From the NCBI GenBank assembly GCA_011056555.1, contig DSEQ01000047.1:62001-126000 (forward strand): a DNA stretch of 64,000 bases, in the 5' to 3' direction. Positions 1 through 64,000 of the stretch are shown piece by piece; within the stretch, counting starts at the first letter, position 1; every line of letters begins with the position of its first letter. The notes below the pieces were generated by a model that worked only from the letters and a program-made list of their open reading frames with translations, had not been told where the DNA came from and did no database searches. This DNA is from Candidatus Zixiibacteriota bacterium (lineage in GTDB: Bacteria; Zixibacteria; MSB-5A5; JAABVY01). Made by a program: the position numbers and the translations under genes.

Positions 1-276
1 TCTGACGATCTCGTAGTTGTCCTTGCCGCAGACCACGTCGATCTGGACCTCGGGATAGAACTTTTTCAGATTATGAAAGATCGGCAGAGAAATGACCATA
101 TCCCCCAGCTTGTCATGCCGTATAAAAAGCACTTTCTTGAACTCTGCAGGATCGAATTTTCTCCTGGCTTTCCTGACCCCTCCAAAGAAGAGAAATACTT
201 TCAGCACAATCCGCTTGAAACCGATCTCGATTGATTTCAAAAGTCGGCCGTGCCATGTCCTGGTGTCAAGACCCAT
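1..276 (-). CDS. Glycosyltransferase family 9 (heptosyltransferase-like), N-terminal fragment
   Basis: Partial gene running off the left edge; 92 codons are visible and it is absent from the ORF track. The N-terminus carries VLFIRHDKLGDMVISLPIF, the first Rossmann strand and loop typical of GT9 ADP-heptose:LPS heptosyltransferases, which transfer a sugar to lipid A-core on the cytoplasmic face. The ATG overlaps the end of the MsbA-like gene by 11 nt, so the two are probably co-transcribed and translationally coupled. The C-terminal donor-binding domain lies outside the window, so the sugar transferred cannot be judged. The family call is firm; the exact activity is inference. Confidence 0.8.
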   Translation of the reverse strand, partial: MGLDTRTWHGRLLKSIEIGFKRIVLKVFLFFGGVRKARRKFDPAEFKKVLFIRHDKLGDMVISLPIFHNLKKFYPEVQIDVVCGKDNYEIVR

Positions 277-2158
277 TGCTGTTCTGCTCCTTGAATTGAA
301 GGTTATACAGCCTCTGGTAAAGACCTTTACGCGATATCAACTCCTGGTGTGTGCCTGAGTCTATCAGCCCGCCGTCCTGGATGACCAGTATTTTATTTGC
401 GTTCAGGATAGTCGAAAGCCGGTGCGCTATGACAAAGGTCGTCCGCCCCCTCAGGAGCCGGTCTATGGCTTCCTGCACCACCTGTTCCGATTCGGTATCC
501 AGCGATGATGTGGCCTCGTCGAAGATCAGTATTTGCGGGTTGCGCAGAACTGCGCGGGCGATGGCTATCCTCTGCCTCTGGCCGCCGGAAAGCATAACAC
601 CGCGATTGCCTATGGGCGTGTCGAATCCTTTCTCAAAAGCGCTTATGAAATCATAGGCATTGGCGATCCTGGTGGCCTCCTCGACATTTTTCTTCGATAC
701 ACCATCGAGCCCGTAGGTTATGTTATTATAAATCGTATCGTTAAACAGCATGGTCTCCTGGGTGACTATGCCGAGCTGTGCACGCAATGAGGAGAGCTTG
801 ACCTGACGAAGGTCATGGCCGTCAATGGTAATCCGTCCCTCGGTGGGATCATAAAATCTGGGGATCAAATCGCAGAGGGTCGATTTGCCCGCTCCGGAGG
901 GCCCCACAATTGCGATCAACTCTCCCTTTTTGACCGTAAAATTGATATTCTTCAGGACATTCGGGGTAGTTTTGTATGAGAAGCTGACATTCTCGAATTT
1001 GATCTCCTTGCTGAATTCAGATATTTCCACAGCGTCAGGAGCATCTTTCACCTCCACCGAACTGTCTATCACAGTAAAGATTCTCTCCGCCGCAGCCATC
1101 CCCTCCTGAATTTTTATATGCAGATTGGAGACCGATTTGACGGGCGCTATAAGCGAGAACATGGCAAATGCAAAGAGCACAAAATCGGGCGCGGATATCC
1201 CCGTTCCAGCAAGAACATTACGCCCCCCGAACCACAGGATTATGACCACGGCAACTGTGCCCAGGAGCTCATTTATAGGATTTGAAAAGAGCCGTACCCG
1301 GGATATTTTCAGAAGCGTCCTGAAATAGTCATCGGCCTGCTTGACAAACTTGCGAATCTCGAATTTGTCAGTGTTGAAGCCCTTGACAATGCGGATATTG
1401 GAGACATTCTCCTCCAGCACAGTATTGACATCCGCCATTCTCTCCTGGGCCTGAGCGGAATATTTGCGCAGCTTTTTTCCGATGATGTACATCATCAGGA
1501 ATGCCAGCGGCATTACAAAAATAGAGATCAGCAGAAGCTGCCAGCTTATCAGGAACATGAAGGTCAGATAGATCAATATCAAAAGAGGATCGCGCGTGAT
1601 CCTGTTGAAGGCCTGGTCCAGCGATTCCCGGAGAATCATGACATCATTGGTAACGTGCGAGATAAGCTGACCGGTGCGGGTGCCGTGAAAATATGAAAGA
1701 GAAAGCTTCTGATACTGGCTGAACAGGTCAACCCTGAGGTTGCGGATGAATTTCTGTTCGACATAGGCCATGAAATAGCCCTGGGTATAGAAAAAGAAAC
1801 TCTTGCCCAATGCGATTATAAGTATGGCTATGCAAAGATTCCTGAGGGTATTGATTTTTGTATCTGCTATCACCAGATTATTTACAATCTCTTTTATGGA
1901 CTCCCTCAATGAGGCAAAGCCGCTGACAATCTGCTGCCCCTCGGATAGCTCGACCTGGTCCTGATCAGGGCTCACCTCCTCAATCTGCTCGGTGACCCCG
2001 TATCCCGCTCCCGATCCAAACAACGTCCCCATCAGGGGGCCGATCAGCCAGATCAAAGCGCCTGATAATAAAGCGAAGATTATCATGCTGATCGCCGAAA
2101 TCAGCATATGCTTCCAGTATGGCAGCAGATAATTTAATATTTTACGATACAGATACAA
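266..2158 (-). CDS. MsbA-like ABC exporter (fused permease and ATPase)
   Basis: A 630-residue half-transporter with an N-terminal transmembrane domain (about residues 1-355) and a C-terminal ATPase domain. Visible motifs are Walker A GPSGAGKST near 418, the signature LSGGQRQR near 521, Walker B plus D-loop IFDEATSSLD near 545, and the switch histidine in VIAHRLS. This layout is that of MsbA/type IV exporters that dimerise and flip lipid A or related lipids across the inner membrane. The downstream overlapping glycosyltransferase 9 gene supports a lipid-linked oligosaccharide role. An acidic insert (about residues 55-80, SPDQDQVELSEGQQ) between the first two membrane helices is longer than usual. 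The drug-exporter alternative cannot be excluded. Confidence 0.85.
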   Translation of the reverse strand: MYLYRKILNYLLPYWKHMLISAISMIIFALLSGALIWLIGPLMGTLFGSGAGYGVTEQIEEVSPDQDQVELSEGQQIVSGFASLRESIKEIVNNLVIADTKINTLRNLCIAILIIALGKSFFFYTQGYFMAYVEQKFIRNLRVDLFSQYQKLSLSYFHGTRTGQLISHVTNDVMILRESLDQAFNRITRDPLLILIYLTFMFLISWQLLLISIFVMPLAFLMMYIIGKKLRKYSAQAQERMADVNTVLEENVSNIRIVKGFNTDKFEIRKFVKQADDYFRTLLKISRVRLFSNPINELLGTVAVVIILWFGGRNVLAGTGISAPDFVLFAFAMFSLIAPVKSVSNLHIKIQEGMAAAERIFTVIDSSVEVKDAPDAVEISEFSKEIKFENVSFSYKTTPNVLKNINFTVKKGELIAIVGPSGAGKSTLCDLIPRFYDPTEGRITIDGHDLRQVKLSSLRAQLGIVTQETMLFNDTIYNNITYGLDGVSKKNVEEATRIANAYDFISAFEKGFDTPIGNRGVMLSGGQRQRIAIARAVLRNPQILIFDEATSSLDTESEQVVQEAIDRLLRGRTTFVIAHRLSTILNANKILVIQDGGLIDSGTHQELISRKGLYQRLYNLQFKEQNSNGS

Positions 2159-2247
2159 CCGGCACCTCGTTAAATTAAAAAACCAGGATAATCCTGGTGC
2201 ATTTGACGGAATTTAAACATATCACGACAGGTTTGTCAATAGCAAGC

Positions 2248-3063
2248 TTATTCCAGAATCACACCCTCAATCTTCTCCGCACTGGAGGGGATCTCCAGAT
2301 CAAATTTTTCTTTCGGTATATCCAGATTATAACGCTGGTCTATGAAGTCCAGACGGATTTCACTGCTGGAAGGCTCGATTTCGGGATTATCTATTGTCTC
2401 CAGATAATTGCTGTATTCTATTTCCGTGCGATTGAGCTTGAAATAGGGAAAATCATCGGGAGCATAGTACTTTATCTTGAAATTAACCGCCAGCATATCC
2501 TTCGCCCAGCCATAGACGGCGTTATCGAAATCGTCAAAATCCGCCGCAAAGATATAATCCCAGGCCACTCCCCTGCCGTGTATACCCTGCCTGTCATCGT
2601 CAAGAGACATATCATATTTTCTGGGGATCAAACTGTCGCCGGTTTCCGGTAAAAAGTCCCCGGCCAGAATGTTCAGGGTCAACTCAAAAACATCGCTCCA
2701 GCGGTTCAGGTCGGGCTCGGTCAAATCATACCACAGACCCCGGTAATATACATTATCAGAGGGCAGGTAGAACCTCAATGAGTCGCCATAGATAATCCCC
2801 TTAAAGGAGCCTTTTCCCAGAAACCCGGGCGAGTAGAAGGAGACCGAATCATTTTGAAAGTAAACCTCCAGCCGGAACTTCTTTTTCAGGTCGGGAGTCC
2901 TCATCCTGACCTGCATTAGATAGGCCGAATTAACCTGTTCCTCCTGCTTGCTTTGAAGCATCCGCATAAATTCGTCTTCCAGCTCATCCATCTCAGAAGG
3001 TGTTAGTTTGCGTTGCGCAGCACATGAGATCAAAATTACTGAAATCAAAATAAAGAGCGGCAT
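2248..3063 (-). CDS. Outer-membrane lipoprotein, DUF4292/LolA-like
   Basis: The ORF track extends this frame to 3324, but that part overlaps the M50 peptidase gene. The ATG at 3063 gives a lipoprotein signal MPLFILISVILISCAAQ with the lipidated Cys at residue 14. The mature part is rich in alternating hydrophobic strands (KKFRLEVYFQNDSVSFYSPG, GDSLRFYLPSDNVYYRG), like DUF4292/LolA-like proteins that form a half-barrel for lipid or lipoprotein binding on the periplasmic side. It lies 20 nt after the M50 gene, so it is probably in the same operon. The fold assignment is by pattern only; function is unknown. Confidence 0.7.
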   Translation of the reverse strand: MPLFILISVILISCAAQRKLTPSEMDELEDEFMRMLQSKQEEQVNSAYLMQVRMRTPDLKKKFRLEVYFQNDSVSFYSPGFLGKGSFKGIIYGDSLRFYLPSDNVYYRGLWYDLTEPDLNRWSDVFELTLNILAGDFLPETGDSLIPRKYDMSLDDDRQGIHGRGVAWDYIFAADFDDFDNAVYGWAKDMLAVNFKIKYYAPDDFPYFKLNRTEIEYSNYLETIDNPEIEPSSSEIRLDFIDQRYNLDIPKEKFDLEIPSSAEKIEGVILE

Positions 3064-3083
3064 TAGTATATAGCCTGGTCTAC

Positions 3084-3743
3084 TCAAAAGAGGCTCTGTC
3101 CTGTAAAAATAAAGATTACGCCGTTTACAAAAGGACTGATGATCGGCCAGATTATCGATCTGCCTGTAAAGAACCCGAATCCGATCAGAACAATTAGTAT
3201 CATCGGCCCATAGCGTTCCAGATTGTACACTATATGCTCCTTGCCCCTGGGCAGCAAGCCGTAAAGGATTTTGGAGCCATCCAGGGGCGGCACCGGCAGC
3301 AGATTGAAGAATGCCAGGGCGCAATTTACAAAGATACCGAACCAGATAAACTTGCCCAGAATAGTCTGAAGGTCAGTGTCATGTGAACCCAGCACATAGA
3401 CCGGTATATTCCCGATCCTGATCAGCATTCCGAACACAAAAGCCTGGACTATATTGGAGGCCGGCCCGGCCACGGCGGTTACCAGCATCCCTCTCTTCTC
3501 ATCTTTAACATAACGCAAGTCCACCGGAACCGGCTTGGCCCATCCAAACGTGAAATTGGACATTACAAATACCAATGCGCCGAATGGATCGATGTGCTTG
3601 ATCGGATTGAATGTCAGCCGTCCGGCATGAAAAGCCGTCTTGTCACCCAGTCTATAGGCGGCATAACCATGCGCGAATTCATGCACAGTCAGCGCCAGCA
3701 GAAAGATCGGTATTGATAATAATGCTCTTTCCAGATCAAACAT
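3084..3743 (-). CDS. Site-2 protease family (M50) membrane metallopeptidase
   Basis: A 219-residue polytopic membrane protein with the zinc motif HEFAH near residue 21 in the first helix and the second metal-binding segment NLLPVPPLDGSKIL near residue 147. These are the hallmarks of the short, PDZ-less M50 (SpoIVFB/YwhC-like) intramembrane metalloproteases. The substrate is not apparent from context; the next gene encodes a lipoprotein. Length matches the short branch of the family. A 87-bp palindromic repeat lies upstream (3772-3858). Confidence 0.88.
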   Translation of the reverse strand: MFDLERALLSIPIFLLALTVHEFAHGYAAYRLGDKTAFHAGRLTFNPIKHIDPFGALVFVMSNFTFGWAKPVPVDLRYVKDEKRGMLVTAVAGPASNIVQAFVFGMLIRIGNIPVYVLGSHDTDLQTILGKFIWFGIFVNCALAFFNLLPVPPLDGSKILYGLLPRGKEHIVYNLERYGPMILIVLIGFGFFTGRSIIWPIISPFVNGVIFIFTGQSLF

Positions 3744-3771
3744 GGTCTATGGATTATTCACTCCTTCAATT

Positions 3772-3858
3772 CCTGTCATTGAACCACCAGGGTTGTTGCG
3801 AGCAATTTGGATGTTCTGCTAATGCTGAGAGATTCTTCGCTACGCTCAGAATGACAGG
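3772..3858. repeat. Palindromic repeat with CCTGTCATT/AATGACAGG ends
   Basis: An 87-bp intergenic element whose ends are a perfect 9-bp inverted repeat (CCTGTCATT at 3772-3780, AATGACAGG at 3850-3858). Inside is CTGAGAGATTCTTCGCTACGCTCAG, which can fold. The GTCATT...AATGAC ends are shared with the two 133-bp copies at 23.7 and 24.0 kb, so this is a shorter relative of a dispersed, non-coding MITE-like family. Confidence 0.6.
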
Positions 3859-3928
3859 TTAATTCTGACATACGTTAAAAGTTCCTCAGTTAATAAACAA
3901 CTGTCACTTCAATTGGCTCAATAAAATT

Positions 3929-4507
3929 TTATCTTTTTGAGACAAACTCGTTCCCTTCAATAAAAAAGCGCCATTTCTTGTCCCGGCCGTCGCGTATTCC
4001 GATTCTCTCAGTCCGAATTATTTTTCCCGGCTTATAACCGTCATCCTCCAGAAAAATAATATCCTCTGTCATATCGATTCCGGAATGCTTAGTGGTCAGG
4101 CCAAAAGCCGTGCACAGTTTTCCCGGGCCATTGGTAAGATTTCTACGTACATCGGTACCGCGATTTTTGTACATAATCTCCAGCCCCTCCAGCGGTTCTA
4201 TGGCACGAATCAGGCAGGCGGCCGGAAAGCCCGCTTTTTCGGTCACAAAATTGAGCATGTTGTACATGCCGTAAATGAAATAGATGTATGTCACCCCGCC
4301 CGGTCCGAACATGACGCTGTTTCGCCTGGTCAACCCGAAACGGGCATGGCAGGCCGGATCATCCCTGCCGATATAAGCCTCGACCTCGACTATCCGCCCG
4401 CTTATGCGGGATTTGTTTTTGAAGACGAAGATTTTGCCCGGGAGCTCCCCGGCAATTGTTAATGTCGGTCTTTCGTAAAAATCCCTGGCAAGTTTCGGCA
4501 ATCTCAA
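3929..4507 (-). CDS. DNA-3-methyladenine glycosylase (AAG/MPG family)
   Basis: A 192-residue protein with the AAG signature RIVEVEAYIGRDDPACHARFG followed by FGPGGVTYIYFIYGMYNMLN, the segments that build the damaged-base pocket and the DNA-intercalating region. It excises alkylated purines and starts base-excision repair. The start is a TTG inside a 4-nt TTGA overlap with the stop of the PHP gene, which suggests translational coupling. Length is typical for bacterial members (about 190-210 residues). Confidence 0.9.
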   Translation of the reverse strand: MRLPKLARDFYERPTLTIAGELPGKIFVFKNKSRISGRIVEVEAYIGRDDPACHARFGLTRRNSVMFGPGGVTYIYFIYGMYNMLNFVTEKAGFPAACLIRAIEPLEGLEIMYKNRGTDVRRNLTNGPGKLCTAFGLTTKHSGIDMTEDIIFLEDDGYKPGKIIRTERIGIRDGRDKKWRFFIEGNEFVSKR

Positions 4508-5331
4508 TCCTCGTGCATTTTGGGGAAAGTTTCATGCACAATAAGATGCGCCATTTCAAAATCGACAGCAAGCTGATCGGGAGCATGAGCGTCGCTGCCG
4601 AGGCCGCCGATTAAGACGTTAGCCTGGCGCGCCTTGTGCAGAAGCGGTTTGGAGGGATACCAGTCCCCGATGCCGTGACGTATCCCTGACGTATTTACTT
4701 CAATTGGAAGGCCGCATTTGACAAGCTGCTCCAGTGTCTCATCCAGGAACTCGTAATCGATCCGGGCCGCCTCCTCCGGAAACAGCTTATGACCGATCCG
4801 TCTATAGATGTCCAGATGTGCCAGGCTGTCAAATATTTTAATCTGGCAGGCCTGCTGGACGATTTTACAGTACTCTTCAATCAACTCAACCGCAGAATAT
4901 TTGTCCAGAAGACGCTGCACATCTTCCTCAATCGTAAGCAGGGCGCCATCAACGAAATGAACCGCACCCAGAACAAAATCGAAATTCAGGTCGGCGACCA
5001 TCTTCAGGAAGGAATCCTTGACTTCCGGATGGTATTCCAGCTCCACACCGCAGCGCACCGCAATCGGCACAGGATCATTCCCACTAATAAGCTCAGTGAC
5101 CGCATCCTGATATATTTTCAGGTTATCGGTTGTAACCGGCTGCTTCCGGCCGTCTATGATGATCTTATGCCAGTCCTCACTGGCGGGATTGGAGTCTACA
5201 TGGGTGGTGAATACTATCTCAGCCAGACCCAGTTCTATCGCTTTCTGGCAATATTCCCTGAGCGTTCCCTCGGCATCTATCGAAAAATCGGGATGTACGT
5301 GGTAATCTCCTACTGGATGATTGAATTCCAT
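4504..5331 (-). CDS. PHP-domain phosphatase, histidinol-phosphatase (HisJ/HisK) family
   Basis: A 275-residue PHP protein. The first metal motif is DYHVHPDFSIDAEG near residue 8, with further ligands in EIVFTTHVD, CGVELEY, GAVHFVDG and LGSDAHAP. Such enzymes hydrolyse phosphate monoesters with a trinuclear metal site; HisJ members make histidinol. No other his genes are nearby, so the substrate is uncertain. The ribosome-binding site GAGGA lies at the end of the upstream gene (4-nt gap), and the stop overlaps the glycosylase gene, so hydrolase, phosphatase and glycosylase form a tight operon. Confidence 0.82.
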   Translation of the reverse strand: MEFNHPVGDYHVHPDFSIDAEGTLREYCQKAIELGLAEIVFTTHVDSNPASEDWHKIIIDGRKQPVTTDNLKIYQDAVTELISGNDPVPIAVRCGVELEYHPEVKDSFLKMVADLNFDFVLGAVHFVDGALLTIEEDVQRLLDKYSAVELIEEYCKIVQQACQIKIFDSLAHLDIYRRIGHKLFPEEAARIDYEFLDETLEQLVKCGLPIEVNTSGIRHGIGDWYPSKPLLHKARQANVLIGGLGSDAHAPDQLAVDFEMAHLIVHETFPKMHED

Positions 5332-5335
5332 TTTG

Positions 5336-5983
5336 CTATTCCTCTATCAAGAATGGGTTGAAGGTTTTTTCCTGCAGTACTGATGTTTTGGGTCCGTGTC
5401 CGGGATAGATCACATAACCATCCCCGAGCGGAAGAATCTTCGTTTTTATAGTATTGATGATAGTCTCATAATTGCCCCCGGGAAGGTCCACGCGGCCGAT
5501 CGACCCTGCAAAAAGCAGGTCGCCGCTGATAACGAAGCCCTCGCCCACCAGGCTGATCCCCCCCAGCGTATGGCCGGGCGTCTCGATCACGGTGAGTTTA
5601 TGGTCTCCCACGGCTATGGTATCGCCCTCGGAGAGGAGGAGATCGGGCTGGCGAAGCTTAATCGAGAGGCCCAGATTCTCGGAGAGATTGCGGGAGGCAT
5701 CGCTGAGCATATCGGCATCAGCCCTGCCGATGGCGACCTCTGCCCCCAATCTTCTCTGGATATATTCCACCGCTCCGATATGATCACCATGCCCGTGAGT
5801 AAGGACGATCTGATCTATTTTGAGCTCCAGATCTTCGATACGATGCATGATATGCGAGCCTTCATCGCCGGGATCGACTATAACGCCCTTACATGATTCG
5901 GTCTCGTAAACCAGGTAACAGTTTACCTCCATCATGCCGACCGGCAACTGCTCCACTATTATGTCATTGAATTCATCAGCCAT
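5336..5983 (-). CDS. Metallo-beta-lactamase-fold hydrolase (glyoxalase II-like)
   Basis: A 215-residue protein with the MBL metal motif THGHGDHIG near residue 62, a second ligand in ETPGHTLGG, an Asp ligand in FVISGDLLF, and the last His in IYPGHGPKT. This set matches the small glyoxalase II-like/YcbL group that hydrolyses thioesters such as S-lactoylglutathione. Short length and lack of the C-terminal glutathione-binding domain favour a YcbL-type or unknown thioesterase. First gene of the unit with the PHP phosphatase and glycosylase. Confidence 0.85.
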   Translation of the reverse strand: MADEFNDIIVEQLPVGMMEVNCYLVYETESCKGVIVDPGDEGSHIMHRIEDLELKIDQIVLTHGHGDHIGAVEYIQRRLGAEVAIGRADADMLSDASRNLSENLGLSIKLRQPDLLLSEGDTIAVGDHKLTVIETPGHTLGGISLVGEGFVISGDLLFAGSIGRVDLPGGNYETIINTIKTKILPLGDGYVIYPGHGPKTSVLQEKTFNPFLIEE

Positions 5984-6046
5984 AAGCCACTATTATAGAA
6001 GCTAATGGGTGTTATGTCAAACAGATTTGATGATTGAGGAACTGTC

Positions 6047-6853
6047 TCAGCCGGATTTAGGCAGATTGCCCTTCAGGAAATCAAGCAATACTGTGTTGAA
6101 ATCCTCGGGGCTTTCCTCGTGGGGAAGATGGCCCGCTTCGGGGATCATGACATATTGGGAGTTCGGTATCTTGTTGGCAAAATTCTCGGCCATAATCTTC
6201 GGCAGTACCGGGTCTTTTTCGCCCCAGATGATCAAAGTAGGAACCTTGATATTCTCAATTCCGGCCACACTGAAATCACCGTTGGCCTGCAGAATCTTAT
6301 GAGTACATCCCGGGACATTTTCGCTCACCGCAAGTTCGGCAATCTTCTCGCGCTCATCAGCGGACACCACTGACGGATCGCTGAACTGGCTCAGGTAAAG
6401 CCTGAGAACCATGTCCTTGTCATTGACGTTGCCCCTGACCGGCAGTCCCCGGGCCGATCCCGATCTCCCCGCTTCCATACCCAGCGCATCGATCAAAACC
6501 AGCTTCTCCACCATCTCCGGAAACATGGTCACGAACTTCAGGGCAATCGCACCGCTGCCGGAAACCCCTCCGATCGAGAGCTTCTTGACTTTCAGCTTCT
6601 CAAGAAGTTGATTCAAGTGTTCGGCATAGGATTTCAGGGTAAAATCGAAGTCATCCGGCTTGGTGGAATATCCGCATCCCAGTAAATCCGGCATGATTAC
6701 TTTGTACTTTTCTGATAACGGACCATAGACATGCCGGAAAGAATAGGCAGTGTTCAGGAGGCTGTGCAATAGAAGCAGGACCTTGCCGCGACCCTTTTGA
6801 TAATAGCTTATCTTGTAGCGGCCAATTTTGGTTTCTTTTTTAATATTCTCCAT
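6047..6853 (-). CDS. Alpha/beta-hydrolase fold protein
   Basis: The track ORF starts at 6904, but the ATG at 6853 (MENIKKETKIGRYK) starts at the usual first strand of the fold and leaves room for the divergent dnaG promoter, so I prefer it (268 residues). Visible features are the oxyanion strand VLLLLHSLLNTAYSFR, the nucleophile elbow GGVSGSG with Ser98, the Asp region IIWGEKDPVLP and the catalytic His in EAGHLPHEESP. Substrate unknown; members include esterases and C-C hydrolases. It is transcribed away from dnaG and ends 63 nt before the MBL hydrolase gene. Confidence 0.83.
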   Translation of the reverse strand: MENIKKETKIGRYKISYYQKGRGKVLLLLHSLLNTAYSFRHVYGPLSEKYKVIMPDLLGCGYSTKPDDFDFTLKSYAEHLNQLLEKLKVKKLSIGGVSGSGAIALKFVTMFPEMVEKLVLIDALGMEAGRSGSARGLPVRGNVNDKDMVLRLYLSQFSDPSVVSADEREKIAELAVSENVPGCTHKILQANGDFSVAGIENIKVPTLIIWGEKDPVLPKIMAENFANKIPNSQYVMIPEAGHLPHEESPEDFNTVLLDFLKGNLPKSG

Positions 6854-6917
6854 ACTTCCGACCCAATTTAAGGTATATTTATATAATATCAATGAAAAAG
6901 TCATTTTTTTTGTAAAA

Positions 6918-6946
6918 TTGACAGCGTAATTGTATTAAGATATATT
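6918..6946 (+). promoter_or_regulatory. Candidate sigma-70-type promoter of dnaG
   Basis: TTGACA at 6918-6923 and TATATT at 6941-6946 separated by 17 nt. The expected transcription start (about 6 nt past the -10 box) falls on the dnaG ATG at 6952, and no Shine-Dalgarno sequence precedes that ATG, so the mRNA could be leaderless. Confidence 0.6.
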
Positions 6947-6951
6947 TCAGT

Positions 6952-8733
6952 ATGGCTAATTTTTACCCGGAACATCTGATCGAAGAGATAAAACAGGCCA
7001 ACGATATAGTTGAGGTCCTGGGCGAATTCTTGCAGCTCAAGAAACGCGGGGCCAACTATCTTGCGCTCTGCCCTTTTCACAACGAGAAGACGCCCTCATT
7101 CTCGGTCTCCCCTTCCAAGCAGATATATCACTGCTTTGGATGCGGCAAAGGCGGGAATGTATATACATTTCTGATGGAACACGAGAATCTCTCATTTGTC
7201 GAGGCAGTTCAATACCTGGCCAAGCGTGCCGGAATACAACTTCCAAAAAAGGAGATCGCACCTGAAGAGAGGTCGCGGTATGAGCATCTATACTTCGCCA
7301 ACCAGGTTGCCAGAAACTTTTTCATTAAACAGCTCTGGGAGACAGAAGATGGCAAAAAGGTGTTGAAATACCTGAAGGAGGCGCGCGGCCTGAGCGAGGA
7401 CACGATCAATCATTTCGAGCTTGGTTTCGCGCCGGATGCCTGGGATAAGCTTCTGAATCATGCCCGAACCTTGAAGCTGTCGGAAGAGGACCTGGTCAAA
7501 GCCGGCCTGGTGGTCGAGCGCGAAGACGGCAGCGGACACTATGATCGCTTCCGCCGCCGCCTGATCTTTCCGATTTTGAATTTTACCGGCAAGCCGATCG
7601 CATTTGGCGGACGCGCCCTATCCAGGGAGGACAAGGCCAAATATATCAACTCGCCCGAAACCGATCTTTACAATAAAAGCAAAGTGCTGTACGGGCTCAA
7701 CTTCTCGCGTCCCCATATCCGCAAGCTGGAATACGCCATACTGGTGGAGGGCTATATGGACCTCCTGGCGCTCTGGCAGGGCGGATTTCAAAATGTGGTG
7801 GCATCCTCCGGCACCGCCTTCACCTCGGATCATGCCCGCCTGATATCGCGCTATGCCCCGACTGCGATTATGCTGTTTGATTCCGATGACGCGGGCATTA
7901 TGGCGGCCAAACGATGCGCTCCGCATCTGATGGCGGCGGAGCTGGATTTCAAGGTTGTGCTCCTGCCCGAAGGCGAGGACCCCGATTCCTATCTCAGAAA
8001 TAACGGCTCCGAGAAGCTGCGGGAGATGATCGAAAATGCCCTCAGCTTCCCTGAATTTATTTATAATACTCTGGGGCCGTCTTTCGAGAAACTGTCCTCA
8101 CGGGAGAAGGAAAATGTGCTGATGGAACTGGTCAATGTGGCGGCTCAATCCGACAGCAGTATCAGGCGTGAACTTTTTTTAAAGGAAAGCGCGGCAATAT
8201 TCGATATAGATCTGAACAGTTTAAAAAATGAACTGGCCCGCTTAATGCAGAAAGGACGCGGGCCCGCGCGGGAGGAAGTCAAACAAACGGCCCCCGCGGC
8301 ATTGCAAAGGATACAGCTTCAAATTCTGGCAGTATTGATCGAAAATATGAATTTACTGGAGAAGGCGCTGCTGGAGTTATCCGAGGATGATTTCAGTGAC
8401 CCCGTGATAAAAGGAATTTACAACAAGATGCTGCTGCTGCGCAGTAAAAATCCCTCCATGGATGTTTCATATCTTCTGAATCATATCAGCGACCCGGAGC
8501 AGTCCAAAATAATCTCGCAGGCCTCAAATATGGAACTGGGAACCAGGGATACAGAACGGCTCTTCAGCGATTTTGCCCGAAGGCTGAAAGCGCTGAACCT
8601 TGAAGGCAGGCGCAAGACATTAATATCCCGGATCGCCAGCGCCGAGAAAGCGGGTGATCTTAGACGGGCCGAAGAGCTCACCGCCGAATTGAAAGAACTA
8701 ACCGAAAAATCTTCAGCAGAGGAAGAGGCTTAA
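6952..8733 (+). CDS. dnaG: DNA primase
   Basis: A 593-residue DnaG primase that makes RNA primers at the replication fork. The N-terminal CHC2 zinc finger has C40, H43, C61 and C64 (ALCPFHNEKTPSF, YHCFGCGKGG). The catalytic core follows, with TOPRIM motifs VEGYMDLLA near residue 264 and MLFDSDDAG near 305. The C-terminal part (after about 430) is the helical helicase-interacting region. The start aligns with known DnaG N-termini. Its 3' end is only 3 nt from the convergent cvpA-like gene, with no terminator between. The usual neighbour rpsU lies on the opposite strand 1.2 kb away and rpoD is absent here. Confidence 0.96.
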   Translation: MANFYPEHLIEEIKQANDIVEVLGEFLQLKKRGANYLALCPFHNEKTPSFSVSPSKQIYHCFGCGKGGNVYTFLMEHENLSFVEAVQYLAKRAGIQLPKKEIAPEERSRYEHLYFANQVARNFFIKQLWETEDGKKVLKYLKEARGLSEDTINHFELGFAPDAWDKLLNHARTLKLSEEDLVKAGLVVEREDGSGHYDRFRRRLIFPILNFTGKPIAFGGRALSREDKAKYINSPETDLYNKSKVLYGLNFSRPHIRKLEYAILVEGYMDLLALWQGGFQNVVASSGTAFTSDHARLISRYAPTAIMLFDSDDAGIMAAKRCAPHLMAAELDFKVVLLPEGEDPDSYLRNNGSEKLREMIENALSFPEFIYNTLGPSFEKLSSREKENVLMELVNVAAQSDSSIRRELFLKESAAIFDIDLNSLKNELARLMQKGRGPAREEVKQTAPAALQRIQLQILAVLIENMNLLEKALLELSEDDFSDPVIKGIYNKMLLLRSKNPSMDVSYLLNHISDPEQSKIISQASNMELGTRDTERLFSDFARRLKALNLEGRRKTLISRIASAEKAGDLRRAEELTAELKELTEKSSAEEEA

Positions 8734-8736
8734 GGG

Positions 8737-9396
8737 CTAAGTCTCTTCCCTGTGGAGCGGGCCGAAATACCTTTGAATGACCTGCATCTTCTCTCTCACA
8801 GCATCATTCGCTCTCTGCCTCTCAAAAGAATTCTCCGGTTCACCGATCGAATCGAAGCGGGTCTTATTGGTCTCCTCCAGGGAATTCTGCACCTGGTCAA
8901 CAAACGATCTGCTTTCCGGATGCAGCATTTTGGTGCCGTCATACAGGAATGTGATCGTCCTCATCATCGGTTCGGAGAGCGTAGAGTTGTCCACCATACG
9001 GTGAAATCCATCGGGCACAGGGGTCAGTGCCAGGAGAAAGAACAGAAAACCAAAAAACACCCATCCTCTTACAACGCCCATAACTCCGCCCCCGATCTTA
9101 TCGGTCCGCCCCAGCGATTGAATCTGGGAAACCTTGTAGAACATAATTACAACCAGGCGGAATATCCCGTACAGAATTGCCAGCAGGATTACGAAACTGA
9201 TTATGGCAATAATCATGGGCGAGGCGTCGATATGACGGGCGACTTCGATTGCAATAATGTCGGCATTATTGGTGGTGATAATAATGCCTGCGGCCAATGC
9301 AAAAAATCTCATGACCGAGCGCACAAGACCGATCTTGCTGCCCAGTATGAGAGCTATCAAAAGGCCCGCAACCAGCACGAAATCAAGCCAATTCAC
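8737..9396 (-). CDS. CvpA family membrane protein
   Basis: A 219-residue protein beginning with four or so membrane segments (VLVAGLLIALILGSKIGLVR, FALAAGIIITTNNADII, IIAIISFVILLAILYGIF, GVVRGWVFFGFLFFLLAL). The pattern GSKIGLVRSVMRF after helix 1 and GGGVMGVVRGW before the last helix is typical of CvpA (colicin V production) family proteins. The hydrophilic C-terminus (about residues 145-219) is charged and helical. Follows the yqeY-like gene by 35 nt on the same strand. The molecular function of CvpA is poorly defined. Confidence 0.8.
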   Translation of the reverse strand: MNWLDFVLVAGLLIALILGSKIGLVRSVMRFFALAAGIIITTNNADIIAIEVARHIDASPMIIAIISFVILLAILYGIFRLVVIMFYKVSQIQSLGRTDKIGGGVMGVVRGWVFFGFLFFLLALTPVPDGFHRMVDNSTLSEPMMRTITFLYDGTKMLHPESRSFVDQVQNSLEETNKTRFDSIGEPENSFERQRANDAVREKMQVIQRYFGPLHREET

Positions 9397-9431
9397 ACAC
9401 AGCCTCCATGCTTATAAATTGACTGCTGTTA

Positions 9432-9878
9432 TTATCCCTTCAAAAGCCGCATTACCACGGCTTTGACAACGCTGCCATCCGCTTTCCCCTTGACCTTGGG
9501 CATCAATCCCTTCATAACAATGCCCATATCCGAGGGGCCCTTGGCATCGACTTCCTCGATGACTTCATGAGCGAGTTTCTCGATCTCCTCCTCGCTCATC
9601 TGCTCCGGCATATAAGTCATCGCCAGGTCGAGCTCGTCCTTCGCCCTGGATGCATGATCTTCACGCCCGGCCTTCTCAGCCTGCTCAAGCGAATCCCGCA
9701 ACTGTTTAACTAATGAAGAGAGGACCTGTATCTCCTCCTCTTCAGTCAGTTTGTCCTTCTTATCGATCTCTTTATATTTCAGGGCCGATTTGAAATTGCG
9801 CAGGTAACTGAGTTTTTGGGCTTCCCGCGCTTTCATTGCCTCTTTTATGTCAGATTCGATTCGTTGGCTGATTGTCAT
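9432..9878 (-). CDS. yqeY: GatB/YqeY domain-containing protein
   Basis: A 148-residue all-helical protein. The N-terminus (IESDIKEAMKAREAQKLSYL, ALKYKEIDKKDKLTEEE) and the C-terminal MKGLMPKVKGKADGSVVKAVV segment are diagnostic of YqeY, which resembles the tRNA-binding tail of the GatB amidotransferase subunit. Its position 8 nt behind rpsU is a common bacterial arrangement. No catalytic role is established. Confidence 0.92.
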   Translation of the reverse strand: MTISQRIESDIKEAMKAREAQKLSYLRNFKSALKYKEIDKKDKLTEEEEIQVLSSLVKQLRDSLEQAEKAGREDHASRAKDELDLAMTYMPEQMSEEEIEKLAHEVIEEVDAKGPSDMGIVMKGLMPKVKGKADGSVVKAVVMRLLKG

Positions 9879-9886
9879 CAGATCAA

Positions 9887-10072
9887 TTATCTGTCTCTGC
9901 GGCGATTTTTTCGTTTGGCCGCATTTATCTTTCTCTTCCTCCGATCGGAGGGTTTTTCAAAATGCTGATGCTTTTTAATGTCCGAAAGAATTCCGTTTTT
10001 CTCACAGAACTTATTAAAACGTCTCAGTGCTTTTTCAAACGATTCATCATCGCGTACACGTACGCCTACCAA
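9887..10072 (-). CDS. rpsU: Small ribosomal subunit protein bS21
   Basis: [20 protein letters not shown] near the N-terminus and the basic tail [18 protein letters not shown] identify bS21, a small basic protein of the 30S platform near the anti-Shine-Dalgarno end of 16S rRNA. The track starts at a TTG at 10081, but GGAAAGGAG directly abuts that codon; the in-frame TTG at 10072 has the same site 9 nt upstream and gives the family-like start MVGVRVRD, so I choose it (61 residues). A TTG start in a highly expressed ribosomal gene is unusual. First gene of rpsU-yqeY-cvpA. Confidence 0.9.
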
Positions 10073-10081
10073 TAATATCAA

Positions 10082-10548
10082 CTCCTTTCCGGTATTCTAT
10101 CTTGCCGAAATATCGGCAGTTACGCATAAAATTTCGCCTAAATATTAAATAATTAATGATTTATGTCAAGATTTCTTTTATAAAACGAATGAATTATCGA
10201 ATAATCACGGCATACTCTAAAACAATTTCGAAATGCGTTGGTTCCGAATAAGTTAGAAATTGACCGATGGCCTGTCAATTAAAGGCCGGGCATAACGTCA
10301 AGTCGCTCAAAAAAAATTATTGCCATTATGGGTGTCCGGTCTTATAATTTACTACTATATGGGCACGATCATCTGGCGGGGCCGTACGATTGGGGGAAGA
10401 ACAGCAACACCGACGCTCTTGGGGGAAAACAGGAGAGGCAGACTATCCACGTGATTTCGGAATTGAACCTCAAGGTCGTGAAAAAATAGTCATTTGACAG
10501 GATAGCGCCGGTCCAGTTGGAGATAATCAGTACGAACGGGGAGCTATT
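10082..10548. other. Intergenic stretch without convincing gene
   Basis: It holds the rpsU ribosome-binding site and presumably promoters for rpsU (minus) and the transglutaminase-like gene (plus). A 53-codon plus-strand ORF at 10328-10489 lacks a ribosome-binding site. TTGACA at 10493 has no -10 box at normal spacing. Nothing else is recognised. Confidence 0.4.
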
Positions 10549-12441
10549 ATGAAAACATCAAAACACCTGCTGTGCCGCATCCCGAGCACACTGCTGGCGC
10601 TGATGCTTATCGCCTCTGGCGCCATGGCCGATTCGGATGATGCCGCAGTGATCCACGATAAGCAGGTGACCTGCAAGATTAAGGGCAATAAAGAAATAGA
10701 AACAGAACATTACCAGAAAATCGAAGTTCTGAATCGTGACGGCGCCTTTTATGCCCTCAAAATAATAGAGGAATCCTCGCTCCTGGAGTTGAAGGAGTTT
10801 TCCGGAAAGTTATATGATTCGGAGGGAAACCCGGTAGAGGAAATCGAGAGGGATGACGGCAAAACTATCTGCGGATACGGGAGCTACGAGGTTTATTCCG
10901 ATTACTGTTATACTATTTTCGGATTTTCGAGAGACAGTTATCCCTTCACCGTCGAATTCTCATATAAACTCAAACAGAAGACTCTCTTTCAATGGCAGGA
11001 CTGGAGGCCGCAGTCATATATCCCTGTCAAGCATGCAAAATACACTCTGATCACCGATGATGACTTTGTCTTCCAGTATAAAAGCAGCGAACATATTCCA
11101 CCGCCCGAAATCATAGAATCCGGCGGAGATAAGATTTACACCTGGGAGATGAATGATGTGCCTGAGCTGGAAGAGGGGGACTATGCCAGTATAATCGAGT
11201 TCGGCGGAATCGCCATCCAGTTTGCACCGCCGGAATACAAGCTCGGCAAGTACAAATTTGACGGCAGCAGCTGGAACACACTGTCTCACGGCAATTACAA
11301 GATGATTCAGGGATGTCTCGATATCAGTGATGAGCAGAAAGACTTGATGGACCGGATTGCTGCCGAATCTGAAAACGAATTTGAAATCTGCCGCAAGCTG
11401 CACAGAAAAATGTCTGAGCTGGCCCGATATGTGGCCATCCATGTGGACATCGGGGGATGGCTCCCGCATAAATCCAGGGATACTTTCGAGCGCGGTTACG
11501 GCGATTGCAAGGATCTCAGCACGCTTTATGTCTCCATGCTCCGGTATGCCGGTATCGATGCCAAATATGTCCTGCTTTCCACCCGCACTGCGGGAATAAC
11601 CGATCCCGACTTTCCATCTTTGGCACGATTCAATCATGCCATCCTCTTTGCTGTGGCTGACGGCGATACGATCTGGATAGATCCCACGCGTAACGACTGC
11701 GCTATCGGGGACCTGCCATGGGCCGATGAAAATACGTATGCCCTGGTGGTGGATGAGGAGATGGGCCGGCTGGTGCGTACGGATTCATCAGAAGCCGAGG
11801 AGAACGTGATCAGCCGCAAAGTGGAACTCTGCCCGCAGAAAAATCGATCGGTGGCTGTCAGCATGGAATATCGGCTGACCGGCAATCCGCGGGATCATTT
11901 CAATGCTTTCATTTCCTCTTACTCTGAGACAAGCAGGGCCAATATATTGAGAAACCACATGTATAAACTCTCAGACAAGTTTCTTCTGGACAGCCTAAAT
12001 TTTCCCAAAGGTGGGATCGATCAGCCTGTTCAGAAACTGAGTTTATGGGGCCAGGTACGCAGCGCACTTCACAGGATCGGCGGTGAACAGATCATGGATT
12101 TGACATTTCTGGATTATGAGAGCAAGAAAAAGACCTACATCGACCCGGAAACATACAAACAGCCCTTCGAATTCCTCTTTCCCAAGAAATTTGTGGATAC
12201 TGTAATAATCCATCTGCCCGATTCAAAAGCGGCAGTGGGGCTTCCGGATACGGCCGATATAAAGGATGATATCGGGGCTTACAGGATTTGCTGTCAGGCC
12301 GATGACAGCCTGGTGGTAATTACCAGAGAGACAAGCAACTACCAATACCGCGTCATGCCGGAAGGCTTCTTCGACTACTGGGCCCACCGGGATAAGGTCA
12401 AGGGGCTGGGCGAATGTTTTATCAAACTGGGGAACAGGTGA
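10549..12441 (+). CDS. Secreted DUF3857/transglutaminase-like protein
   Basis: A 630-residue exported protein. Signal peptide MKTSKHLLCRIPSTLLALMLIASGAMA, then a DUF3857 beta-rich domain (about 35-245), then a transglutaminase-like core whose catalytic triad is visible: Cys in GYGDCKDLSTLYVSMLR (near 324), His in ARFNHAILF (near 363) and Asp in IWIDPTRND (near 377). The C-terminal third is beta-rich without a known motif. Such proteins are common in the FCB group; the core may be a protease or amidase rather than a cross-linker, and the substrate is unknown. It stands alone on the plus strand. Confidence 0.85.
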   Translation: MKTSKHLLCRIPSTLLALMLIASGAMADSDDAAVIHDKQVTCKIKGNKEIETEHYQKIEVLNRDGAFYALKIIEESSLLELKEFSGKLYDSEGNPVEEIERDDGKTICGYGSYEVYSDYCYTIFGFSRDSYPFTVEFSYKLKQKTLFQWQDWRPQSYIPVKHAKYTLITDDDFVFQYKSSEHIPPPEIIESGGDKIYTWEMNDVPELEEGDYASIIEFGGIAIQFAPPEYKLGKYKFDGSSWNTLSHGNYKMIQGCLDISDEQKDLMDRIAAESENEFEICRKLHRKMSELARYVAIHVDIGGWLPHKSRDTFERGYGDCKDLSTLYVSMLRYAGIDAKYVLLSTRTAGITDPDFPSLARFNHAILFAVADGDTIWIDPTRNDCAIGDLPWADENTYALVVDEEMGRLVRTDSSEAEENVISRKVELCPQKNRSVAVSMEYRLTGNPRDHFNAFISSYSETSRANILRNHMYKLSDKFLLDSLNFPKGGIDQPVQKLSLWGQVRSALHRIGGEQIMDLTFLDYESKKKTYIDPETYKQPFEFLFPKKFVDTVIIHLPDSKAAVGLPDTADIKDDIGAYRICCQADDSLVVITRETSNYQYRVMPEGFFDYWAHRDKVKGLGECFIKLGNR

Positions 12442-12686
12442 AATCAAATTTAAAATAGCGGAAGTTCAAAATAAAGATTGACTTTTTTAATCCAATTATT
12501 CTTATTGGGCTCATGACAATGGTTGTCCCACATTATTTTTTCCCAGGATTTGCATCCCCAAAGCTGAGCTTTGAATGAACTTAATCTGGTGACAATTTAA
12601 CAGCAACTTATTAAAGGAATGTTTATCAAATAGCAGGGTTTTAGATTTTCGAATCCGGATCTGGTAAACATAATTTGGAGAGTAGA

Positions 12687-13019
12687 ATGAATATCTACGT
12701 AGGAAATCTGTCGCACGATACGACAGAGGATGAACTTCGGCGTGCATTTGAAGAGTACGGCACAGTCGACAAAGTCAACATTATCATGGACAAGTTCAGT
12801 GGTCGCTCAAAGGGCTTTGGGTTTGTTGAAATGGCTTCCAAAGAAGAGGCCGAGGCTGCCATGAACGCGCTCAACAACAAAGAGCTTGATGGCAGGACAT
12901 TGAATGTCAACGAGGCTCGTCCCCGCACCGACCGCGGTTCCAGAGGCGGCGGCGGCGGCGGACGCGGACGCGGCGGCCACGGCGGCGGAGGTTACGGCGG
13001 GAACAGACGTTCCTGGTAA
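12687..13019 (+). CDS. RRM RNA-binding protein with glycine-rich tail
   Basis: 110 residues. The ATG at 12687 has TTGGAG 6 nt upstream; the track start at 12675 is the TTG within that site. RNP2 is IYVGNL at residue 3, RNP1 is KGFGFVEM near residue 41, followed by a tail of RGGGGGGRGRGGHGGGG type ending NRRSW. These single-RRM, RGG-tailed proteins resemble cold-inducible Rbp proteins of cyanobacteria and other bacteria and bind single-stranded RNA. A 245-nt upstream gap with small hairpins (GACAATGGTTGTC, CCAATTATTCTTATTGG) could be a regulated leader. A strong terminator follows. Confidence 0.92.
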   Translation: MNIYVGNLSHDTTEDELRRAFEEYGTVDKVNIIMDKFSGRSKGFGFVEMASKEEAEAAMNALNNKELDGRTLNVNEARPRTDRGSRGGGGGGRGRGGHGGGGYGGNRRSW

Positions 13020-13043
13020 TCCGCTTAAGACAATGAAACTAAC

Positions 13044-13073
13044 AGGACCGAATTCTATTCGGTCCTTTTTTTT
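13044..13073 (+). terminator. Rho-independent terminator of the RRM gene
   Basis: AGGACCGAA and TTCGGTCCT form a perfect 9-bp stem followed by a T tract, 24 nt after the RRM stop. Confidence 0.9.
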
Positions 13074-13311
13074 CGGCCGAACTTTTGAGTACAGGGATTC
13101 CTCAGGACAAATATTGATTTTAGCCTTTGCCCTTTGAACATTTCTGTCACCTTTTTTTATTCAACATATCAGAAGATCTTAAGAATCATCCTCTACTTAA
13201 CACATTGCCATTCAAGACGATATGTTCCGATTGATTTGAAAAAGCGGGCTTTTGAATGTACAGGTCAGCTCCCTGCAATTCAGTCAGAAATTGATAGGTA
13301 TAATCACATAA

Positions 13312-13345
13312 ATAGAGAAAAGCGGCAGGAAAGATTCCTGCCGCT
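13312..13345 (-). terminator. Terminator of the FG-GAP/dockerin gene
   Basis: AGCGGCAGGAA/TTCCTGCCGCT is an 11-bp perfect stem (13321-13345); on the minus strand it is followed by TTTCTCTATTT. It lies 27 nt after the stop of the minus-strand gene. Confidence 0.8.
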
Positions 13346-13371
13346 TCATAGAATTTCTTATTTCCAGTTCA

Positions 13372-15771
13372 TCAGCAGTCCGGGATGCCGTCGTCATTAA
13401 TATCGCAGGGTTCATTACCGCCCACGAAGACATAGTTGACTATCCAGACAGCGTCGGAGATATTGATTGAGCCATCGCAATTTACGTCCCCGGACGCAAG
13501 CGGATCGGGAGAGCTTCCGCCAACAAAAACATAGTTGACCATATAGACCGCATCGCTGACATTAACCAGGCCACTACTATTGGCATCGCCGCACCGGGAG
13601 AGTTGATTACCGGTCAAATTCGTTAGAATTGCGACACTGTTGGACAATGAATTTGTTACAGCCAGATCAAGATCGGTATCATCATCCAGGTCAGCGGCCA
13701 ATATAGAGGCAGGGGATGCACCGGCGCCATAATCAACCGCCGTCTTAAAAGTACCATCTCCATTGTTTTCCAGGATTGATACATTATAGGAACTGGAGTT
13801 GGCCACCGCCAGATCGGAATCGCCATCACCGTCGAGATCGGCGGCAAATAATGTTTGGGGCGCACTGCCAACATCATAACTCACCGGTGTCTGAAAAGTA
13901 CCGTCTCCATTATTGATTAAGATTGATACTTCATCTGACTGAACATTTGTTACCGCCAGATCAGGAACATTATCGTCATCCAGGTCGGCCGCAAATAATG
14001 CGAACGGGAAATAGCCAGCGCCATAGTTAACTGCTGCCTGAAACGAACCATCCCCATTATTCTTAAAAATCGAGATGTCGTCCGAACCGGAATTTGTTAC
14101 CGCCAGGTCGAGATCACTGTCTCCATCGAGATCGACAACATAAACTGCAAATGGATCCAAGCTGGCGCTATAATTCACGGCAGCCTGGAAAGTCCCATCC
14201 CCGTTATTCATGAGAACGGAGATGTTATCTGTGCCCTGATTAGCAGCAACCAGATCGAGATCGGTATCGCCATCCAGGTCTCCTGCAAATACTGACGTGG
14301 GATATTCGCCCACCGCATAGCTTACATCTGCCTGATATGATGCATCGCCATTGCTAATTAGAACCGAGACATCATTCGAATAGTAATTGGCCGTTGCGAT
14401 ATCGGCAAAGCCATCTCCATCAAGATCGGCTGCTATCAGAGACTGAGGTTGAGATCCTGCGCCGTAATTCACCGCCGTCTGGAAGGTCCCATCACCATTA
14501 TTTTTCAAAATAGACACATTCCAGTCAGTTTCATTAGCAACAGCGAGATCAAAATCCAGATCTCCATCAAGGTCTGCAGCATACATCGCACCCGGTGAAA
14601 CCCCGGTCCCGTAGCTTGGAGGCGCCGGAAATTCAGCATTTCCGTTATTTTTTAGAATTGATATATTTCCCGCTCCCGTATTCGCTACTACGAGATCGGA
14701 ATCCCCATCGCTGTCGAAATCAGTGGCAAACAGTGCATTAGGCCCATTACCGACATCAAAACCGACAGCTGCCTGAAAGGTACCATCTCCATTATTGATC
14801 AAGATCGATACTTCGTTTGACAGAGCATTTGTTATCGCCAGGTCTGGCACATTATCTTCATCCAGATCGGCGGCAAATAATGCAGCGGGGAAATTGCCTG
14901 CGCCATACCTGACCGCCTCCTGAAATGAACCATCCCCATTATTCTTGAGAATTGAAACGTCGTCCGAGCCATAATTTGCTGTCGCAAGATCAGGGTAATT
15001 GTCTCCGTCAAAATCGGCGGCAACGACTGAATAAATTATATCCCCGGCCTGGTACCGCACTGGAAGCTGAAATGTGGCATCTCCATTATTCATCAATATC
15101 GAAATACTATCTACCGTAGGATCGCCGACAGAATACGATACCGCCAGATCAAGATCCAGATCGTTATCCAGGTCTGCGGCAAATATTGTCTCAGCTCTAT
15201 CTCCTGCTACATAGTCTACGGCCGCCTGAAAAGTGCCATCCCCGTTGTTCTTCAAAACCGAGACACTATCTGCATCATAGCATGCCACAGCCAGGTCGGC
15301 ATCAGCATCTCCGTCCAGATCAGCGGCAAACACTGAGAACGGGGCAGCGGCTGCCGGATAATTTAGCGCCGTTTGAAAAGTACCATCCCCATTATTAATC
15401 AAAACGGAAACATTGCTGGATTCCGTGTTTGCAGAGACCAGGTCAATATCGGTATCCCCGTCGAGGTCGGCTGCATACACGGATTGGGGCAAGTCACCAA
15501 CCGGATAGCTCTGAGCTGGCTGATACCAACCATCACCATCGTTGATCAGAACTGAGATATCATCCGACAAAGCATTTGCCACGGCCAGATCGGGATCAGC
15601 GTCACCATCCAGATCAGCCGAGATGATCGAGGAGGGCGAAATGCCCACCTGGTAATCGACCCGGGTTTCAAAAACTGGTTTGGAGCGCAAGCTCGAACAA
15701 AACAGCAAAATGAAACATAAAACAACCACTCCGACTGTCCCGATCGGATTTTTTTGATCCAGAGTAAACAT
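13372..15771 (-). CDS. Secreted 14-repeat FG-GAP/VCBS protein with C-terminal dockerin
   Basis: 799 residues. Signal peptide at 1-30 (VGVVVLCFILLFCSS), then 14 tandem repeats of about 49 residues, each with a calcium-loop ADLDGD..DLAVAN and a spacer SVLINNGDGTFQ.AV.Y..G. This is the FG-GAP/VCBS beta-propeller repeat of the ASPIC/integrin-like type, so two seven-bladed propellers are plausible. The C-terminal 70 residues are a two-part dockerin: CGDANSSGLVNVSDAVYMVN and GDVNCDGSINISDAVWIVN. The start is supported by GGAGG 4 nt before the ATG. Repeats 5-7 and 11-13 are much closer to each other than to neighbours. Likely a calcium-bound surface protein; ligand unknown. Confidence 0.9.
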   Translation of the reverse strand: MFTLDQKNPIGTVGVVVLCFILLFCSSLRSKPVFETRVDYQVGISPSSIISADLDGDADPDLAVANALSDDISVLINDGDGWYQPAQSYPVGDLPQSVYAADLDGDTDIDLVSANTESSNVSVLINNGDGTFQTALNYPAAAAPFSVFAADLDGDADADLAVACYDADSVSVLKNNGDGTFQAAVDYVAGDRAETIFAADLDNDLDLDLAVSYSVGDPTVDSISILMNNGDATFQLPVRYQAGDIIYSVVAADFDGDNYPDLATANYGSDDVSILKNNGDGSFQEAVRYGAGNFPAALFAADLDEDNVPDLAITNALSNEVSILINNGDGTFQAAVGFDVGNGPNALFATDFDSDGDSDLVVANTGAGNISILKNNGNAEFPAPPSYGTGVSPGAMYAADLDGDLDFDLAVANETDWNVSILKNNGDGTFQTAVNYGAGSQPQSLIAADLDGDGFADIATANYYSNDVSVLISNGDASYQADVSYAVGEYPTSVFAGDLDGDTDLDLVAANQGTDNISVLMNNGDGTFQAAVNYSASLDPFAVYVVDLDGDSDLDLAVTNSGSDDISIFKNNGDGSFQAAVNYGAGYFPFALFAADLDDDNVPDLAVTNVQSDEVSILINNGDGTFQTPVSYDVGSAPQTLFAADLDGDGDSDLAVANSSSYNVSILENNGDGTFKTAVDYGAGASPASILAADLDDDTDLDLAVTNSLSNSVAILTNLTGNQLSRCGDANSSGLVNVSDAVYMVNYVFVGGSSPDPLASGDVNCDGSINISDAVWIVNYVFVGGNEPCDINDDGIPDC

Positions 15772-15933
15772 AGATCCTCCCGGTATAAAACGGCTTACGG
15801 CTTTATATTATTGTAATAATAAGTTGTAGAAACATATGTAGCAATCAATCAATGGAAATATATAAACCTGAGTCATATTGTCAAGAAAAAAATTGAGATG
15901 AATATACATATTTGAGATGCGAAAGACTCGGCA

Positions 15934-15963
15934 CAAAAAAAGCGCCCTCTTCTCAAGGGCGCT
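15934..15963 (-). terminator. Terminator of citrate synthase gene
   Basis: AGCGCCCT and AGGGCGCT form the stem; on the minus strand a run of seven T follows. It lies 33 nt past the stop. Confidence 0.88.
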
Positions 15964-15996
15964 GTGTATATCGAACAGTTGTATGGTCTTAGATGC

Positions 15997-17271
15997 TTAC
16001 ATACCGACCTGTTTTTTGATCCAGTCGGTGCCGACCGATTTCGGACGGGTGATCGGGATCATCATAGCGCGGTTCCAGACCTGCTGCGCAACCATACCCA
16101 TGGCACGCGAAATCGAGAACAGAACTGTGTAGTACTCGAACTCGGTGATGCCATAATGGTACAGTATCGCGCCGGAACCGGCGTCAACATTCGGCCATGG
16201 ATTCTTGGCCTTGCCGTGCTCCTTCAATACATCCGGAACGACCTCGTAAATGCGGGCCACGGTCGTCAGCACTTCAGAATCCGGCAAATGCTCTTTGCCG
16301 AAGTTCAGGAAGGCTGTGTAACGCGGGTCGGTCACACGCAGAACAGCATGACCATATCCGGGAATAACTTTACCTGCATTCAGGGTCTCCCAGGCATAAT
16401 CCTTGATCTGATCCTTGGTCGGAATACCGCCGCCCAGCTTATCCATCATCTCCAGCACCCACTTCAGGCATTCCTGGTTTGCCAGGCCATGCAGCGGGCC
16501 GGCCAGACCGTTCAGGCCGCCGGAAACGGCATAGTAAGGATCTGAGAGAGCTGATGCAATGGTATGGCATGAGAAGGCCGAGACATTTCCGCCCTCATGG
16601 TCGCAATGCAGGGTGAAATAGAGTTCCATGGCCTTGTAGAAGGTCTCGTCGTCAATACCCATCATGTGGGCAAAGTTGGCACCCCAGCTGAGCTTGGGAT
16701 CGGGATCGATCAGGCCGCCCTTGTCATACTTCATGCGGTAAACGCCGGCGCCGATGGCGGGCAGCTTGGCCAGAAGATTGAGGCCGTCTTCATAAACAGC
16801 ATCCCAGTACTGCCCCTTGGGGATACCCTCAGCATACCTTTTTCTGAAAATCGACTCGTTTTCCAGTACCAGAACGGCGGTGTCGAACATGGCCATCGGA
16901 TGCGAGGTCTTGGGCATGGCTTTCAGGACATCCCAGACATATTTGGGCACATCGCCGCGCTTCTTGTACTCGTCCTGCAAATCCTTGACATCATCGTCTG
17001 TCGGCATATCGCCGGACAGAAGCAGGAAGAAAATTTCTTCCGGAAGCTTGTCGGTCAGTTCCAGGATGGGGATACCGCGGATAATCAAACCTTTGTCAGG
17101 CTCCACCAGCGAGGTGTCGCAAATCATGCCCTTAACACCGCGCATACCGCCGTAGGCCTGCTGGACAGAAACGTCGGAAATCTTTACATCGCCTTTTTCC
17201 TTAAGGATCTTTTTTATGTCCTCACCCCAGACAGGGATCTTGGAGGCAAATTTTTCCTTTAAACTTGCCAT
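15997..17271 (-). CDS. gltA: Citrate synthase, eukaryotic/mitochondrial-like type
   Basis: A 424-residue citrate synthase that condenses acetyl-CoA and oxaloacetate at the entry of the TCA cycle. Catalytic residues are visible: His in NGLAGPLHGLANQE (near 259), His in PGYGHAVLR (near 308) and Asp in NPWPNVDAGSG (near 364). Motifs such as GGMRGVKGMICDTSLVEPD, HCDHEGGNVSAF and GKAKNPWPNVDA match the mitochondrial form much better than the E. coli or Gram-positive forms. Length also fits the eukaryotic type without its transit peptide. It is monocistronic, with its own terminator and a 280-bp divergent region shared with the HIT gene. Confidence 0.95.
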   Translation of the reverse strand: MASLKEKFASKIPVWGEDIKKILKEKGDVKISDVSVQQAYGGMRGVKGMICDTSLVEPDKGLIIRGIPILELTDKLPEEIFFLLLSGDMPTDDDVKDLQDEYKKRGDVPKYVWDVLKAMPKTSHPMAMFDTAVLVLENESIFRKRYAEGIPKGQYWDAVYEDGLNLLAKLPAIGAGVYRMKYDKGGLIDPDPKLSWGANFAHMMGIDDETFYKAMELYFTLHCDHEGGNVSAFSCHTIASALSDPYYAVSGGLNGLAGPLHGLANQECLKWVLEMMDKLGGGIPTKDQIKDYAWETLNAGKVIPGYGHAVLRVTDPRYTAFLNFGKEHLPDSEVLTTVARIYEVVPDVLKEHGKAKNPWPNVDAGSGAILYHYGITEFEYYTVLFSISRAMGMVAQQVWNRAMMIPITRPKSVGTDWIKKQVGM

Positions 17272-17551
17272 ACTTCCTCCTCACATATTATAGGTTATAA
17301 TTGGTTATCTTATATTCGCTCTTAAATTTTGCAATATAGTCACTCGCGCCTCAAAACGCAACCCTGTTGTGAAAGAATTCACAATAAATGTCTTACGCCC
17401 TGCACTGTCAAGCATTATTTGGCTCTATCGCATAGTTTTATCAGATAAAATAAAGGCATCGATAAAGAGCTGCGATTAATTCAGATAATGCCTTGCAAAA
17501 TTATCAATCCGGATTATTTTAAGATAAATTTGACAAAGGGGATAAATTTTT

Positions 17552-17881
17552 ATGTCATGTATATTCTGCAAAATCATCAACAAGGAAGCGGATGCCAGGG
17601 TCGAGTACGAGGATGAGGATACGCTTGTCATTCACGACAAGCATCCGGCCGCCTCAACGCATCTGCTGGTAATGCCCAAGGAACATTATGAGAAACTGAT
17701 GGATACCCCGCCGGAAATCATGCCCAAACTGTTCGAGGCTGTTCAAAGAGTGGCGAAAAAACTGGGGATCGATGAGGACGGCTTTCGGGTGATAATAAAT
17801 AACGGCCGCGGCGGAGGTCAGGTCATACCGCACATCCATATTCATCTGTTGGCCGGAGGACGGCTGCCGGGTTTCCATTAA
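17552..17881 (+). CDS. HIT family protein (HINT-like nucleotide hydrolase)
   Basis: A 109-residue histidine triad protein. N-terminal CIFCKIINKEADA (two Cys, as in metal-binding HINT members), THLLVMPKEHYE in the middle, and the catalytic triad QVIPHIHIHLLAGG near residues 91-104. HINT proteins hydrolyse purine phosphoramidates such as aminoacyl-AMP. Full length for the family. Its stop lies 6 nt from the convergent response-regulator gene with no terminator between. Confidence 0.93.
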   Translation: MSCIFCKIINKEADARVEYEDEDTLVIHDKHPAASTHLLVMPKEHYEKLMDTPPEIMPKLFEAVQRVAKKLGIDEDGFRVIINNGRGGGQVIPHIHIHLLAGGRLPGFH

Positions 17882-17887
17882 GCGAAT

Positions 17888-19276
17888 CTACTGCTTCAGA
17901 TCATAGCGGTCGATCTTGCGGTAGAGGGTGGAAGCGTCGATGCCGAGGATTTTGGCGGCCCTGGTCTTGTTCCAGCCGGTCTGATTCAGGACCCAGAAGA
18001 TATAAGCTTTTTCGATTGATTCCAGAGTCGGAGATTCGCCCTGGTCTCCGGTCTGGACAGACTCCTGGACTTCGGGCACAGCCGAATGCCCTGTCAGGAC
18101 CCGGCCGCTGACCTTATCCGGCAGATCATCGGCGGTGATCTTGTCAGAGGTCGAAACAACCAGAGAACGTTCGATCGTATTCTCGAGCTCGCGCACATTC
18201 CCGGGCCACTCATATCCCAGCAGAATATCCAGAGCATCCGGGTTAACCTCTTTTGCCTTTATACCCATCTTGCGGCAATACATCTTAACAAAATGATCGA
18301 CCAGCAAAACTATGTCGTCGCGTCGTTCGCGCAGGGGCGGTATCTGGACCGTGAATACATTCAGACGATAGAACAAATCCTCGCGGAAGTGCTTGGCCAT
18401 GACCTCTTCCTCCAGATTGGCATTGGTCGCGGCCACAAGGCGAACGTCAACTTTAATCGTCTGGGTCGATCCGACCGGCATGATCACCTGGTCATCCAGC
18501 ACCCGCAGGAGCTTCATCTGAATGGCGGGCGAGGTATTGCCGATTTCGTCCAGAAACAATGTGCCGGTATGGGCAGCCTTGAACACGCCCTCTTTGTCCT
18601 TAAGTGCACCGGTAAAAGCGCCCTTTTTGTATCCGAAAAGCTCACTTTCCAGGAGTGTCTCCGGAATCGCCGCGCAGTTGAGGGTTAAAAACGGTTTGCC
18701 GACACGGTTAGAGTGGTAATGTATGGCATTGGCGACAAGGTCCTTGCCGGTTCCGCTTTCGCCCAGAATCAAGGCGTTGCTGTCGGTTTTGGCCAGCCTT
18801 TGAATCATCTCCTTCATCTTGATGATCTTGGGATCGTTTCCAATGAAGCTGTCGAGTGAATGGTTGCGGGAGAGCTCTTTTTTGAGCTCCTTGTTCTCTC
18901 TGGCGATCTGTTCTTTTTCCAGAACTTTCTTAATAGTCAGCTTTATCTCATCGACCTTAAATGGTTTGGTGATATAATCATAGGCGCCTTTTTTCATGGC
19001 CTCGATGGCGGAGTCCACGGAGGCGAAAGCGGTCATGACGATAAAGGAGAGATCCTCATGCATCTCCTGCGCTTTGGTCATCAGCTCCAGCCCGGACATC
19101 TCCGGCATCATGATATCTGTAATTATGACATCGGGGCGGGACTTCTTTATCTGGCCCAGCGCGGCCGGGCCGGAGTCGGCCTGAAGAACCTCATACCCCT
19201 CCTTGGAGAGCATGATAGACATAAAATCACGCATCGACTCTTCATCATCGACCACCAGAATTTTGGCTCGTTCCAT
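17888..19276 (-). CDS. Sigma-54-dependent response regulator (NtrC/AtoC family)
   Basis: The track starts at 19339, but the ATG at 19276 (MERAKILVVDDEE) has AAGGAAG just upstream and begins at the receiver domain, giving 462 residues. Receiver: acidic pair VVDDEE, phosphoacceptor D54 in VIITDIMMPEMSG, and Lys in YITKPF. The AAA+ domain has Walker A LGESGTGKD (near 172) and the sigma-54 contact loop GAFTGA at 219-224. The C-terminal Fis-type helix-turn-helix is TRAAKILGIDASTLYRKI. It activates RpoN promoters on phosphorylation. No partner kinase is adjacent; the GAF/DHp protein at 27.8 kb lacks an ATPase domain. Confidence 0.93.
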   Translation of the reverse strand: MERAKILVVDDEESMRDFMSIMLSKEGYEVLQADSGPAALGQIKKSRPDVIITDIMMPEMSGLELMTKAQEMHEDLSFIVMTAFASVDSAIEAMKKGAYDYITKPFKVDEIKLTIKKVLEKEQIARENKELKKELSRNHSLDSFIGNDPKIIKMKEMIQRLAKTDSNALILGESGTGKDLVANAIHYHSNRVGKPFLTLNCAAIPETLLESELFGYKKGAFTGALKDKEGVFKAAHTGTLFLDEIGNTSPAIQMKLLRVLDDQVIMPVGSTQTIKVDVRLVAATNANLEEEVMAKHFREDLFYRLNVFTVQIPPLRERRDDIVLLVDHFVKMYCRKMGIKAKEVNPDALDILLGYEWPGNVRELENTIERSLVVSTSDKITADDLPDKVSGRVLTGHSAVPEVQESVQTGDQGESPTLESIEKAYIFWVLNQTGWNKTRAAKILGIDASTLYRKIDRYDLKQ

Positions 19277-19622
19277 CAACTTCCTTTCCATCCAAGCCCT
19301 CTCTATATGATTATCGGCAGGTCTTGCAAAATTCAACACTCCCCCGCCGGTTGTTCAAAATTCGCACTGAGTGGGCCCGATCACACCTTAAAGTACTACT
19401 CAAAATATTATCGGTATGTCATTAATTAACAACGCACATCAAATGAAAGACTTCAGCAGAGGAATCTGTCCGCTAATGTAATCGATCTTTGAAGAATCGA
19501 TGATCGAGTTTTTTGTTGCGTTTTGCAAATTAAATGATTACCACATGTGGAACAAATCCGGGATGATTGTAATATATGTCAATAATGGGACTTGTTCACC
19601 CAATCGGATTGGAGATAAAACC
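19277..19622. other. Divergent intergenic region
   Basis: Lies between the response regulator and the UroD-family gene. A small inverted repeat CCAAT-CGG-ATTGG (19600-19612) overlaps the GGAG used by the UroD-like gene and could mask it. No ORF with coding character was seen. Confidence 0.4.
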
Positions 19623-20618
19623 TTGACTCACAGGGAAAGAATTGAAGCGTTATTAAGCGGCGAGAAGCCTGACCGCATGCCGGTCAGTTTCTGGCGGCAT
19701 TTCTACGACAGCGAATCCACAGCAGAACAGCTCAAGACTTCGATGGTCAGGTTCCAGGAGGAATTCGACTGGGACTTGATGAAGATCAATCCCCGCGCCT
19801 CTTACCATATGGAGGACTGGGGCAATGCTTATGAATACACCGGAAATCCCGAGGATAAACCCAAACGGCTGGAATACGCGGTACACAAAAGCAAGGACTG
19901 GGAGAAGATCAACCGTCTCGATCCGAGCAAGGCTGAGGTTCTTGCGGATCATCTAAAAGCTATCAGGCTCATACGGAAATCGGTCGGGGACGACCTGCCT
20001 GTGGTCATGACGGTATTCAACCCGATTTCGATTGCGGGCGATCTGGTCAAGGATGATCCTTTTCTGGTGGATCAGATCCGCAGAGATCCCGACCCGCTTC
20101 AGAGGGCGCTGGAGAGAATCACCGAGACCTTCATAGATTTTTCAAAAGCAGCGGTTGCTGCGGGAGCGGACGGTATCTTCTTCGCCACCACTCAATGGGC
20201 CTCGACCAGCAGGATTACTGAGGATGAATACGATAAATTCGGGCGCAAATACGATTTTATGCTCCTGGATGAGGTTATGCCGCATACGAAGATCAACGTT
20301 TTGCATGTCTGCGACCGCTGTAATATGCTCCCGCTTTTCAAGGATTATCCGATTAAGATAGTCAACTGGGACATGAATGACGAAACCAATCCGGACGCGG
20401 CAAAGGGGGCCGAGATATTGAAGGACAAGGTCATACTGGGCGGCGTGGAACGCAAGGGGCTTTTGCAGAAAGGGACTCATGCCGAGCTGGAGGCGGTTGT
20501 CGAGAAGTACAAGGCCTTCGCCCAGAAGCATCCTTTTATGCTGGGGCCGGACTGTTCTATTCCGGTTACTACTCCCGATGAAAACCTGAGGGTGATTAAA
20601 GCAAAAATCGAACATTAA
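19623..20618 (+). CDS. Uroporphyrinogen decarboxylase family protein
   Basis: The track ORF begins at 19500, but homology-like sequence begins at LTHRERIEALLSGEKPDRMP. A TTG at 19623 with GGAGA 7 nt upstream opens exactly there, so I use it (331 residues). The family pattern is clear: PVSFWRHFYD near the start, AAVAAGADGIFFATTQWAS (barrel strand), VLHVCDR and a C-terminal GPDCSIPVTTPDENLRVI. The ending GPDC.IP.TTPDENL is typical of the methyltransferase-like branch (MtaA/CmuA/UroD-related) rather than heme-pathway HemE. No corrinoid protein or heme gene is near, so the substrate is unknown. Confidence 0.8.
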   Translation: MTHRERIEALLSGEKPDRMPVSFWRHFYDSESTAEQLKTSMVRFQEEFDWDLMKINPRASYHMEDWGNAYEYTGNPEDKPKRLEYAVHKSKDWEKINRLDPSKAEVLADHLKAIRLIRKSVGDDLPVVMTVFNPISIAGDLVKDDPFLVDQIRRDPDPLQRALERITETFIDFSKAAVAAGADGIFFATTQWASTSRITEDEYDKFGRKYDFMLLDEVMPHTKINVLHVCDRCNMLPLFKDYPIKIVNWDMNDETNPDAAKGAEILKDKVILGGVERKGLLQKGTHAELEAVVEKYKAFAQKHPFMLGPDCSIPVTTPDENLRVIKAKIEH

Positions 20619-20779
20619 TGCCATAAAAGCCAAATAATTGTTGTTGATTTTTGAGCTGAGATTGTGGTATATACAGCGAGGATCAAAAGGTAATTATTTT
20701 ACCCATCACTAATATAGAACATATATTTGTCGATCTACAATAATGTATTATTAAAAGAGAGGATTTCTGAGGAGGAAAT

Positions 20780-20980
20780 ATGGATTACAATAACATCGGC
20801 GAGACTGCCGGCAAGATCTGGCATGAGCTTGAAAAGGGCGAAAGCACTCCTCGCAAGCTGGCGACCGCTACCAAGAGCAAATCCGACCATGTTTATATGG
20901 CTCTGGGATGGCTGGCGCGCGAAGGCAAAGTCAGTATCAGCCCCACCAAGTCAACTTTCAAGGTGAGCATCAACAAGTAA
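20780..20980 (+). CDS. Winged-helix DUF2582 protein
   Basis: A 66-residue protein, MDYNNIGETAGKIWHELEKG ... VYMALGWLAREGKVSI, matching the DUF2582 winged-helix family: three helices and a short wing. GAGGAGGAAAT precedes the ATG with ideal spacing, and a strong terminator follows, so it is a well-expressed single-gene unit. Members occur widely in anaerobic and FCB bacteria; DNA binding is presumed from the fold but no target is known. Confidence 0.88.
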   Translation: MDYNNIGETAGKIWHELEKGESTPRKLATATKSKSDHVYMALGWLAREGKVSISPTKSTFKVSINK

Positions 20981-21020
20981 CAGCTTTTAATTTAACCTCA
21001 CCACCGAATTTGATTCTCAG

Positions 21021-21047
21021 CAGGCGCTAAATGGCGCCTGTTTTTTT
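21021..21047 (+). terminator. Terminator of the DUF2582 gene
   Basis: CAGGCGC and GCGCCTG form a 7-bp stem with a 5-nt loop followed by seven T. Confidence 0.9.
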
Positions 21048-21072
21048 GTGCAGATCGCTGAACGATAAATGG

Positions 21073-21100
21073 TTGACAGCTTCAATAATAGAGATATATT
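21073..21100 (+). promoter_or_regulatory. Candidate sigma-70-type promoter
   Basis: TTGACA at 21073-21078 and TATATT at 21095-21100 with 16 nt between. It precedes the dockerin remnant and the LVIVD-repeat gene; it may have served the gene that left the remnant and could now drive the latter with a leader of about 265 nt. Confidence 0.4.
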
Positions 21101-21134
21101 TAAAATGGCATGACATCCGGGCATTGCAGACTGA

Positions 21135-21317
21135 AAATTTGGATGGGATGGTTCTTATTATGTTTTCATGGGTGGACCGGCTCCAATACCGTATCTCCAT
21201 CTGGGAGATGCCAATTGCGATGGATCGGTAAATTTAAGTGATGCGCTGACAATTCAAAATTTTTGTAATGGTGGTCCTCCTCCCGTAATATGTTACCTGA
21301 ATTTGCCGGATGAATAG
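21135..21317 (+). pseudogene. 3' remnant of a dockerin-bearing secreted protein gene
   Basis: Below the ORF-track limit. Between an in-frame TGA (21132) and a TAG (21315) the frame reads ...YYVFMGGPAPIPYLHLGDANCD..., then GSVNLSDALTIQNFCNGGPP and a short tail. This is the end of the first and all of the second dockerin half, as in the intact dockerin proteins of this window, but with no start, signal peptide or catalytic part. It is most simply the surviving 3' end of a deleted or rearranged gene. The track ORF 21031-21231 here is in another frame and is not the coding one. Confidence 0.7.
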
Positions 21318-21370
21318 AAACCAATTATGATGCATTTTATCTTAACCAAACTCGCTCACTTAGTTTTATC

Positions 21371-23566
21371 ATGAAGTGTAAGATATTTTACCTTGTTCTA
21401 ACGATATTAATGATCGATCTTAATTTTTCCTTTTCTCAAGAGATCATATCAACTATACAAACCGAAAGCAACTTTCATAAAGTAAAAATCCAAGATAATA
21501 TCGTCTATGCAGTAACCTCCTATGGATTAGAAACGTACGATATTGCTAATAAATCAAATCCCATAAAGCTGTCTGCTTGCCCAACACCGGGAGATGCCAT
21601 AAATCTTGACATTAATTCTGAAGTCGCATGTATCGCTGAATTATACGGCGGACTAACTATTGTCGATATATCTGATCCCGAAAACCTGAGATATATTTCG
21701 TCTTTCCAACCACCAAAGCCCAAATACGGCCCGGCAGTAAAAGTCGAATTCACAAAAATCCACGAGAATATTGTATACCTTTCAACATTCACCGGACTTT
21801 ATGCTGTAGATATCAGTGACGCATATAATCCGGTCTTAACTCATCGATTGTACTTCGAAGAGAATGGAATGGATGATTTTCAATTCTTTGAGGCCGCCAT
21901 TAAGGGCAATAGAATGTATGTAACAAATACTTACTCTGGTCTATCGATTCTTGACATAAGTGAACCATCCAATCCGATTGCAATAAAAAGCATCGAACTG
22001 GATTACTTACCAGAATTTCTCGAAATTGAGGAAAACATTCTCTATGGAGCCGGATTTGGCAGTTTTTTGACTCTGGATATTTCCGGCAAAGATACAGCCT
22101 GTCTACTTGGGATTAGCCCAAATCTGCTTTTCTTTGGAGGAGCGGTTCGCGACATGGATGTAAACAATGCATTGGTTGCCATTCCTCTTTATGGTTCAGT
22201 TTGGCTGGCCGATGCTTCCGATCCTGAAAACATAGATTCGCTCTCACTAATCACTGACGGATACCAGTTTGTGGGATGCGCTTTTGAGGATTCAAATCTT
22301 GTTATTTGCCGATGGGACCGTCGTCTGGACATATGGAACGTAGTACATCCTGAAAATCCATACTTGCTGAGTAATTACTCGCAAGCCGGCCATGTAACAG
22401 CTTTGGCCAAGACAAACGACTATATTTATGCTAAAGCAGGGGACAGTTCGTTGTGGATTATAGATGTTAACAATCCTTATGATCCCATCTTCAGCGAGGA
22501 GATAATGATAGGTTTCAAAGACCTTTACACATTTCGCGATGTATGTATTAACGAAAAGCGATTGTTTATAGCAAATGACTCTCATGGTATTAATTACTAT
22601 GACATCCAAAATCCAGCAAAACCGACACTAATTGACAAATATTTTGAACCAGGCGAAAGACTTATTAATCTCGCTTCGAAGGATAATCTTTTGGCAGTAG
22701 GAGCTCCGAATAAACTGATATATATCATGCTATATGAGAACATTCTATCAAAATCATATGAGTTCTCAGGAGATTCTATTGGCTGGGCAGACCTGGGCAT
22801 ATATGAAGATTACTTATATGGTCATAACGTTTTATGCTTTGAGATATATGATATTTCAAATCATATGCAGCCAACCAGGCTTTCTACAACGTGCTATGGA
22901 GCCTTTGTAATAAGCGATATAGTAATATTCAATGATCGGGCATATATTGCTCTGGGCGACGCTGGAATCGACATTTTCGATATTGCAGACAAAAGTAATC
23001 CAATAAAAATAAAAAGATGGCCGGAGGAATGGGAATCTGATAAGCCTCGACTTTCCATTCTCGGAATAAAGAAATTTGAGGAATACCTTATCTTATTCGA
23101 TGGTGTCAATGGAATCATAATACTCAACATCTCAGAGAGAGATAATCCCAGATATATATTAAATATTAATACTCCAGGAATGGCGGTTGATGGTATTGTT
23201 GACTCCTCTTACATTTATGTGGCCGACACCTACGGCATTACCATCATCAAGCACAACTTGATTGATATTCCGGTGCATATTCCTGAAGATCACAGACTGC
23301 TCTCGCAGAATTACCCGAATCCGTTCAACTCATCGACTGTGATCGAGTATGCGGTCCCGTATGACGGGCATGTGGTATTGGATGTCTATAATATTCTGGG
23401 GCAGAAAGTCACGAATCTGGTTGATGGATACCGGAGACGCGGCGACCACACTGTACTCTGGGACGGCAAGAACTCCTCGGGACGTGATTGCGCCAGCGGC
23501 ATCTATTTCTGCAAGCTCAAGACCGGCGGCTACGAAGGCACACGCACAATGGTGATGGTGAGATAA
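21371..23566 (+). CDS. Secreted LVIVD-repeat protein with type IX sorting domain
   Basis: 731 residues. Signal peptide MKCKIFYLVLTILMIDLNFSFSQ, then many repeats of about 40-45 residues with the core GLxxxDIS(N/D)PxNPI (for example GGLTIVDISDPENLRYISS), the LVIVD beta-propeller-like repeat. The C-terminal 90 residues start QNYPNPFNSSTVIEYAVP and contain VYNILGQKV and LWDGKNSSGR..SGIYF, the type A sorting domain that routes cargo through the type IX system to the surface. The repeat part is clearly AT-rich and differs in codon use from the GC-richer sorting domain and from neighbours, which suggests a transferred passenger joined to a resident tail. Function unknown; probably surface adhesion or display. 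Confidence 0.85.
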   Translation: MKCKIFYLVLTILMIDLNFSFSQEIISTIQTESNFHKVKIQDNIVYAVTSYGLETYDIANKSNPIKLSACPTPGDAINLDINSEVACIAELYGGLTIVDISDPENLRYISSFQPPKPKYGPAVKVEFTKIHENIVYLSTFTGLYAVDISDAYNPVLTHRLYFEENGMDDFQFFEAAIKGNRMYVTNTYSGLSILDISEPSNPIAIKSIELDYLPEFLEIEENILYGAGFGSFLTLDISGKDTACLLGISPNLLFFGGAVRDMDVNNALVAIPLYGSVWLADASDPENIDSLSLITDGYQFVGCAFEDSNLVICRWDRRLDIWNVVHPENPYLLSNYSQAGHVTALAKTNDYIYAKAGDSSLWIIDVNNPYDPIFSEEIMIGFKDLYTFRDVCINEKRLFIANDSHGINYYDIQNPAKPTLIDKYFEPGERLINLASKDNLLAVGAPNKLIYIMLYENILSKSYEFSGDSIGWADLGIYEDYLYGHNVLCFEIYDISNHMQPTRLSTTCYGAFVISDIVIFNDRAYIALGDAGIDIFDIADKSNPIKIKRWPEEWESDKPRLSILGIKKFEEYLILFDGVNGIIILNISERDNPRYILNINTPGMAVDGIVDSSYIYVADTYGITIIKHNLIDIPVHIPEDHRLLSQNYPNPFNSSTVIEYAVPYDGHVVLDVYNILGQKVTNLVDGYRRRGDHTVLWDGKNSSGRDCASGIYFCKLKTGGYEGTRTMVMVR

Positions 23567-23726
23567 ACAAATTTATCGCCTTTCGGGTGGCAAGTCCAAA
23601 TCCGTCAGTAGCCGGATCAGGGACTGGTTTTGGGGGTGAATTTCCGATTACCTGCCCAAACGGAGTTTGAGCAGGCCACCTCCGTTGTTGTACAAACCAT
23701 AGGGCGCCAAGCTTCAATGGTTGTTA

Positions 23727-23859
23727 ATAAACCCTGAATGCATCGACATTCGTCATTGCGAGGAGCGAAGCGACGTGGCAATCTCCGGGACCATTCTTGA
23801 GGCAACCGCGGAGATTCCCACGGTCGTCCTCGCCATCGGCGGGACTCCCTCAGAATGAC
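23727..23859. repeat. 133-bp GTCATT...AATGAC repeat, copy 1
   Basis: Begins ATAAACCCTGAATGCATCGA and contains CGTCATTGCGAGGAGCGAAG, ending at AATGAC. Nearly identical to the copy at 23956-24088 (same length, a handful of differences). Internally it has paired segments (GGCAATCTCC..GGAGATTCC) able to fold. Non-coding. Confidence 0.85.
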
Positions 23860-23955
23860 ACCTGATGTTTTAATATAGACTGCTGACTCTTTCAACAAGC
23901 CCCTCAGCTTGGAATACATTATACAAAAGATTAGCCCAATCTAAACGGCATGTTG

Positions 23956-24088
23956 ATAAACCCTGAATGCATCGATATTCGTCATTGCGAGGAGCGAAGC
24001 GACGTGGCAATCTCCGCGACCATTCTTGAGGCAACCGCGGAGATTCCCACGGTCGTCCTCGCCTTCGGCGGGATTCCCTCGGAATGAC
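23956..24088. repeat. 133-bp GTCATT...AATGAC repeat, copy 2
   Basis: Second copy, 229 bp downstream of the first. Its ends CGTCATT/AATGACG are inverted. The spacer after each copy also shows weak similarity (TTTCAACAAGC versus TTTCAATAAGC), so a block of about 229 bp may have been tandemly duplicated and then diverged. Confidence 0.85.
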
Positions 24089-24283
24089 GTTTATCGGTTT
24101 TTATTTCTATATTGCTTATTTTTTCAATAAGCGCTACAGATTGGGGCACCCACCGTCCATAATGTGATTATAAAGCCGCCATAAATGGCGCGCCGCCAAC
24201 CTTTCCTTCCACAGGAAATTTCTTGACTTTATGCAGTGCTTTGTTTTATTACCCTGTTATATTGGGAAAGAGAGGTAGCAACT

Positions 24284-25438
24284 GTGCGGAATAGCGCTGA
24301 ATGTGTGATAATCGGCGGAGGCATCATCGGAGCCTCGGTCGCCTTCCATCTGGCCAAAATGGGCATGAAGGACATCGTAATCCTCGAAAAAGAGATGTTT
24401 CTGGGCGCCGGAGCGACCGGTAAATGCGCCGGCGGAATCAGGGCCCAGTTTTCATCGGAAATCAACGTCAAAATCTCGCTTCTGTCCGAAGACCTATTCG
24501 AGAGGTTCAGCGAGGATACCGGTGAAGAGGGCATCTTCGATCAGGTCGGCTATTGCTTCCTGGTTACGAATCATGACGACGAACAGGTTTTTCAAGGTCT
24601 CATGAAAATGCAGCAGGATCTGGGCGCGCCGGTGGAATGGCTGAAGCCGGATGAGATTTCAGATCTGGCTCCCAATGTCAGGATCGATGACGTTATCGGC
24701 GGGACCTTCTGCAAGAAAGACGGCATCGGCGACCCGCATGTCTTCACCCAGGGTTATGTTACCGCGGCCCGCAGGCTGGGCGTCGAAATTTACGAGGAGA
24801 CCAAAGCCACCGGAATCGAAAAGAACGGCGACAAGGTGACCTCAGTAGTCACCGACAAGGGCAATATCTCGACTCCCCTGGTGATCAACTGCGCCGGACC
24901 GCATGCCAAAGAGATTGGCGAGATGGTTGGCGTGGATATTCCTGTCCTGCCCTATAAGCGCCAGATTTCGACCACCTCTCCCCTTTCATGGATTCCCGAA
25001 CACTTTCCCATGGTTGTGGATATTGCATCCGGCCTGTATTGCCACAAGGAGTCCGGCGGACTGCTTCTGGGATGGGCCGATAAAAATACAGCACCCGGAT
25101 TCGACCAGTCGCTCGATCCGGAATACACCGACGAAATACTTATGCGTGCGCTCGACCGCATCCCCATACTGGAGGAAGCCGGTATCGCCACAAGCTGGGC
25201 CGGGCTCTACGAGACCACCCCGGATCATCACGCCATCCTGGGCAAGGTCCCCGAAGTCGAGGGCTTTTTGTGCGCCAATGGTTTCTCCGGGCATGGCTTT
25301 ATGCATGCCCCCGGAGTGGGACAGCTTATGGCGGAACTGATTGTCAAGGGCGAGCCGTCAATCGACATCTCTCCTCTCTCGATCACCAGATTTGCAGAGG
25401 AGAAAGAGGAAATCAGAGAAGAACAGACTGTCATCTAA
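24284..25438 (+). CDS. FAD-dependent oxidoreductase, DAO (glycine/sarcosine oxidase) family
   Basis: The GTG at 24284 has AGAGG at the right distance and starts just before the dinucleotide fold, so it is preferred over the track start at 24236 (384 residues). N-terminal FAD-binding motif CVIIGGGIIGASVAFHLAK, the family's GATGKCAGGIRAQF segment where many DAO enzymes attach or contact FAD, and a C-terminal GFSGHGFMHAPGVGQLMAEL that closes the FAD site. It resembles the beta-subunit-like sarcosine/proline dehydrogenases that oxidise secondary amines. It is followed after 25 nt by a secreted protein gene, probably co-transcribed. Substrate unknown. Confidence 0.87.
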   Translation: MRNSAECVIIGGGIIGASVAFHLAKMGMKDIVILEKEMFLGAGATGKCAGGIRAQFSSEINVKISLLSEDLFERFSEDTGEEGIFDQVGYCFLVTNHDDEQVFQGLMKMQQDLGAPVEWLKPDEISDLAPNVRIDDVIGGTFCKKDGIGDPHVFTQGYVTAARRLGVEIYEETKATGIEKNGDKVTSVVTDKGNISTPLVINCAGPHAKEIGEMVGVDIPVLPYKRQISTTSPLSWIPEHFPMVVDIASGLYCHKESGGLLLGWADKNTAPGFDQSLDPEYTDEILMRALDRIPILEEAGIATSWAGLYETTPDHHAILGKVPEVEGFLCANGFSGHGFMHAPGVGQLMAELIVKGEPSIDISPLSITRFAEEKEEIREEQTVI

Positions 25439-25463
25439 ATAAACCCGAAAGGAGAACTCAAAA

Positions 25464-26417
25464 ATGAGGAGGACGACATTTATCCTTGGCCTATGCCTTA
25501 CTATTTTGGTAATGTTTATTGCCGTGGCCAGCGCGCAGGAAGGCATCGACAAAAAAAATGACTCGAAAGCCTGTGTGAAAAATGATCCGCGCCCGGAGTG
25601 CCAGACCGATAATGAGAAAGCCGAAATCCAGACAGCATCATCCGACAAGAAGGAATGTCCATATCATAAGGCGGAAGTCAAAGTTGCCTCATCCGACAAA
25701 AAAGAATGCCCGCATCACAAGGCGGAAGTAGAGACCGCTGCTGTTACGACTGAGGAGAAACACGAAGAGGGCGCCGGATGCACGCACGGCCTCAAGACCA
25801 ACTGCATCGAGACTTTCCATGAAGCTATGGCTCCTCCCTGCCACGAGTATATTCCGCAGGGCAAGTATGCCGAGGCGCGCGCCGCGGTCCCGGCCATGGT
25901 GGAAGCAAGCAAGGAAATTGCAGAGTATTATCCCGGCTGTACTTATGGAAAAAATATTAATGAACAGTTTGAAGCCAAACGCGAAGTTTTCCTGAACAGG
26001 ATGGCCGAACTCGAGGAAGCTGCCAATGGCGACGATGACGAGGCTTTCAAGCTGGCTTTCGACAAGATGCACTCGGCTTTTGCGGAGATGAACGGTGTGC
26101 TTTATATGCGCCCGGATGGAGTCGAGGATTTCCATAATGTCCTGGTGCAGATCTGGCATGAGTATCTTCCCAATGAAAAGTATGCCGAGATCGAGAGCTC
26201 GATTCCGGAATTGACCGAGAAGGCAGAATATTTAACTACTGTCAAGCTCGATGAGACAATGGCCGACAAGCAGGAAGCCTTCACCCAGAAGGCCGAGAAG
26301 CTTTTGAAGTGTGTCAATGATCTCTCAGAGGCCTGCAAGAGCGAAGACAAGGAGAAGATCGCCTCGACCACCGAGACCATGCACCAGAGCTTTGAATCTT
26401 TGACCGCGACCTTTTAA
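25464..26417 (+). CDS. Secreted Cys/His-rich protein with duplicated helical domain
   Basis: 317 residues, no family recognised. Signal peptide to about residue 24 (VMFIAVASAQ). A linker (25-100) holds two near-identical units SSDKKECP(Y/H)HKAEV, each with a Cys and a His. Then come two related helical domains of about 95 residues: FHEAMAPPCHEYIPQGKYAE (118-137) pairs with FHNVLVQIWHEYLPNEKYAE (223-242), and each domain ends in a (K/T)MHxxF motif (near 192 and 306). The conserved His pairs suggest metal or heme contact in a periplasmic four-helix bundle, but no CxxCH is present. GGAG lies 9 nt before the ATG; it shares an operon with the FAD oxidoreductase. Confidence 0.75.
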   Translation: MRRTTFILGLCLTILVMFIAVASAQEGIDKKNDSKACVKNDPRPECQTDNEKAEIQTASSDKKECPYHKAEVKVASSDKKECPHHKAEVETAAVTTEEKHEEGAGCTHGLKTNCIETFHEAMAPPCHEYIPQGKYAEARAAVPAMVEASKEIAEYYPGCTYGKNINEQFEAKREVFLNRMAELEEAANGDDDEAFKLAFDKMHSAFAEMNGVLYMRPDGVEDFHNVLVQIWHEYLPNEKYAEIESSIPELTEKAEYLTTVKLDETMADKQEAFTQKAEKLLKCVNDLSEACKSEDKEKIASTTETMHQSFESLTATF

Positions 26418-26441
26418 GATAATCAGAAGATATAAAATAAG

Positions 26442-26470
26442 AACGGCCGTCTCAAGCGGCCGTTTTTATT
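26442..26470 (+). terminator. Terminator of the oxidoreductase/secreted-protein operon
   Basis: AACGGCCG and CGGCCGTT form an 8-bp stem with a 7-nt loop followed by a T-rich tract; 24 nt after the stop. Confidence 0.9.
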
Positions 26471-26478
26471 TGGTCATG

Positions 26479-26581
26479 GGTGCCCCATCCCGTTGGGCGG
26501 ATTCCGGCCCGTGAGGGGTGGGATAAGTTCTAAGGTACAACTCAATTCTTAGAATTTCCCACAGCTGCGCTGTGGGGCACC
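26479..26581. repeat. 103-bp palindromic element with GGTGCCCCA/TGGGGCACC ends
   Basis: The ends are a perfect 9-bp inverted repeat. Inside are two further hairpins: TTCTAAG...CTTAGAA (26528-26554) and CCCACAGC-TGC-GCTGTGGG near the right end. The element at 62508-62612 has the same size and layout. Non-coding, MITE- or REP-like. Confidence 0.6.
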
Positions 26582-26660
26582 TCGGCTTTACCCGTATTTT
26601 TTCTGTAATTATTTCTCCCGCATCTGAAGATGTGGAGCATCCAGCGGCCAGAAAAGATTT

Positions 26661-26687
26661 GCGCGGCGCACGGGACGTACGCCGCGC
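26661..26687. repeat. Dispersed hairpin repeat, copy A
   Basis: GCGCGGCG-CACGGGACGTA-CGCCGCGC: 8-bp stem and 11-nt loop, followed by AC. Copies B (27722) and C (63747) have the same loop consensus CAYGRGRACRTA with compensating stem changes. Confidence 0.55.
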
Positions 26688-26728
26688 ACGACATTTCTTT
26701 GATTCCGAAACAGGTAAAACCGCTCAGG

Positions 26729-27529
26729 CTAATCTTTGACACAGCGGATCGATAATCCGAAGCGCGCATAGAGCCAGGTTTGCAAGAGCTCTGCATTATC
26801 GTGAACCACGTAGAGGTACTCACCGAAGTCGGCACCACCGTACGTCGTGGATGTCCAAAAGCGGGCCTGAGTACCTGTAGCGACGAAACCACCATACCCG
26901 TCCCGGTATCCGCCGGGCAGCGCAGTAAAACCGCTTTCATTGGTTGCTCCCGTGTTAGGACTCATCCAAAATGCCGTCCCGGCCACTTTCAACTTCCCGC
27001 CGGCAACTGCGTCGCCGCCAAGATACATCGCCAGCGTCTGCCATTCCTCAAGCGTCGCTACATGCCAGCCCTCGGGCGCAATGTTTCTGCCGTCGGTTAC
27101 AGCATACCAGTTGTACAATCGGCCATAAGTGTCAACATTAACCGGATCATTATTAAATTCGCAGAAGGCTCCTGTGGCAAAATCATGCCATTCCCCGGCA
27201 TCAGTCACATTCGGAATTGTGTCGCCATTGCGGTAATGGGTTACCTTAAGGTTGTCCATCATCCAGCACTGATCACCAATCAGCACTGTCCGGTAAAAAT
27301 TGCCGTCATAATCAGTTACCATTCCTCCGCAGGCAATGCCGCAGCAGCCGGGATCCGGCATCGGGCCGCCCATAAAGACATAATTTGCGATGTAAATTGC
27401 ATCGCTGACATTCAGCGAGCCATCACTGTTTGCATCACCGCAGATGTACTCAGCATTTGAATCGGTCATAGCTAAACCGACAAATGCGATGATTACCGCG
27501 AGGGCGGGCAAATAAAGACTCTTTAACAT
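26729..27529 (-). CDS. Secreted FISUMP (TIGR02145) domain protein with N-terminal half dockerin
   Basis: 266 residues. Signal peptide MLKSLYLPALAVIIAFVGLA..., then a single dockerin half ICGDANSDGSLNVSDAIYIA (about 29-55), then the Fibrobacter succinogenes major paralogous domain: VLIGDQCWMMDNLKVTHYRN, YGRLYNWYAV, PEGWHVATLEEWQTL and a final GLSIRCVKD. In that family the domain is found on secreted and surface proteins of unknown role, with a C-type-lectin-like look. The dockerin sits before, not after, the functional domain, unlike the other dockerin proteins here. It is a single gene, convergent with the oxidoreductase operon. Confidence 0.88.
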   Translation of the reverse strand: MLKSLYLPALAVIIAFVGLAMTDSNAEYICGDANSDGSLNVSDAIYIANYVFMGGPMPDPGCCGIACGGMVTDYDGNFYRTVLIGDQCWMMDNLKVTHYRNGDTIPNVTDAGEWHDFATGAFCEFNNDPVNVDTYGRLYNWYAVTDGRNIAPEGWHVATLEEWQTLAMYLGGDAVAGGKLKVAGTAFWMSPNTGATNESGFTALPGGYRDGYGGFVATGTQARFWTSTTYGGADFGEYLYVVHDNAELLQTWLYARFGLSIRCVKD

Positions 27530-27721
27530 GATAAAACTCCTTCGGTCGTGTGGTCATAGATTTCAGGTCTAAATGGGCATTGACCCTATCCCATCAAGAT
27601 AGTGAACAATGCATATTTCAAAAAACAAACAGGATCGTCAAGAATATTATTTTTTCTTTTCAGTCGATGTTCAGCTGGTATCACGATAATTGACGATAAT
27701 CGGATATGAATACTAGTATTA

Positions 27722-27747
27722 CGCGGAGCACGAGGACGTACTCCGCG
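27722..27747. repeat. Dispersed hairpin repeat, copy B
   Basis: CGCGGAG-CACGAGGACGTA-CTCCGCG, 7-bp stem, 12-nt loop, followed by CAC as in copy C. Upstream of the FISUMP gene. Confidence 0.55.
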
Positions 27748-27780
27748 CACATTGCTCATAGTCGATTTAAGGAAAGATCC

Positions 27781-27818
27781 CCAATAAAGAAAGCTCCCTT
27801 GCCTTTTTAAGGGAGCTT
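27781..27818 (-). terminator. Terminator of the GAF/DHp gene
   Basis: AAGCTCCCTT and AAGGGAGCTT form a 10-bp stem; on the minus strand TCTTTATT follows. It lies about 30 nt after the stop. Confidence 0.85.
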
Positions 27819-27849
27819 CTTCTCAACCTAACACACATTTGGATGTATG

Positions 27850-28674
27850 TTAATCCTCGTTTTTCTTTTCTTCTCCTGAGCGCTTTTTCTCCCCGGTCTC
27901 CTTGATCTCTTTCAGTTTGGATCTGGCCAGGTCAACCATCTTCAGGCCGGTGGTGTACTCCACCACCGAGGGCTCGATCACACGCATCAGGTTCTGGGTG
28001 ACCTCCTTGATCTTGAGCGCGGATTCCTCCACGGCACGGAGCTTGGCCCGCATTTCGGGCGGATAGTCATCGGCATTCAAGAGCAGGAGCTGGATGTTTC
28101 CAAGTACTGCGGTCAGTGGATTGTTGACCTCATGATTTATGGTCACGGCGGTCTCGACCACCGCCTCCGAACGCGCCTTTACAATATCCTGGGGTGAGGG
28201 CTTCTCGGCCGTTGTACCACGTGAGAGTATCAGACCCAGCACAGCGCTGATGGCCCTGATAAAATCTTCTTCGGCAGAAAGGCTGCGCTCGCCGGGGGTA
28301 ATGCCGGAAATTGTTCCATAGACCTTGTTTTCAACCTTGAGCGGATAGGAGAACAGGCTGTAATTTCCGTCCTGCTCGAAGGTCAGGAAGACATTGCCGA
28401 CTGCGAAATCATCCCGCAAAGTTGCCAGCAGCTTTTCTTCGACCTGGCGCATCATCTCAGAAAATTCGTTGCGTCCTGCAATATGGATAAACAGCAATTT
28501 GCCTTTGTCATCGACCACCCGTACCGACCCTGAAACCAGGCCGATAGCCTCGATGGCCTTGTCCAGCGCGTTCTTGATAATCTGATCGCTGGCAACGCCT
28601 TTGGCGGCATCGATGGAGGCCTCTGCGAGCAGGGAGTAGCGCAGATCACCGCTATTTATAGATCGTTCCTTCAT
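27850..28674 (-). CDS. GAF domain plus histidine-kinase dimerisation domain, no ATPase
   Basis: 274 residues. N-terminal region about 10-150 has GAF-like features (ALDKAIEAIGLVSGSVRVVD, YPLKVENKVYGTISG). It is followed by a HisKA/DHp helix with the H-box INHEVNNPLTAVLGNIQLLL (His near residue 180) and its second helix (VEESALKIKEVTQNLMRVIE). The protein then ends in a charged tail; the N, G1 and G2 boxes of the HATPase domain are absent and there is no membrane segment. It cannot autophosphorylate as a normal kinase. It could be a phosphotransfer or phosphatase partner, or a truncated kinase kept as a regulator. A terminator follows, so no split ATPase gene is downstream. Confidence 0.82.
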   Translation of the reverse strand: MKERSINSGDLRYSLLAEASIDAAKGVASDQIIKNALDKAIEAIGLVSGSVRVVDDKGKLLFIHIAGRNEFSEMMRQVEEKLLATLRDDFAVGNVFLTFEQDGNYSLFSYPLKVENKVYGTISGITPGERSLSAEEDFIRAISAVLGLILSRGTTAEKPSPQDIVKARSEAVVETAVTINHEVNNPLTAVLGNIQLLLLNADDYPPEMRAKLRAVEESALKIKEVTQNLMRVIEPSVVEYTTGLKMVDLARSKLKEIKETGEKKRSGEEKKNED

Positions 28675-28910
28675 AACGCATTAATGAATACTGCAATGCT
28701 TATGCCCTATTGAAATAAATTCAAAAAATACCTCAAAAGCGAGTAGCCGCGGGATGCACAAAACTCAATTCATTGTAATATATACATTTTCCTCAAAAAG
28801 CCAAGAAAATTGGGGCTTTGCGCATTTTTGGGCATACAAGATTTTCGACCGGAAATCGGGCCGGATATGAAAATTAATTCACACAAAATGCAGGTGAGAG
28901 CCGTTATCAT

Positions 28911-30377
28911 ATGTTGTTTCGAAGAATAAAACTTCTTGACTTTGATTGTGAAAAATATAACTTAAGGGCTTTCAACAAGCATATGCCAGCAGAAGAGTTA
29001 CATAATAAATGCGGCGTTTTCGCCATTTACAATCATAAGAAGGCAGCCGAACTGACATATTTCGGGCTGTATTCGCTGCAGCATCGGGGCCAGGAATCGG
29101 CCGGAATCGCCACCTCCGACGGCCGCCATATCCATGTCTATAAAAATATGGGATTGATCAACGAGGTCTTCTCCCGGCGCGACGTTTTTTATAATCTGAA
29201 GGGCCGGATGGCGATCGGCCATAACCGCTACTCCACAACCGGATCATCGCAGTTCCTAAATGCCCAGCCACTGGTATCACGTTTCAAGGGATATGAGATA
29301 GCAGTCGGGCATAATGGCAATATTACCAATGCCTACACGCTCAGGAAGAAACTTGAATCGGGCGGCGCAATCTTTCAGACCACTTCGGATTCAGAGATCT
29401 TCCTGCACCTGATCGCGCGCTCCAAAAAGAAAAAGATGTCCGATAAGATCATCAGTGCACTAAGGCAAATTCAGGGCGCCTATTGCGTGACCTTTCTGAC
29501 CAAGGAAGCAGTCTATGCCGCACGTGACCCGCGCGGGTTCCGTCCCCTGGCGCTGGGCAGGATGAGAAATGCCTACGTTATCGCCTCTGAAACCTGCGCT
29601 TTCGACCTGATCGGCGCCAAATATGTGCGGGATATACTGCCGGGGGAAATCGTACGCATCGATGAAAGCGGCCTGAAGTCGTTTCACCCTTTTGAGCAGA
29701 TCCGAAAAGCGTTCTGTATATTCGAATTCATATACTTCTCGCGTCCCGACTCGAAGATCTTCTGCGAGAATGTTGACAAGGTCAGACGCCGCCTGGGACG
29801 TCAACTGGCGAGGGAACATCCGGTGGAGGCAGATATAGTGATATCGGTGCCGGACTCCTCCAATACCGCCGCCCTCGGTTTCTCCGAGGCTTCAGGTATT
29901 CGCATGGAGATCGGTTTCATAAGGAATCATTATGTAGGCCGGACCTTTATCGATCCGGAGCAGAAAATCCGGGATCTGGATGTTAAGATAAAATTCAATA
30001 CTGTCAAGGGAGTAATCGAGGGGCGCCGGGTCGTGATGGTTGATGACTCGATCGTACGCGGAACCACTTCGCGCAAACTGGTCAAGCTCCTGAAGCAGGC
30101 CGGCGCAAAGGAAGTACATGTGCGCATCTCTGCCCCGCCTATCATCTCTCCCTGTTTCTATGGAATCGATATGCCCACCAAGAGGGAACTGATCGGCTCC
30201 TCCAAATCCATCGAGCAAATCAGGAAATACCTCGGAGCAACTTCTCTTGGGTATCTCTCTATTGAAGGTATGCTTTCCATGAATTCTTTGCCGGATGAGG
30301 ATTTTTGCGTGGCCTGTTTCTCGGGCAAATATCCCACCAGAATCGAAAAGAAGAACGGCAAGTTCAAACTGGAATAA
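28911..30377 (+). CDS. purF: Amidophosphoribosyltransferase
   Basis: First committed enzyme of purine synthesis: moves the glutamine amide nitrogen to PRPP. The glutaminase nucleophile is Cys34 in NKCGVFAIYNH, followed by LQHRGQESAGIAT; the PRPP loop is VVMVDDSIVRGTTSRK; EDFCVACFSGKYP and SPCFYGID carry the cysteines expected for the B. subtilis-like Fe-S form. The upstream ATG (28911) has only a distant AGGTGAG; the ATG at 28983 would give a 9-residue propeptide before the Cys, closer to the B. subtilis enzyme, and may be the true start. It stands alone, away from other pur genes. Confidence 0.94.
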   Translation: MLFRRIKLLDFDCEKYNLRAFNKHMPAEELHNKCGVFAIYNHKKAAELTYFGLYSLQHRGQESAGIATSDGRHIHVYKNMGLINEVFSRRDVFYNLKGRMAIGHNRYSTTGSSQFLNAQPLVSRFKGYEIAVGHNGNITNAYTLRKKLESGGAIFQTTSDSEIFLHLIARSKKKKMSDKIISALRQIQGAYCVTFLTKEAVYAARDPRGFRPLALGRMRNAYVIASETCAFDLIGAKYVRDILPGEIVRIDESGLKSFHPFEQIRKAFCIFEFIYFSRPDSKIFCENVDKVRRRLGRQLAREHPVEADIVISVPDSSNTAALGFSEASGIRMEIGFIRNHYVGRTFIDPEQKIRDLDVKIKFNTVKGVIEGRRVVMVDDSIVRGTTSRKLVKLLKQAGAKEVHVRISAPPIISPCFYGIDMPTKRELIGSSKSIEQIRKYLGATSLGYLSIEGMLSMNSLPDEDFCVACFSGKYPTRIEKKNGKFKLE

Positions 30378-30395
30378 TCTTCCCCGACAGCAATC

Positions 30396-31448
30396 CTAAA
30401 ATTGAATCAACAGTGTCTCGGATGAAAAACCGGGGCCCAGAGCAGTTATAATCCCCAGATCATTTTTATTCGTCTTTCCGTTACGCAGAAACTCGTCCAA
30501 TACAAATAAGACCGTCACCGAGGACATATTACCATAATCCCTTAGAACCGCCCTGGATATATCCATTTTTCCATATGTCAGATTGAGGGCTTCTTCATAT
30601 GCTTCTATGACCTTCGCTCCACCGGGATGGGCTATAATATGATCGAGATCATGTAAAGTCAGGTTATTTTTTTCCAGAATCTCCTGCAAGTTTTCAGCCA
30701 TATATTTTCGCACTATGCCGGGTATCCTGCGGCTGAATACAACCTGCATACCCTGGCTGACGATATCCCACCCCATAATATCCAGTGAGTCCGGCCAGAT
30801 AGTGCTCTGCACATCAAGCACATGAGGGCCGTCCCGCCCGACTTCATCACCGCTCATGACAACAGCCGCCGCGCCATCACCAAAAAGGGCTGTGGCCACA
30901 AAGTTGCTTTTTGAAAAATCATCCTGTTGAAAGGTGAGCCCGCAGAGTTCGACCGCAACAATAAGTACATTCTGATCGGGATGACCTTTGAGATAGTCAT
31001 AAGCATGAATCAATCCTGCCGCTCCCCCGGCACATCCCAGCCCCCAGACAGGTAAACGCTTTATGTTTTTATTAAGACCGAGAAGGTTAATCAGGCGCGC
31101 ATCTATCGAAGGTGTTGCCAGACCTGTCGTGGAGATGAAAATTATACTGCCGATTTGAGAGACATCAAGCCCGGCTCTCTCAAAGGCAGCTTCGGAGGCC
31201 CGAACTCCAAGCTCGCAGCTTGCTTCGATATACTTATCATTCTTGTCCTGAAATGACCTCGATGTCCCAAACCATTCCAGCGGAACGGCGCTATAGCGCT
31301 GCTCGATCCGGGAATTTTCGAATACCGGCAGAAGTCTATCTACGTCGACACCCGAGTCCTTAAAATAGCCGGCTATGTAGTCTCTTATAACGTCCTGTCT
31401 GAACCTGTGGGAGGGAAGTGCCCTCCCTACTGATATTATTCTGGGCAT
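30396..31448 (-). CDS. Type III polyketide synthase (chalcone/stilbene synthase-like)
   Basis: A 350-residue homodimeric ketosynthase. The triad is visible: Cys139 in WGLGCAGGAAG, His274 in IIAHPGGAKV, Asn307 in YGNMSSVTV. Family motifs GLATPSIDARLIN and ALGPGFSSETLLIQF (C-terminal GFGPG-like loop) are present. Bacterial members such as PKS18, ArsB/C or RppA condense acyl-CoA with malonyl-CoA to give pyrones or resorcinols. No methyltransferase, oxidase or transporter lies next to it, so the product cannot be inferred. Convergent with purF at a 18-nt gap. Confidence 0.92.
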   Translation of the reverse strand: MPRIISVGRALPSHRFRQDVIRDYIAGYFKDSGVDVDRLLPVFENSRIEQRYSAVPLEWFGTSRSFQDKNDKYIEASCELGVRASEAAFERAGLDVSQIGSIIFISTTGLATPSIDARLINLLGLNKNIKRLPVWGLGCAGGAAGLIHAYDYLKGHPDQNVLIVAVELCGLTFQQDDFSKSNFVATALFGDGAAAVVMSGDEVGRDGPHVLDVQSTIWPDSLDIMGWDIVSQGMQVVFSRRIPGIVRKYMAENLQEILEKNNLTLHDLDHIIAHPGGAKVIEAYEEALNLTYGKMDISRAVLRDYGNMSSVTVLFVLDEFLRNGKTNKNDLGIITALGPGFSSETLLIQF

Positions 31449-31536
31449 AAATACTCCGTTAGTAAAACAGCCACGTATCCAGTTTAGTTCTTGTTAAAGA
31501 AACTATAACTGCCGAGGCCATGTTGAATTAAAGTAA

Positions 31537-31749
31537 AAGGCGGAAACAGTAAAATTCACCGCCACCATTCCCGGCAGAATTGAAGAGGGCCGGGATTACA
31601 GGGTCGACTTCTATGCTGACTTCAATGATAACGGCAGCCACAATGCTCCTCCCACCGATCATGCCTGGCGCATACAGGGCACAGGAACAGAGCAAGGGCT
31701 TTCCCTACATTTCGATCACAATACAAATTTTACAGATGTAGGATTTTAA
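31537..31749 (+). pseudogene. Remnant of a lipoprotein repeat domain (paralogue of the gene at 32794)
   Basis: After an in-frame TAA the plus strand reads AETVKFTATIPGRIEEGRDY, then RVDFYADFNDNGSHNAPPTD, HAWRIQGTGTEQGLSLHFDH and NTNFTDVGF before a stop. This matches the last third of the intact lipoprotein 1 kb downstream (FYVDRNQTRSYDPPPEDHAW, SHNLDFTDIDF). There is no start codon, signal peptide or first domain, and it is missing from the ORF track. It lies on the strand opposite its two neighbours. Confidence 0.75.
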
Positions 31750-31771
31750 TATTAAGGCCAGAGATAATAGT

Positions 31772-32614
31772 TCAGCCATTACGAAGCATATCAGCTATTC
31801 GCAGGCTTAGTCTCCGGGCTGTTTCGGGTGCATGCCCGGCGTAATGATTGTTGATATAGACTAGTGAGTTTATCTGACGTTTGGCCGCGCGGGCCAGTAG
31901 ATCCGCCCACCTGTCAAGTCTTTCGGATCTGTCTAAGACCTCTTTTTCCCAGGTCTTTGTGATCGCTTCAATTTCCTTGCGGTCCCCTATCAACCTGATG
32001 TACAGATGGTCGGAGGTGACCGGGTCAAATTTCTTCTCAATCTCATCCCCGTGCGGCATCCAGGCTTGATCGGCCAGTACCATGGCGACCTTATAGGAGC
32101 GCAGCAATTCGGCATACTCTTTTTTGAGCCAGTTTCGATTTCTGATTTCGACCCCATAGCTGAATCCATCCGGCAGATCGCTCAGGAACCTGTCCAGCTT
32201 TTCCAGGAACGGTCCAATATTTGTGAAATGTTTCTTTGAAAAGTAGGGAAATTGCAGAACCAGTGTGCCCAGCCGCTTTCCCAGGCCCGCGATATTATCC
32301 AAAAAGGTGTCGCGATCGTCATAAGTATGTTCGGGATGCAGGATTTTATCGGCGTCGGGGGAGGCTTTTTCCCCGACATGGACAATTGAACGCGGGAATT
32401 TGGCCGATATTATAAAATCCTCCGGGGTACTGTTATTCCAGCCCTCAACCATAGATTTTGACGGTATGCGGTAATAGGTGGCATCAATCTCGACAGTGTC
32501 AAAATGCTGGGCGTAGAACTTAAGAAATTCACGGGGCTGCATACCCTCCGGGTAGAATGGCCCGATCCAATCTTTGGACGAGAATGAGGACGTACCGATT
32601 CTGATCTTTGCCAT
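31772..32614 (-). CDS. DUF72 family protein (YecE-like)
   Basis: A 280-residue TIM-barrel-like DUF72 protein: start IRIGTSSFSSKDWIGPFYPE, FDTVEIDATYYRIPS, FIISAKFPRSIVH, LVLQFPYF, YGVEIRNRNW, HLYIRLIGDR and the C-terminal VYINNHYAGHAPETAR. These positions are strongly conserved in the family, whose biochemical role is not settled. It is a single gene; its stop lies 22 nt from the end of the remnant on the other strand. Confidence 0.93.
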   Translation of the reverse strand: MAKIRIGTSSFSSKDWIGPFYPEGMQPREFLKFYAQHFDTVEIDATYYRIPSKSMVEGWNNSTPEDFIISAKFPRSIVHVGEKASPDADKILHPEHTYDDRDTFLDNIAGLGKRLGTLVLQFPYFSKKHFTNIGPFLEKLDRFLSDLPDGFSYGVEIRNRNWLKKEYAELLRSYKVAMVLADQAWMPHGDEIEKKFDPVTSDHLYIRLIGDRKEIEAITKTWEKEVLDRSERLDRWADLLARAAKRQINSLVYINNHYAGHAPETARRLSLRIADMLRNG

Positions 32615-32793
32615 ATAATCATATCCTGAATTTCAATAAATATAAGGACAATCGGAACTTATGTGTTCCTTTATTTTTTATCCTGCATATATTATTAAAC
32701 AATACTAACGAAAAATCGTCATATTATTAAAGACCGGAGTCGGAGAGCAGACTCAGCCGGGGGGTTATCCGAAATTGAGAATTGGAGCATTGA

Positions 32794-33546
32794 ATGAAAA
32801 ACTTCCTGCCAGCAATAATATTTTCAGCTTCCTTTTTGTTTTTTTCATGCAGCGACGACAGCGGCAGCACCGGCCCGGATGATAATGTCAGCTTCGGCGA
32901 TCTTACTTTAAATCTTCAAAATATGATCCCTGACGTAGGTGAGAAGCTGTTCCTGAGAGTCATTTCCGACAGTAACGTCCTGCAGCTTCAGGCGACAATC
33001 GATGTTATCGAGTCTCCCAATCAAATCGTGTCGATTCCTGATGCTCTTGACCTCAATAGCGATCATCTTGATCTCTATGCTGATTATAATCAGAATGGAG
33101 TCTATGACGCTCCTCCGGCTGATCATGCCTGGCGGGTTAATATCCCCTCCAATGGGATCGTCAGCTTTTCGCACAGTACGAACTTCACAGACATCAGCAT
33201 TCCGCAGTATTCTTCTACCGGAGGACCTATGATACTCAATTTCCTGAATTTCACTAATTATATAGGAGATTTGATGGAGATCAGAGTTATCGAACGCGAA
33301 AGCAAGCGGGTTGTTGGATTTTATCGTTTTAATGGAATTCCCAATGCAGTTTTCACCGCCTACCTGCCGAGGATCATAGAAAATGACAGGCCCTATCAGA
33401 TCGACTTCTATGTCGATAGAAACCAGACCAGGAGCTATGATCCCCCGCCCGAGGATCATGCCTGGCGTATAGATGCCAACGGCACCGGCTCGGGCCTGAC
33501 GATCAATTTTTCCCATAATCTTGATTTTACGGATATAGACTTTTAA
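32794..33546 (+). CDS. Lipoprotein with two DHAWR-type beta domains
   Basis: 250 residues, no named family recognised. Lipoprotein signal MKNFLPAIIFSASFLFFSC with the lipidated Cys at 19, then a SDDSGSTGPDD linker. Two related domains follow: LYADYNQNGVYDAPPADHAW..FSHSTNFTDI (about 88-135) and FYVDRNQTRSYDPPPEDHAW..FSHNLDFTDIDF (about 205-250). The DxNxxxxYDxPPxDHAWR core resembles a small calcium-loop plus strand motif. A third copy survives as a remnant at 31537. GGAG lies 9 nt before the ATG. Probably outer-membrane anchored; role unknown. Confidence 0.8.
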   Translation: MKNFLPAIIFSASFLFFSCSDDSGSTGPDDNVSFGDLTLNLQNMIPDVGEKLFLRVISDSNVLQLQATIDVIESPNQIVSIPDALDLNSDHLDLYADYNQNGVYDAPPADHAWRVNIPSNGIVSFSHSTNFTDISIPQYSSTGGPMILNFLNFTNYIGDLMEIRVIERESKRVVGFYRFNGIPNAVFTAYLPRIIENDRPYQIDFYVDRNQTRSYDPPPEDHAWRIDANGTGSGLTINFSHNLDFTDIDF

Positions 33547-33735
33547 TAGAGCTTCCTGCCTCCTTTCGGGCCTTTTGAGCCTGGGCTAATCAGTCCTTTT
33601 AACAGAACCAATTTTTACGTCATATTCCAACAGATTACCAGCTCTTCAGCCGATACATATCATAAGTAATAAACCGGAAATATTCCTTCATTTCTATAAC
33701 GGTTACCGCACTGAACTTACTCTGAAGGAGGCTTG

Positions 33736-35724
33736 ATGAGGGCAGATAGAAAAACAACGGGAATAATGCTGTTATCTGCATTTTTCGCGGTTATGATAAT
33801 ACTGGCTGTGGGATGTTCGATTGAATCACCCAAATCCCCTACCTGGGATACGAGGCTCTCGATACCATTGATATCGCGGCATTATGACATTTACGAGCTG
33901 ATTGACCGTATGGCCGAAGATGCCATCTCGTATGACAGCCTGGGCGAAATCTCGATTTCATTTAAGCAGAATTTGGATACATTGATTGTCGAGGCCGGTT
34001 TATCCATTCAGGATGTTAGCGAGAATTCCAGCCACAGCCTAGGAGCGGTAACAATTACCACTCCCGAAACCGGGAACCTGGTCTTAAACCTGACAGACTA
34101 TGTTCCCCTGGCGGCAGGAGAAGTGCCGGATGTCGGTTTTGACGCTGATATGAACTTTGACCCGATTTCCGAATTTGAGTCGGCCTCGATCGAGGAGGGC
34201 CAGTTGATTTTGTCGGTCTCCAACTACTTCGATCTTGCGCTTGATTCACTCACAATCTGGATAGTAAATACAGCGAATTCCGATACTATCGCGGAGTATC
34301 TCATCGAGGGCGGCCTGGGTATCGGTGAAACAGATGTCGATACTGTAAGCCTCAATGGAGCGCTGATCTCCAACTCCATAGGGCTGCAATCGAGAATACA
34401 TACACCCGGAGGAACGCTCCTTTCCACTTCCGACAAATACCTGCAGGTTGAATTGCGTTTTGCCGACGGCCTTACGGTTTCTTCCGCCGTAGCGCAGGTT
34501 CCCCCGCAGGAAAAAAATTACAGCAGTTCGGTCGAACTGAATGAAATTCATCAGTTGACCAATGCGATGATATCGGCCGGGCAGATCGATATCAATGTGC
34601 TGAACAGCTCGCCGCTTGGGGTGGACGTAAACATTGAGATACCGCAGGTAACGCTTTCCGGCCTGCCGCTCAGGATAAGTGGAAGCGTACCGGGATCAGG
34701 ACAAAGCAGCTTCAGCCGAAATATTGCCGGATATGTTGTTGCACCCGATACTGAAGGACAGTCGATGATTCTGGATATCAGCCTGGCTGCGCACCTCCAT
34801 GGCAGCGGCGGAACAACCGTCGCGGTCAGCGCCAGCGATCAGTTTACGGTGGAGACAGAATTAACTGGAGTGCAATTCTCACAGGCTGACGGAATTTTCG
34901 CTCCCACCGAATTAGAAATTGATCCGGTGCTTGCGAGCCTGGATGTGCCGGATGGATTTGATGGGGTCACCCTGACCGACGCTGTCGTTCTTCTCGAGAT
35001 TTATTCCGAAGCGGGTATTCCGATCAGTGTCGATATGGAATTAAATGGCGACGGCGGCCAGTTTCTCCATACCGCTGCCGATCTTATACCCGGTTCACCG
35101 GATAATGCCGGGGTAACACATCTGGTCATTTCCGATATCACTGAGCTGATCAACCCCCTGCCCGTCGAGATACTGATTTCAGGTATCGCTACTGCGGGGG
35201 ATGGAGTGACTCCCGGCACCGTCTATGCCGGAAGCAGAGTCTGGGGTCAAGTTGAGATCAAATCCCCGCTTAAATTTGCAATCGGCGAGACTGTAATCGA
35301 AGGCGATGTAAACTCAACCGGGATTGACCAGGGGCATATGGATGATCTATCGGAACGTCTCCTGTCCGGCGATATTTACGGCACGGTTACGAACCATCTG
35401 CCTTTCGGGGCCGAGGTGGAGCTGTTCCTGGGCGGCGATTCCTCTTCATTGTATTCAAGCCCCCAACTTACTGTCGGCCCGGTCATGGTTAGCTCCGGTG
35501 TAATTAATTCCTCCGGCCTGGTAGTCGACGCAATCGAATCAGATTTTGTAATCCATCTGTCTGAAGAGGACCTGGATATCATCGAAAATGAAACGCTTTA
35601 TATTGGCCAGAGGCTGAATCTTCCGGGAACAGATGGACAGATTGTAAATATCGTCAATACCGATTATCTCGAGATTGAAGCATACATAGAGCTCATCACC
35701 CGCCTTGGCGACAAATCGGATTAG
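33736..35724 (+). CDS. Large beta-rich lipoprotein of unknown function
   Basis: 662 residues from the ATG at 33736 (AAGGAGG 4 nt upstream; the track start is the TTG just before). Lipoprotein signal ending LAVGC with Cys27. The first mature residues ESPKSPTWDTRLSIPLISRH recall FCB lipoproteins. The rest is long beta-strand sequence with recurring LxVSxxxxLxLDSLTIxI-like segments (for example ISVSNYFDLALDSLTIWIV), without cysteines or catalytic motifs. Followed after 22 nt by an outer-membrane protein gene, so the two are probably one operon and may form a surface complex. No domain name can be supported. Confidence 0.75.
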   Translation: MRADRKTTGIMLLSAFFAVMIILAVGCSIESPKSPTWDTRLSIPLISRHYDIYELIDRMAEDAISYDSLGEISISFKQNLDTLIVEAGLSIQDVSENSSHSLGAVTITTPETGNLVLNLTDYVPLAAGEVPDVGFDADMNFDPISEFESASIEEGQLILSVSNYFDLALDSLTIWIVNTANSDTIAEYLIEGGLGIGETDVDTVSLNGALISNSIGLQSRIHTPGGTLLSTSDKYLQVELRFADGLTVSSAVAQVPPQEKNYSSSVELNEIHQLTNAMISAGQIDINVLNSSPLGVDVNIEIPQVTLSGLPLRISGSVPGSGQSSFSRNIAGYVVAPDTEGQSMILDISLAAHLHGSGGTTVAVSASDQFTVETELTGVQFSQADGIFAPTELEIDPVLASLDVPDGFDGVTLTDAVVLLEIYSEAGIPISVDMELNGDGGQFLHTAADLIPGSPDNAGVTHLVISDITELINPLPVEILISGIATAGDGVTPGTVYAGSRVWGQVEIKSPLKFAIGETVIEGDVNSTGIDQGHMDDLSERLLSGDIYGTVTNHLPFGAEVELFLGGDSSSLYSSPQLTVGPVMVSSGVINSSGLVVDAIESDFVIHLSEEDLDIIENETLYIGQRLNLPGTDGQIVNIVNTDYLEIEAYIELITRLGDKSD

Positions 35725-35746
35725 GTTGCGGGAAGGAGTAATAAAG

Positions 35747-36997
35747 ATGGAAAAGAAGACATTTTTTATAATTCTGGCAGCCTTCTTCCTCATGCATAGC
35801 GCCGCACTTGACGCGAACCACTACGAAAGCGCCAGGTCCCTGTCTCTGGCTAAAAGTTTCACGGCATTGGCCAGAGACTATCACGCTATCGGCGTCAACC
35901 CGGCCAACCTGGCACTCGCGGACGGCAGTAATCTGGCAATAGAATTATTTTCAGCCGGTGCAGATATCAGCAACAATTCATTTTCACTATCTGACTACAA
36001 CAGCTACAACGGGGAATACCTTACTGAATCAGACAAAAACGACATATTATCAAAGATTCCTGATAACGGTCTTGAAGGCAGCGCGGAAACAGGTATCTCA
36101 GCATTTTCATTTTCAAGAGGTGAAATAGCGTTCGGGATCACTGCCGAGGCCGACGGTAAGGCCAGCATCGATAAGAAAATCCTGGAGCTTGTTTTTAATG
36201 GCAATACGATCGGCGACACGATGGATCTTTCCAACGCCTGCGGAACCGGCATCGCGCATGTAGATTTCAATTTGTCTTATGCCCGGGAACTCAAGCGGCT
36301 GGGCTGGGGTGTGATCAACTGGGGCATCAACCTGAAATATATCTACGGCCTCCGGTATGCCAGTGTTGAAGAGGCAAATGCATATGTCGCCACCTCATTG
36401 AGCGGTATAGATTCGGAAGGCGCAATCCAGCTCAAGACCTCAGAAGGTGGAGCGGGCTTTGGGATTGATCTGGGTCTGTCAGCCGCATACGGCAAAAGCT
36501 GGATAATTTCCATGGCTATCACCAATATAATTTCCCGTATTAACTGGAACAAAAACAACAAACTGAATACTTACTTATTCACATGGGAAAAACTGACCGC
36601 CGATAACTCCGATGACGGCGCGGTAATTACATCTGACGAGATCGAGGAATCAATCGGTTCTTTCTCTGAAACGCTGCCGCCGGAACTGGCCCTGGGAGCG
36701 TCCACAACCTATAAATCACTGCTCCTGAGTTTTGACTACAAACAGGGTTTCAAAGATCAGGGGCGGGTCTCCACCACACCCGAAATATCGCTCGGGTGCG
36801 AGGCTGGATTTCTTAAATCGATTCCACTGCGGGCCGGTTTTTCGGTCGGCGGCGCCGAAGGCAGTTCGGCAGCTGTCGGTCTGGGTTTGAATATAAAACC
36901 GTTCTTCATAGACTTTGCCTATATGGCCACCGGCTCGCTGATTCCGATCGGCGGTAAAGGCATGGGGTTGGCGATCTCCAGCGGGCTGAATTTTTAA
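35747..36997 (+). CDS. Outer-membrane beta-barrel protein (DUF5723/PorV-like)
   Basis: 416 residues from the ATG at 35747, which has GGAAGGAG 8 nt upstream; the track start at 35705 overlaps the previous gene. Signal peptide MEKKTFFIILAAFFLMHSAA, then ARSLSLAKSFTALARDYHAIGVNPANLAL, the N-terminal pattern of the FadL-like PorV/DUF5723 group (a barrel plugged by its N-terminus). Alternating strands end with FIDFAYMATGSLIP and a terminal Phe (SSGLNF), typical of BAM-inserted barrels. Encoded with the upstream lipoprotein; could be a porin or a type IX shuttle relative. Confidence 0.78.
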   Translation: MEKKTFFIILAAFFLMHSAALDANHYESARSLSLAKSFTALARDYHAIGVNPANLALADGSNLAIELFSAGADISNNSFSLSDYNSYNGEYLTESDKNDILSKIPDNGLEGSAETGISAFSFSRGEIAFGITAEADGKASIDKKILELVFNGNTIGDTMDLSNACGTGIAHVDFNLSYARELKRLGWGVINWGINLKYIYGLRYASVEEANAYVATSLSGIDSEGAIQLKTSEGGAGFGIDLGLSAAYGKSWIISMAITNIISRINWNKNNKLNTYLFTWEKLTADNSDDGAVITSDEIEESIGSFSETLPPELALGASTTYKSLLLSFDYKQGFKDQGRVSTTPEISLGCEAGFLKSIPLRAGFSVGGAEGSSAAVGLGLNIKPFFIDFAYMATGSLIPIGGKGMGLAISSGLNF

Positions 36998-37274
36998 TAA
37001 GACTCTGCGGCATGCCAGCAAAACTGTTCGTGAAAGCCAGCAGGTTTCTTGGCAGGAAGAATCTATCTTTAGACCCCAGAGTATGGGATAGTCCCCATAC
37101 TTTTTGCCGAGCAGTTCTATTACCCCTTTGAAACAGGCCGAAGCGGCCTTATAACATATTGCCGTACATGTTAATACAGGCTCATAAAAAACAGCCTCAG
37201 CATATCTATGACGGCACTGGCTTTGCAGCATTTTTCAGCAAAAGATTCCCAATAATTCACAACGGAGGAGAAAG

Positions 37275-39002
37275 ATGAAGAGGGCTTGTGCAATTCTGCT
37301 GGCCGTAATGTTTGTGCTGGCGTTTATATATTGTCAGAGAGCGCTTGCCGTGCCGCCGCATCCGGACAGGATCGAGGAAATGGCGGTCCTGAAGGCATTC
37401 GGTGCGCCGCACATAGACTTTGATTCACTTGCGGAGGTCTGGCGTTCCAAGGGCGTTGATGCTCCCGGCAACATCAGCATGTCATCTCTTCTGGCCGCAA
37501 ATGATACAGTAAACATCCTGGCAATATTAATTCAGTTCCCCGATGACAGCGCCCGGACAGCGGGGGAGTATTTCGATACGCTGGTCTATGCCAATCGGCC
37601 GGGTACTGTAACGCACTATTACCTGGAGAACTCTTACGGGATCCTGCATATAGGCACAGTGACCCTCCCCTCTGAATTGGGCTGGCTGACATCTTCAGAA
37701 GACGCCGGCTTCTATACCTCGGGCGGGGACTTTGGCCTGGGGGTTTATCCCAACAACGCCCAGAGGCTGGTGGAAGAGGCGGTCGATCTGGCCGATCCGC
37801 TGGTCGACTATTCATTATATGATAATGATGGTAATGGCTATGTTGAGGGCCTGATAGTTGTGCATGCGGGAAGAGGTGCGGAGTATACTTATGAGGCAGA
37901 TGATATCTGGTCGCATAAGTGGGGCATTTCTCCACGTTACAGAGATGATGTATATGTTTCTACATATGCAATGACGGCGGAGTATTTCACATTTGCAGGC
38001 GACATGACCTGCGGAGTTTATGTCCATGAACTGGGGCACGTGTTCGGGCTGCCGGATCTCTACGACCGCGATTACAGCTCGCGCGGTCTGGGCAAATGGT
38101 CCGTGATGGCATCGGGGAGCTGGAATGGAGTCAACGGAAGCTCGCCGGCGCACTTCGACGCCTGGTGCAAAATCCAGCTTGGCTTTGCATCTGCCGTAAA
38201 CGTTACTTCAACAATGATGGGTGTAAATATTCCGCGAGTGGAGACCAATCCGGTAATTTACAGGCTCTGGACCAACGGCCTGCCGGGGAGCGAATATTTT
38301 CTGGTCGAAAACAGGCAAAAGACCGGATACGACAGCTACCTCCCCGGGGCAGGTTTATTGATATATCATATCGACGATACGCAGGACGACGGATCCGGGA
38401 GCTCCGACAATGATAACGAGTGGTACCCTCCAGATAATACTTTCAGCGGGAACTACCTTGTGGCGCTGGAACAGGCTGACAGCCTGTGGCAGCTCGAGCA
38501 GAACATTTCCTATGGAGATACCGGCGATCCATTCCCCGGCTCAAGCGAAAACCACAATTTCTCGCCCCTGACCAACCCTAATTCAAACGACTACGCTGAT
38601 AATAACACGCTGGTGGCCATAACCAATATCTCTAACTCCGGGCCCAGCATGTCTGCGGACTTCACAGTTTCATTTGCTTCCGATGCAGAAGACGAGATCG
38701 AAATCGAGGATGAGGTGCTTCCGGAAGAATTCGACCTGGCCCAGAATTACCCCAACCCTTTCAATGCTGAGACAAAGATAAGTTTCTCGCTGGCGGAGTC
38801 CGGAGCGGTCAGCCTTGAGATATATAACGTCGTCGGCCAGAGAATCAAAACCCTGACTTCGGGAATATACGCTCCCGGGACTTACGAGATTAACTGGGAC
38901 GGTACTTCCGCCGATGGTCAGCCTCTGGCCTCAGGCCTGTATTTCTACAGACTGAAGACTATCCAGGGAACCATCTGCAAGAAGATGCTGCTTATGAAAT
39001 AG
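37275..39002 (+). CDS. Secreted M6-family metalloprotease with type IX sorting domain
   Basis: 575 residues. Signal peptide about 1-25, then an M6 (immune inhibitor A-like) catalytic domain with the zinc motif VHELGHVFGLPDLYD (H251, E252, H255, third ligand D261 or nearby) and the Met-turn KWSVMASGSWNG. ILAILIQFPD and NSYGILHI are typical of the M6 domain N-terminal part. The tail QNYPNPFNAETKISFSLAES ... SGLYFYRLK is a type A sorting domain, so the enzyme should be exported by the type IX system and act outside the cell. CGGAGGAG precedes the ATG. Confidence 0.93.
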   Translation: MKRACAILLAVMFVLAFIYCQRALAVPPHPDRIEEMAVLKAFGAPHIDFDSLAEVWRSKGVDAPGNISMSSLLAANDTVNILAILIQFPDDSARTAGEYFDTLVYANRPGTVTHYYLENSYGILHIGTVTLPSELGWLTSSEDAGFYTSGGDFGLGVYPNNAQRLVEEAVDLADPLVDYSLYDNDGNGYVEGLIVVHAGRGAEYTYEADDIWSHKWGISPRYRDDVYVSTYAMTAEYFTFAGDMTCGVYVHELGHVFGLPDLYDRDYSSRGLGKWSVMASGSWNGVNGSSPAHFDAWCKIQLGFASAVNVTSTMMGVNIPRVETNPVIYRLWTNGLPGSEYFLVENRQKTGYDSYLPGAGLLIYHIDDTQDDGSGSSDNDNEWYPPDNTFSGNYLVALEQADSLWQLEQNISYGDTGDPFPGSSENHNFSPLTNPNSNDYADNNTLVAITNISNSGPSMSADFTVSFASDAEDEIEIEDEVLPEEFDLAQNYPNPFNAETKISFSLAESGAVSLEIYNVVGQRIKTLTSGIYAPGTYEINWDGTSADGQPLASGLYFYRLKTIQGTICKKMLLMK

Positions 39003-39023
39003 ACAGTCTGATGATGTGTACTC

Positions 39024-39058
39024 AACGGGTCACCAGGATTTTCCTGTGACCCGTTTAC
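39024..39058 (+). terminator. Terminator of the M6 protease gene
   Basis: AACGGGTCAC(C)AGG-ATTTT-CCTGTGACCCGTT, a long stem with one bulge, then TTTACTT. It overlaps the stop of the convergent zinc-ribbon gene and may serve both. Confidence 0.7.
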
Positions 39059-39318
39059 TTCTTGTAATCTCTGCTGTAATAATGTCGGTAATTACCGTTG
39101 GAGTTACCATTGTGTCTGTTGTAACTTCCCCTTTTGCGATTTTCCTTCTGCTGCAGCCTTTTCCCTTTCTTGAGCTGCATATAGCAGCTTTTACATCGCT
39201 TGGGTTCCTCGGTAATTCCCTGCTCCAGAAAATATTCCTGAGCGGCAACCGTAAAGACAAATTCCTCATCGCAGTCAACGCAAATTAGAATCTTGTCTTT
39301 TAGACGCTCCTCCTCCAT
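39055..39318 (-). CDS. Small zinc-ribbon protein
   Basis: 87 residues with CVDCDEEFVFTVAAQEYFLE ... EEPKRCKSCY: two CxxC knuckles separated by about 30 residues with an FxxxEQxFxxxxG-like middle, as in the probable zinc-ribbon family (PF13451). The C-terminal 35 residues are basic and rich in Asn, Arg and Tyr (KRGSYNRHNGNSNGNYRHYY), suggesting nucleic-acid binding. The plus-strand ORF over the same DNA (39016-39288) is its shadow. Confidence 0.85.
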   Translation of the reverse strand: MEEERLKDKILICVDCDEEFVFTVAAQEYFLEQGITEEPKRCKSCYMQLKKGKRLQQKENRKRGSYNRHNGNSNGNYRHYYSRDYKK

Positions 39319-39477
39319 ACATCCCCCCCAACTTTGGGATAAAGATTTGACGTCGGATGATTTATATTTTTTATTTCAGTTCAAAAGCCAAAAGCACGGA
39401 GGATAAGAATGAGTATTCTTTCCTTCGCCATCTTACTTTATAAATTAAAAAACAACTTTAATGTCAAGTATAAATTC

Positions 39478-39500
39478 TAAAAGCGGAAATATTTTCCGCC
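39478..39500 (-). terminator. Terminator of the cohesin/dockerin gene cluster
   Basis: GCGGAAA-ATA-TTTCCGC on the minus strand followed by TTTT, about 60 nt past the stop of the last gene in the cluster. Confidence 0.75.
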
Positions 39501-39556
39501 TCAGTCCATTGTCGACAGCATATGAAATCGGTAACGTCTTACTCAATTAAAACCAC

Positions 39557-42500
39557 TTACCTTATCAACAACATCTTGCGGACCATATGAAATTCGTCTG
39601 CTGTGATTCGATAGAAGTATACTCCGGTCGGTACCGGGTTACCATTACGATCGGTGGCATCCCAGGTTACGGAATGATATCCCTGCGGCAGGTTTTCGTC
39701 CACCAGCATCTTCACGGTCTGCCCCAGGACATTGTATACCTCCAGGGTGACATGGCACTCACGCGGAATTGAAAAATCAATAGTTGTAATCGGGTTAAAC
39801 GGATTGGGGAAATTGCGCCCGAGCGTGAAATTTTCGATATTCGATTGTCCCGCCAGGTACGCTTCCAGTATGCCATGAATTTTCTCAGCTCTGGCCCCCA
39901 GAGACATCTGCTGCAGATATGCATTAAGGCGCTCAAAGTTACCGGCTTTTTCATTAAGCTCGTCCACGGTAAATGCGATTGGCGCTCCCTCTATTTCATG
40001 AGACATGCCCCAGTAATTTTCAACCTGTGCCAGGTCATTACCATCAACGACACCGTCACCATTACAGTCTGCGTATGCGGCCCGTGCCGGTATCCAGCTC
40101 TTTGCCGCCTGCCGCGTCCACAGGTCGGGATTGCCGCGCCTTGTTTCTCCCGAGATACCCCAATAAACTCCGATCGGAAGCACATCCATTTCATTTACCA
40201 CACCATCGTTATTGGCGTCACCTGGAAACACGGCGAGGCCGGTGGTGAAATCTAAAATGAAATCGTCCAGGGGAGATCCCTCGGCCGTGCCATCCCCGTC
40301 CCCGTCAAGAGTATTCCCGGCGAGATCTGCAATCCCGCCGTCGAGGACTATCCTGATCGAATCACTTATTCCAAATCCGTCTTCGGGCTGGAAGCTGAGA
40401 AGATTTTTTTCTGCATTATATTTTATCGCTCCCAGAATTGTTGCTCCGGTTTTCAATGATGTTATTGTCACAGCTCCGGGTTTCAGGCTCTCCTGATCAA
40501 GCGGCTCTGAAAAATAGACAGTGACAGAATCTGTAACCGCATACTCTTTTTCATTGCTGTAGGGGCTGGTTGAATCCACGACGGGCGGGGTCCTCTCTGT
40601 AATGCCCGTACCGGTAAGGGCAACAGTCCATTGCGGATAAGCCGGATCATCTGAGATAATCGTCAGGACACCCTCCACCGGCCCCGGAGCGTCAGGGGTG
40701 AATGATACCGGTATCTGCCTGCTCCTGCTTACCGCATCGAGAACGAAGCTGCCGGGGAAACCAACATTATACACAGAAGGCGAGACACTGATATCCGACA
40801 CGGTAAGACTGAAGGTGTCGGGAAAGACAACATTGGATTTGACGGTCAGATTCAATGTCCTGCTGCTGTCTTCCGGCACTTCTCCGAAGTCCAGGGCCAG
40901 GGGTGTTGTTTCGATCATGGAATCCGCCTGAGAACTGAATTGCAGAGTCTGCGTATCGGCTGGAATACCACCCGAACCTGTGGTAATGAGCAGCACTTCA
41001 TAATTGCCCCGGGGCAAATCTTTGGTCATCGAAACCGACAGGAAAGTGCTGTCGAATAAGTTCGCTGTGGAATCACCGAAGCTGACCCTTGCCCGGCCCC
41101 TGGAGGGCGCAACCGGCAGGGAGGCGCTGAATGAAACAGGCCGGTCAAAAAGCCCGAACAGAGAATCAACAAAGAAATCATAGCGGTAATTAAATTTGTC
41201 GAACTGGATGTCATATACCCCGGATGTGAATCCGAAAACCGTGATATAATCAATTTCAGTTGTTGTGTCAGGAACATCAGCGCACTCATTCATGCACATA
41301 AGCGACACATCAAAGCGGCCCGGTGTAAGATACCTGTGCCGGGGATTCTGTTCCAGCGCGGTGAAACCATCCCCGAAATCCCAGAACCAGGTTATGGGAC
41401 TATAAAGCGATCGATCGAAGAAATCGACGGAGAGCGGCGCCGAGCCCTGCCGCGGTCCAGCGCTGAGATCCGCGGCTACTCCCATCAACGCATTTATATA
41501 TCCGGTCTTGACCACCCGAGCTTCCCCGCACGAGTTGGTCGCCATCAGCTCTACAGTATAAACGCCCGGAGTCTCGTAGGTATGAGCTGGGTTCACATCG
41601 GTTGAGCTTGTTGCATCTCCGAAATTCCAGAGATACTGCTCGCCCTTGCCACGGGTCAGGTTTTCAAAATTCACTGTGAAAGGAACACATCCCCGAGTAG
41701 CATCAGCCTGGAACTCCGGCACCGGCTGGCTCATTATATGTATATAATTTTGCCTGTTTATAACCACAGTCGTGCAGGGCGTTACCATGTGGAGGCTCAC
41801 TGTAAATGTGCCCGTGTCTTCGTAAACATGCGAGGGATTGAGAACGTTGTAGGCCTCTCCCCCGTCTCCAAAATCCCATATCAGGGAATCATAATACCCC
41901 TTGAGGTTGAGCGCGGTGAAGCTGATGCTTAACCCGGCACACCCGGCAGTATCAGACAGGGCTACCAGGTCGCCCGACATAGTACAGTCAGCATATTCAT
42001 CAGGACCAATATCGGCCGCACCGGCAATGCTCCTGTCCTGGCCCTTAAAATCGAAGCTGAGCAGATTGGGGAGGTCTGTCTTGCCCCTGTTGATCATCCC
42101 GGATGCATCAGTCAAACGATAATCCCCGCCAAAAACATCTGCCAGATCCGGATCGAGATAATAATCATTGGAATCCGGCGGACAGCCCGAACACCCGTTA
42201 TAGGGAGTGTTGTTATAGTAATTGTTACTGTTGTAGTGTGTGATCGGTGAGTCATTTAATCCCATACCATCGGGATTATTATTCTGGAAGATATTATTAT
42301 AAATGTACGGGTCAAAATTGTATTCAACGAAAATACCCGCGCCGAAATTATGGGCCACGTTCCGGTAAAACAGATTGTTATATATATAGCTGCTGAACGC
42401 CGCAACGGCTATTCCGCCTCCCAGCTGAGCCCGATTGCCCCTGAAGATATTGTTCTGGACCACCCAGTACGGAGATTCGCCATGATTACCGAACATGTAT

Positions 42501-43225
42501 ATGGCGCCGCCGTGCGAATAAAAAGGATCTGTGGCCGAATTGTTTATGAAGATGTTATTATAGCAATTTACATTGCAGCCATCGGCATAAATTGCACCAC
42601 CGTTATTGGCGGCCCTGTTTCCAGAAAATAGATTGTCGTAGATATCTGCGGTACTGGAGACTAAAGCGATGGCTCCGCCTGACAGCGCAGAAGAGTCGTT
42701 TATGAACTCATTATTGAATATATCCGCCCGGGAGCCTATCATGTAGATTGCTCCGCCCGAAGATTCACTGATGCATTTTTCGAAGCGGTTGTTTTTGACG
42801 GTGAGCGATTTTGTATCCCCGGCACTAATCGCCGGCCTTGCCGAAACAATATTGAAACCGTCTATCACACAGCCAGCGGATTTTTTATCCAGAAGGAACA
42901 CGCCGTTTTTGTCGGCGCCCGACAGAGTCGTTGAATCGGGGCCGTACTGACTGCGTAAATAGACCCGATTGTACAGACTAATAACCTCATCACTGCATTC
43001 ATATATACCCGGCTTCAATGTAATGGTATCCCCTGCAGCAGAACTTCTGACCGCAATGCCGATTGAGCCGTAGGGATTATCGAATGAGCCGTCGCCGCTT
43101 TCGTCGCTGCCGTCCGGGGCCACCCATAATTCCGCGGCCGCAATATTCGCGGCGGCTAACCCGAAGACCAGCACGGCAACCGTCGCGGCCATCGACAGAA
43201 ATATTTTATTCGGCCAAAATCTCAT
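39557..43225 (-). CDS. Giant surface protein: beta-helix, PKD repeats, dockerin, type IX tail
   Basis: 1222 residues from the ATG at 43225 (AGGTG 4 nt upstream; the track start is a GTG two codons earlier). After a signal peptide comes WVAPDGSDESGDGSFDNPYG and a right-handed beta-helix of NN(x)F/IYNN rungs (about 35-400). Then three PKD domains, each with a WDFGDG/WNFGDA core (about 420-665), a choice-of-anchor-D/ASH-like domain with LDFGEVPEDSSRTLNLTV (about 790-880), an SbsA-like Ig domain (about 885-985), a dockerin-type pair GDANNDGVVNEMDVLP and ADCNGDGVVDGNDLAQ (about 990-1060), and a sorting domain RNFPNPFNPITTIDFSIP. Last gene of the cluster, 9 nt after the cohesin-like lipoprotein gene. 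Confidence 0.9.
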   Translation of the reverse strand: MRFWPNKIFLSMAATVAVLVFGLAAANIAAAELWVAPDGSDESGDGSFDNPYGSIGIAVRSSAAGDTITLKPGIYECSDEVISLYNRVYLRSQYGPDSTTLSGADKNGVFLLDKKSAGCVIDGFNIVSARPAISAGDTKSLTVKNNRFEKCISESSGGAIYMIGSRADIFNNEFINDSSALSGGAIALVSSTADIYDNLFSGNRAANNGGAIYADGCNVNCYNNIFINNSATDPFYSHGGAIYMFGNHGESPYWVVQNNIFRGNRAQLGGGIAVAAFSSYIYNNLFYRNVAHNFGAGIFVEYNFDPYIYNNIFQNNNPDGMGLNDSPITHYNSNNYYNNTPYNGCSGCPPDSNDYYLDPDLADVFGGDYRLTDASGMINRGKTDLPNLLSFDFKGQDRSIAGAADIGPDEYADCTMSGDLVALSDTAGCAGLSISFTALNLKGYYDSLIWDFGDGGEAYNVLNPSHVYEDTGTFTVSLHMVTPCTTVVINRQNYIHIMSQPVPEFQADATRGCVPFTVNFENLTRGKGEQYLWNFGDATSSTDVNPAHTYETPGVYTVELMATNSCGEARVVKTGYINALMGVAADLSAGPRQGSAPLSVDFFDRSLYSPITWFWDFGDGFTALEQNPRHRYLTPGRFDVSLMCMNECADVPDTTTEIDYITVFGFTSGVYDIQFDKFNYRYDFFVDSLFGLFDRPVSFSASLPVAPSRGRARVSFGDSTANLFDSTFLSVSMTKDLPRGNYEVLLITTGSGGIPADTQTLQFSSQADSMIETTPLALDFGEVPEDSSRTLNLTVKSNVVFPDTFSLTVSDISVSPSVYNVGFPGSFVLDAVSRSRQIPVSFTPDAPGPVEGVLTIISDDPAYPQWTVALTGTGITERTPPVVDSTSPYSNEKEYAVTDSVTVYFSEPLDQESLKPGAVTITSLKTGATILGAIKYNAEKNLLSFQPEDGFGISDSIRIVLDGGIADLAGNTLDGDGDGTAEGSPLDDFILDFTTGLAVFPGDANNDGVVNEMDVLPIGVYWGISGETRRGNPDLWTRQAAKSWIPARAAYADCNGDGVVDGNDLAQVENYWGMSHEIEGAPIAFTVDELNEKAGNFERLNAYLQQMSLGARAEKIHGILEAYLAGQSNIENFTLGRNFPNPFNPITTIDFSIPRECHVTLEVYNVLGQTVKMLVDENLPQGYHSVTWDATDRNGNPVPTGVYFYRITADEFHMVRKMLLIR

Positions 43226-43234
43226 ACACACCTG

Positions 43235-44068
43235 TTATGGTTCGGGGAGAACAGTTACCTCCACATCACCGTTTTCCAAAACCAGATTTGCGAAACCATT
43301 GACCGGAGCGCCGGCAGCGTCAGTCAGCATTGCCGTCGTTGGATTAAAATTGAGCGGGCTGACACCCTCGGACAACGGGTCAAAGAAGATGCGCGCCAAC
43401 CAGCCGGAGCCGGTGACAGCGGGCTGCCCCTGGGTAAGGGTCAGGGCGACTGCCACGAAATTGGAATCCATGCGAACCGTGCTGACCGCATCAGGACCAA
43501 GAAAATCCCCGACCTGAACCTCGGTCGGGACAATTACATTGTTGTTGTATTCAATTCTGAAACTGGCGCCAAATAGATTTTCCACACGATAGACATAGAT
43601 ATCGAAATATTTTATATCATCGGTATTGGGTGAAACGCTCTGAAAGAGGGGATTGACCTTGAGCATCAATATCTGCGGTACCATCTGAATTAATACAGTA
43701 ACATCCTCACCCAGTCCGACATTCGCCTCAGCATTACCAAAATAGAGTAGTCTTTCCTGGCTGCCGTAGGCGCCAAGAGAGAAACTGATGTTCTGCCCGG
43801 GTGGAATGTCCACCGTCACATTGACTCTTCCCGATTCGAATGGCACTTCTGTGTTTATAAGAATGATATCGCCGGCCGTTACCCAGAGTTCGACCCGTGC
43901 GACATTGGAACTCAACTGGGGGCCCTCGAAAACCGCCGCGAGTTCTACCGGCACAGCAAACTCAGGCCCGGAACTCCTGCTGCAGCCGGAGATATTCAGC
44001 GCGATTAGACTGAGGAGGGCGAGAAACCCTCCCGATAAAACCGAGTTTTTGATCGTTATAGTTTTCAT
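43235..44068 (-). CDS. Cohesin-domain lipoprotein
   Basis: 277 residues from the ATG at 44068, whose A is part of the TGA stop of the barrel gene (TGATG overlap); the track start at 44104 is internal to that gene. Lipoprotein signal ending LNISGC with Cys29. Residues about 135-270 look like a cohesin: VENLFGASFRIEYNNNVIVP, GDFLGPDAVSTV, NFVAVALTLTQGQPAVTGSG, WLARIFFDPLSEGVSPLNF. Cohesins bind dockerins, and the next gene encodes a dockerin-bearing protein, so an outer-membrane anchor that captures dockerin proteins is a natural reading. The first half (about 35-125) is a separate beta domain. The cohesin call is by pattern. Confidence 0.75.
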   Translation of the reverse strand: MKTITIKNSVLSGGFLALLSLIALNISGCSRSSGPEFAVPVELAAVFEGPQLSSNVARVELWVTAGDIILINTEVPFESGRVNVTVDIPPGQNISFSLGAYGSQERLLYFGNAEANVGLGEDVTVLIQMVPQILMLKVNPLFQSVSPNTDDIKYFDIYVYRVENLFGASFRIEYNNNVIVPTEVQVGDFLGPDAVSTVRMDSNFVAVALTLTQGQPAVTGSGWLARIFFDPLSEGVSPLNFNPTTAMLTDAAGAPVNGFANLVLENGDVEVTVLPEP

Positions 44069-45216
44069 CAGAAACTTGCTCCCACTCCGATAAGAAATTG
44101 CCATCCGTTCAGATCCAGATCACCGTCATCGGCGGAACCGGTGAAATACTCGAATTCGGCCTGGCCGTGAAACATCTGGTAGAACGAGCTGCTCAGGCCG
44201 GCCCCTATTCCAAAGTAGTTGGATGAACCGAAGCTGCGGGGATGATCGTCTGCATAACCATTTGCGGCAACATACTGGTAATCCAGCAGGGCCTTCAGAG
44301 CGATCCGCTCGCTGGCGCCGTAAACAGCCTCGCCATAGAGCCGGGTCTCGGCCCCATGACTTCTCTCCGGCTCGGTAACCAGTTCTCCCGAAGAAAGTCT
44401 TTTATCCTTGCCCCTGACAATCTGCCGGAGGCCAAGCAGCGCGGCTATCCTGTCCTGACTGAACCTGAATTCCCCGGTAATGTCAAAAATAGCTCCGTCC
44501 TTGAAGATCGCGGTGCCGTCGAGCTCATCCTCGCCATAGATACTGTAGACAAGAGCCAGACGTCCCCAGAACTGGTCTCTCCGGGCGGTTCCGAATGCGC
44601 CGATGCGGAACATATTTCCCGGCTTGTAATCCTCGATACCTTCCAGGGGCTCATAGGCGGCCTTAAGCATGTATGAAGCGCCTCCCCCGAATGAGAAAGC
44701 GTCGAAGGTGCGTGCGTAACCGGCCTCCAGTGTAGCTCCGAACCCCTCGCCGTAATTCTTGATGGGAAAATTTAGAAATGATTCTGTGAGCAGGTTCACC
44801 ACACCAATTTCATCGTTATCCAGAGATTTCTTGCCGGTGGGAAGATTGATTCCCGCTCCCAGCACCACTCGATCTTCGAAGAATGAGCCATAAACCGCCA
44901 GCCGGGTATCATTCAGCCCCGTAAGTGAAGCGTCGCTGCCATCATTAAATTCCCGGTTAGAGCCGGCCGTTGATGAGGTGAAGATGATCTCCACATTATC
45001 CCGGACAGGCACAAAACCGTAAAGCGGCAGCACCCATTGATTCAGGCTAATTTCATTATCAGCAGAATCTGCGATAGTCCAGCTCTGGTATATAAATTTC
45101 ATTTCTCCTGACGGCGGCTGTCCAAATACGATTTGCCCCTCCAAAGGCTGGTAGATAAACAGAAGAGCGGTCAGAAGAAAGATGATCGTCAAATATTTTC
45201 TACTACTATCCATCAT
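44068..45216 (-). CDS. Outer-membrane beta-barrel protein
   Basis: 382 residues with a signal peptide (LTIIFLLTALLFIYQPLEGQ) and alternating amphipathic strands with aromatic girdles (RLAVYGSFFEDRVVLGAGIN, FWGRLALVYSIYGEDELDG), ending GWQFLIGVGASF with a terminal Phe for BAM recognition. No family recognised; overall like MetA-pathway/transporter-type barrels of FCB bacteria. It begins 3 nt after the upstream CsgG/TPR gene and its stop overlaps the start of the cohesin lipoprotein, so it is strongly coupled to both and may form the export pore or anchor of the system. Confidence 0.8.
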   Translation of the reverse strand: MMDSSRKYLTIIFLLTALLFIYQPLEGQIVFGQPPSGEMKFIYQSWTIADSADNEISLNQWVLPLYGFVPVRDNVEIIFTSSTAGSNREFNDGSDASLTGLNDTRLAVYGSFFEDRVVLGAGINLPTGKKSLDNDEIGVVNLLTESFLNFPIKNYGEGFGATLEAGYARTFDAFSFGGGASYMLKAAYEPLEGIEDYKPGNMFRIGAFGTARRDQFWGRLALVYSIYGEDELDGTAIFKDGAIFDITGEFRFSQDRIAALLGLRQIVRGKDKRLSSGELVTEPERSHGAETRLYGEAVYGASERIALKALLDYQYVAANGYADDHPRSFGSSNYFGIGAGLSSSFYQMFHGQAEFEYFTGSADDGDLDLNGWQFLIGVGASF

Positions 45217-45219
45217 AAC

Positions 45220-46521
45220 CTACTCGTCAAATGAGCCGTTAATAGTAACATTGCCGCTGCCCACCACCGGCAGGGTGTAGGGATTATCCCCTTCATCCTC
45301 TCCGATATCGGGTTGAAAACCGAGAATGGTTTGAATAGCCCTGAGGCTCTGTCCAGTCTGCGCCGAGGTCACCGCGCTGGCATACAGCGCGAAATCCTCC
45401 ACAATTTCCCCCGGCGGCTCGACTTCACCGGTGTAGTCGGATAATCCGACGACCTGTTCGCGAGCTTTCACAGCAAGCTCAAAACCGGGGTCTTCTTTGA
45501 GAGCATTGTCGAACTGGGCCTGAGCCAGCGAATACATATTCTGATCCATATATTCCAGCCCCAGGCTGTACGACAGGAATGCCAGAAAAGAGTTTGTGGG
45601 CTGCGCCAGGAACTCCTCCTCTTCTTCGGGAGAAAGCTCGTAACCAAGCGTGCTTAAAATATTTCTGGCCACATTTTTCTGTAGCGCGAAGAACCTCTGC
45701 AGGTCTCCCTCGACATCATCGGGATAATTTACAAAACCATCTTTAACGCCGATAATGCCGGATTCAATTACTACCTCGTCCTCTTGCTGAGAGAGCTGTC
45801 CGGAGACAATCCGGGACGCTCCGATCAGCTTTCCCACGCGGGGAACCCGGTCCTTGTCGAAGTATTCCGATCTGGTGAGCTGGATCTCGTCCATGATGGC
45901 CTGAAGCTTCAGCCTTTCCACGACTTTAAGCTCCGGAACCTTGCTCAGGTCTATAACCAGCAACTCGGAAAGGCCCCGAGCCAGGGGGGAATAGCGAGGC
46001 GTAAGGTTGCCTGGATTGAAACCCAGGACAGCCAGAGTATTATCCGGTATCTCCTCGGTCTTGATCGATTTCTCCCGGGAGATTATCTGGTTCACTTCCT
46101 GCTGGACCGCCTTGTCGGTCAGGTACCTGACACGATGCCTGATCCGGCCGGAGATCTCCTCATCCGGATGCTTATCGAGGTAAGCTCGATAGATATCCGC
46201 GGCCTGCTCCAGTTCTCCCAACCGCTCATATGACAGACCCAGAAATAAATTCACTGAGCCGTCTTCAGGTGCCAGAATTGCCGCCTGTTTGAGAGCATCA
46301 ACAGCCTCTCCATAATTTCCGGCCCGATAATGAGCAATACCCATGAATTTCCAGGGGTCTGCTTTGTCGGGATTCTCGGAAATTGCATCATTAAAAAAGG
46401 CAATTGCATCCTGATAGTTTCCTGCCTCAAGTTCCGTCTTGCCGCGGTTATATATTCCGCTTGAGCAGGAAACCAAAATAAGTGATAAAGCTGTCAGGAG
46501 ATACAGTAACCTAATTTTCAA
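45220..46521 (-). CDS. Lipoprotein with TPR and CsgG-like domains
   Basis: 433 residues. Lipoprotein signal ending LILVSC with Cys19. TPR units at about 25-130 (GNYQDAIAFFNDAISENPDK, GNYGEAVDALKQAAILAPED). A CsgG/FlgO-like domain follows (about 155-290): NTLAVLGFNPGNLTPRYSPL, LSELLVIDLSKVPELKVVER, VGKLIGASRIVSGQL. A further TPR lies near 325-350. CsgG forms the outer-membrane secretion pore for curli; here TPRs at both ends suggest a peptidoglycan- or complex-facing scaffold. Paralogous to the next gene upstream, 7 nt away. Confidence 0.85.
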   Translation of the reverse strand: MKIRLLYLLTALSLILVSCSSGIYNRGKTELEAGNYQDAIAFFNDAISENPDKADPWKFMGIAHYRAGNYGEAVDALKQAAILAPEDGSVNLFLGLSYERLGELEQAADIYRAYLDKHPDEEISGRIRHRVRYLTDKAVQQEVNQIISREKSIKTEEIPDNTLAVLGFNPGNLTPRYSPLARGLSELLVIDLSKVPELKVVERLKLQAIMDEIQLTRSEYFDKDRVPRVGKLIGASRIVSGQLSQQEDEVVIESGIIGVKDGFVNYPDDVEGDLQRFFALQKNVARNILSTLGYELSPEEEEEFLAQPTNSFLAFLSYSLGLEYMDQNMYSLAQAQFDNALKEDPGFELAVKAREQVVGLSDYTGEVEPPGEIVEDFALYASAVTSAQTGQSLRAIQTILGFQPDIGEDEGDNPYTLPVVGSGNVTINGSFDE

Positions 46522-46528
46522 TAGGCAT

Positions 46529-47581
46529 TTATCCTTTCAAGGCTAATGGTTCCAGACGTTCCTTTTTCTTCATGGCCTCAGCATATCCGGGCGCCAGATC
46601 GAGCGCCTTCTTATATTCTGCATAGGCCTCAGTATATTCTTTCTTATCTTCCAGAGCCAGCCCCAGGGAATAATGGTAAAGGGCCTCATATTTGGCATCC
46701 CGGCCCTCGTTAATCTTCTCCTTAGTATCCTTGTCGACATCTATCTGCATAACATCAAGGATTTTAAAGACTAATTCCTTCTGTAACTCAAAGACGTCGT
46801 CGGGGTCTCCCTCGACCTCCTCAGCCTTGATGACCTCGCCCGTTTCCACCGAGACAAGACGGCCAAATATTTTGAAGTCATTTTTATCGACCTTCATAAA
46901 GCCGCCCATAAGGATAGTCTGGGCGCCGACCAGCTTACCCATCTGAACCGCGGTGCTCTTATCGGTCAGGTCGGACTGCTGCAGTTCGAGCTCCTCCACA
47001 AGAAAATTGATACGGTCACGTTCCACCACACGGAGCGCTTCAGACTTGGTGATATCCTGGATCATCATGGACATCAAACCCTTGCACAACGGATCAAGTT
47101 TTTCCTGGTCTTCAGAGATAGAATGGTTATCGAAATACATAACCGCTATGGTTTCCTTGTCGGTAACGGCCGGGCGTTTGGAGGCGGGTATCCCCTTCTC
47201 GACAGCATACCAGATATTCATCATCTGGGGCGGATATTCATCCGGAGTCAGTTCGATTGTGGGATCAAGATCGGCCAGCCTTTCCAGATAAGCCTGGGCC
47301 TCTTCGGTCTGCCCGCGGTTTGCCTCCGACATGGCCAGAATCAGAAGCGCCCGTTTTTCCTGCTCGGGATTAAGGTCCTGCTGTGCCAGAAGACTGGAGG
47401 TTTTTATCACCGCATCTTCAAATTGTGCCCTGCGGTACATCTTATTTGCTTCTGTGATGGTCTGTTCGATATCGCTGGATGCCAGCTTGGGCGTATCCTC
47501 CTGTTGCGCCGAAGCGCACGCCAGGTAGGAAAGCATGAGAACGAAAAAAAGCCCCGCGAAGATTTTTCTCTCCCTGACCAT
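46529..47581 (-). CDS. Exported TPR and CsgG-like protein
   Basis: 350 residues with a signal peptide (KIFAGLFFVLMLSYLACASA) that is lipobox-like but not ideal. An N-terminal helical TPR-like part (about 35-125) precedes a CsgG-like domain (about 140-275): ETIAVMYFDNHSISEDQEKL, MMIQDITKSEALRVVERDRI, MGKLVGAQTILMGGFMKV. A TPR follows (EYTEAYAEYKKALDLAPGYA). The order TPR-CsgG-TPR matches the neighbouring gene, so the two arose by duplication. It follows the kinase gene by 108 nt, so it may share its transcript or have its own promoter there. Confidence 0.85.
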   Translation of the reverse strand: MVRERKIFAGLFFVLMLSYLACASAQQEDTPKLASSDIEQTITEANKMYRRAQFEDAVIKTSSLLAQQDLNPEQEKRALLILAMSEANRGQTEEAQAYLERLADLDPTIELTPDEYPPQMMNIWYAVEKGIPASKRPAVTDKETIAVMYFDNHSISEDQEKLDPLCKGLMSMMIQDITKSEALRVVERDRINFLVEELELQQSDLTDKSTAVQMGKLVGAQTILMGGFMKVDKNDFKIFGRLVSVETGEVIKAEEVEGDPDDVFELQKELVFKILDVMQIDVDKDTKEKINEGRDAKYEALYHYSLGLALEDKKEYTEAYAEYKKALDLAPGYAEAMKKKERLEPLALKG

Positions 47582-47689
47582 TAACTACCCTCCTGGTAAA
47601 ATTTACTGAATAATAGGTAGGGCAATTTTAAAAATCAAGTTAAAAACTTGTTACTCCCACATATTTTACGTTTATAGTCCTGTTTTCGC

Positions 47690-49363
47690 TCAATTTTTCC
47701 TTAATTTGAAATTGATTTCTACATCTTCATCTGCACCGATATTTATAAGCTTATATCCGCCCACAGTTTGATAACCGTCACGAACCACTGCAATTTTGTG
47801 AGGGCCCTCTGCCAGGTCAAAGGCAAACGGCGTTCCCACATCCTGCTTCTTCCCGTCAATATAAATCTCACCCCATGAGGACTCACCCCCGATAAAACTG
47901 GCTGAGATACGCACCTTTCCCGTAGGAGCAGAAAAATTATATTCCCGCGACTGCATTTTCTCCGTGACTGTGACAGTGTCAAAGAAGCTGGCATTATTCC
48001 AATCCGCGTCATTGTTTACCAGAAGAATCTCATGCCTGCCCGGTTTCAACGTATCCAGATATACAGGTACATCATCATAGGGAATCTTCGTTCCGTCAAT
48101 ATAGATTTCGGCGGCATTGTTATAATCATAAGGGGCATAATAAATTTCCAGTTTGCCGTTATACCTTGGTGCAGATTCGGCCGCCTGCTGAGAAACCTGC
48201 TGGCCTTGCTCATCTGAGGAAGGGTCAGATACGGCCGGCTCACCGGTCTTCCCATCGGCGGAGGAGAGGACTGTGTCCTGCTGTGCGTTTTCTGTCGGAC
48301 CGCTTTGTTCTTCTGTTATGGCCCTCTGCCCCCCCGGTTTCAATGCAAACTGATAGGCGATAAAAAGAACCACCACCACCGCAATCGCTGCAGCCAGGAT
48401 CAATATCGGCCGGGGACCTTTCTTTGTGGGGGGCTGCTCAAATACAGTCTTGTCTGAATCCTCGTTACGGATCTGCGTACTCAGATTTGATTCACGGTCA
48501 AAGGCCGCGGCCGCCAGAGTCGCCTCGTCATCGGCGGGCAGGTTCGCACCTCTCTGAAAATCCGCGATCTTCTGGGACATCTCCTGGGCCGACTCAAAAC
48601 GGTTCTCCGGCTCTTTCTCGAGCGCCCGCAGGACAATCTCTTCCATCCCCCCTGGCACATCCCTACGAATATCGGATGCCCGGGGCGGAGCTTTTTCCAT
48701 ATGGGCTTTCATCAGAAGAAAATCAGAATCCTCTTTAAAGGGAAGTTCCCCGGTAAGCATCTGGTACAGGGTTATGCCGGTGGAATACAGGTCGGTACGG
48801 TAATCAATATCCTTCCGGCCCCGAATCTGCTCCGGGGACATATACGGCAGGGACCCTGCTGCTGTTCCGGTCTGGGTCATTTTTTGCGCCCCCAGTATCT
48901 TCGCAATTCCGAAGTCAGTTATTTTCACCAGGCCGGATTCGGTAACCATTATATTGGAAGGTTTGATATCCCTGTGTATGATTCCGTTGCGATGCGCATA
49001 TCCGAGCGCCGAAAGAAGTTGTCGTGCTATCATTGCTGTGTCCTGTACAGAAAACGGCCCCTTATCGCAAATGATCTCATCCACGTTCCTGCCGTCCACG
49101 TATTCCATGATGATGAAATGCATATCATCAATGACTTCAAAGTCGTAGATGGTTACGATATTGGGATGATTGAGCTTGGCCATAGCCTTGGCTTCCCGAT
49201 GGAACCAGGCGGAAAATCTCTCTTCCGAGGCAAGCTGGCTGTGCAGCAGCTTGAGAGCAATTTCACGTTCGATCATGGTGTCGAAGGCCCTGTAAAGTAT
49301 GCCGAATCCGCCTTCGCCGCGCTTTTCACGCAATTCGTATTTTCCGATTCTTTTTGTGTCCAT
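47690..49363 (-). CDS. Transmembrane Ser/Thr protein kinase with PEGA domains
   Basis: 557 residues. A Hanks-type kinase domain (about 8-270) has the glycine loop RGEGGFGILYRAF, ATP Lys38, catalytic loop HRDIKPSN (D132), DFG at 150-152 and SPEQ in place of APE. A single membrane helix lies at about 319-340, then a low-complexity linker, then two PEGA-like beta domains (LEIYYAPYDYNNAAEIYIDG and SSWGEIYIDGKKQDVGTPFA) outside the membrane. This is the PknB-like sensor design with PEGA in place of PASTA. It heads the CsgG/barrel/cohesin cluster on the same strand and may control it. All catalytic residues are present. Confidence 0.92.
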   Translation of the reverse strand: MDTKRIGKYELREKRGEGGFGILYRAFDTMIEREIALKLLHSQLASEERFSAWFHREAKAMAKLNHPNIVTIYDFEVIDDMHFIIMEYVDGRNVDEIICDKGPFSVQDTAMIARQLLSALGYAHRNGIIHRDIKPSNIMVTESGLVKITDFGIAKILGAQKMTQTGTAAGSLPYMSPEQIRGRKDIDYRTDLYSTGITLYQMLTGELPFKEDSDFLLMKAHMEKAPPRASDIRRDVPGGMEEIVLRALEKEPENRFESAQEMSQKIADFQRGANLPADDEATLAAAAFDRESNLSTQIRNEDSDKTVFEQPPTKKGPRPILILAAAIAVVVVLFIAYQFALKPGGQRAITEEQSGPTENAQQDTVLSSADGKTGEPAVSDPSSDEQGQQVSQQAAESAPRYNGKLEIYYAPYDYNNAAEIYIDGTKIPYDDVPVYLDTLKPGRHEILLVNNDADWNNASFFDTVTVTEKMQSREYNFSAPTGKVRISASFIGGESSWGEIYIDGKKQDVGTPFAFDLAEGPHKIAVVRDGYQTVGGYKLINIGADEDVEINFKLRKN

Positions 49364-49425
49364 AAATAAACCCTGATTAACCCTTCAATTAGGGCCATTA
49401 AAAGCAAACACTATATTTTAGTCAA

Positions 49426-49450
49426 CAAAAAAGGCCATTTAAGATATGGC
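49426..49450 (-). terminator. Terminator of the MXAN_6640-type peptidase gene
   Basis: GGCCAT...ATGGCC, a 6-bp stem, with a run of T on the minus strand; 28 nt past the stop. Confidence 0.7.
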
Positions 49451-49477
49451 CCGCATACTGCTACAAGCGCCGGTATT

Positions 49478-51499
49478 TCAGTATGCAAGGCAAGGCGGAG
49501 GCTGACCGCCGACAAATACAAAATTGATTATAAACACAGCATCCGACACATTTATATTATCGTCACAATTTGCGTCACCCTGATATAATTCCGGCCGGGG
49601 AGGCTCTCCCCCGACAAATGTAAAATTGATGATCCAGACCGCATCGCTGACGTTGATAGTACCGTCATTATTGGAATCGCCATTGAATCTGACAATATAC
49701 ATGGGCAGGGAATCTACACCAAAGGCGACGCTGTCTTTATGAGAGGTCGCAGTGAGAATGATGTTATTAACTGTTCCCGGCAGGAGATCGGGCCCGGAGA
49801 GAATGTCAGCCGCGACCATAACAGAATCTTTAACTGGAATTGTGAAAAGGGTGTCATGAAGCTGGCAGTCCCATCCCATTTCATCACTGATAGTCATGTG
49901 ATAGATGTCCTGGTTCGAGCCGCGGTTGTAGACCCAGAAATTGACTGTCCTGGGGCCCATGGAATATATATCATACGGCCCCGCGTCCCTCACATCCGCA
50001 GCGTAATCCGGCCAGGGAAGCAGCTGGGCGGAATAGACATAATCTAGACCCTCCCCATACCAGGATCTTACAACCGGATTCAATATTATATAGTCATAGT
50101 TTTCAATCTCGGATACTATCAATGATCCGGCGTAAGCTTCGTTTAATGGGATTTCCATAAACGTGTAGTTGTTGTCCGGCTCTGCCAGAATAACATTCGC
50201 ACTCCAGTGATAGCCGTCCTGGCCATCAAAGTGTATCAGGAATTCTCCGATTACATCTCCAAATTCAGCAAACTTAATATAGTTCGCTCCCAACCCGTGC
50301 GGACGCATGGCAGAAGGAGGATGCATATTGCTGACCGGGTAGAATGAAATAGTCCCGATCAGATCGACTGTCTCAGGATAATCCCATCCCTGTTCGTAAT
50401 GGTTACCATCATCATATATGGAGGTGCACCAGTTCCAGGCGGCAAATTCCCCGAAGGCATCATAGAGATTAGAGCCATAGCCCAGCAAGGCTGTGTTAAT
50501 GGCGGTATAAACATCATCATTATATATCAGGTTTTCCCAGATGCTTTTAATCAGCGTTGTATCGAAGTTATGATCCAGGAATCGGTTCCAGACAAAGGCT
50601 CCGTAATCATGGTAGTAAGAGCTGTCATTTAATGGCAGTTGTGGATAGTCGAAGAAACACCAGAGATAGTTGTAATTGTCATTGACCTGGGGATAGCAGA
50701 TTTCCTCCATCCAGCAGGAGGAGACCTCCATATACCAGACCTCGCTCAAGAGATTGTAAGCCATCTGAGTCGCGTGGAAGTATTCATGCGCACAGGTGAC
50801 CTTTGCGGCGCCCTTCTCGAGCCCCTCCGGATCATCGTTGGGAGGGAAATCTATAAAGTTTCTGTGTACCACCATATAACTGATCCAGTCATCCCATGCC
50901 TCCGGCCCGGGGCTTTCGGGCTGAGTATAGCCATAATAGGGCATCTCCATAAGATAGATATCGTAAAGTGAATCACCGCCCTCGCTGCCGTCTGAGGGCG
51001 GATATAGGTAAGCTAAATTACCATGCATGCACCTGTATGAACTGTCACTGTAATGGGCGACGCAGTCCACATAATCGGGGATCCCGTTGAACGGATCGAC
51101 ATCGGATGAATCGACTGCATGAGCGCCCTCGATATTGTAGTGAATCCGGAAATACCCGTCGGGACTTAGGGCTGAAAAGACCATGTTCGGCCTTCCGAGA
51201 TAATTGTTGAGGATTTCCTGCTCCGGCCCGCTCAGTCGCTCCAAATTCAGTCTGGCCTCGATCATAATTTCTGTTGCTGATTTCAGCTTGACATCCGGCT
51301 CGAGCCTGAATTCCTCGGGCAATCTTTCGGGGGCGTGAACGGTCATGACCTTGTAGATAATCTTCTCTCCGAGACTGATCCGATTCTCGGCATAGGCAGT
51401 TTCGATCTTGTCAACCGGGGAGCTTTTTGCAGACAGGCTGGCAGCGACAAATAATATCGCGGCAGAAAAGATGAATATCTTAAAGATATTGCTTTTCAT
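49478..51499 (-). CDS. Secreted MXAN_6640-type putative metalloprotease with dockerin
   Basis: 673 residues. Signal peptide about 1-24. The central region has the zinc motif VTCAHEYFHATQMAYN (H218, E219, H222) followed by WYMEVSSCWMEE, which offers the downstream Glu of a gluzincin; this matches the MXAN_6640 family of putative metalloproteases. A beta-sandwich region follows (DVRDAGPYDIYSMGPRTVNF), then a two-part dockerin at the C-terminus (NGDSNNDGTINVSDAVWIIN, QGDANCDDNINVSDAVFIIN). It stands alone behind the kinase cluster with its own terminator. A natural client for the cohesin lipoprotein, by inference. Confidence 0.88.
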   Translation of the reverse strand: MKSNIFKIFIFSAAILFVAASLSAKSSPVDKIETAYAENRISLGEKIIYKVMTVHAPERLPEEFRLEPDVKLKSATEIMIEARLNLERLSGPEQEILNNYLGRPNMVFSALSPDGYFRIHYNIEGAHAVDSSDVDPFNGIPDYVDCVAHYSDSSYRCMHGNLAYLYPPSDGSEGGDSLYDIYLMEMPYYGYTQPESPGPEAWDDWISYMVVHRNFIDFPPNDDPEGLEKGAAKVTCAHEYFHATQMAYNLLSEVWYMEVSSCWMEEICYPQVNDNYNYLWCFFDYPQLPLNDSSYYHDYGAFVWNRFLDHNFDTTLIKSIWENLIYNDDVYTAINTALLGYGSNLYDAFGEFAAWNWCTSIYDDGNHYEQGWDYPETVDLIGTISFYPVSNMHPPSAMRPHGLGANYIKFAEFGDVIGEFLIHFDGQDGYHWSANVILAEPDNNYTFMEIPLNEAYAGSLIVSEIENYDYIILNPVVRSWYGEGLDYVYSAQLLPWPDYAADVRDAGPYDIYSMGPRTVNFWVYNRGSNQDIYHMTISDEMGWDCQLHDTLFTIPVKDSVMVAADILSGPDLLPGTVNNIILTATSHKDSVAFGVDSLPMYIVRFNGDSNNDGTINVSDAVWIINFTFVGGEPPRPELYQGDANCDDNINVSDAVFIINFVFVGGQPPPCLAY

Positions 51500-51767
51500 G
51501 CGGATTCTCCGGGGCGAGACATCAGATACAGGGCTCCAGTAATAACATCCAAGGCCGTTAATGCATACTTAAGTATATCGGCAACATAGCCTTTGTTCCT
51601 GAATGTATAAATTTTGCAAGTATAGAAGCAGGAACATCTTACGTTGATAAAGATAATGAAATGGCAGATTTTGTCAATTCAAAAAGGCTCTGCGGTATTT
51701 GACAAATTTTATACAGTTCCCCGCTCGCCCCCGTTATCTGTGCAGTCAGGCTGTATAATTCACTGAC

Positions 51768-51950
51768 TTAAGCCGAAAACTGCCTTTTCTCCCCGTTACG
51801 CCTGAAAGAAATCAAACCAAACTCGCCGGCCAGTATTTTATTGCTTATGCTCACAAATTCTGAGCCGCTAAGACATTGCAGGGCATAGGGGTGGATAATC
51901 TTCTTTTCGATCAACTTGGCCTGGCTGTAGTCAAAACTCGCTGAAGTCAT
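51768..51950 (-). CDS. Small LQ..NKIL-motif protein, paralogue 1
   Basis: 60 residues from the ATG at 51950, which has a strong GGAGGT site 4-5 nt upstream; the GTG at 52019 used by the track lacks this. Core: HPYALQCLSGSEFVSISNKI, then LAGEFGLI. It aligns without gaps over about 30 residues with the products at 52512 and 60146. No membrane segment or signal peptide. It lies 70 nt behind the helix-turn-helix gene on the same strand, so probably one transcript. No known family recognised. Confidence 0.72.
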   Translation of the reverse strand: MTSASFDYSQAKLIEKKIIHPYALQCLSGSEFVSISNKILAGEFGLISFRRNGEKRQFSA

Positions 51951-52020
51951 GGCGACCTCCTTCCGGGAGGCGGCTAAGGTTACGTATGAGTCCTCAATAA
52001 ATAGCTTTTTGACATACACC

Positions 52021-52443
52021 TCAGGCCCTTATTTTTTTCCTTAATTTCTTGATTGCGCGCCACTTATAAATATTGACCACCTGCTGGGTAATGCCAAGTC
52101 TGGCGCCGATTTCCCTCTCCGTTAGCCCCTCTATAATGAGCTTTATGACCTGTTTCTGCCTTTCCGAAAGCGAATTCTTTATGTGCCAGTTGAGCTTACC
52201 AATAAACCTTCGGTCGAAAGCCTTTTTTTCCACCTCGAAATGGGTCTGATGATAGGCCGACCTCTCGTTGGAAAATGTATTTATCAGCTCGGGATCGAGC
52301 GAAATCTCTGCATACAGATACTCTTTCCTGCTGGGCATTCCATAATATAAGAAGAAATCCGGCTGATGGGACCTAAATAACGGATTAATCTGATTTTTTT
52401 GCATGATTTTAACTATTTCCTTATAAAAAAATGGCTTAAACAT
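52021..52443 (-). CDS. Helix-turn-helix protein, sigma region 4/LuxR-like C-terminus
   Basis: 140 residues. The C-terminal 50 residues, LSERQKQVIKLIIEGLTERE then IGARLGITQQVVNIYKWRAI, form a helix-turn-helix of sigma-70 region 4 or LuxR type followed by a basic tail KKLRKKIRA. The N-terminal 85 residues (PDFFLYYGMPSRKEYLYAEI) match nothing I recognise and lack sigma region 2 motifs, so it is a regulator rather than a full sigma factor. The start at 52443 lacks a clear ribosome-binding site; an ATG at 52404 is an alternative. It is flanked by two small paralogous genes, one behind it and one divergent. Confidence 0.75.
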   Translation of the reverse strand: MFKPFFYKEIVKIMQKNQINPLFRSHQPDFFLYYGMPSRKEYLYAEISLDPELINTFSNERSAYHQTHFEVEKKAFDRRFIGKLNWHIKNSLSERQKQVIKLIIEGLTEREIGARLGITQQVVNIYKWRAIKKLRKKIRA

Positions 52444-52511
52444 CGTTTAATTGACAGAAACGATGCACTCTGGCATTTGAATCAAAACACCTTGTTTCTT
52501 GAGAGGGTTAT

Positions 52512-52676
52512 ATGTACACACCAAAGCGATCCAATTTGAGCGGGGTGAAATCCAGACGCTCATGGGCCCTATATCGTTTGCAGAGCATACCTCCTTCCAA
52601 GCTGGCGACAGTAGTTAACCGAATTCTGCGAGGGGATGATTATCTCTTCAATTCTCTTGAGCGCGAAACAAAGTAA
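52512..52676 (+). CDS. Small LQ..NKIL-motif protein, paralogue 2
   Basis: 54 residues, shorter than the ORF-track limit. The ATG has AGAGGG 4 nt upstream. Core: WALYRLQSIPPSKLATVVNR, then ILRGDDYLF, aligned without gaps to the products at 51768 and 60146 (shared Y.LQ....(K/E)(F/L).(S/T)(V/I).N(K/R)IL). The N-terminus MYTPKRSNLSGVKSRR is basic. It is divergent from the helix-turn-helix gene, 68 nt away, so the two may share a regulated promoter region. Confidence 0.68.
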   Translation: MYTPKRSNLSGVKSRRSWALYRLQSIPPSKLATVVNRILRGDDYLFNSLERETK

Positions 52677-52770
52677 TTTCGCTGGATTTCTTCTTGCGGC
52701 TTTTTATTATTCTGATTGGATGAAAAAAAACTTGCTACGCACCTGAATAAGTAATCCGGGATATATTGCC

Positions 52771-52805
52771 AAATAAAAGCCCGCTGACTTTTCATCCAGC
52801 GGGCT
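52771..52805 (-). terminator. Terminator of the M14 carboxypeptidase gene
   Basis: AGCCCGCTG and CAGCGGGCT form a 9-bp stem with a 10-nt loop; TTTATTT follows on the minus strand. Confidence 0.88.
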
Positions 52806-52832
52806 AATCTTTTGTATTCTACTGATTATTAA

Positions 52833-55800
52833 TCAGCAGTCCGGCTCTCCGTTGCCATCAGTATCGCAGGGAGCACTGCCACCCACGAAAACATAATTGA
52901 TAATCCATACCGCATCGCTGACATTAACAGTAGTATCACAGTTGGCATCTGCTGATGCCAGTGGGTCGGGCTGCGATCCTCCGACAAAGACATAATTAAT
53001 GATAGTGACCGCATCGCTGACATTGACAGACTGGTCGGAATTTGCATCGCCGCAAATATAGCCCGGATTAATCTGCATGCCCAGAAGCTTGGAGGTTTTA
53101 CTGCCGGTCTCATCCTGCACCTCGGCCCAGAATCCTTCCGGGCCCTCATTTAGCGGCACACCCGACAGCAGACCATCCTCTGAAAGGGTCAGGCCGCTGC
53201 CCTCAAGACTGCTGTATTTATCGCTCCATAATTTGTCACCGGTTCCGCCGGTACAGGTAAGCTGGTAGCTGTAGGCTTCGCCGACTTTGCCGTCAGGCAA
53301 TGTATCCTGGACGATTGTCAGACTCGGATTGACGGTGAATTCAAAGTCCTGCGTATCGTCCGCGCCAACGGCATCTGCGGCCCGTGCGGTAAAGTGTATT
53401 ATGCCGGCTGCGGATGGTACACCCGATATGATTCCTGTGGCAGAGAGTGTCAGACCGGTACCATCCAGATCAGAATTCACATCACTCCAGACCAGACTGC
53501 CGGTTCCTCCCGTGGCGCTGAGCTGCTGGGAATATGTTCGGCCCTGGGTCCAGTCCGGAAGAGTGTCCTCCTGAATTTGAACAACGGGATTGATTTCAAA
53601 GCTAAACTGTTTTTCATCAGTCTCACTGGCGGCATCGGTTACCATTGCGGTGAAGGTTATGGTGCCGGTCACAAACGGCAGTCCTGAAAGAAGGCCGCCG
53701 CTCGCCAGAGACAGACCGGTTCCCTCGAGATCATCATACTTATCGCTCCAGGTCAGCGCGCCGGTTCCGCCGGTCGCTTCCAGCTGCTCTGAATATAATA
53801 GTCCAAATGTCCAGTCGGGTAATGACAGAGTTACGATTTCGGGAACGATGCTCATGGGCGGGAACACTATCATGTCCACCCAGGCGCAATCGGAACCTGT
53901 GGATTGACTTCCGTCCTTAGTATAGGCCCATTTGAATGTGTGCATTCCGGGATCGACGCTGAAACTGACCTGTGCCCAGGGATCCTCCCCGGACCATTTC
54001 TGCTGCTCGACATCATCGATATAGAACCTCAAATAATCCCATCCTGATTCGGACGAAACCCTGTAGTAGAAACTGATCTCACCCCCCGAGAGCACTTCTG
54101 CCGAGAGCTCCATGGATGAGTTTTGATTATGTGTGATGGTCCCCGATTTTGCGGAATAGACGCCTTCATATACATTCGTGGTTACGGCCTGCCAGCTGGC
54201 GCTGCCGCCCATAACCCAGGGATACTGGGTGAAACCGCCGCTTTCGAAGTCCTCTATCTGCTGCCCGATCATCAGGTCGAAGAATATGCTGTCGGTGTAG
54301 CCGCCGTCGGCAGTAACATCCATCCTGAACGGCGCCAGGTAATTGATTGGACAGGAGGAATCGATATCGAACTGATACTGGCTGTTCGACTGCGCGGTCC
54401 CGCCCAATGCCGCGATGGTCGGATAGCTTGAGATTGACTGGGTGATTGTGATATAGGGATCATCCGATGAAAGAACACCGCTGGTGTTGTATGCTATGCC
54501 GGCCCCGTAGTTTATCAGTGTTATATTGGCCACGACATTATCACCCGGGTCAAGCGTGCCTCCGCTATGTGAGACATAATCGAGGAGAGGGATATTCGGC
54601 AGAGGAGTCATGGCAACATCAACACGGTTCGTCTGCAGATTGACTACAGTAATAGAATATATAGTATCGATATAATAGCCGGGGGCGGAGAATTCCAGGT
54701 CGTAGGTTCCGGCTTCAATCATACGATGGTAATCACCGACCTCCGGATCGGTATAGACCATGGAACTGTCCGTATCGCTGTCATGGCCGATTACCCTGAC
54801 CATAGCGTGCACCGGCAGACCGGTATTGGCGTCCGTGACAACACCGCGGATGCCATACAGGGCCTGCTCGAGCCAGTCCAATAATGATACTCTCAGGTAT
54901 CCCCACCAGGCCGGAAGCTGGCTGGCAGGGAGCAGCTTTGTGCTGGATATTTCCATGGTTACTTCGCGGCTGTCGTGGAAATAATTCATGTAATCCTGGC
55001 GCCCGCCGGAAATTGAATACCAGGCATAGCCATTCGTAATGCCATTGTTCAGGTCGGTCAAATAGCCCGAGGGGCTGTAGTATTGCGCTGAATCTGCAAA
55101 CTGCCTTGAGATATCGACATACCATTGATTGTCGGCATGAAGTGCAGCCCATGTATCCCAGGGATAATTTACGACTTCCGCGCCGCCGTGGAAGTTAGCG
55201 CCGATGACGAAGCTGTGGGCTTCCGCGAAATCCATCATGGCCTGGGTTTCAACCTGACGAGTGCCTCCGGGATAGGGGCCGTCCTCAGGATCGGGAAAAT
55301 TACGGTTCAGGTCGTAGCTATTGGCGTTGTAGCGCGTAGCCCCATAGACGGAGTTATCTCCGCCGGCATAAGTTCCATCCGGATTGGCGAGCGGATTAAT
55401 CCAGATTTCGCAGCTGTCCACCAGCCGCGTAATCAGTGAATCTGTACCATAGGCAGTCAGCAGAGAATCTGCCAGGCGGAGCATCAGCACATAGCCGGCG
55501 GTCTCGTCTCCATGGATGGTGGCGGAATACATCACCTCCGGCTCGTCTTCCTCAACCCCCACATTGTCGGATATCTCCAGAAACAGCAGCGCCCTTCCCT
55601 CAACCGTAGTACCGACATTATGCACCTGGCACAACGAAGGGTAATCCAGGGCAAATTGATTCATCATGGAGACATAGCCGGAGTAAGTCGGATATACATC
55701 CCATTCCAGAATATCGGCTTTATCTGAGGACATCTCGGGCTCGATCAAGGTTCCCGGATGCGGCAGGATTTCATAGCCATAGCCGTATTGCTCAAATTCG

Positions 55801-55994
55801 GCCAGTTCTTCTTGATTAGCATAGGCATAGACCGTCAGGCCCTCGACATTATCGATGGAAATCATGCGGGAAAGCTTTTCCAGCATTTCTTTAGAGTCGA
55901 TTTGAAATTTGAAATAGACCTCAGTAGATTTAGCCTGAATCGCCCCCAAAAGGAATAGTATTATAACTGGAATGATAATGTAAAGCTTTTTCAT
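52833..55994 (-). CDS. Secreted M14 zinc carboxypeptidase with He_PIG repeats and dockerin
   Basis: 1053 residues. Signal peptide about 1-21; propeptide to about 95; M14 catalytic domain about 100-375 with zinc ligands H161, E164 (ATIHGDETAGY) and H269 (GANFHGG), substrate motifs NPDGT and NRNFPDP, and catalytic E348 (REVTMEIS). Next come a carboxypeptidase regulatory-like domain (GIRGVVTDANTGLPVHAMVR), a beta region, three putative Ig (He_PIG) repeats with LPDWTxGxxYSxQLxATGGTG and a C-terminal two-part dockerin (ICGDANSDQSVNVSDAVTII, ADANCDTTVNVSDAVWIINY). It should cleave C-terminal residues of peptides outside the cell. Single gene. Confidence 0.93.
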   Translation of the reverse strand: MKKLYIIIPVIILFLLGAIQAKSTEVYFKFQIDSKEMLEKLSRMISIDNVEGLTVYAYANQEELAEFEQYGYGYEILPHPGTLIEPEMSSDKADILEWDVYPTYSGYVSMMNQFALDYPSLCQVHNVGTTVEGRALLFLEISDNVGVEEDEPEVMYSATIHGDETAGYVLMLRLADSLLTAYGTDSLITRLVDSCEIWINPLANPDGTYAGGDNSVYGATRYNANSYDLNRNFPDPEDGPYPGGTRQVETQAMMDFAEAHSFVIGANFHGGAEVVNYPWDTWAALHADNQWYVDISRQFADSAQYYSPSGYLTDLNNGITNGYAWYSISGGRQDYMNYFHDSREVTMEISSTKLLPASQLPAWWGYLRVSLLDWLEQALYGIRGVVTDANTGLPVHAMVRVIGHDSDTDSSMVYTDPEVGDYHRMIEAGTYDLEFSAPGYYIDTIYSITVVNLQTNRVDVAMTPLPNIPLLDYVSHSGGTLDPGDNVVANITLINYGAGIAYNTSGVLSSDDPYITITQSISSYPTIAALGGTAQSNSQYQFDIDSSCPINYLAPFRMDVTADGGYTDSIFFDLMIGQQIEDFESGGFTQYPWVMGGSASWQAVTTNVYEGVYSAKSGTITHNQNSSMELSAEVLSGGEISFYYRVSSESGWDYLRFYIDDVEQQKWSGEDPWAQVSFSVDPGMHTFKWAYTKDGSQSTGSDCAWVDMIVFPPMSIVPEIVTLSLPDWTFGLLYSEQLEATGGTGALTWSDKYDDLEGTGLSLASGGLLSGLPFVTGTITFTAMVTDAASETDEKQFSFEINPVVQIQEDTLPDWTQGRTYSQQLSATGGTGSLVWSDVNSDLDGTGLTLSATGIISGVPSAAGIIHFTARAADAVGADDTQDFEFTVNPSLTIVQDTLPDGKVGEAYSYQLTCTGGTGDKLWSDKYSSLEGSGLTLSEDGLLSGVPLNEGPEGFWAEVQDETGSKTSKLLGMQINPGYICGDANSDQSVNVSDAVTIINYVFVGGSQPDPLASADANCDTTVNVSDAVWIINYVFVGGSAPCDTDGNGEPDC

Positions 55995-56369
55995 CTGAAA
56001 CTTCCTAAGTTACTTAGTACCAAGTTTGTATGTATAACGTGCAGTATTTTCGAGCACAAAAATGTACTGACTCCGCTTCCCAAGATATATATGTTAAAGA
56101 TAATCGCTTTTAAAATTCTGTCAATAAGCTAAAAGATGATTTTACTCTCAATATTGGCCAATAAAGCCCTTATTGTTAATATACGCAATCAATTAAAATA
56201 TCGGCAGAAAAGCTCTCACTTCCATGACCTTAAAATCAATAATTCCGCCGCAGGGAATATGGTCTCAACAGAAAACAGAATCCCTTTAGCTGGATCAACT
56301 CATATCCAAAACGCCAAGGCGATACAGATTTCCTGCAGAGTTTATCTAAATGCGGATTAAAGCGAAAGA
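55995..56369. other. Intergenic region without recognisable gene
   Basis: Between the M14 gene start and the end of the selenoprotein candidate. A 74-codon plus-strand ORF (56136-56360) has no ribosome-binding site or protein-like composition. It presumably carries the M14 gene promoter; no box pair could be assigned. Confidence 0.35.
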
Positions 56370-56723
56370 TCAATCAGGGAGAGCGATAGCCAATGCGGTC
56401 AGGGCAATCGCGGCAAAAAATGACTGCAGTTGAATCTGCCTGGCCTTTTCCATCAGCATTTTCCTGAAACTTTCATCCTCGATCGGTTCCGGACCATCAT
56501 CCATATTTCTCGCACCCTGCGAAGCCAGCGCCACTCAGGTTTTCTCTTTGTATTGAAGGAACCCGATTGTGGCCATCATAAACGGTATGAACAGAAATAA
56601 CCTCCACCAGCGGCTCAAATCGACAGCGATCATAGTCAACAGCAGCAGGACCGTGATTACAAATGCGGCTATGCCGAATGCCAGGCGTTTGCGGCTTTCT
56701 TTCGGCCCGATATTGCGAACCAT
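56370..56723 (-). CDS. Small membrane protein, candidate selenoprotein (in-frame UGA)
   Basis: The track stops at a TGA (56535-56537), giving 62 residues. The frame continues for 54 codons to a TGA at 56370-56372, giving 117 residues with the internal UGA at codon 63: GFLQYKEKT-U-VALASQGARNMDDG. From memory, a DUF2892-like membrane family has Cys in a KTCV..A..G.RN context here; if so, UGA replaces that Cys. Downstream residues form a charged helix (IEDESFRKMLMEKARQIQLQ) and a third membrane helix. A hairpin UUCGCA-GGG-UGCGAG starts so that its loop is 17 nt after the UGA, fitting bacterial SECIS rules. GGGAG lies 9 nt before the ATG. A nonsense mutation or sequence error is the alternative. 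Confidence 0.65.
56509..56523 (-). promoter_or_regulatory. Candidate bacterial SECIS hairpin
   Basis: On the minus strand UUCGCA pairs with UGCGAG (5 Watson-Crick pairs and one U-G) around a GGG loop that begins 17 nt after the UGA at 56537-56535. Known bacterial SECIS elements have a G in the first loop positions and a loop 16-37 nt from the UGA. Confidence 0.5.
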
Positions 56724-56801
56724 TGCAGAAGACTCCCTCTTTTAACGAACAATAATCCAATTTAAGCGGATAAGAATCGATTTCAATATTAAAACATAAA
56801 C

Positions 56802-56837
56802 AAAAATGCTGAAGTCCCGGATTTCGGGACTCCAGCA
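56802..56837 (-). terminator. Terminator of the sigma/bactofilin/toast-rack operon
   Basis: TGCTGGAGTCCCG...CGGGACTTCAGCA forms a long stem with one mismatch, then TTTTT on the minus strand, 30 nt after the toast-rack stop. It separates that operon from the selenoprotein candidate. Confidence 0.82.
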
Positions 56838-56867
56838 CTCAGGCAAGGAAGTTGCAAAAAGTGATTA

Positions 56868-57731
56868 CTATAGACTTTCAGCTAACTCAAAGTCCACAGA
56901 ACCCATACTAATATCTATATCAAAGTCAAGATGCCCCTTTTTGGAATCATAATCTCTGGTCTGATAGACACCGTCTTTCACCTTCTCGAAATCATCCGGA
57001 ACTCCCACGCTCGAGGTCCAGTCCTCTGAATAGTGAATCTTCGTTCCCATATTATGATTGAGTTTGATATTGGTCGAACTCATTCCGGCATCGAGGGTGA
57101 CATTGCCGTCAAAGACCAGTTTTCCGGAAAAGTCCAGATCGAACGAGGCCATGCCGGCATCAATTTCAAGATTTTCGAAATTAGCGTTGCCGAAGCCATA
57201 GCACTCAAACGAGCTCTTGCCGGCATCTATGCTGAAATCCTTTATACGGCCTTTATTGGGTTGGTTAAATATTATGGTACCGGAAGCCATGCCGATATCC
57301 ATTTCGAGCCCGGTAATCTCCAGCCCGCTGAAATCGAAATCGGCCTCGCACATGCCGGCGTCAACAGCAAGATCCATTGGGACCATATCCCCCAACAGCA
57401 CCTCCCAGCTATTCTCTGATCCTTTGTTCGAGAAGGTAAACGATCTCTTCTTCTGCTCGATTTTCATTATAAGAGTTCCCACATCCCCCTCTTTTTGATA
57501 CTTGACGGTAACCTCAAACAGATCGGCATCATACTCGCCGTTGATCCTGGCGATATAGTTCCCGGTTCCCCGGGCGAGTTTAAGTTCCGCCATGCCGAAA
57601 TCCATCTCGACATTGAGAAATTTTTCGCCTTCAAAATCAATTGTCCTGGTGTAGACCTGGTTATCGGCGTCCGCCAGAAGGCCGGAGCTGAAGGCCAGAA
57701 TGGTTAATATTGTCACTGCAACTTTCCGCAT
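56868..57731 (-). CDS. Secreted toast-rack (LiaF-like) beta-helix protein
   Basis: 287 residues. Signal peptide MRKVAVTILTILAFSSGLLA. The body is a ladder of repeats LEMDIGMASGTI, LEIDAGMASFDLDFSG, VTLDAGMSSTNIKL and FDIDISMGSVDFEL, each predicted to be a beta-helix rung. This matches the toast-rack/LiaF-like C-terminal domain of stress-response and envelope proteins. It lies 95 nt after the bactofilin-like gene and is followed by a terminator, so it ends the operon with the ECF sigma factor. Probably an envelope stress or adhesion component; exact role unknown. Confidence 0.82.
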   Translation of the reverse strand: MRKVAVTILTILAFSSGLLADADNQVYTRTIDFEGEKFLNVEMDFGMAELKLARGTGNYIARINGEYDADLFEVTVKYQKEGDVGTLIMKIEQKKRSFTFSNKGSENSWEVLLGDMVPMDLAVDAGMCEADFDFSGLEITGLEMDIGMASGTIIFNQPNKGRIKDFSIDAGKSSFECYGFGNANFENLEIDAGMASFDLDFSGKLVFDGNVTLDAGMSSTNIKLNHNMGTKIHYSEDWTSSVGVPDDFEKVKDGVYQTRDYDSKKGHLDFDIDISMGSVDFELAESL

Positions 57732-57826
57732 AATCTCCCTCCATCGGTTGAGAAAATAGTCTGTAAATTTAATTTTATTTACGGCGGTACTATGGAAATG
57801 TTGCGGAAAATTGGGGGAGGATATTT

Positions 57827-59002
57827 TTAGCTGTCGATTTCGGGCTCAAGGACTTCAATTCCCGCGCTTTCTTTTTTCTCAAACCTCGGTTCAAGCCGGA
57901 CTTTTTTCGGACGGGTGCCGAAACGCGAAAAGAAGACACCGCCCAGGCCGGCGGTATACATGATAAACTGCTCGGACCAGAACAGGATCTGGAGGATCCA
58001 GGCCAGCGGCCAGATGTTAATAAAAGCGAAGAATGCGGAAAAAATAAGTGGGCTCCCGAGCAGAATTGCGCCGGCCAGCGTGGTACGGATATACCCGGGA
58101 TAACGCAGAGTAGAATGCTGTCCCAGTTGAAATCCAGCAAACTGGGTGAAGCCGATTGCGCCAATTATGAAAGCGGCGATAACGACGAATGGATAGACCA
58201 GGAGCGCCACCGGGATGCCGATGATGCTGATCAGGATCAAGACCCAGATCGGAAGCAGCGCAATAGTCAGGAGCACACCGATCAGGAAGCATTTGACGAA
58301 GCCCTCTTGAAGCTGTATGCGAATGCGTGCCACGGGCCGGGGCATGACTGCGGTCACGCTGGCCACGATCAAGAGGATGGCTGCCAGAGAAATGACCATC
58401 ACGATCATGGCGGGCGGCCCGACAAATTGCAGGTCGGCAAGATTAAGATTGATCCGTTCATAGCGCCCCTTGAAATCATAAACAGTCTCATCGACCGGAC
58501 GCTGAAATTCCATGGAGGAGATATTTCCCCAGACCATTGTGCCCGAATCGAGCACAACCTCGCCCAGGCATACAATTTCACCCTCCACATTGGCCCCGGG
58601 GCGTATCCTGATATCACCGAAAATCACGAATATGTCGCCTTTGACATATCCCCTGATCTCCAGGTCGCCGCCAAGTACGACCACTTCCCCTCTTACTGAA
58701 TCCGCAACATCGATCAATTCGTTCTTGCCGAATGTTATAATGTCGTTGCCTGCCGAAAAGACTTTGCCGCGGCCGTCTCTTTCCACCGCCCGCAGAATAA
58801 GTGTATCGCTGCCGTCATCATAGTTTATCTCGATGCGCTCCCTGGAAATGTCTATTTCCACGGCTTTGCGAAGTGTATCGGCCATGCCCAGTGAATCCGG
58901 CGCCAGCTCCTCCTCCTCATAGGCATAAACAGAGGGGCCCGACACCAGCATCAAAACAAGTGTCAGAAAGAGTATCTTTTTGAAGTTCCTGGCAATCATC
59001 AT
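57827..59002 (-). CDS. Bactofilin-like (polymer-forming) membrane protein
   Basis: 391 residues. Signal peptide about 1-27, then a short beta-helix domain (about 80-160) with VRGEVVVLGGDLEIRGYVKG, DIFVIFGDIRIRPGANVEGE and IVCLGEVVLDSGTMVWGNI, as in polymer-forming/bactofilin proteins. After residue 190 there are about four to five membrane helices (AMIVMVISLAAILLIVASVT, LLTIALLPIWVLILISIIGI) and a charged cytoplasmic tail. The gene follows the ECF sigma gene by 51 nt. The design (external beta-helix, then helices) recalls anti-sigma or envelope-sensing proteins, so it may regulate the sigma factor, but no anti-sigma motif is visible. Confidence 0.8.
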   Translation of the reverse strand: MMIARNFKKILFLTLVLMLVSGPSVYAYEEEELAPDSLGMADTLRKAVEIDISRERIEINYDDGSDTLILRAVERDGRGKVFSAGNDIITFGKNELIDVADSVRGEVVVLGGDLEIRGYVKGDIFVIFGDIRIRPGANVEGEIVCLGEVVLDSGTMVWGNISSMEFQRPVDETVYDFKGRYERINLNLADLQFVGPPAMIVMVISLAAILLIVASVTAVMPRPVARIRIQLQEGFVKCFLIGVLLTIALLPIWVLILISIIGIPVALLVYPFVVIAAFIIGAIGFTQFAGFQLGQHSTLRYPGYIRTTLAGAILLGSPLIFSAFFAFINIWPLAWILQILFWSEQFIMYTAGLGGVFFSRFGTRPKKVRLEPRFEKKESAGIEVLEPEIDS

Positions 59003-59053
59003 ATAATCCTGTACTAAAGCAAACGTATCGGCAGAGAGGATGTTTCTTCCGCT

Positions 59054-59644
59054 TCAGGCCATTTTCAGTTTCTTTTTCAGGAGCTCACGGGCGCGGAAAA
59101 TCCGGGCCTTAACAGTTCCAATCGGAATCCCCATTATACGTGCAATCTCTTCATACGATTTATCATCATGGTGACGGTAGATTATCACCTGTTTGTACTT
59201 CGGCGGGAGGCCCTCGATCGCCTCCTCGATTGAAATGAGCTTCTGTTTGCGAAGAAGATGCTCCTCCGGGTTGGCCCCCTTGTCCTCCAATTCAACCTCG
59301 ACCGCGCCGTTTTTAGTCTGATAAGGCTTATCCATGGAATAGGCCTTGATCTTCTTCTTACGCAGATAGTCGATCGAACAGTTGGCCGCAATCTTGCACA
59401 GCCAGGTGGAGAAACGGTATTCGGAACGATAGCTGTACAGCGTATTGAAGGCGCGCATAAAGGTCTCCTGAACCAGGTCCTGAGCATCATCGCTGTTTCG
59501 TATTATCTTCACGACAATGTGGAAAACAGTTTTCTGGTAACGATTCAAGAGGGCCTGATAAGCGTCCTGCTCACCGCTTAAAGCGCTCTGAATCAACTCT
59601 TCATCCGTTGGATGCTGTTCTTTTCTTTTTATCTTTCCCGGCAT
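59054..59644 (-). CDS. ECF RNA polymerase sigma factor
   Basis: 196 residues with sigma regions 2 and 4. Region 2: YQALLNRYQKTVFHIVVKII, DAQDLVQETFMRAFNTLYSY (region 2.2) and FSTWLCKIAANCSIDYLRKK. Region 4: IEGLPPKYKQVIIYRHHDDK and SYEEIARIMGIPIGTVKARI. It follows the RpoE-like ECF pattern and directs polymerase to envelope-response promoters. No separate anti-sigma gene of ZAS or RseA type is adjacent; the next two genes encode envelope proteins and may serve that role. Confidence 0.94.
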   Translation of the reverse strand: MPGKIKRKEQHPTDEELIQSALSGEQDAYQALLNRYQKTVFHIVVKIIRNSDDAQDLVQETFMRAFNTLYSYRSEYRFSTWLCKIAANCSIDYLRKKKIKAYSMDKPYQTKNGAVEVELEDKGANPEEHLLRKQKLISIEEAIEGLPPKYKQVIIYRHHDDKSYEEIARIMGIPIGTVKARIFRARELLKKKLKMA

Positions 59645-60145
59645 CTCACTCCCGAAAAATTTGCCTTATAATAATTATTATCAAGCGGTTAAACAATTAA
59701 AATCTTAATCCGGCATTAGCAAGGGAATAAATTTATACATGACAGTTTAATCTGTCGGAGATAAATTCAGGCGGATCTAAACCGCAAGCATTATTATAAG
59801 CGCAAAAAACTTATCATTGGGAGATTCATCTCAACCCGAAATATCCCGCAGGATATAGTTTTTCTACCTTTAATATAACAGCCGACAATACGTTTTTTTC
59901 CAAATTTTATGGGCTTTTTCCTATAAAAAAAGACGGATTCTGAAATATACTAACAAAAGACTTTCACGCGACGATCCTAATCGACTGCAATCCAATGAAA
60001 TAGTCCAACGCAAACTGTGCAGTATCTGGACAGTCCGACGGCATTCTCCATGCTTCATTGTCAATTGCGAATAAAGATATATTCAGAATTGCCGAAGTGT
60101 TGGAAAGAGGGCTATTCCTGCATTTCGGCAGGAAGGGTCCTTAGA
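59645..60145. other. Intergenic region between sigma factor and small protein genes
   Basis: About 500 bp, AT-rich. It holds short palindromes (GACAG-TTTAAT-CTGTC near 59740) and presumably divergent promoters. The N-terminal 43 codons of track ORF 60017-60286 lie here but look non-coding. No other gene seen. Confidence 0.4.
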
Positions 60146-60286
60146 GTGGGTAAGAAAAAGAAAGATAGTTACAAGATGCCGAAAAAGACTTATTGGCATC
60201 TGTATTCACTGCAGACACTGAACACGGAGAAGTTTGTGTCGGTTGTCAATAAGATTTTGAAGCATGAGTTCTTTGTGATCAAATGA
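60146..60286 (+). CDS. Small LQ..NKIL-motif protein, paralogue 3
   Basis: The track ORF starts at 60017, but a GTG at 60146 with AGGAAGGG 8 nt upstream gives a 46-residue protein that begins with a basic run GKKKKDSYKMPKK. Core: WHLYSLQTLNTEKFVSVVNK, then ILKHEFFVIK, aligned without gaps to the products at 51768 and 52512. It lies alone ahead of the M23 peptidase promoter; a sigma factor gene diverges from it. No known family recognised. Confidence 0.68.
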   Translation: MGKKKKDSYKMPKKTYWHLYSLQTLNTEKFVSVVNKILKHEFFVIK

Positions 60287-60311
60287 ATGGACCGAGAATT
60301 CGAATTTGTGC

Positions 60312-60340
60312 TTGACATTGAAATTGTGTTGCCATATCAT
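60312..60340 (+). promoter_or_regulatory. Candidate promoter of the M23 peptidase gene
   Basis: TTGACA at 60312-60317 and TATCAT at 60335-60340 with 17 nt between; start of translation about 50 nt downstream. Confidence 0.5.
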
Positions 60341-60393
60341 TACCGAAATTTTATTGACAGGAATGATGCATGGAGGCAATACAAGGTGAAAAT

Positions 60394-61314
60394 ATGAACG
60401 GCAAAAAATATTCCATAATTATTGTTCCCTCCAGCGGAGGGAAATCACTGCAGTTCTCGATTTCGGGAATGTGGCTTTATGCTGCTGCCGTTGTTGTCCT
60501 GGCTGTATTTTCCGTTAATGCTTTCTTCACCTATGGCTTCTTCGCCAAATCATACCAGCATCAAACAATAGCAAATTTGATCGAGGAAAACGAATTCCTG
60601 ATCTCGCGTGTTTCCTACTTCTCCTCCGAGATAGAGAATCTGAAAGAGGACTACTATTTGATGGTGGACAAGGAGAAGGAGCTGCGGACGATTTTCAATC
60701 TGCCCATGGTGGATGATCAGGAAAGGGCCCTGGGTATCGGCGGGCCGGTCTTCTCTTCCGAGGAAAAGCTTAGCAGTGCCAGGCAGATCACCTACAATAC
60801 TGAGAACAGGCTGGATGAACTCGTGCGCCTCTCCTCCTTCGAAATCGAGCAATACGATACGATCTACAATGCCTTAATAAATAAGAAAAAGGACCTTGAC
60901 CACACGCCCTCAATTATGCCATCTTCCGGATATATTACCCGCGGCTTCGGGGTTCGCCCCGATCCATTCACCGGAATCAAACGTATGCACAGCGGAATCG
61001 ATATCTGCAACCGTGAGGGCACACCGATTTATGCCAGCGCCAACGGCAGAGTCAAGTCGATCCGCAGGATGGGCCATCTTGGTATCACCCTGATCTTGGA
61101 TCATGGCAATGGTATCGAAACATATTATGGGCATATTCTCAAGGCCACCGTAAATCGCGGGCAGACCGTTAAACGCGGCGACAAGATCGCCGAGATGGGC
61201 AACAGCGGACGATCCACCGGACCTCACCTTCACTATGCAGTCAAGACCAAGGGTAAATGGGTCAATCCCATGGACTACATCCTGAATCAGAACTGGCTTG
61301 CAGATATTAATTGA
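60394..61314 (+). CDS. M23 (LytM) family peptidase, membrane-anchored
   Basis: 306 residues from the ATG at 60394 (AAGGTG 5 nt upstream; the track ATG at 60370 lacks a site). A short basic N-terminus precedes one membrane helix (SGMWLYAAAVVVLAVFSVNA), then a coiled-coil (about 60-100, IANLIEENEFLISRV..IENL), then the LytM domain: first zinc pair MHSGIDI, and the GPHLHYAV motif. Metal residues look intact, so it is probably an active peptidoglycan endopeptidase facing the periplasm, or with its coiled coil an EnvC/NlpD-like activator if inactive. Confidence 0.92.
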   Translation: MNGKKYSIIIVPSSGGKSLQFSISGMWLYAAAVVVLAVFSVNAFFTYGFFAKSYQHQTIANLIEENEFLISRVSYFSSEIENLKEDYYLMVDKEKELRTIFNLPMVDDQERALGIGGPVFSSEEKLSSARQITYNTENRLDELVRLSSFEIEQYDTIYNALINKKKDLDHTPSIMPSSGYITRGFGVRPDPFTGIKRMHSGIDICNREGTPIYASANGRVKSIRRMGHLGITLILDHGNGIETYYGHILKATVNRGQTVKRGDKIAEMGNSGRSTGPHLHYAVKTKGKWVNPMDYILNQNWLADIN

Positions 61315-61394
61315 CAAATTCTCCGTTTTTTTATATTTTTTTTAGATAAACAGGATAGATTCTGTATTATCTTGGATATGCCCTATATTACGCA

Positions 61395-61433
61395 AAAAAT
61401 CCCCGTAGTCTGAAACATTGGGATTTTTATTTG
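61395..61433 (+). terminator. Probable terminator of the M23 gene
   Basis: AAAAATCCC and GGGATTTTT form a 9-bp stem around a 16-nt loop, followed by ATTTGT. It lies 80 nt past the stop, so it is weaker than the others. Confidence 0.45.
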
Positions 61434-61454
61434 TAAAAACCATGGAAATAATCT

Positions 61455-61496
61455 GGATTTGCGGATAAATATGTAATTTTCGAGATCTGCAAATCC
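61455..61496 (+). promoter_or_regulatory. Stem-loop upstream of the AT-hook sigma gene
   Basis: GGATTTGCGGAT (61455-61466) and ATCTGCAAATCC (61485-61496) pair over 12 positions with one G-U wobble and an 18-nt loop. It lies 165 nt before the sigma gene within an otherwise featureless 346-bp gap and may be an operator or leader structure. Confidence 0.4.
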
Positions 61497-61660
61497 GAAA
61501 GGAACAATGGGGAATCTTGAATACCAGCTATGATCTTCTCAATCTCCGGGGTTACCGAGACCATTTGGGGCCTTCATTGATTACGGGGATGCTGGAACTG
61601 TCTGCTGGGGCGATTGTTCTACTAAGTGGAACTCTGAATTGAGACTAGAAAGGTCGTATA

Positions 61661-62362
61661 ATGAAAATTAACAGGCCGGATAATTCGGGACCTGATAAAG
61701 ATAAAGATGAAACCAGGGGCCGCGGTCGTCCCAGGGGTAAAAAGAATGTTATCGATTCGAATGAAAAGTTCGAATACGAAACCATTCAGATTATCAAGAA
61801 AATCCGCGAGGGTGAAGACCTTGCCTTCAATGACCTGATCGAGCGTTATAAGCGCCAGGTGGCGGCGGTGGCGTTTCGGATGGTCGGCGATTATGACGAG
61901 GCCGAGGATATCGCCCAGATGGTTTTTGTGAAGACGGCCAAGAATCTGAACAAGTTCGATATTACCAAGAAGTTTTCCACCTGGCTGTACAGGATTACCG
62001 TCAATGCCTCGATCGATTTCATGCGCAAGCACAAGCGCCATAAACATGAGCTGATAGATAATTACTCCGAGTCGCTGGAGAACGAAGAGGACAACCCGGA
62101 GGAGATCCTGAACCGCAAAAAGCTGCGGGGGATCATCCTCAAGGCGGCGGACACTTTAAACGATAAGCAGAAGGCGGCATTTATTCTTCGTGATCTTGAG
62201 GGACATCAGATTGATGAGGTCTCGGAGATTCTGGATATGCCGGAGGCGACGGTCAGATGGTACCTGCATCGAGCCCGAATCCGTCTCCGCAAGGAGCTCA
62301 AACGCAATTACGGCGGATATCTTGGTGAGATTTATAATGTAAATGCGTTAAGCGGGAATTAA
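61661..62362 (+). CDS. ECF-type sigma factor with AT-hook-like N-terminus
   Basis: 233 residues. Region 2 (LAFNDLIERYKRQVAAVAFR, EDIAQMVFVKTAKNLNKFDI, FSTWLYRITVNASIDFMRKH) and region 4 (DTLNDKQKAAFILRDLEGHQ, EVSEILDMPEATVRWYLHRA) are clear. Before region 2 there are about 28 residues with RGRGRPRGKKN, which holds the AT-hook core GRP flanked by basic residues; this is rare in sigma factors. The other sigma gene in the window lacks it. No anti-sigma gene follows; the next feature is a terminator. AGAAAGG lies close before the ATG. Confidence 0.9.
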   Translation: MKINRPDNSGPDKDKDETRGRGRPRGKKNVIDSNEKFEYETIQIIKKIREGEDLAFNDLIERYKRQVAAVAFRMVGDYDEAEDIAQMVFVKTAKNLNKFDITKKFSTWLYRITVNASIDFMRKHKRHKHELIDNYSESLENEEDNPEEILNRKKLRGIILKAADTLNDKQKAAFILRDLEGHQIDEVSEILDMPEATVRWYLHRARIRLRKELKRNYGGYLGEIYNVNALSGN

Positions 62363-62387
62363 GCGGCGATTGAAATAGATTTTGTAG

Positions 62388-62419
62388 GGCGGGATCCCTG
62401 TGATCCCGCCTATTTTTTT
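62388..62419 (+). terminator. Terminator of the AT-hook sigma gene
   Basis: GGCGGGATC and GATCCCGCC form a perfect 9-bp stem with a 5-nt loop and a T tract, 26 nt past the stop. Confidence 0.92.
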
Positions 62420-62423
62420 GAAG

Positions 62424-62446
62424 GTCAAAACTCTGTGAGTTTTGAC
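62424..62446. repeat. Perfect palindrome GTCAAAACTC/GAGTTTTGAC
   Basis: A 10-bp perfect stem with a TGT loop directly after the terminator. It is one of several hairpins packed between 62380 and 62620. Confidence 0.55.
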
Positions 62447-62507
62447 AGGTCGTCAAGGCAACCATTCAAGGTCGCCAGGAGCGGCCTTGATGTCGGACTT
62501 GACACTG

Positions 62508-62612
62508 GTACCCCACATGAAAATGTGGGTTTATTCGATCATCCTGCCATATCTGATCTTGAAAAGAGACATAGCAGGTGAATTCTCTTCGCCCACCTGA
62601 TAGGTGGGGTAC
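62508..62612. repeat. 105-bp palindromic element with GTACCCCAC/GTGGGGTAC ends
   Basis: The ends are a perfect 9-bp inverted repeat; inner hairpins are CCCACAT-GAAA-ATGTGGG at the left and CCCACCT-GAT-AGGTGGG at the right. Same size and layout as 26479-26581. Confidence 0.6.
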
Positions 62613-62640
62613 AAATGTTCTTGAGATTGCAACTTAGAAC

Positions 62641-63585
62641 CTATTTCAAAAACGGGTGCGAGTTGGGATTGCGGCCGATGGGACGGGCTTCGCGGATGGC
62701 ATGCACCACCTCCACCGACGGGCGCGCATCCATGAGACCGTAACCGCGACCGGCCAGGGCTTCATGATACACTACCGTATGCAGATCGGTAAAGCCGCCC
62801 GAGAATTCTATCTCCTCGCCATCCATGGTAAGCGAACGGTAGGAAACCTTCCCCTGCTCTCTTGCATGACGCGGGAGATCATTCTTGTCAACAGAGAGAT
62901 ACCACCTCACACGGGCTTTTTCGAGTTCAAGATAGCCTGCAATCTTTGTGGACGTGGAAACATGCACCTCTTTTGACTCGACATTTCCAAATAGCCAGAT
63001 CAGCAGATCAAAAAAGTGAATACCGATGTTTGTGGCCAGTCCGCCCGACTGCTCGATCCTGCCCTTCCATGAGTAATGATACCAGGGGCCGCGCGGTGTA
63101 ATGTAAGTCAATTCGATATCGGTTTTGTCTTTGGGGGGATTATTTTTTAACTTCTCGCGCAGTTCTATGATCGATTTATGATGACGCAACTGCAGGACAG
63201 TAAATACCCGCTGTTCGCTTTCTTCTTCGAGATCCATCAGAGCGTCAATATTCCAGGGTTTGATCACAACCGGTTTTTCACAGATAGCATTGGCGCCTAC
63301 ACGCAATGCAAAGCGGATATGGGCATCATGAAGATAATTGGGCGAGCAGATGCTGACATAATGAACGCGGCTATCCTCGCCCTTATGACGCAGTTTCTCG
63401 ATATGGCGGTCGAAGCGCTCGAATTCATTGAAGTAGCTGACATTATCAAAGTACTGATCCAGAACGCCGACCGAGTCATGCGGGTCAACAGCGGCAACGA
63501 GAATATTTCCGGTGTCTTTTATCGCTTTCAGATGGCGCGGCGCCACATACCCGGCACATCCGATAATGGCAAAATTCTTAGGCAT
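62641..63585 (-). CDS. wlbA: UDP-GlcNAc(3NAc)A-pathway dehydrogenase, WlbA/WbpB-like
   Basis: 314 residues from the ATG at 63585 (AGAGGA 7 nt upstream; the track start is a TTG). Gfo/Idh/MocA fold: N-terminal FAIIGCAGYVAPRHLKAIKD binds NAD, NAICEKPVVIKPWNID carries the catalytic Lys, and SGGLATNIGIHFFDLLIWLF the His. SICSPNYLHDAHIRFALR and ITPRGPWYHYSWKG are close to WlbA/WbpB, which oxidise UDP-N-acetylglucosaminuronate at C3 for O-antigen or surface glycan synthesis. Partner aminotransferase and acetyltransferase genes may lie beyond the right edge of the window. Confidence 0.88.
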   Translation of the reverse strand: MPKNFAIIGCAGYVAPRHLKAIKDTGNILVAAVDPHDSVGVLDQYFDNVSYFNEFERFDRHIEKLRHKGEDSRVHYVSICSPNYLHDAHIRFALRVGANAICEKPVVIKPWNIDALMDLEEESEQRVFTVLQLRHHKSIIELREKLKNNPPKDKTDIELTYITPRGPWYHYSWKGRIEQSGGLATNIGIHFFDLLIWLFGNVESKEVHVSTSTKIAGYLELEKARVRWYLSVDKNDLPRHAREQGKVSYRSLTMDGEEIEFSGGFTDLHTVVYHEALAGRGYGLMDARPSVEVVHAIREARPIGRNPNSHPFLK

Positions 63586-64000
63586 CAAAATTTCCTCTCT
63601 CAATAATCATTTAAGGCAGTAATCTTAATATCAAAGTCGGATTTTGACAAGCGGATTTTGAAGTTTGCGGTCTTTCTCCTCCCGTTTCGAATCAGATTCA
63701 AACCAGCCGGTACCTGTCGGAAGCCGATGTCCGCAGGAAGATTTTTGCGGAGCATGGGAACATACTCCGCGCACAACCAGTCGGGTTATATCTCGACTTC
63801 CTTGTCATATCCCCGTCTATAACTAAAGTATTCCCTTAACGCCTTAATATTAATTGGTTTATAAACAGGAGTAAATATATCTTAATTCATTGCGGTTCTT
63901 ATGCTTATCTTCATTTTTTGCTTTGTTTTTGCAATTTTATACTTATAATAAGAATGTGGTGTGTGTGAGACCCGATTACTTCAGGGAAGCGAGTTAAGAT
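63586..64000. other. Right-edge region without recognisable gene
   Basis: AT-rich, with one copy of the dispersed hairpin (63747-63770). No ORF with a ribosome-binding site was seen on either strand. It presumably carries the wlbA promoter. Confidence 0.4.
63747..63770. repeat. Dispersed hairpin repeat, copy C
   Basis: GCGGAG-CATGGGAACATA-CTCCGC followed by GCAC. Third copy of the family at 26661 and 27722; the loop differs by transitions from copies A and B. Confidence 0.55.

Follow-up and report, generated by a model that had tools for sequence, protein, structure and literature searches.

Small membrane selenoproteins are known from animals, where SELENOK and SELENOS each have one membrane helix, a cytosolic selenocysteine (Sec) close to the C-terminus, and, in the 3'-UTR, a SECIS element of the eukaryotic type. 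Of the selenoproteins that are not thioredoxin-like, most carry UxxC/CxxU or metal-binding motifs. Bacterial selenoproteins with a bacterial-type SECIS element (bSECIS), such as SelD and FdhA, combine an in-frame UGA with a GG-loop hairpin about 17 nt downstream, exchange Sec for Cys, and occur in hosts with selA, selB, and tRNA-Sec. Most selenoproteins of known fold are thioredoxin-like, and the predicted families GOS_B (NF041374), GOS_C (NF045500), DG, DW, and DF are of unknown function (PMC13188914). Among other proteins, the YgaP-like membrane domain (PF11127, DUF2892) is a unit of about 66 amino acids with an N-x-G-x-x-(D/E)R-x-x-R motif, a helix hairpin, and, in the examples, a Cys after the second membrane helix (TM2). 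In YgaP this residue, Cys-159, sits where TMH2 ends and has been reported near the SCN− binding site (PMC4730233).

The locus described here lies on the minus strand of a 64,000-nucleotide stretch of Zixiibacteriota DNA, the whole of which we refer to as the window. It shares with SelD and FdhA all of the features listed above; unlike them, it encodes a three-helix membrane protein without a thioredoxin fold, a UxxC/CxxU motif, or a known enzyme domain. The product resembles SELENOK and SELENOS in being a small membrane protein with a cytosolic Sec, and no homology to them is claimed. We conclude, with a probability of about 95%, that the gene product is a small membrane selenoprotein, the UGA being read as Sec-63 by SelB and Sec-tRNA under the direction of the hairpin, although there are no expression, 75Se, or MS data. 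The elements of the gene are as follows.

56370..56723, minus strand: predicted selenoprotein gene, 117 amino acids with Sec-63 (from the frame, family alignments, and dN/dS)
56535..56537, minus strand: in-frame UGA, predicted selenocysteine 63 (Cys in 25 homologues)
56509..56524, minus strand: bSECIS-type hairpin with bulged U at 56523 and loop GGG at 56517-56515
56733..56740, minus strand: Shine-Dalgarno-like AGAGGGAG, 9 nt ahead of the ATG (read off the sequence)

An earlier note on this DNA had proposed that a minus-strand frame crosses a TGA within the sequence KEKT-U-VALASQGARN and continues to a proper stop, and both points hold on the sequence. The ATG at 56723-56721 opens a run of 62 codons ahead of the TGA at 56537-56535, and 54 more codons lead to the final stop TGA at 56372-56370. 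The same note took UGA to be an ordinary stop elsewhere. This is correct, as TGA terminates 12 of the 39 long non-overlapping ORFs in the window, indicating that it is a normal stop and that the standard code applies.

According to the note, the family has a Cys just after the second membrane helix. Such a family exists, and 25 Cys homologues could be aligned. Unbiased protein and profile searches in two phyla returned 34 homologues, with TGA at the site in 30, Cys in four, and no other residue in any, so that the random residues that would have counted against the proposal were not seen. Ten Zixiibacteriota carriers emerged when 147 related genomes were searched without bias and 133 genomes of the phylum were searched with a profile; nine of them have TGA exactly at the site and one (G003) has TGT. 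In 298 Gemmatimonadota genomes, an unbiased profile search recovered 24 members that are nearly full-length, 21 with U and 3 with C. We further scanned about 85,000 species genomes with a DNA pattern of fixed spacing, which yielded 115 sequences (92 TGA and 23 Cys) from about 15 phylum-level groups, none with a further in-frame stop in the core. Because this pattern permits only TGA, TGC, or TGT at the site, its restriction to U and C holds by construction, and the claim of exclusivity rests on the unbiased searches. Sec outnumbers Cys by about 4:1 in the family. A maximum-likelihood tree computed with the site blanked requires at least 14 Sec/Cys changes, and its rows fall into 16 NCBI groups, indicating that the exchange has occurred repeatedly and that the family is old and broad.

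These data bear on the possibility that the gene is decayed or misassembled, a Cys codon having mutated to a stop. Decay does occur in the family: one Zixiibacteriota homologue (L024 1501-1722, G040:C49) has three in-frame TGAs, at Trp, Sec, and Arg positions, and an early stop, and this copy is probably decaying in a genome that keeps selA and selB. For the window gene, however, such an explanation is scarcely tenable. The same TGA is found in two independently assembled congeners (L019 and L020) and about 100 other genomes, which makes a sequencing error not credible; 92 genomes of the pattern scan share it, and the UGA is conserved across phyla. Comparison of the window with the two congeners gave dN/dS values after the UGA of 0.12, 0.07, and 0.11, similar to those before it; residues are conserved through to the end of the protein in the family alignment, and the TGA-form-specific hairpin is retained. 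Judged by these substitution patterns, purifying selection acts on the codons after the UGA, and translation continues past it.

Continued translation could in principle be replaced by re-initiation, the UGA ending a 62-residue protein and the 54 downstream codons forming a second one that begins with GTG at codon 64. The window does have GTG directly after the UGA, and a 54-residue ORF is listed there. In other TGA forms, however, this codon is often GTC, GTA, or ATC, the Cys homologues are one continuous protein, and the structural model forms a single compact fold across the site. We therefore regard re-initiation as very unlikely and retain a single protein with Sec-63.

The earlier note had also pointed to a hairpin of the bacterial SECIS type, with a GGG loop 17 nt downstream of the UGA. 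The hairpin is present: the stem pairs 56522-56518 with 56514-56510, an additional C-G pair (56524/56509) lies beyond the bulged U, and the loop starts 17 nt past the UGA. Its anatomy is canonical (bulged U, stem CGCA/UGCG, and GGG loop), and the core GCAGG(G)UGC is common to this hairpin and the SECIS of the host selD, at the same distance from the UGA. Taken alone, the window copy is only marginally stable and not significant (z −0.58, rank 0.26) against synonymous recodings, which used each locus's own codon usage and held the protein constant. The family as a whole supports the claim. Every one of the 95 TGA sequences exceeded its recodings in stability (median z −1.90; Wilcoxon p about 1e-17), whereas the Cys forms (n = 25) were weaker (median z −1.19; Mann-Whitney p 7e-5 versus TGA forms), and six other positions in the same TGA-form genes gave median z values of −0.55 to +0.22. 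In all 74 non-redundant Sec forms the helix reached 5 bp or more, and it was nearly always centered on a conserved GG 18-20 nt after the UGA; among Cys forms only 13 of 22 had a helix this long, and Cys-form helices were shorter, with scattered centers. On this comparative evidence, which is decisive at the level of the family, we identify the hairpin as a bacterial-type SECIS element.

The absence of selenocysteine machinery from the genome would have refuted the proposal, and all four components were found. On contig C1, tRNA-Sec (208970-209058, 76.1 bits; called SeC with anticodon tca by ARAGORN), selA (209148-210476, 539 bits), and selB (210504-212357, 368 bits) lie side by side as one cluster. 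The fourth, selD (L028, G000:C22:56349-57269, 363 bits), is of the selenocysteine type, with an in-frame TGA in its CAG-U motif. Judged by this gene content, the host decodes selenocysteine. The host selenophosphate synthetase is thus itself a selenoprotein (CAG-U-ASKLGAGAL), and its gene has a clear SECIS hairpin, GUGCAGGUGCAC.

In other hosts, we counted tRNA-Sec only at 65 bits or more, as weaker matches (33-54 bits) turn up in most genomes and probably reflect tRNA-Ser-like sequences. selA was present in 25 of 26 TGA hosts (outside the phylum) versus 15 of 23 Cys hosts (Fisher p 0.008); the single TGA host without it has selB, and eight of the 23 Cys hosts have none of selA, tRNA-Sec, and selB. 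tRNA-Sec was found in 35 of 40 further TGA hosts outside Zixiibacteriota, and four of the five gaps have selB. The Rokuibacteriota TGA host G225 yielded neither tRNA-Sec nor selB, selA being outside that check. In the Zixiibacteriota TGA host G024, listed as 100% complete, selA, selB, and tRNA-Sec were not found; its copy (L025, G024:C65) is a TGA form and apparently intact, and its congener G017 has selB, so that a lost contig and a recent loss are both possible. A same-family Zixiibacteriota genome, G003, has Cys at the site (L021, G003:C19) and a weak hairpin despite having selA and tRNA-Sec, possibly a recent Sec/Cys switch.

AlphaFold2, run with a 63-sequence alignment, predicts one compact fold across the site (pLDDT 97.9, pTM 0.87), with helices at residues 7-33, 38-60, 64-68, and 84-114; residues 71-73 and 78-80 form a short pair of strands. 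The model has three membrane helices in all, and Sec-63 begins the short helix after TM2. From the model and the positive-inside rule, we infer that the N-terminus and the Sec loop after TM2 are cytosolic. Seven positions are invariant in 63 diverse members (Asn-4, Gly-6, Arg-13, Gln-57, Thr-62, Sec/Cys-63, and Asp-75). With this predicted topology they would share one face and resemble an active site, which suggests a single enzyme-like cluster at the cytosolic surface of the membrane. The window protein has no cysteine anywhere. About 40% of TGA forms have a Cys shortly before Asn-4, which in those proteins could serve as the partner of Sec.

No described family accommodates these proteins among the resources searched. 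Pfam and NCBIfam (June 2026) gave no convincing family match among the 63 diverse members, and the NCBIfam selenoprotein models, those of GOS_B, GOS_C, DG, DW, and DF included, were matched by neither the window protein nor any of the 63. The PDB gave no sequence match and, by Foldseek, no structural one (best E 2.9); there was no PHROG or plasmid match. Matches to TadE, CopD, FUSC, CrcB, and similar Pfam or NCBIfam entries were weak and confined to one to three members, and we rejected them. No family with these features is named among the 119 prokaryotic selenoprotein families of a 2026 catalogue (PMC13188914).

The family might nevertheless be known under another name, such as "hypothetical protein GOS_A" of a 2008 ocean survey. 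The reviews consulted give no domain, motif, or accession for GOS_A, so that no comparison excludes identity. That survey had 2 Sec sequences and 155 Cys homologues of it, however, a ratio opposite to that observed here, and the NCBIfam models of other listed "hypothetical" families do not match. We consider this identity very improbable. We think it probable that the family is undescribed in selenoprotein catalogues, extends over about a dozen bacterial phyla with Sec as the usual residue, and comprises a compact membrane enzyme of new fold, its Sec acting without a partner Cys amid invariant Asn, Arg, Gln, Thr, and Asp at the cytosolic face.

The only relationship for which we obtained support is with PF11127, whose motif, helix hairpin, and Cys after TM2 resemble the present family. 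The selenoprotein family is longer (about 117 amino acids), mostly has Sec, and adds a β-hairpin and a third helix. The Pfam cut-off was not reached: the window protein was not called, and one member of the 63 scored at E 0.0014. When the family alignment (A2) was compared by hhalign with Zixiibacteriota PF11127 proteins, the probability was 83-85% (P 6e-6 at 85%), versus 0.2-15% for reversed and block-shuffled controls, and the similarity spans the N-terminal NxG..(D/E)R..R motif and both helices. As the Pfam cut-off is not met, the family is a possible distant relative of the YgaP-like/DUF2892 domain, not a member.

This similarity raises the main alternative to a peroxidase or disulfide reductase, namely that the protein is a diverged, extended YgaP-like domain acting as a membrane sulfur or selenium relay, in which Sec would hold a sulfane sulfur, or bind an anion of the thiolate or thiocyanate type, where TM2 ends. 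The hhalign result and the position of YgaP Cys-159 near the SCN− site favor a relay. Against it, the confident alignment ends before the Sec/Cys itself, a second PF11127 subgroup gave only 2% and no score, the Pfam threshold is missed, and no rhodanese is fused or conserved nearby. A relay remains possible, though we hold it to be less likely than not. Of specific mechanisms, a redox step at the membrane interface, on a peroxide, disulfide, or persulfide, is the likeliest, which we infer only tentatively, the function being unproven and the odds somewhat against any single proposal of this kind. In such a step, the position of Sec-63 at a helix N-terminus would lower the selenolate pKa and make it reactive. 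The selenolate could then attack an oxidized or sulfane-sulfur substrate at the membrane, such as a peroxide attached to a lipid or a quinone, or else a disulfide or persulfide. Because the window protein has no Cys, the resulting selenenyl or selenosulfide intermediate would, by inference, be resolved by an external thiol.

The family is a Sec-dominant membrane protein common in uncultured phyla of soil, sediment, and groundwater; its carriers include Gemmatimonadota, Acidobacteriota, Rokuibacteriota, Myxococcota, Chloroflexota, and Zixiibacteriota. Cultivable carriers include a myxobacterium with a TGA form and Melghirimyces with the Cys form. Automatic annotation is expected to cut the protein at 62 residues or to overlook the gene. 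The family may account for the retention of Sec decoding in some lineages, and its small, well-predicted protein is a target in which new membrane selenium chemistry might be found.

Clustering of gene neighborhoods revealed nothing conserved across phyla, the neighbors being lineage-specific only. In the window, two elements upstream of the gene were identified by consensus scan only.

56804..56840, minus strand: putative intrinsic terminator, 16 pairs with a T-rich tail, separating the selenoprotein gene from its upstream neighbor
56759..56786, minus strand: possible sigma-70-type promoter TTGAAA-16-TAAATT, 9/12 matches, weak

The predicted terminator, suggesting that the selenoprotein gene is on its own transcript, together with the weak promoter-like site, makes the gene look like a single-gene unit. 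Beyond this terminator-like hairpin, a row of minus-strand genes at 56868-59644 encodes an ECF sigma factor, a predicted membrane protein, and a toast_rack (DUF2154) protein. On the other side, at 52833-55994 and 49478-51499 of the minus strand, large secreted-type proteins end in paired dockerin-like NVSDAVxIINYVFVGG repeats, and one of them, an M14 zinc carboxypeptidase, has putative Ig repeats. The presence of such repeats on large secreted-type proteins suggests a cell-surface attachment system.
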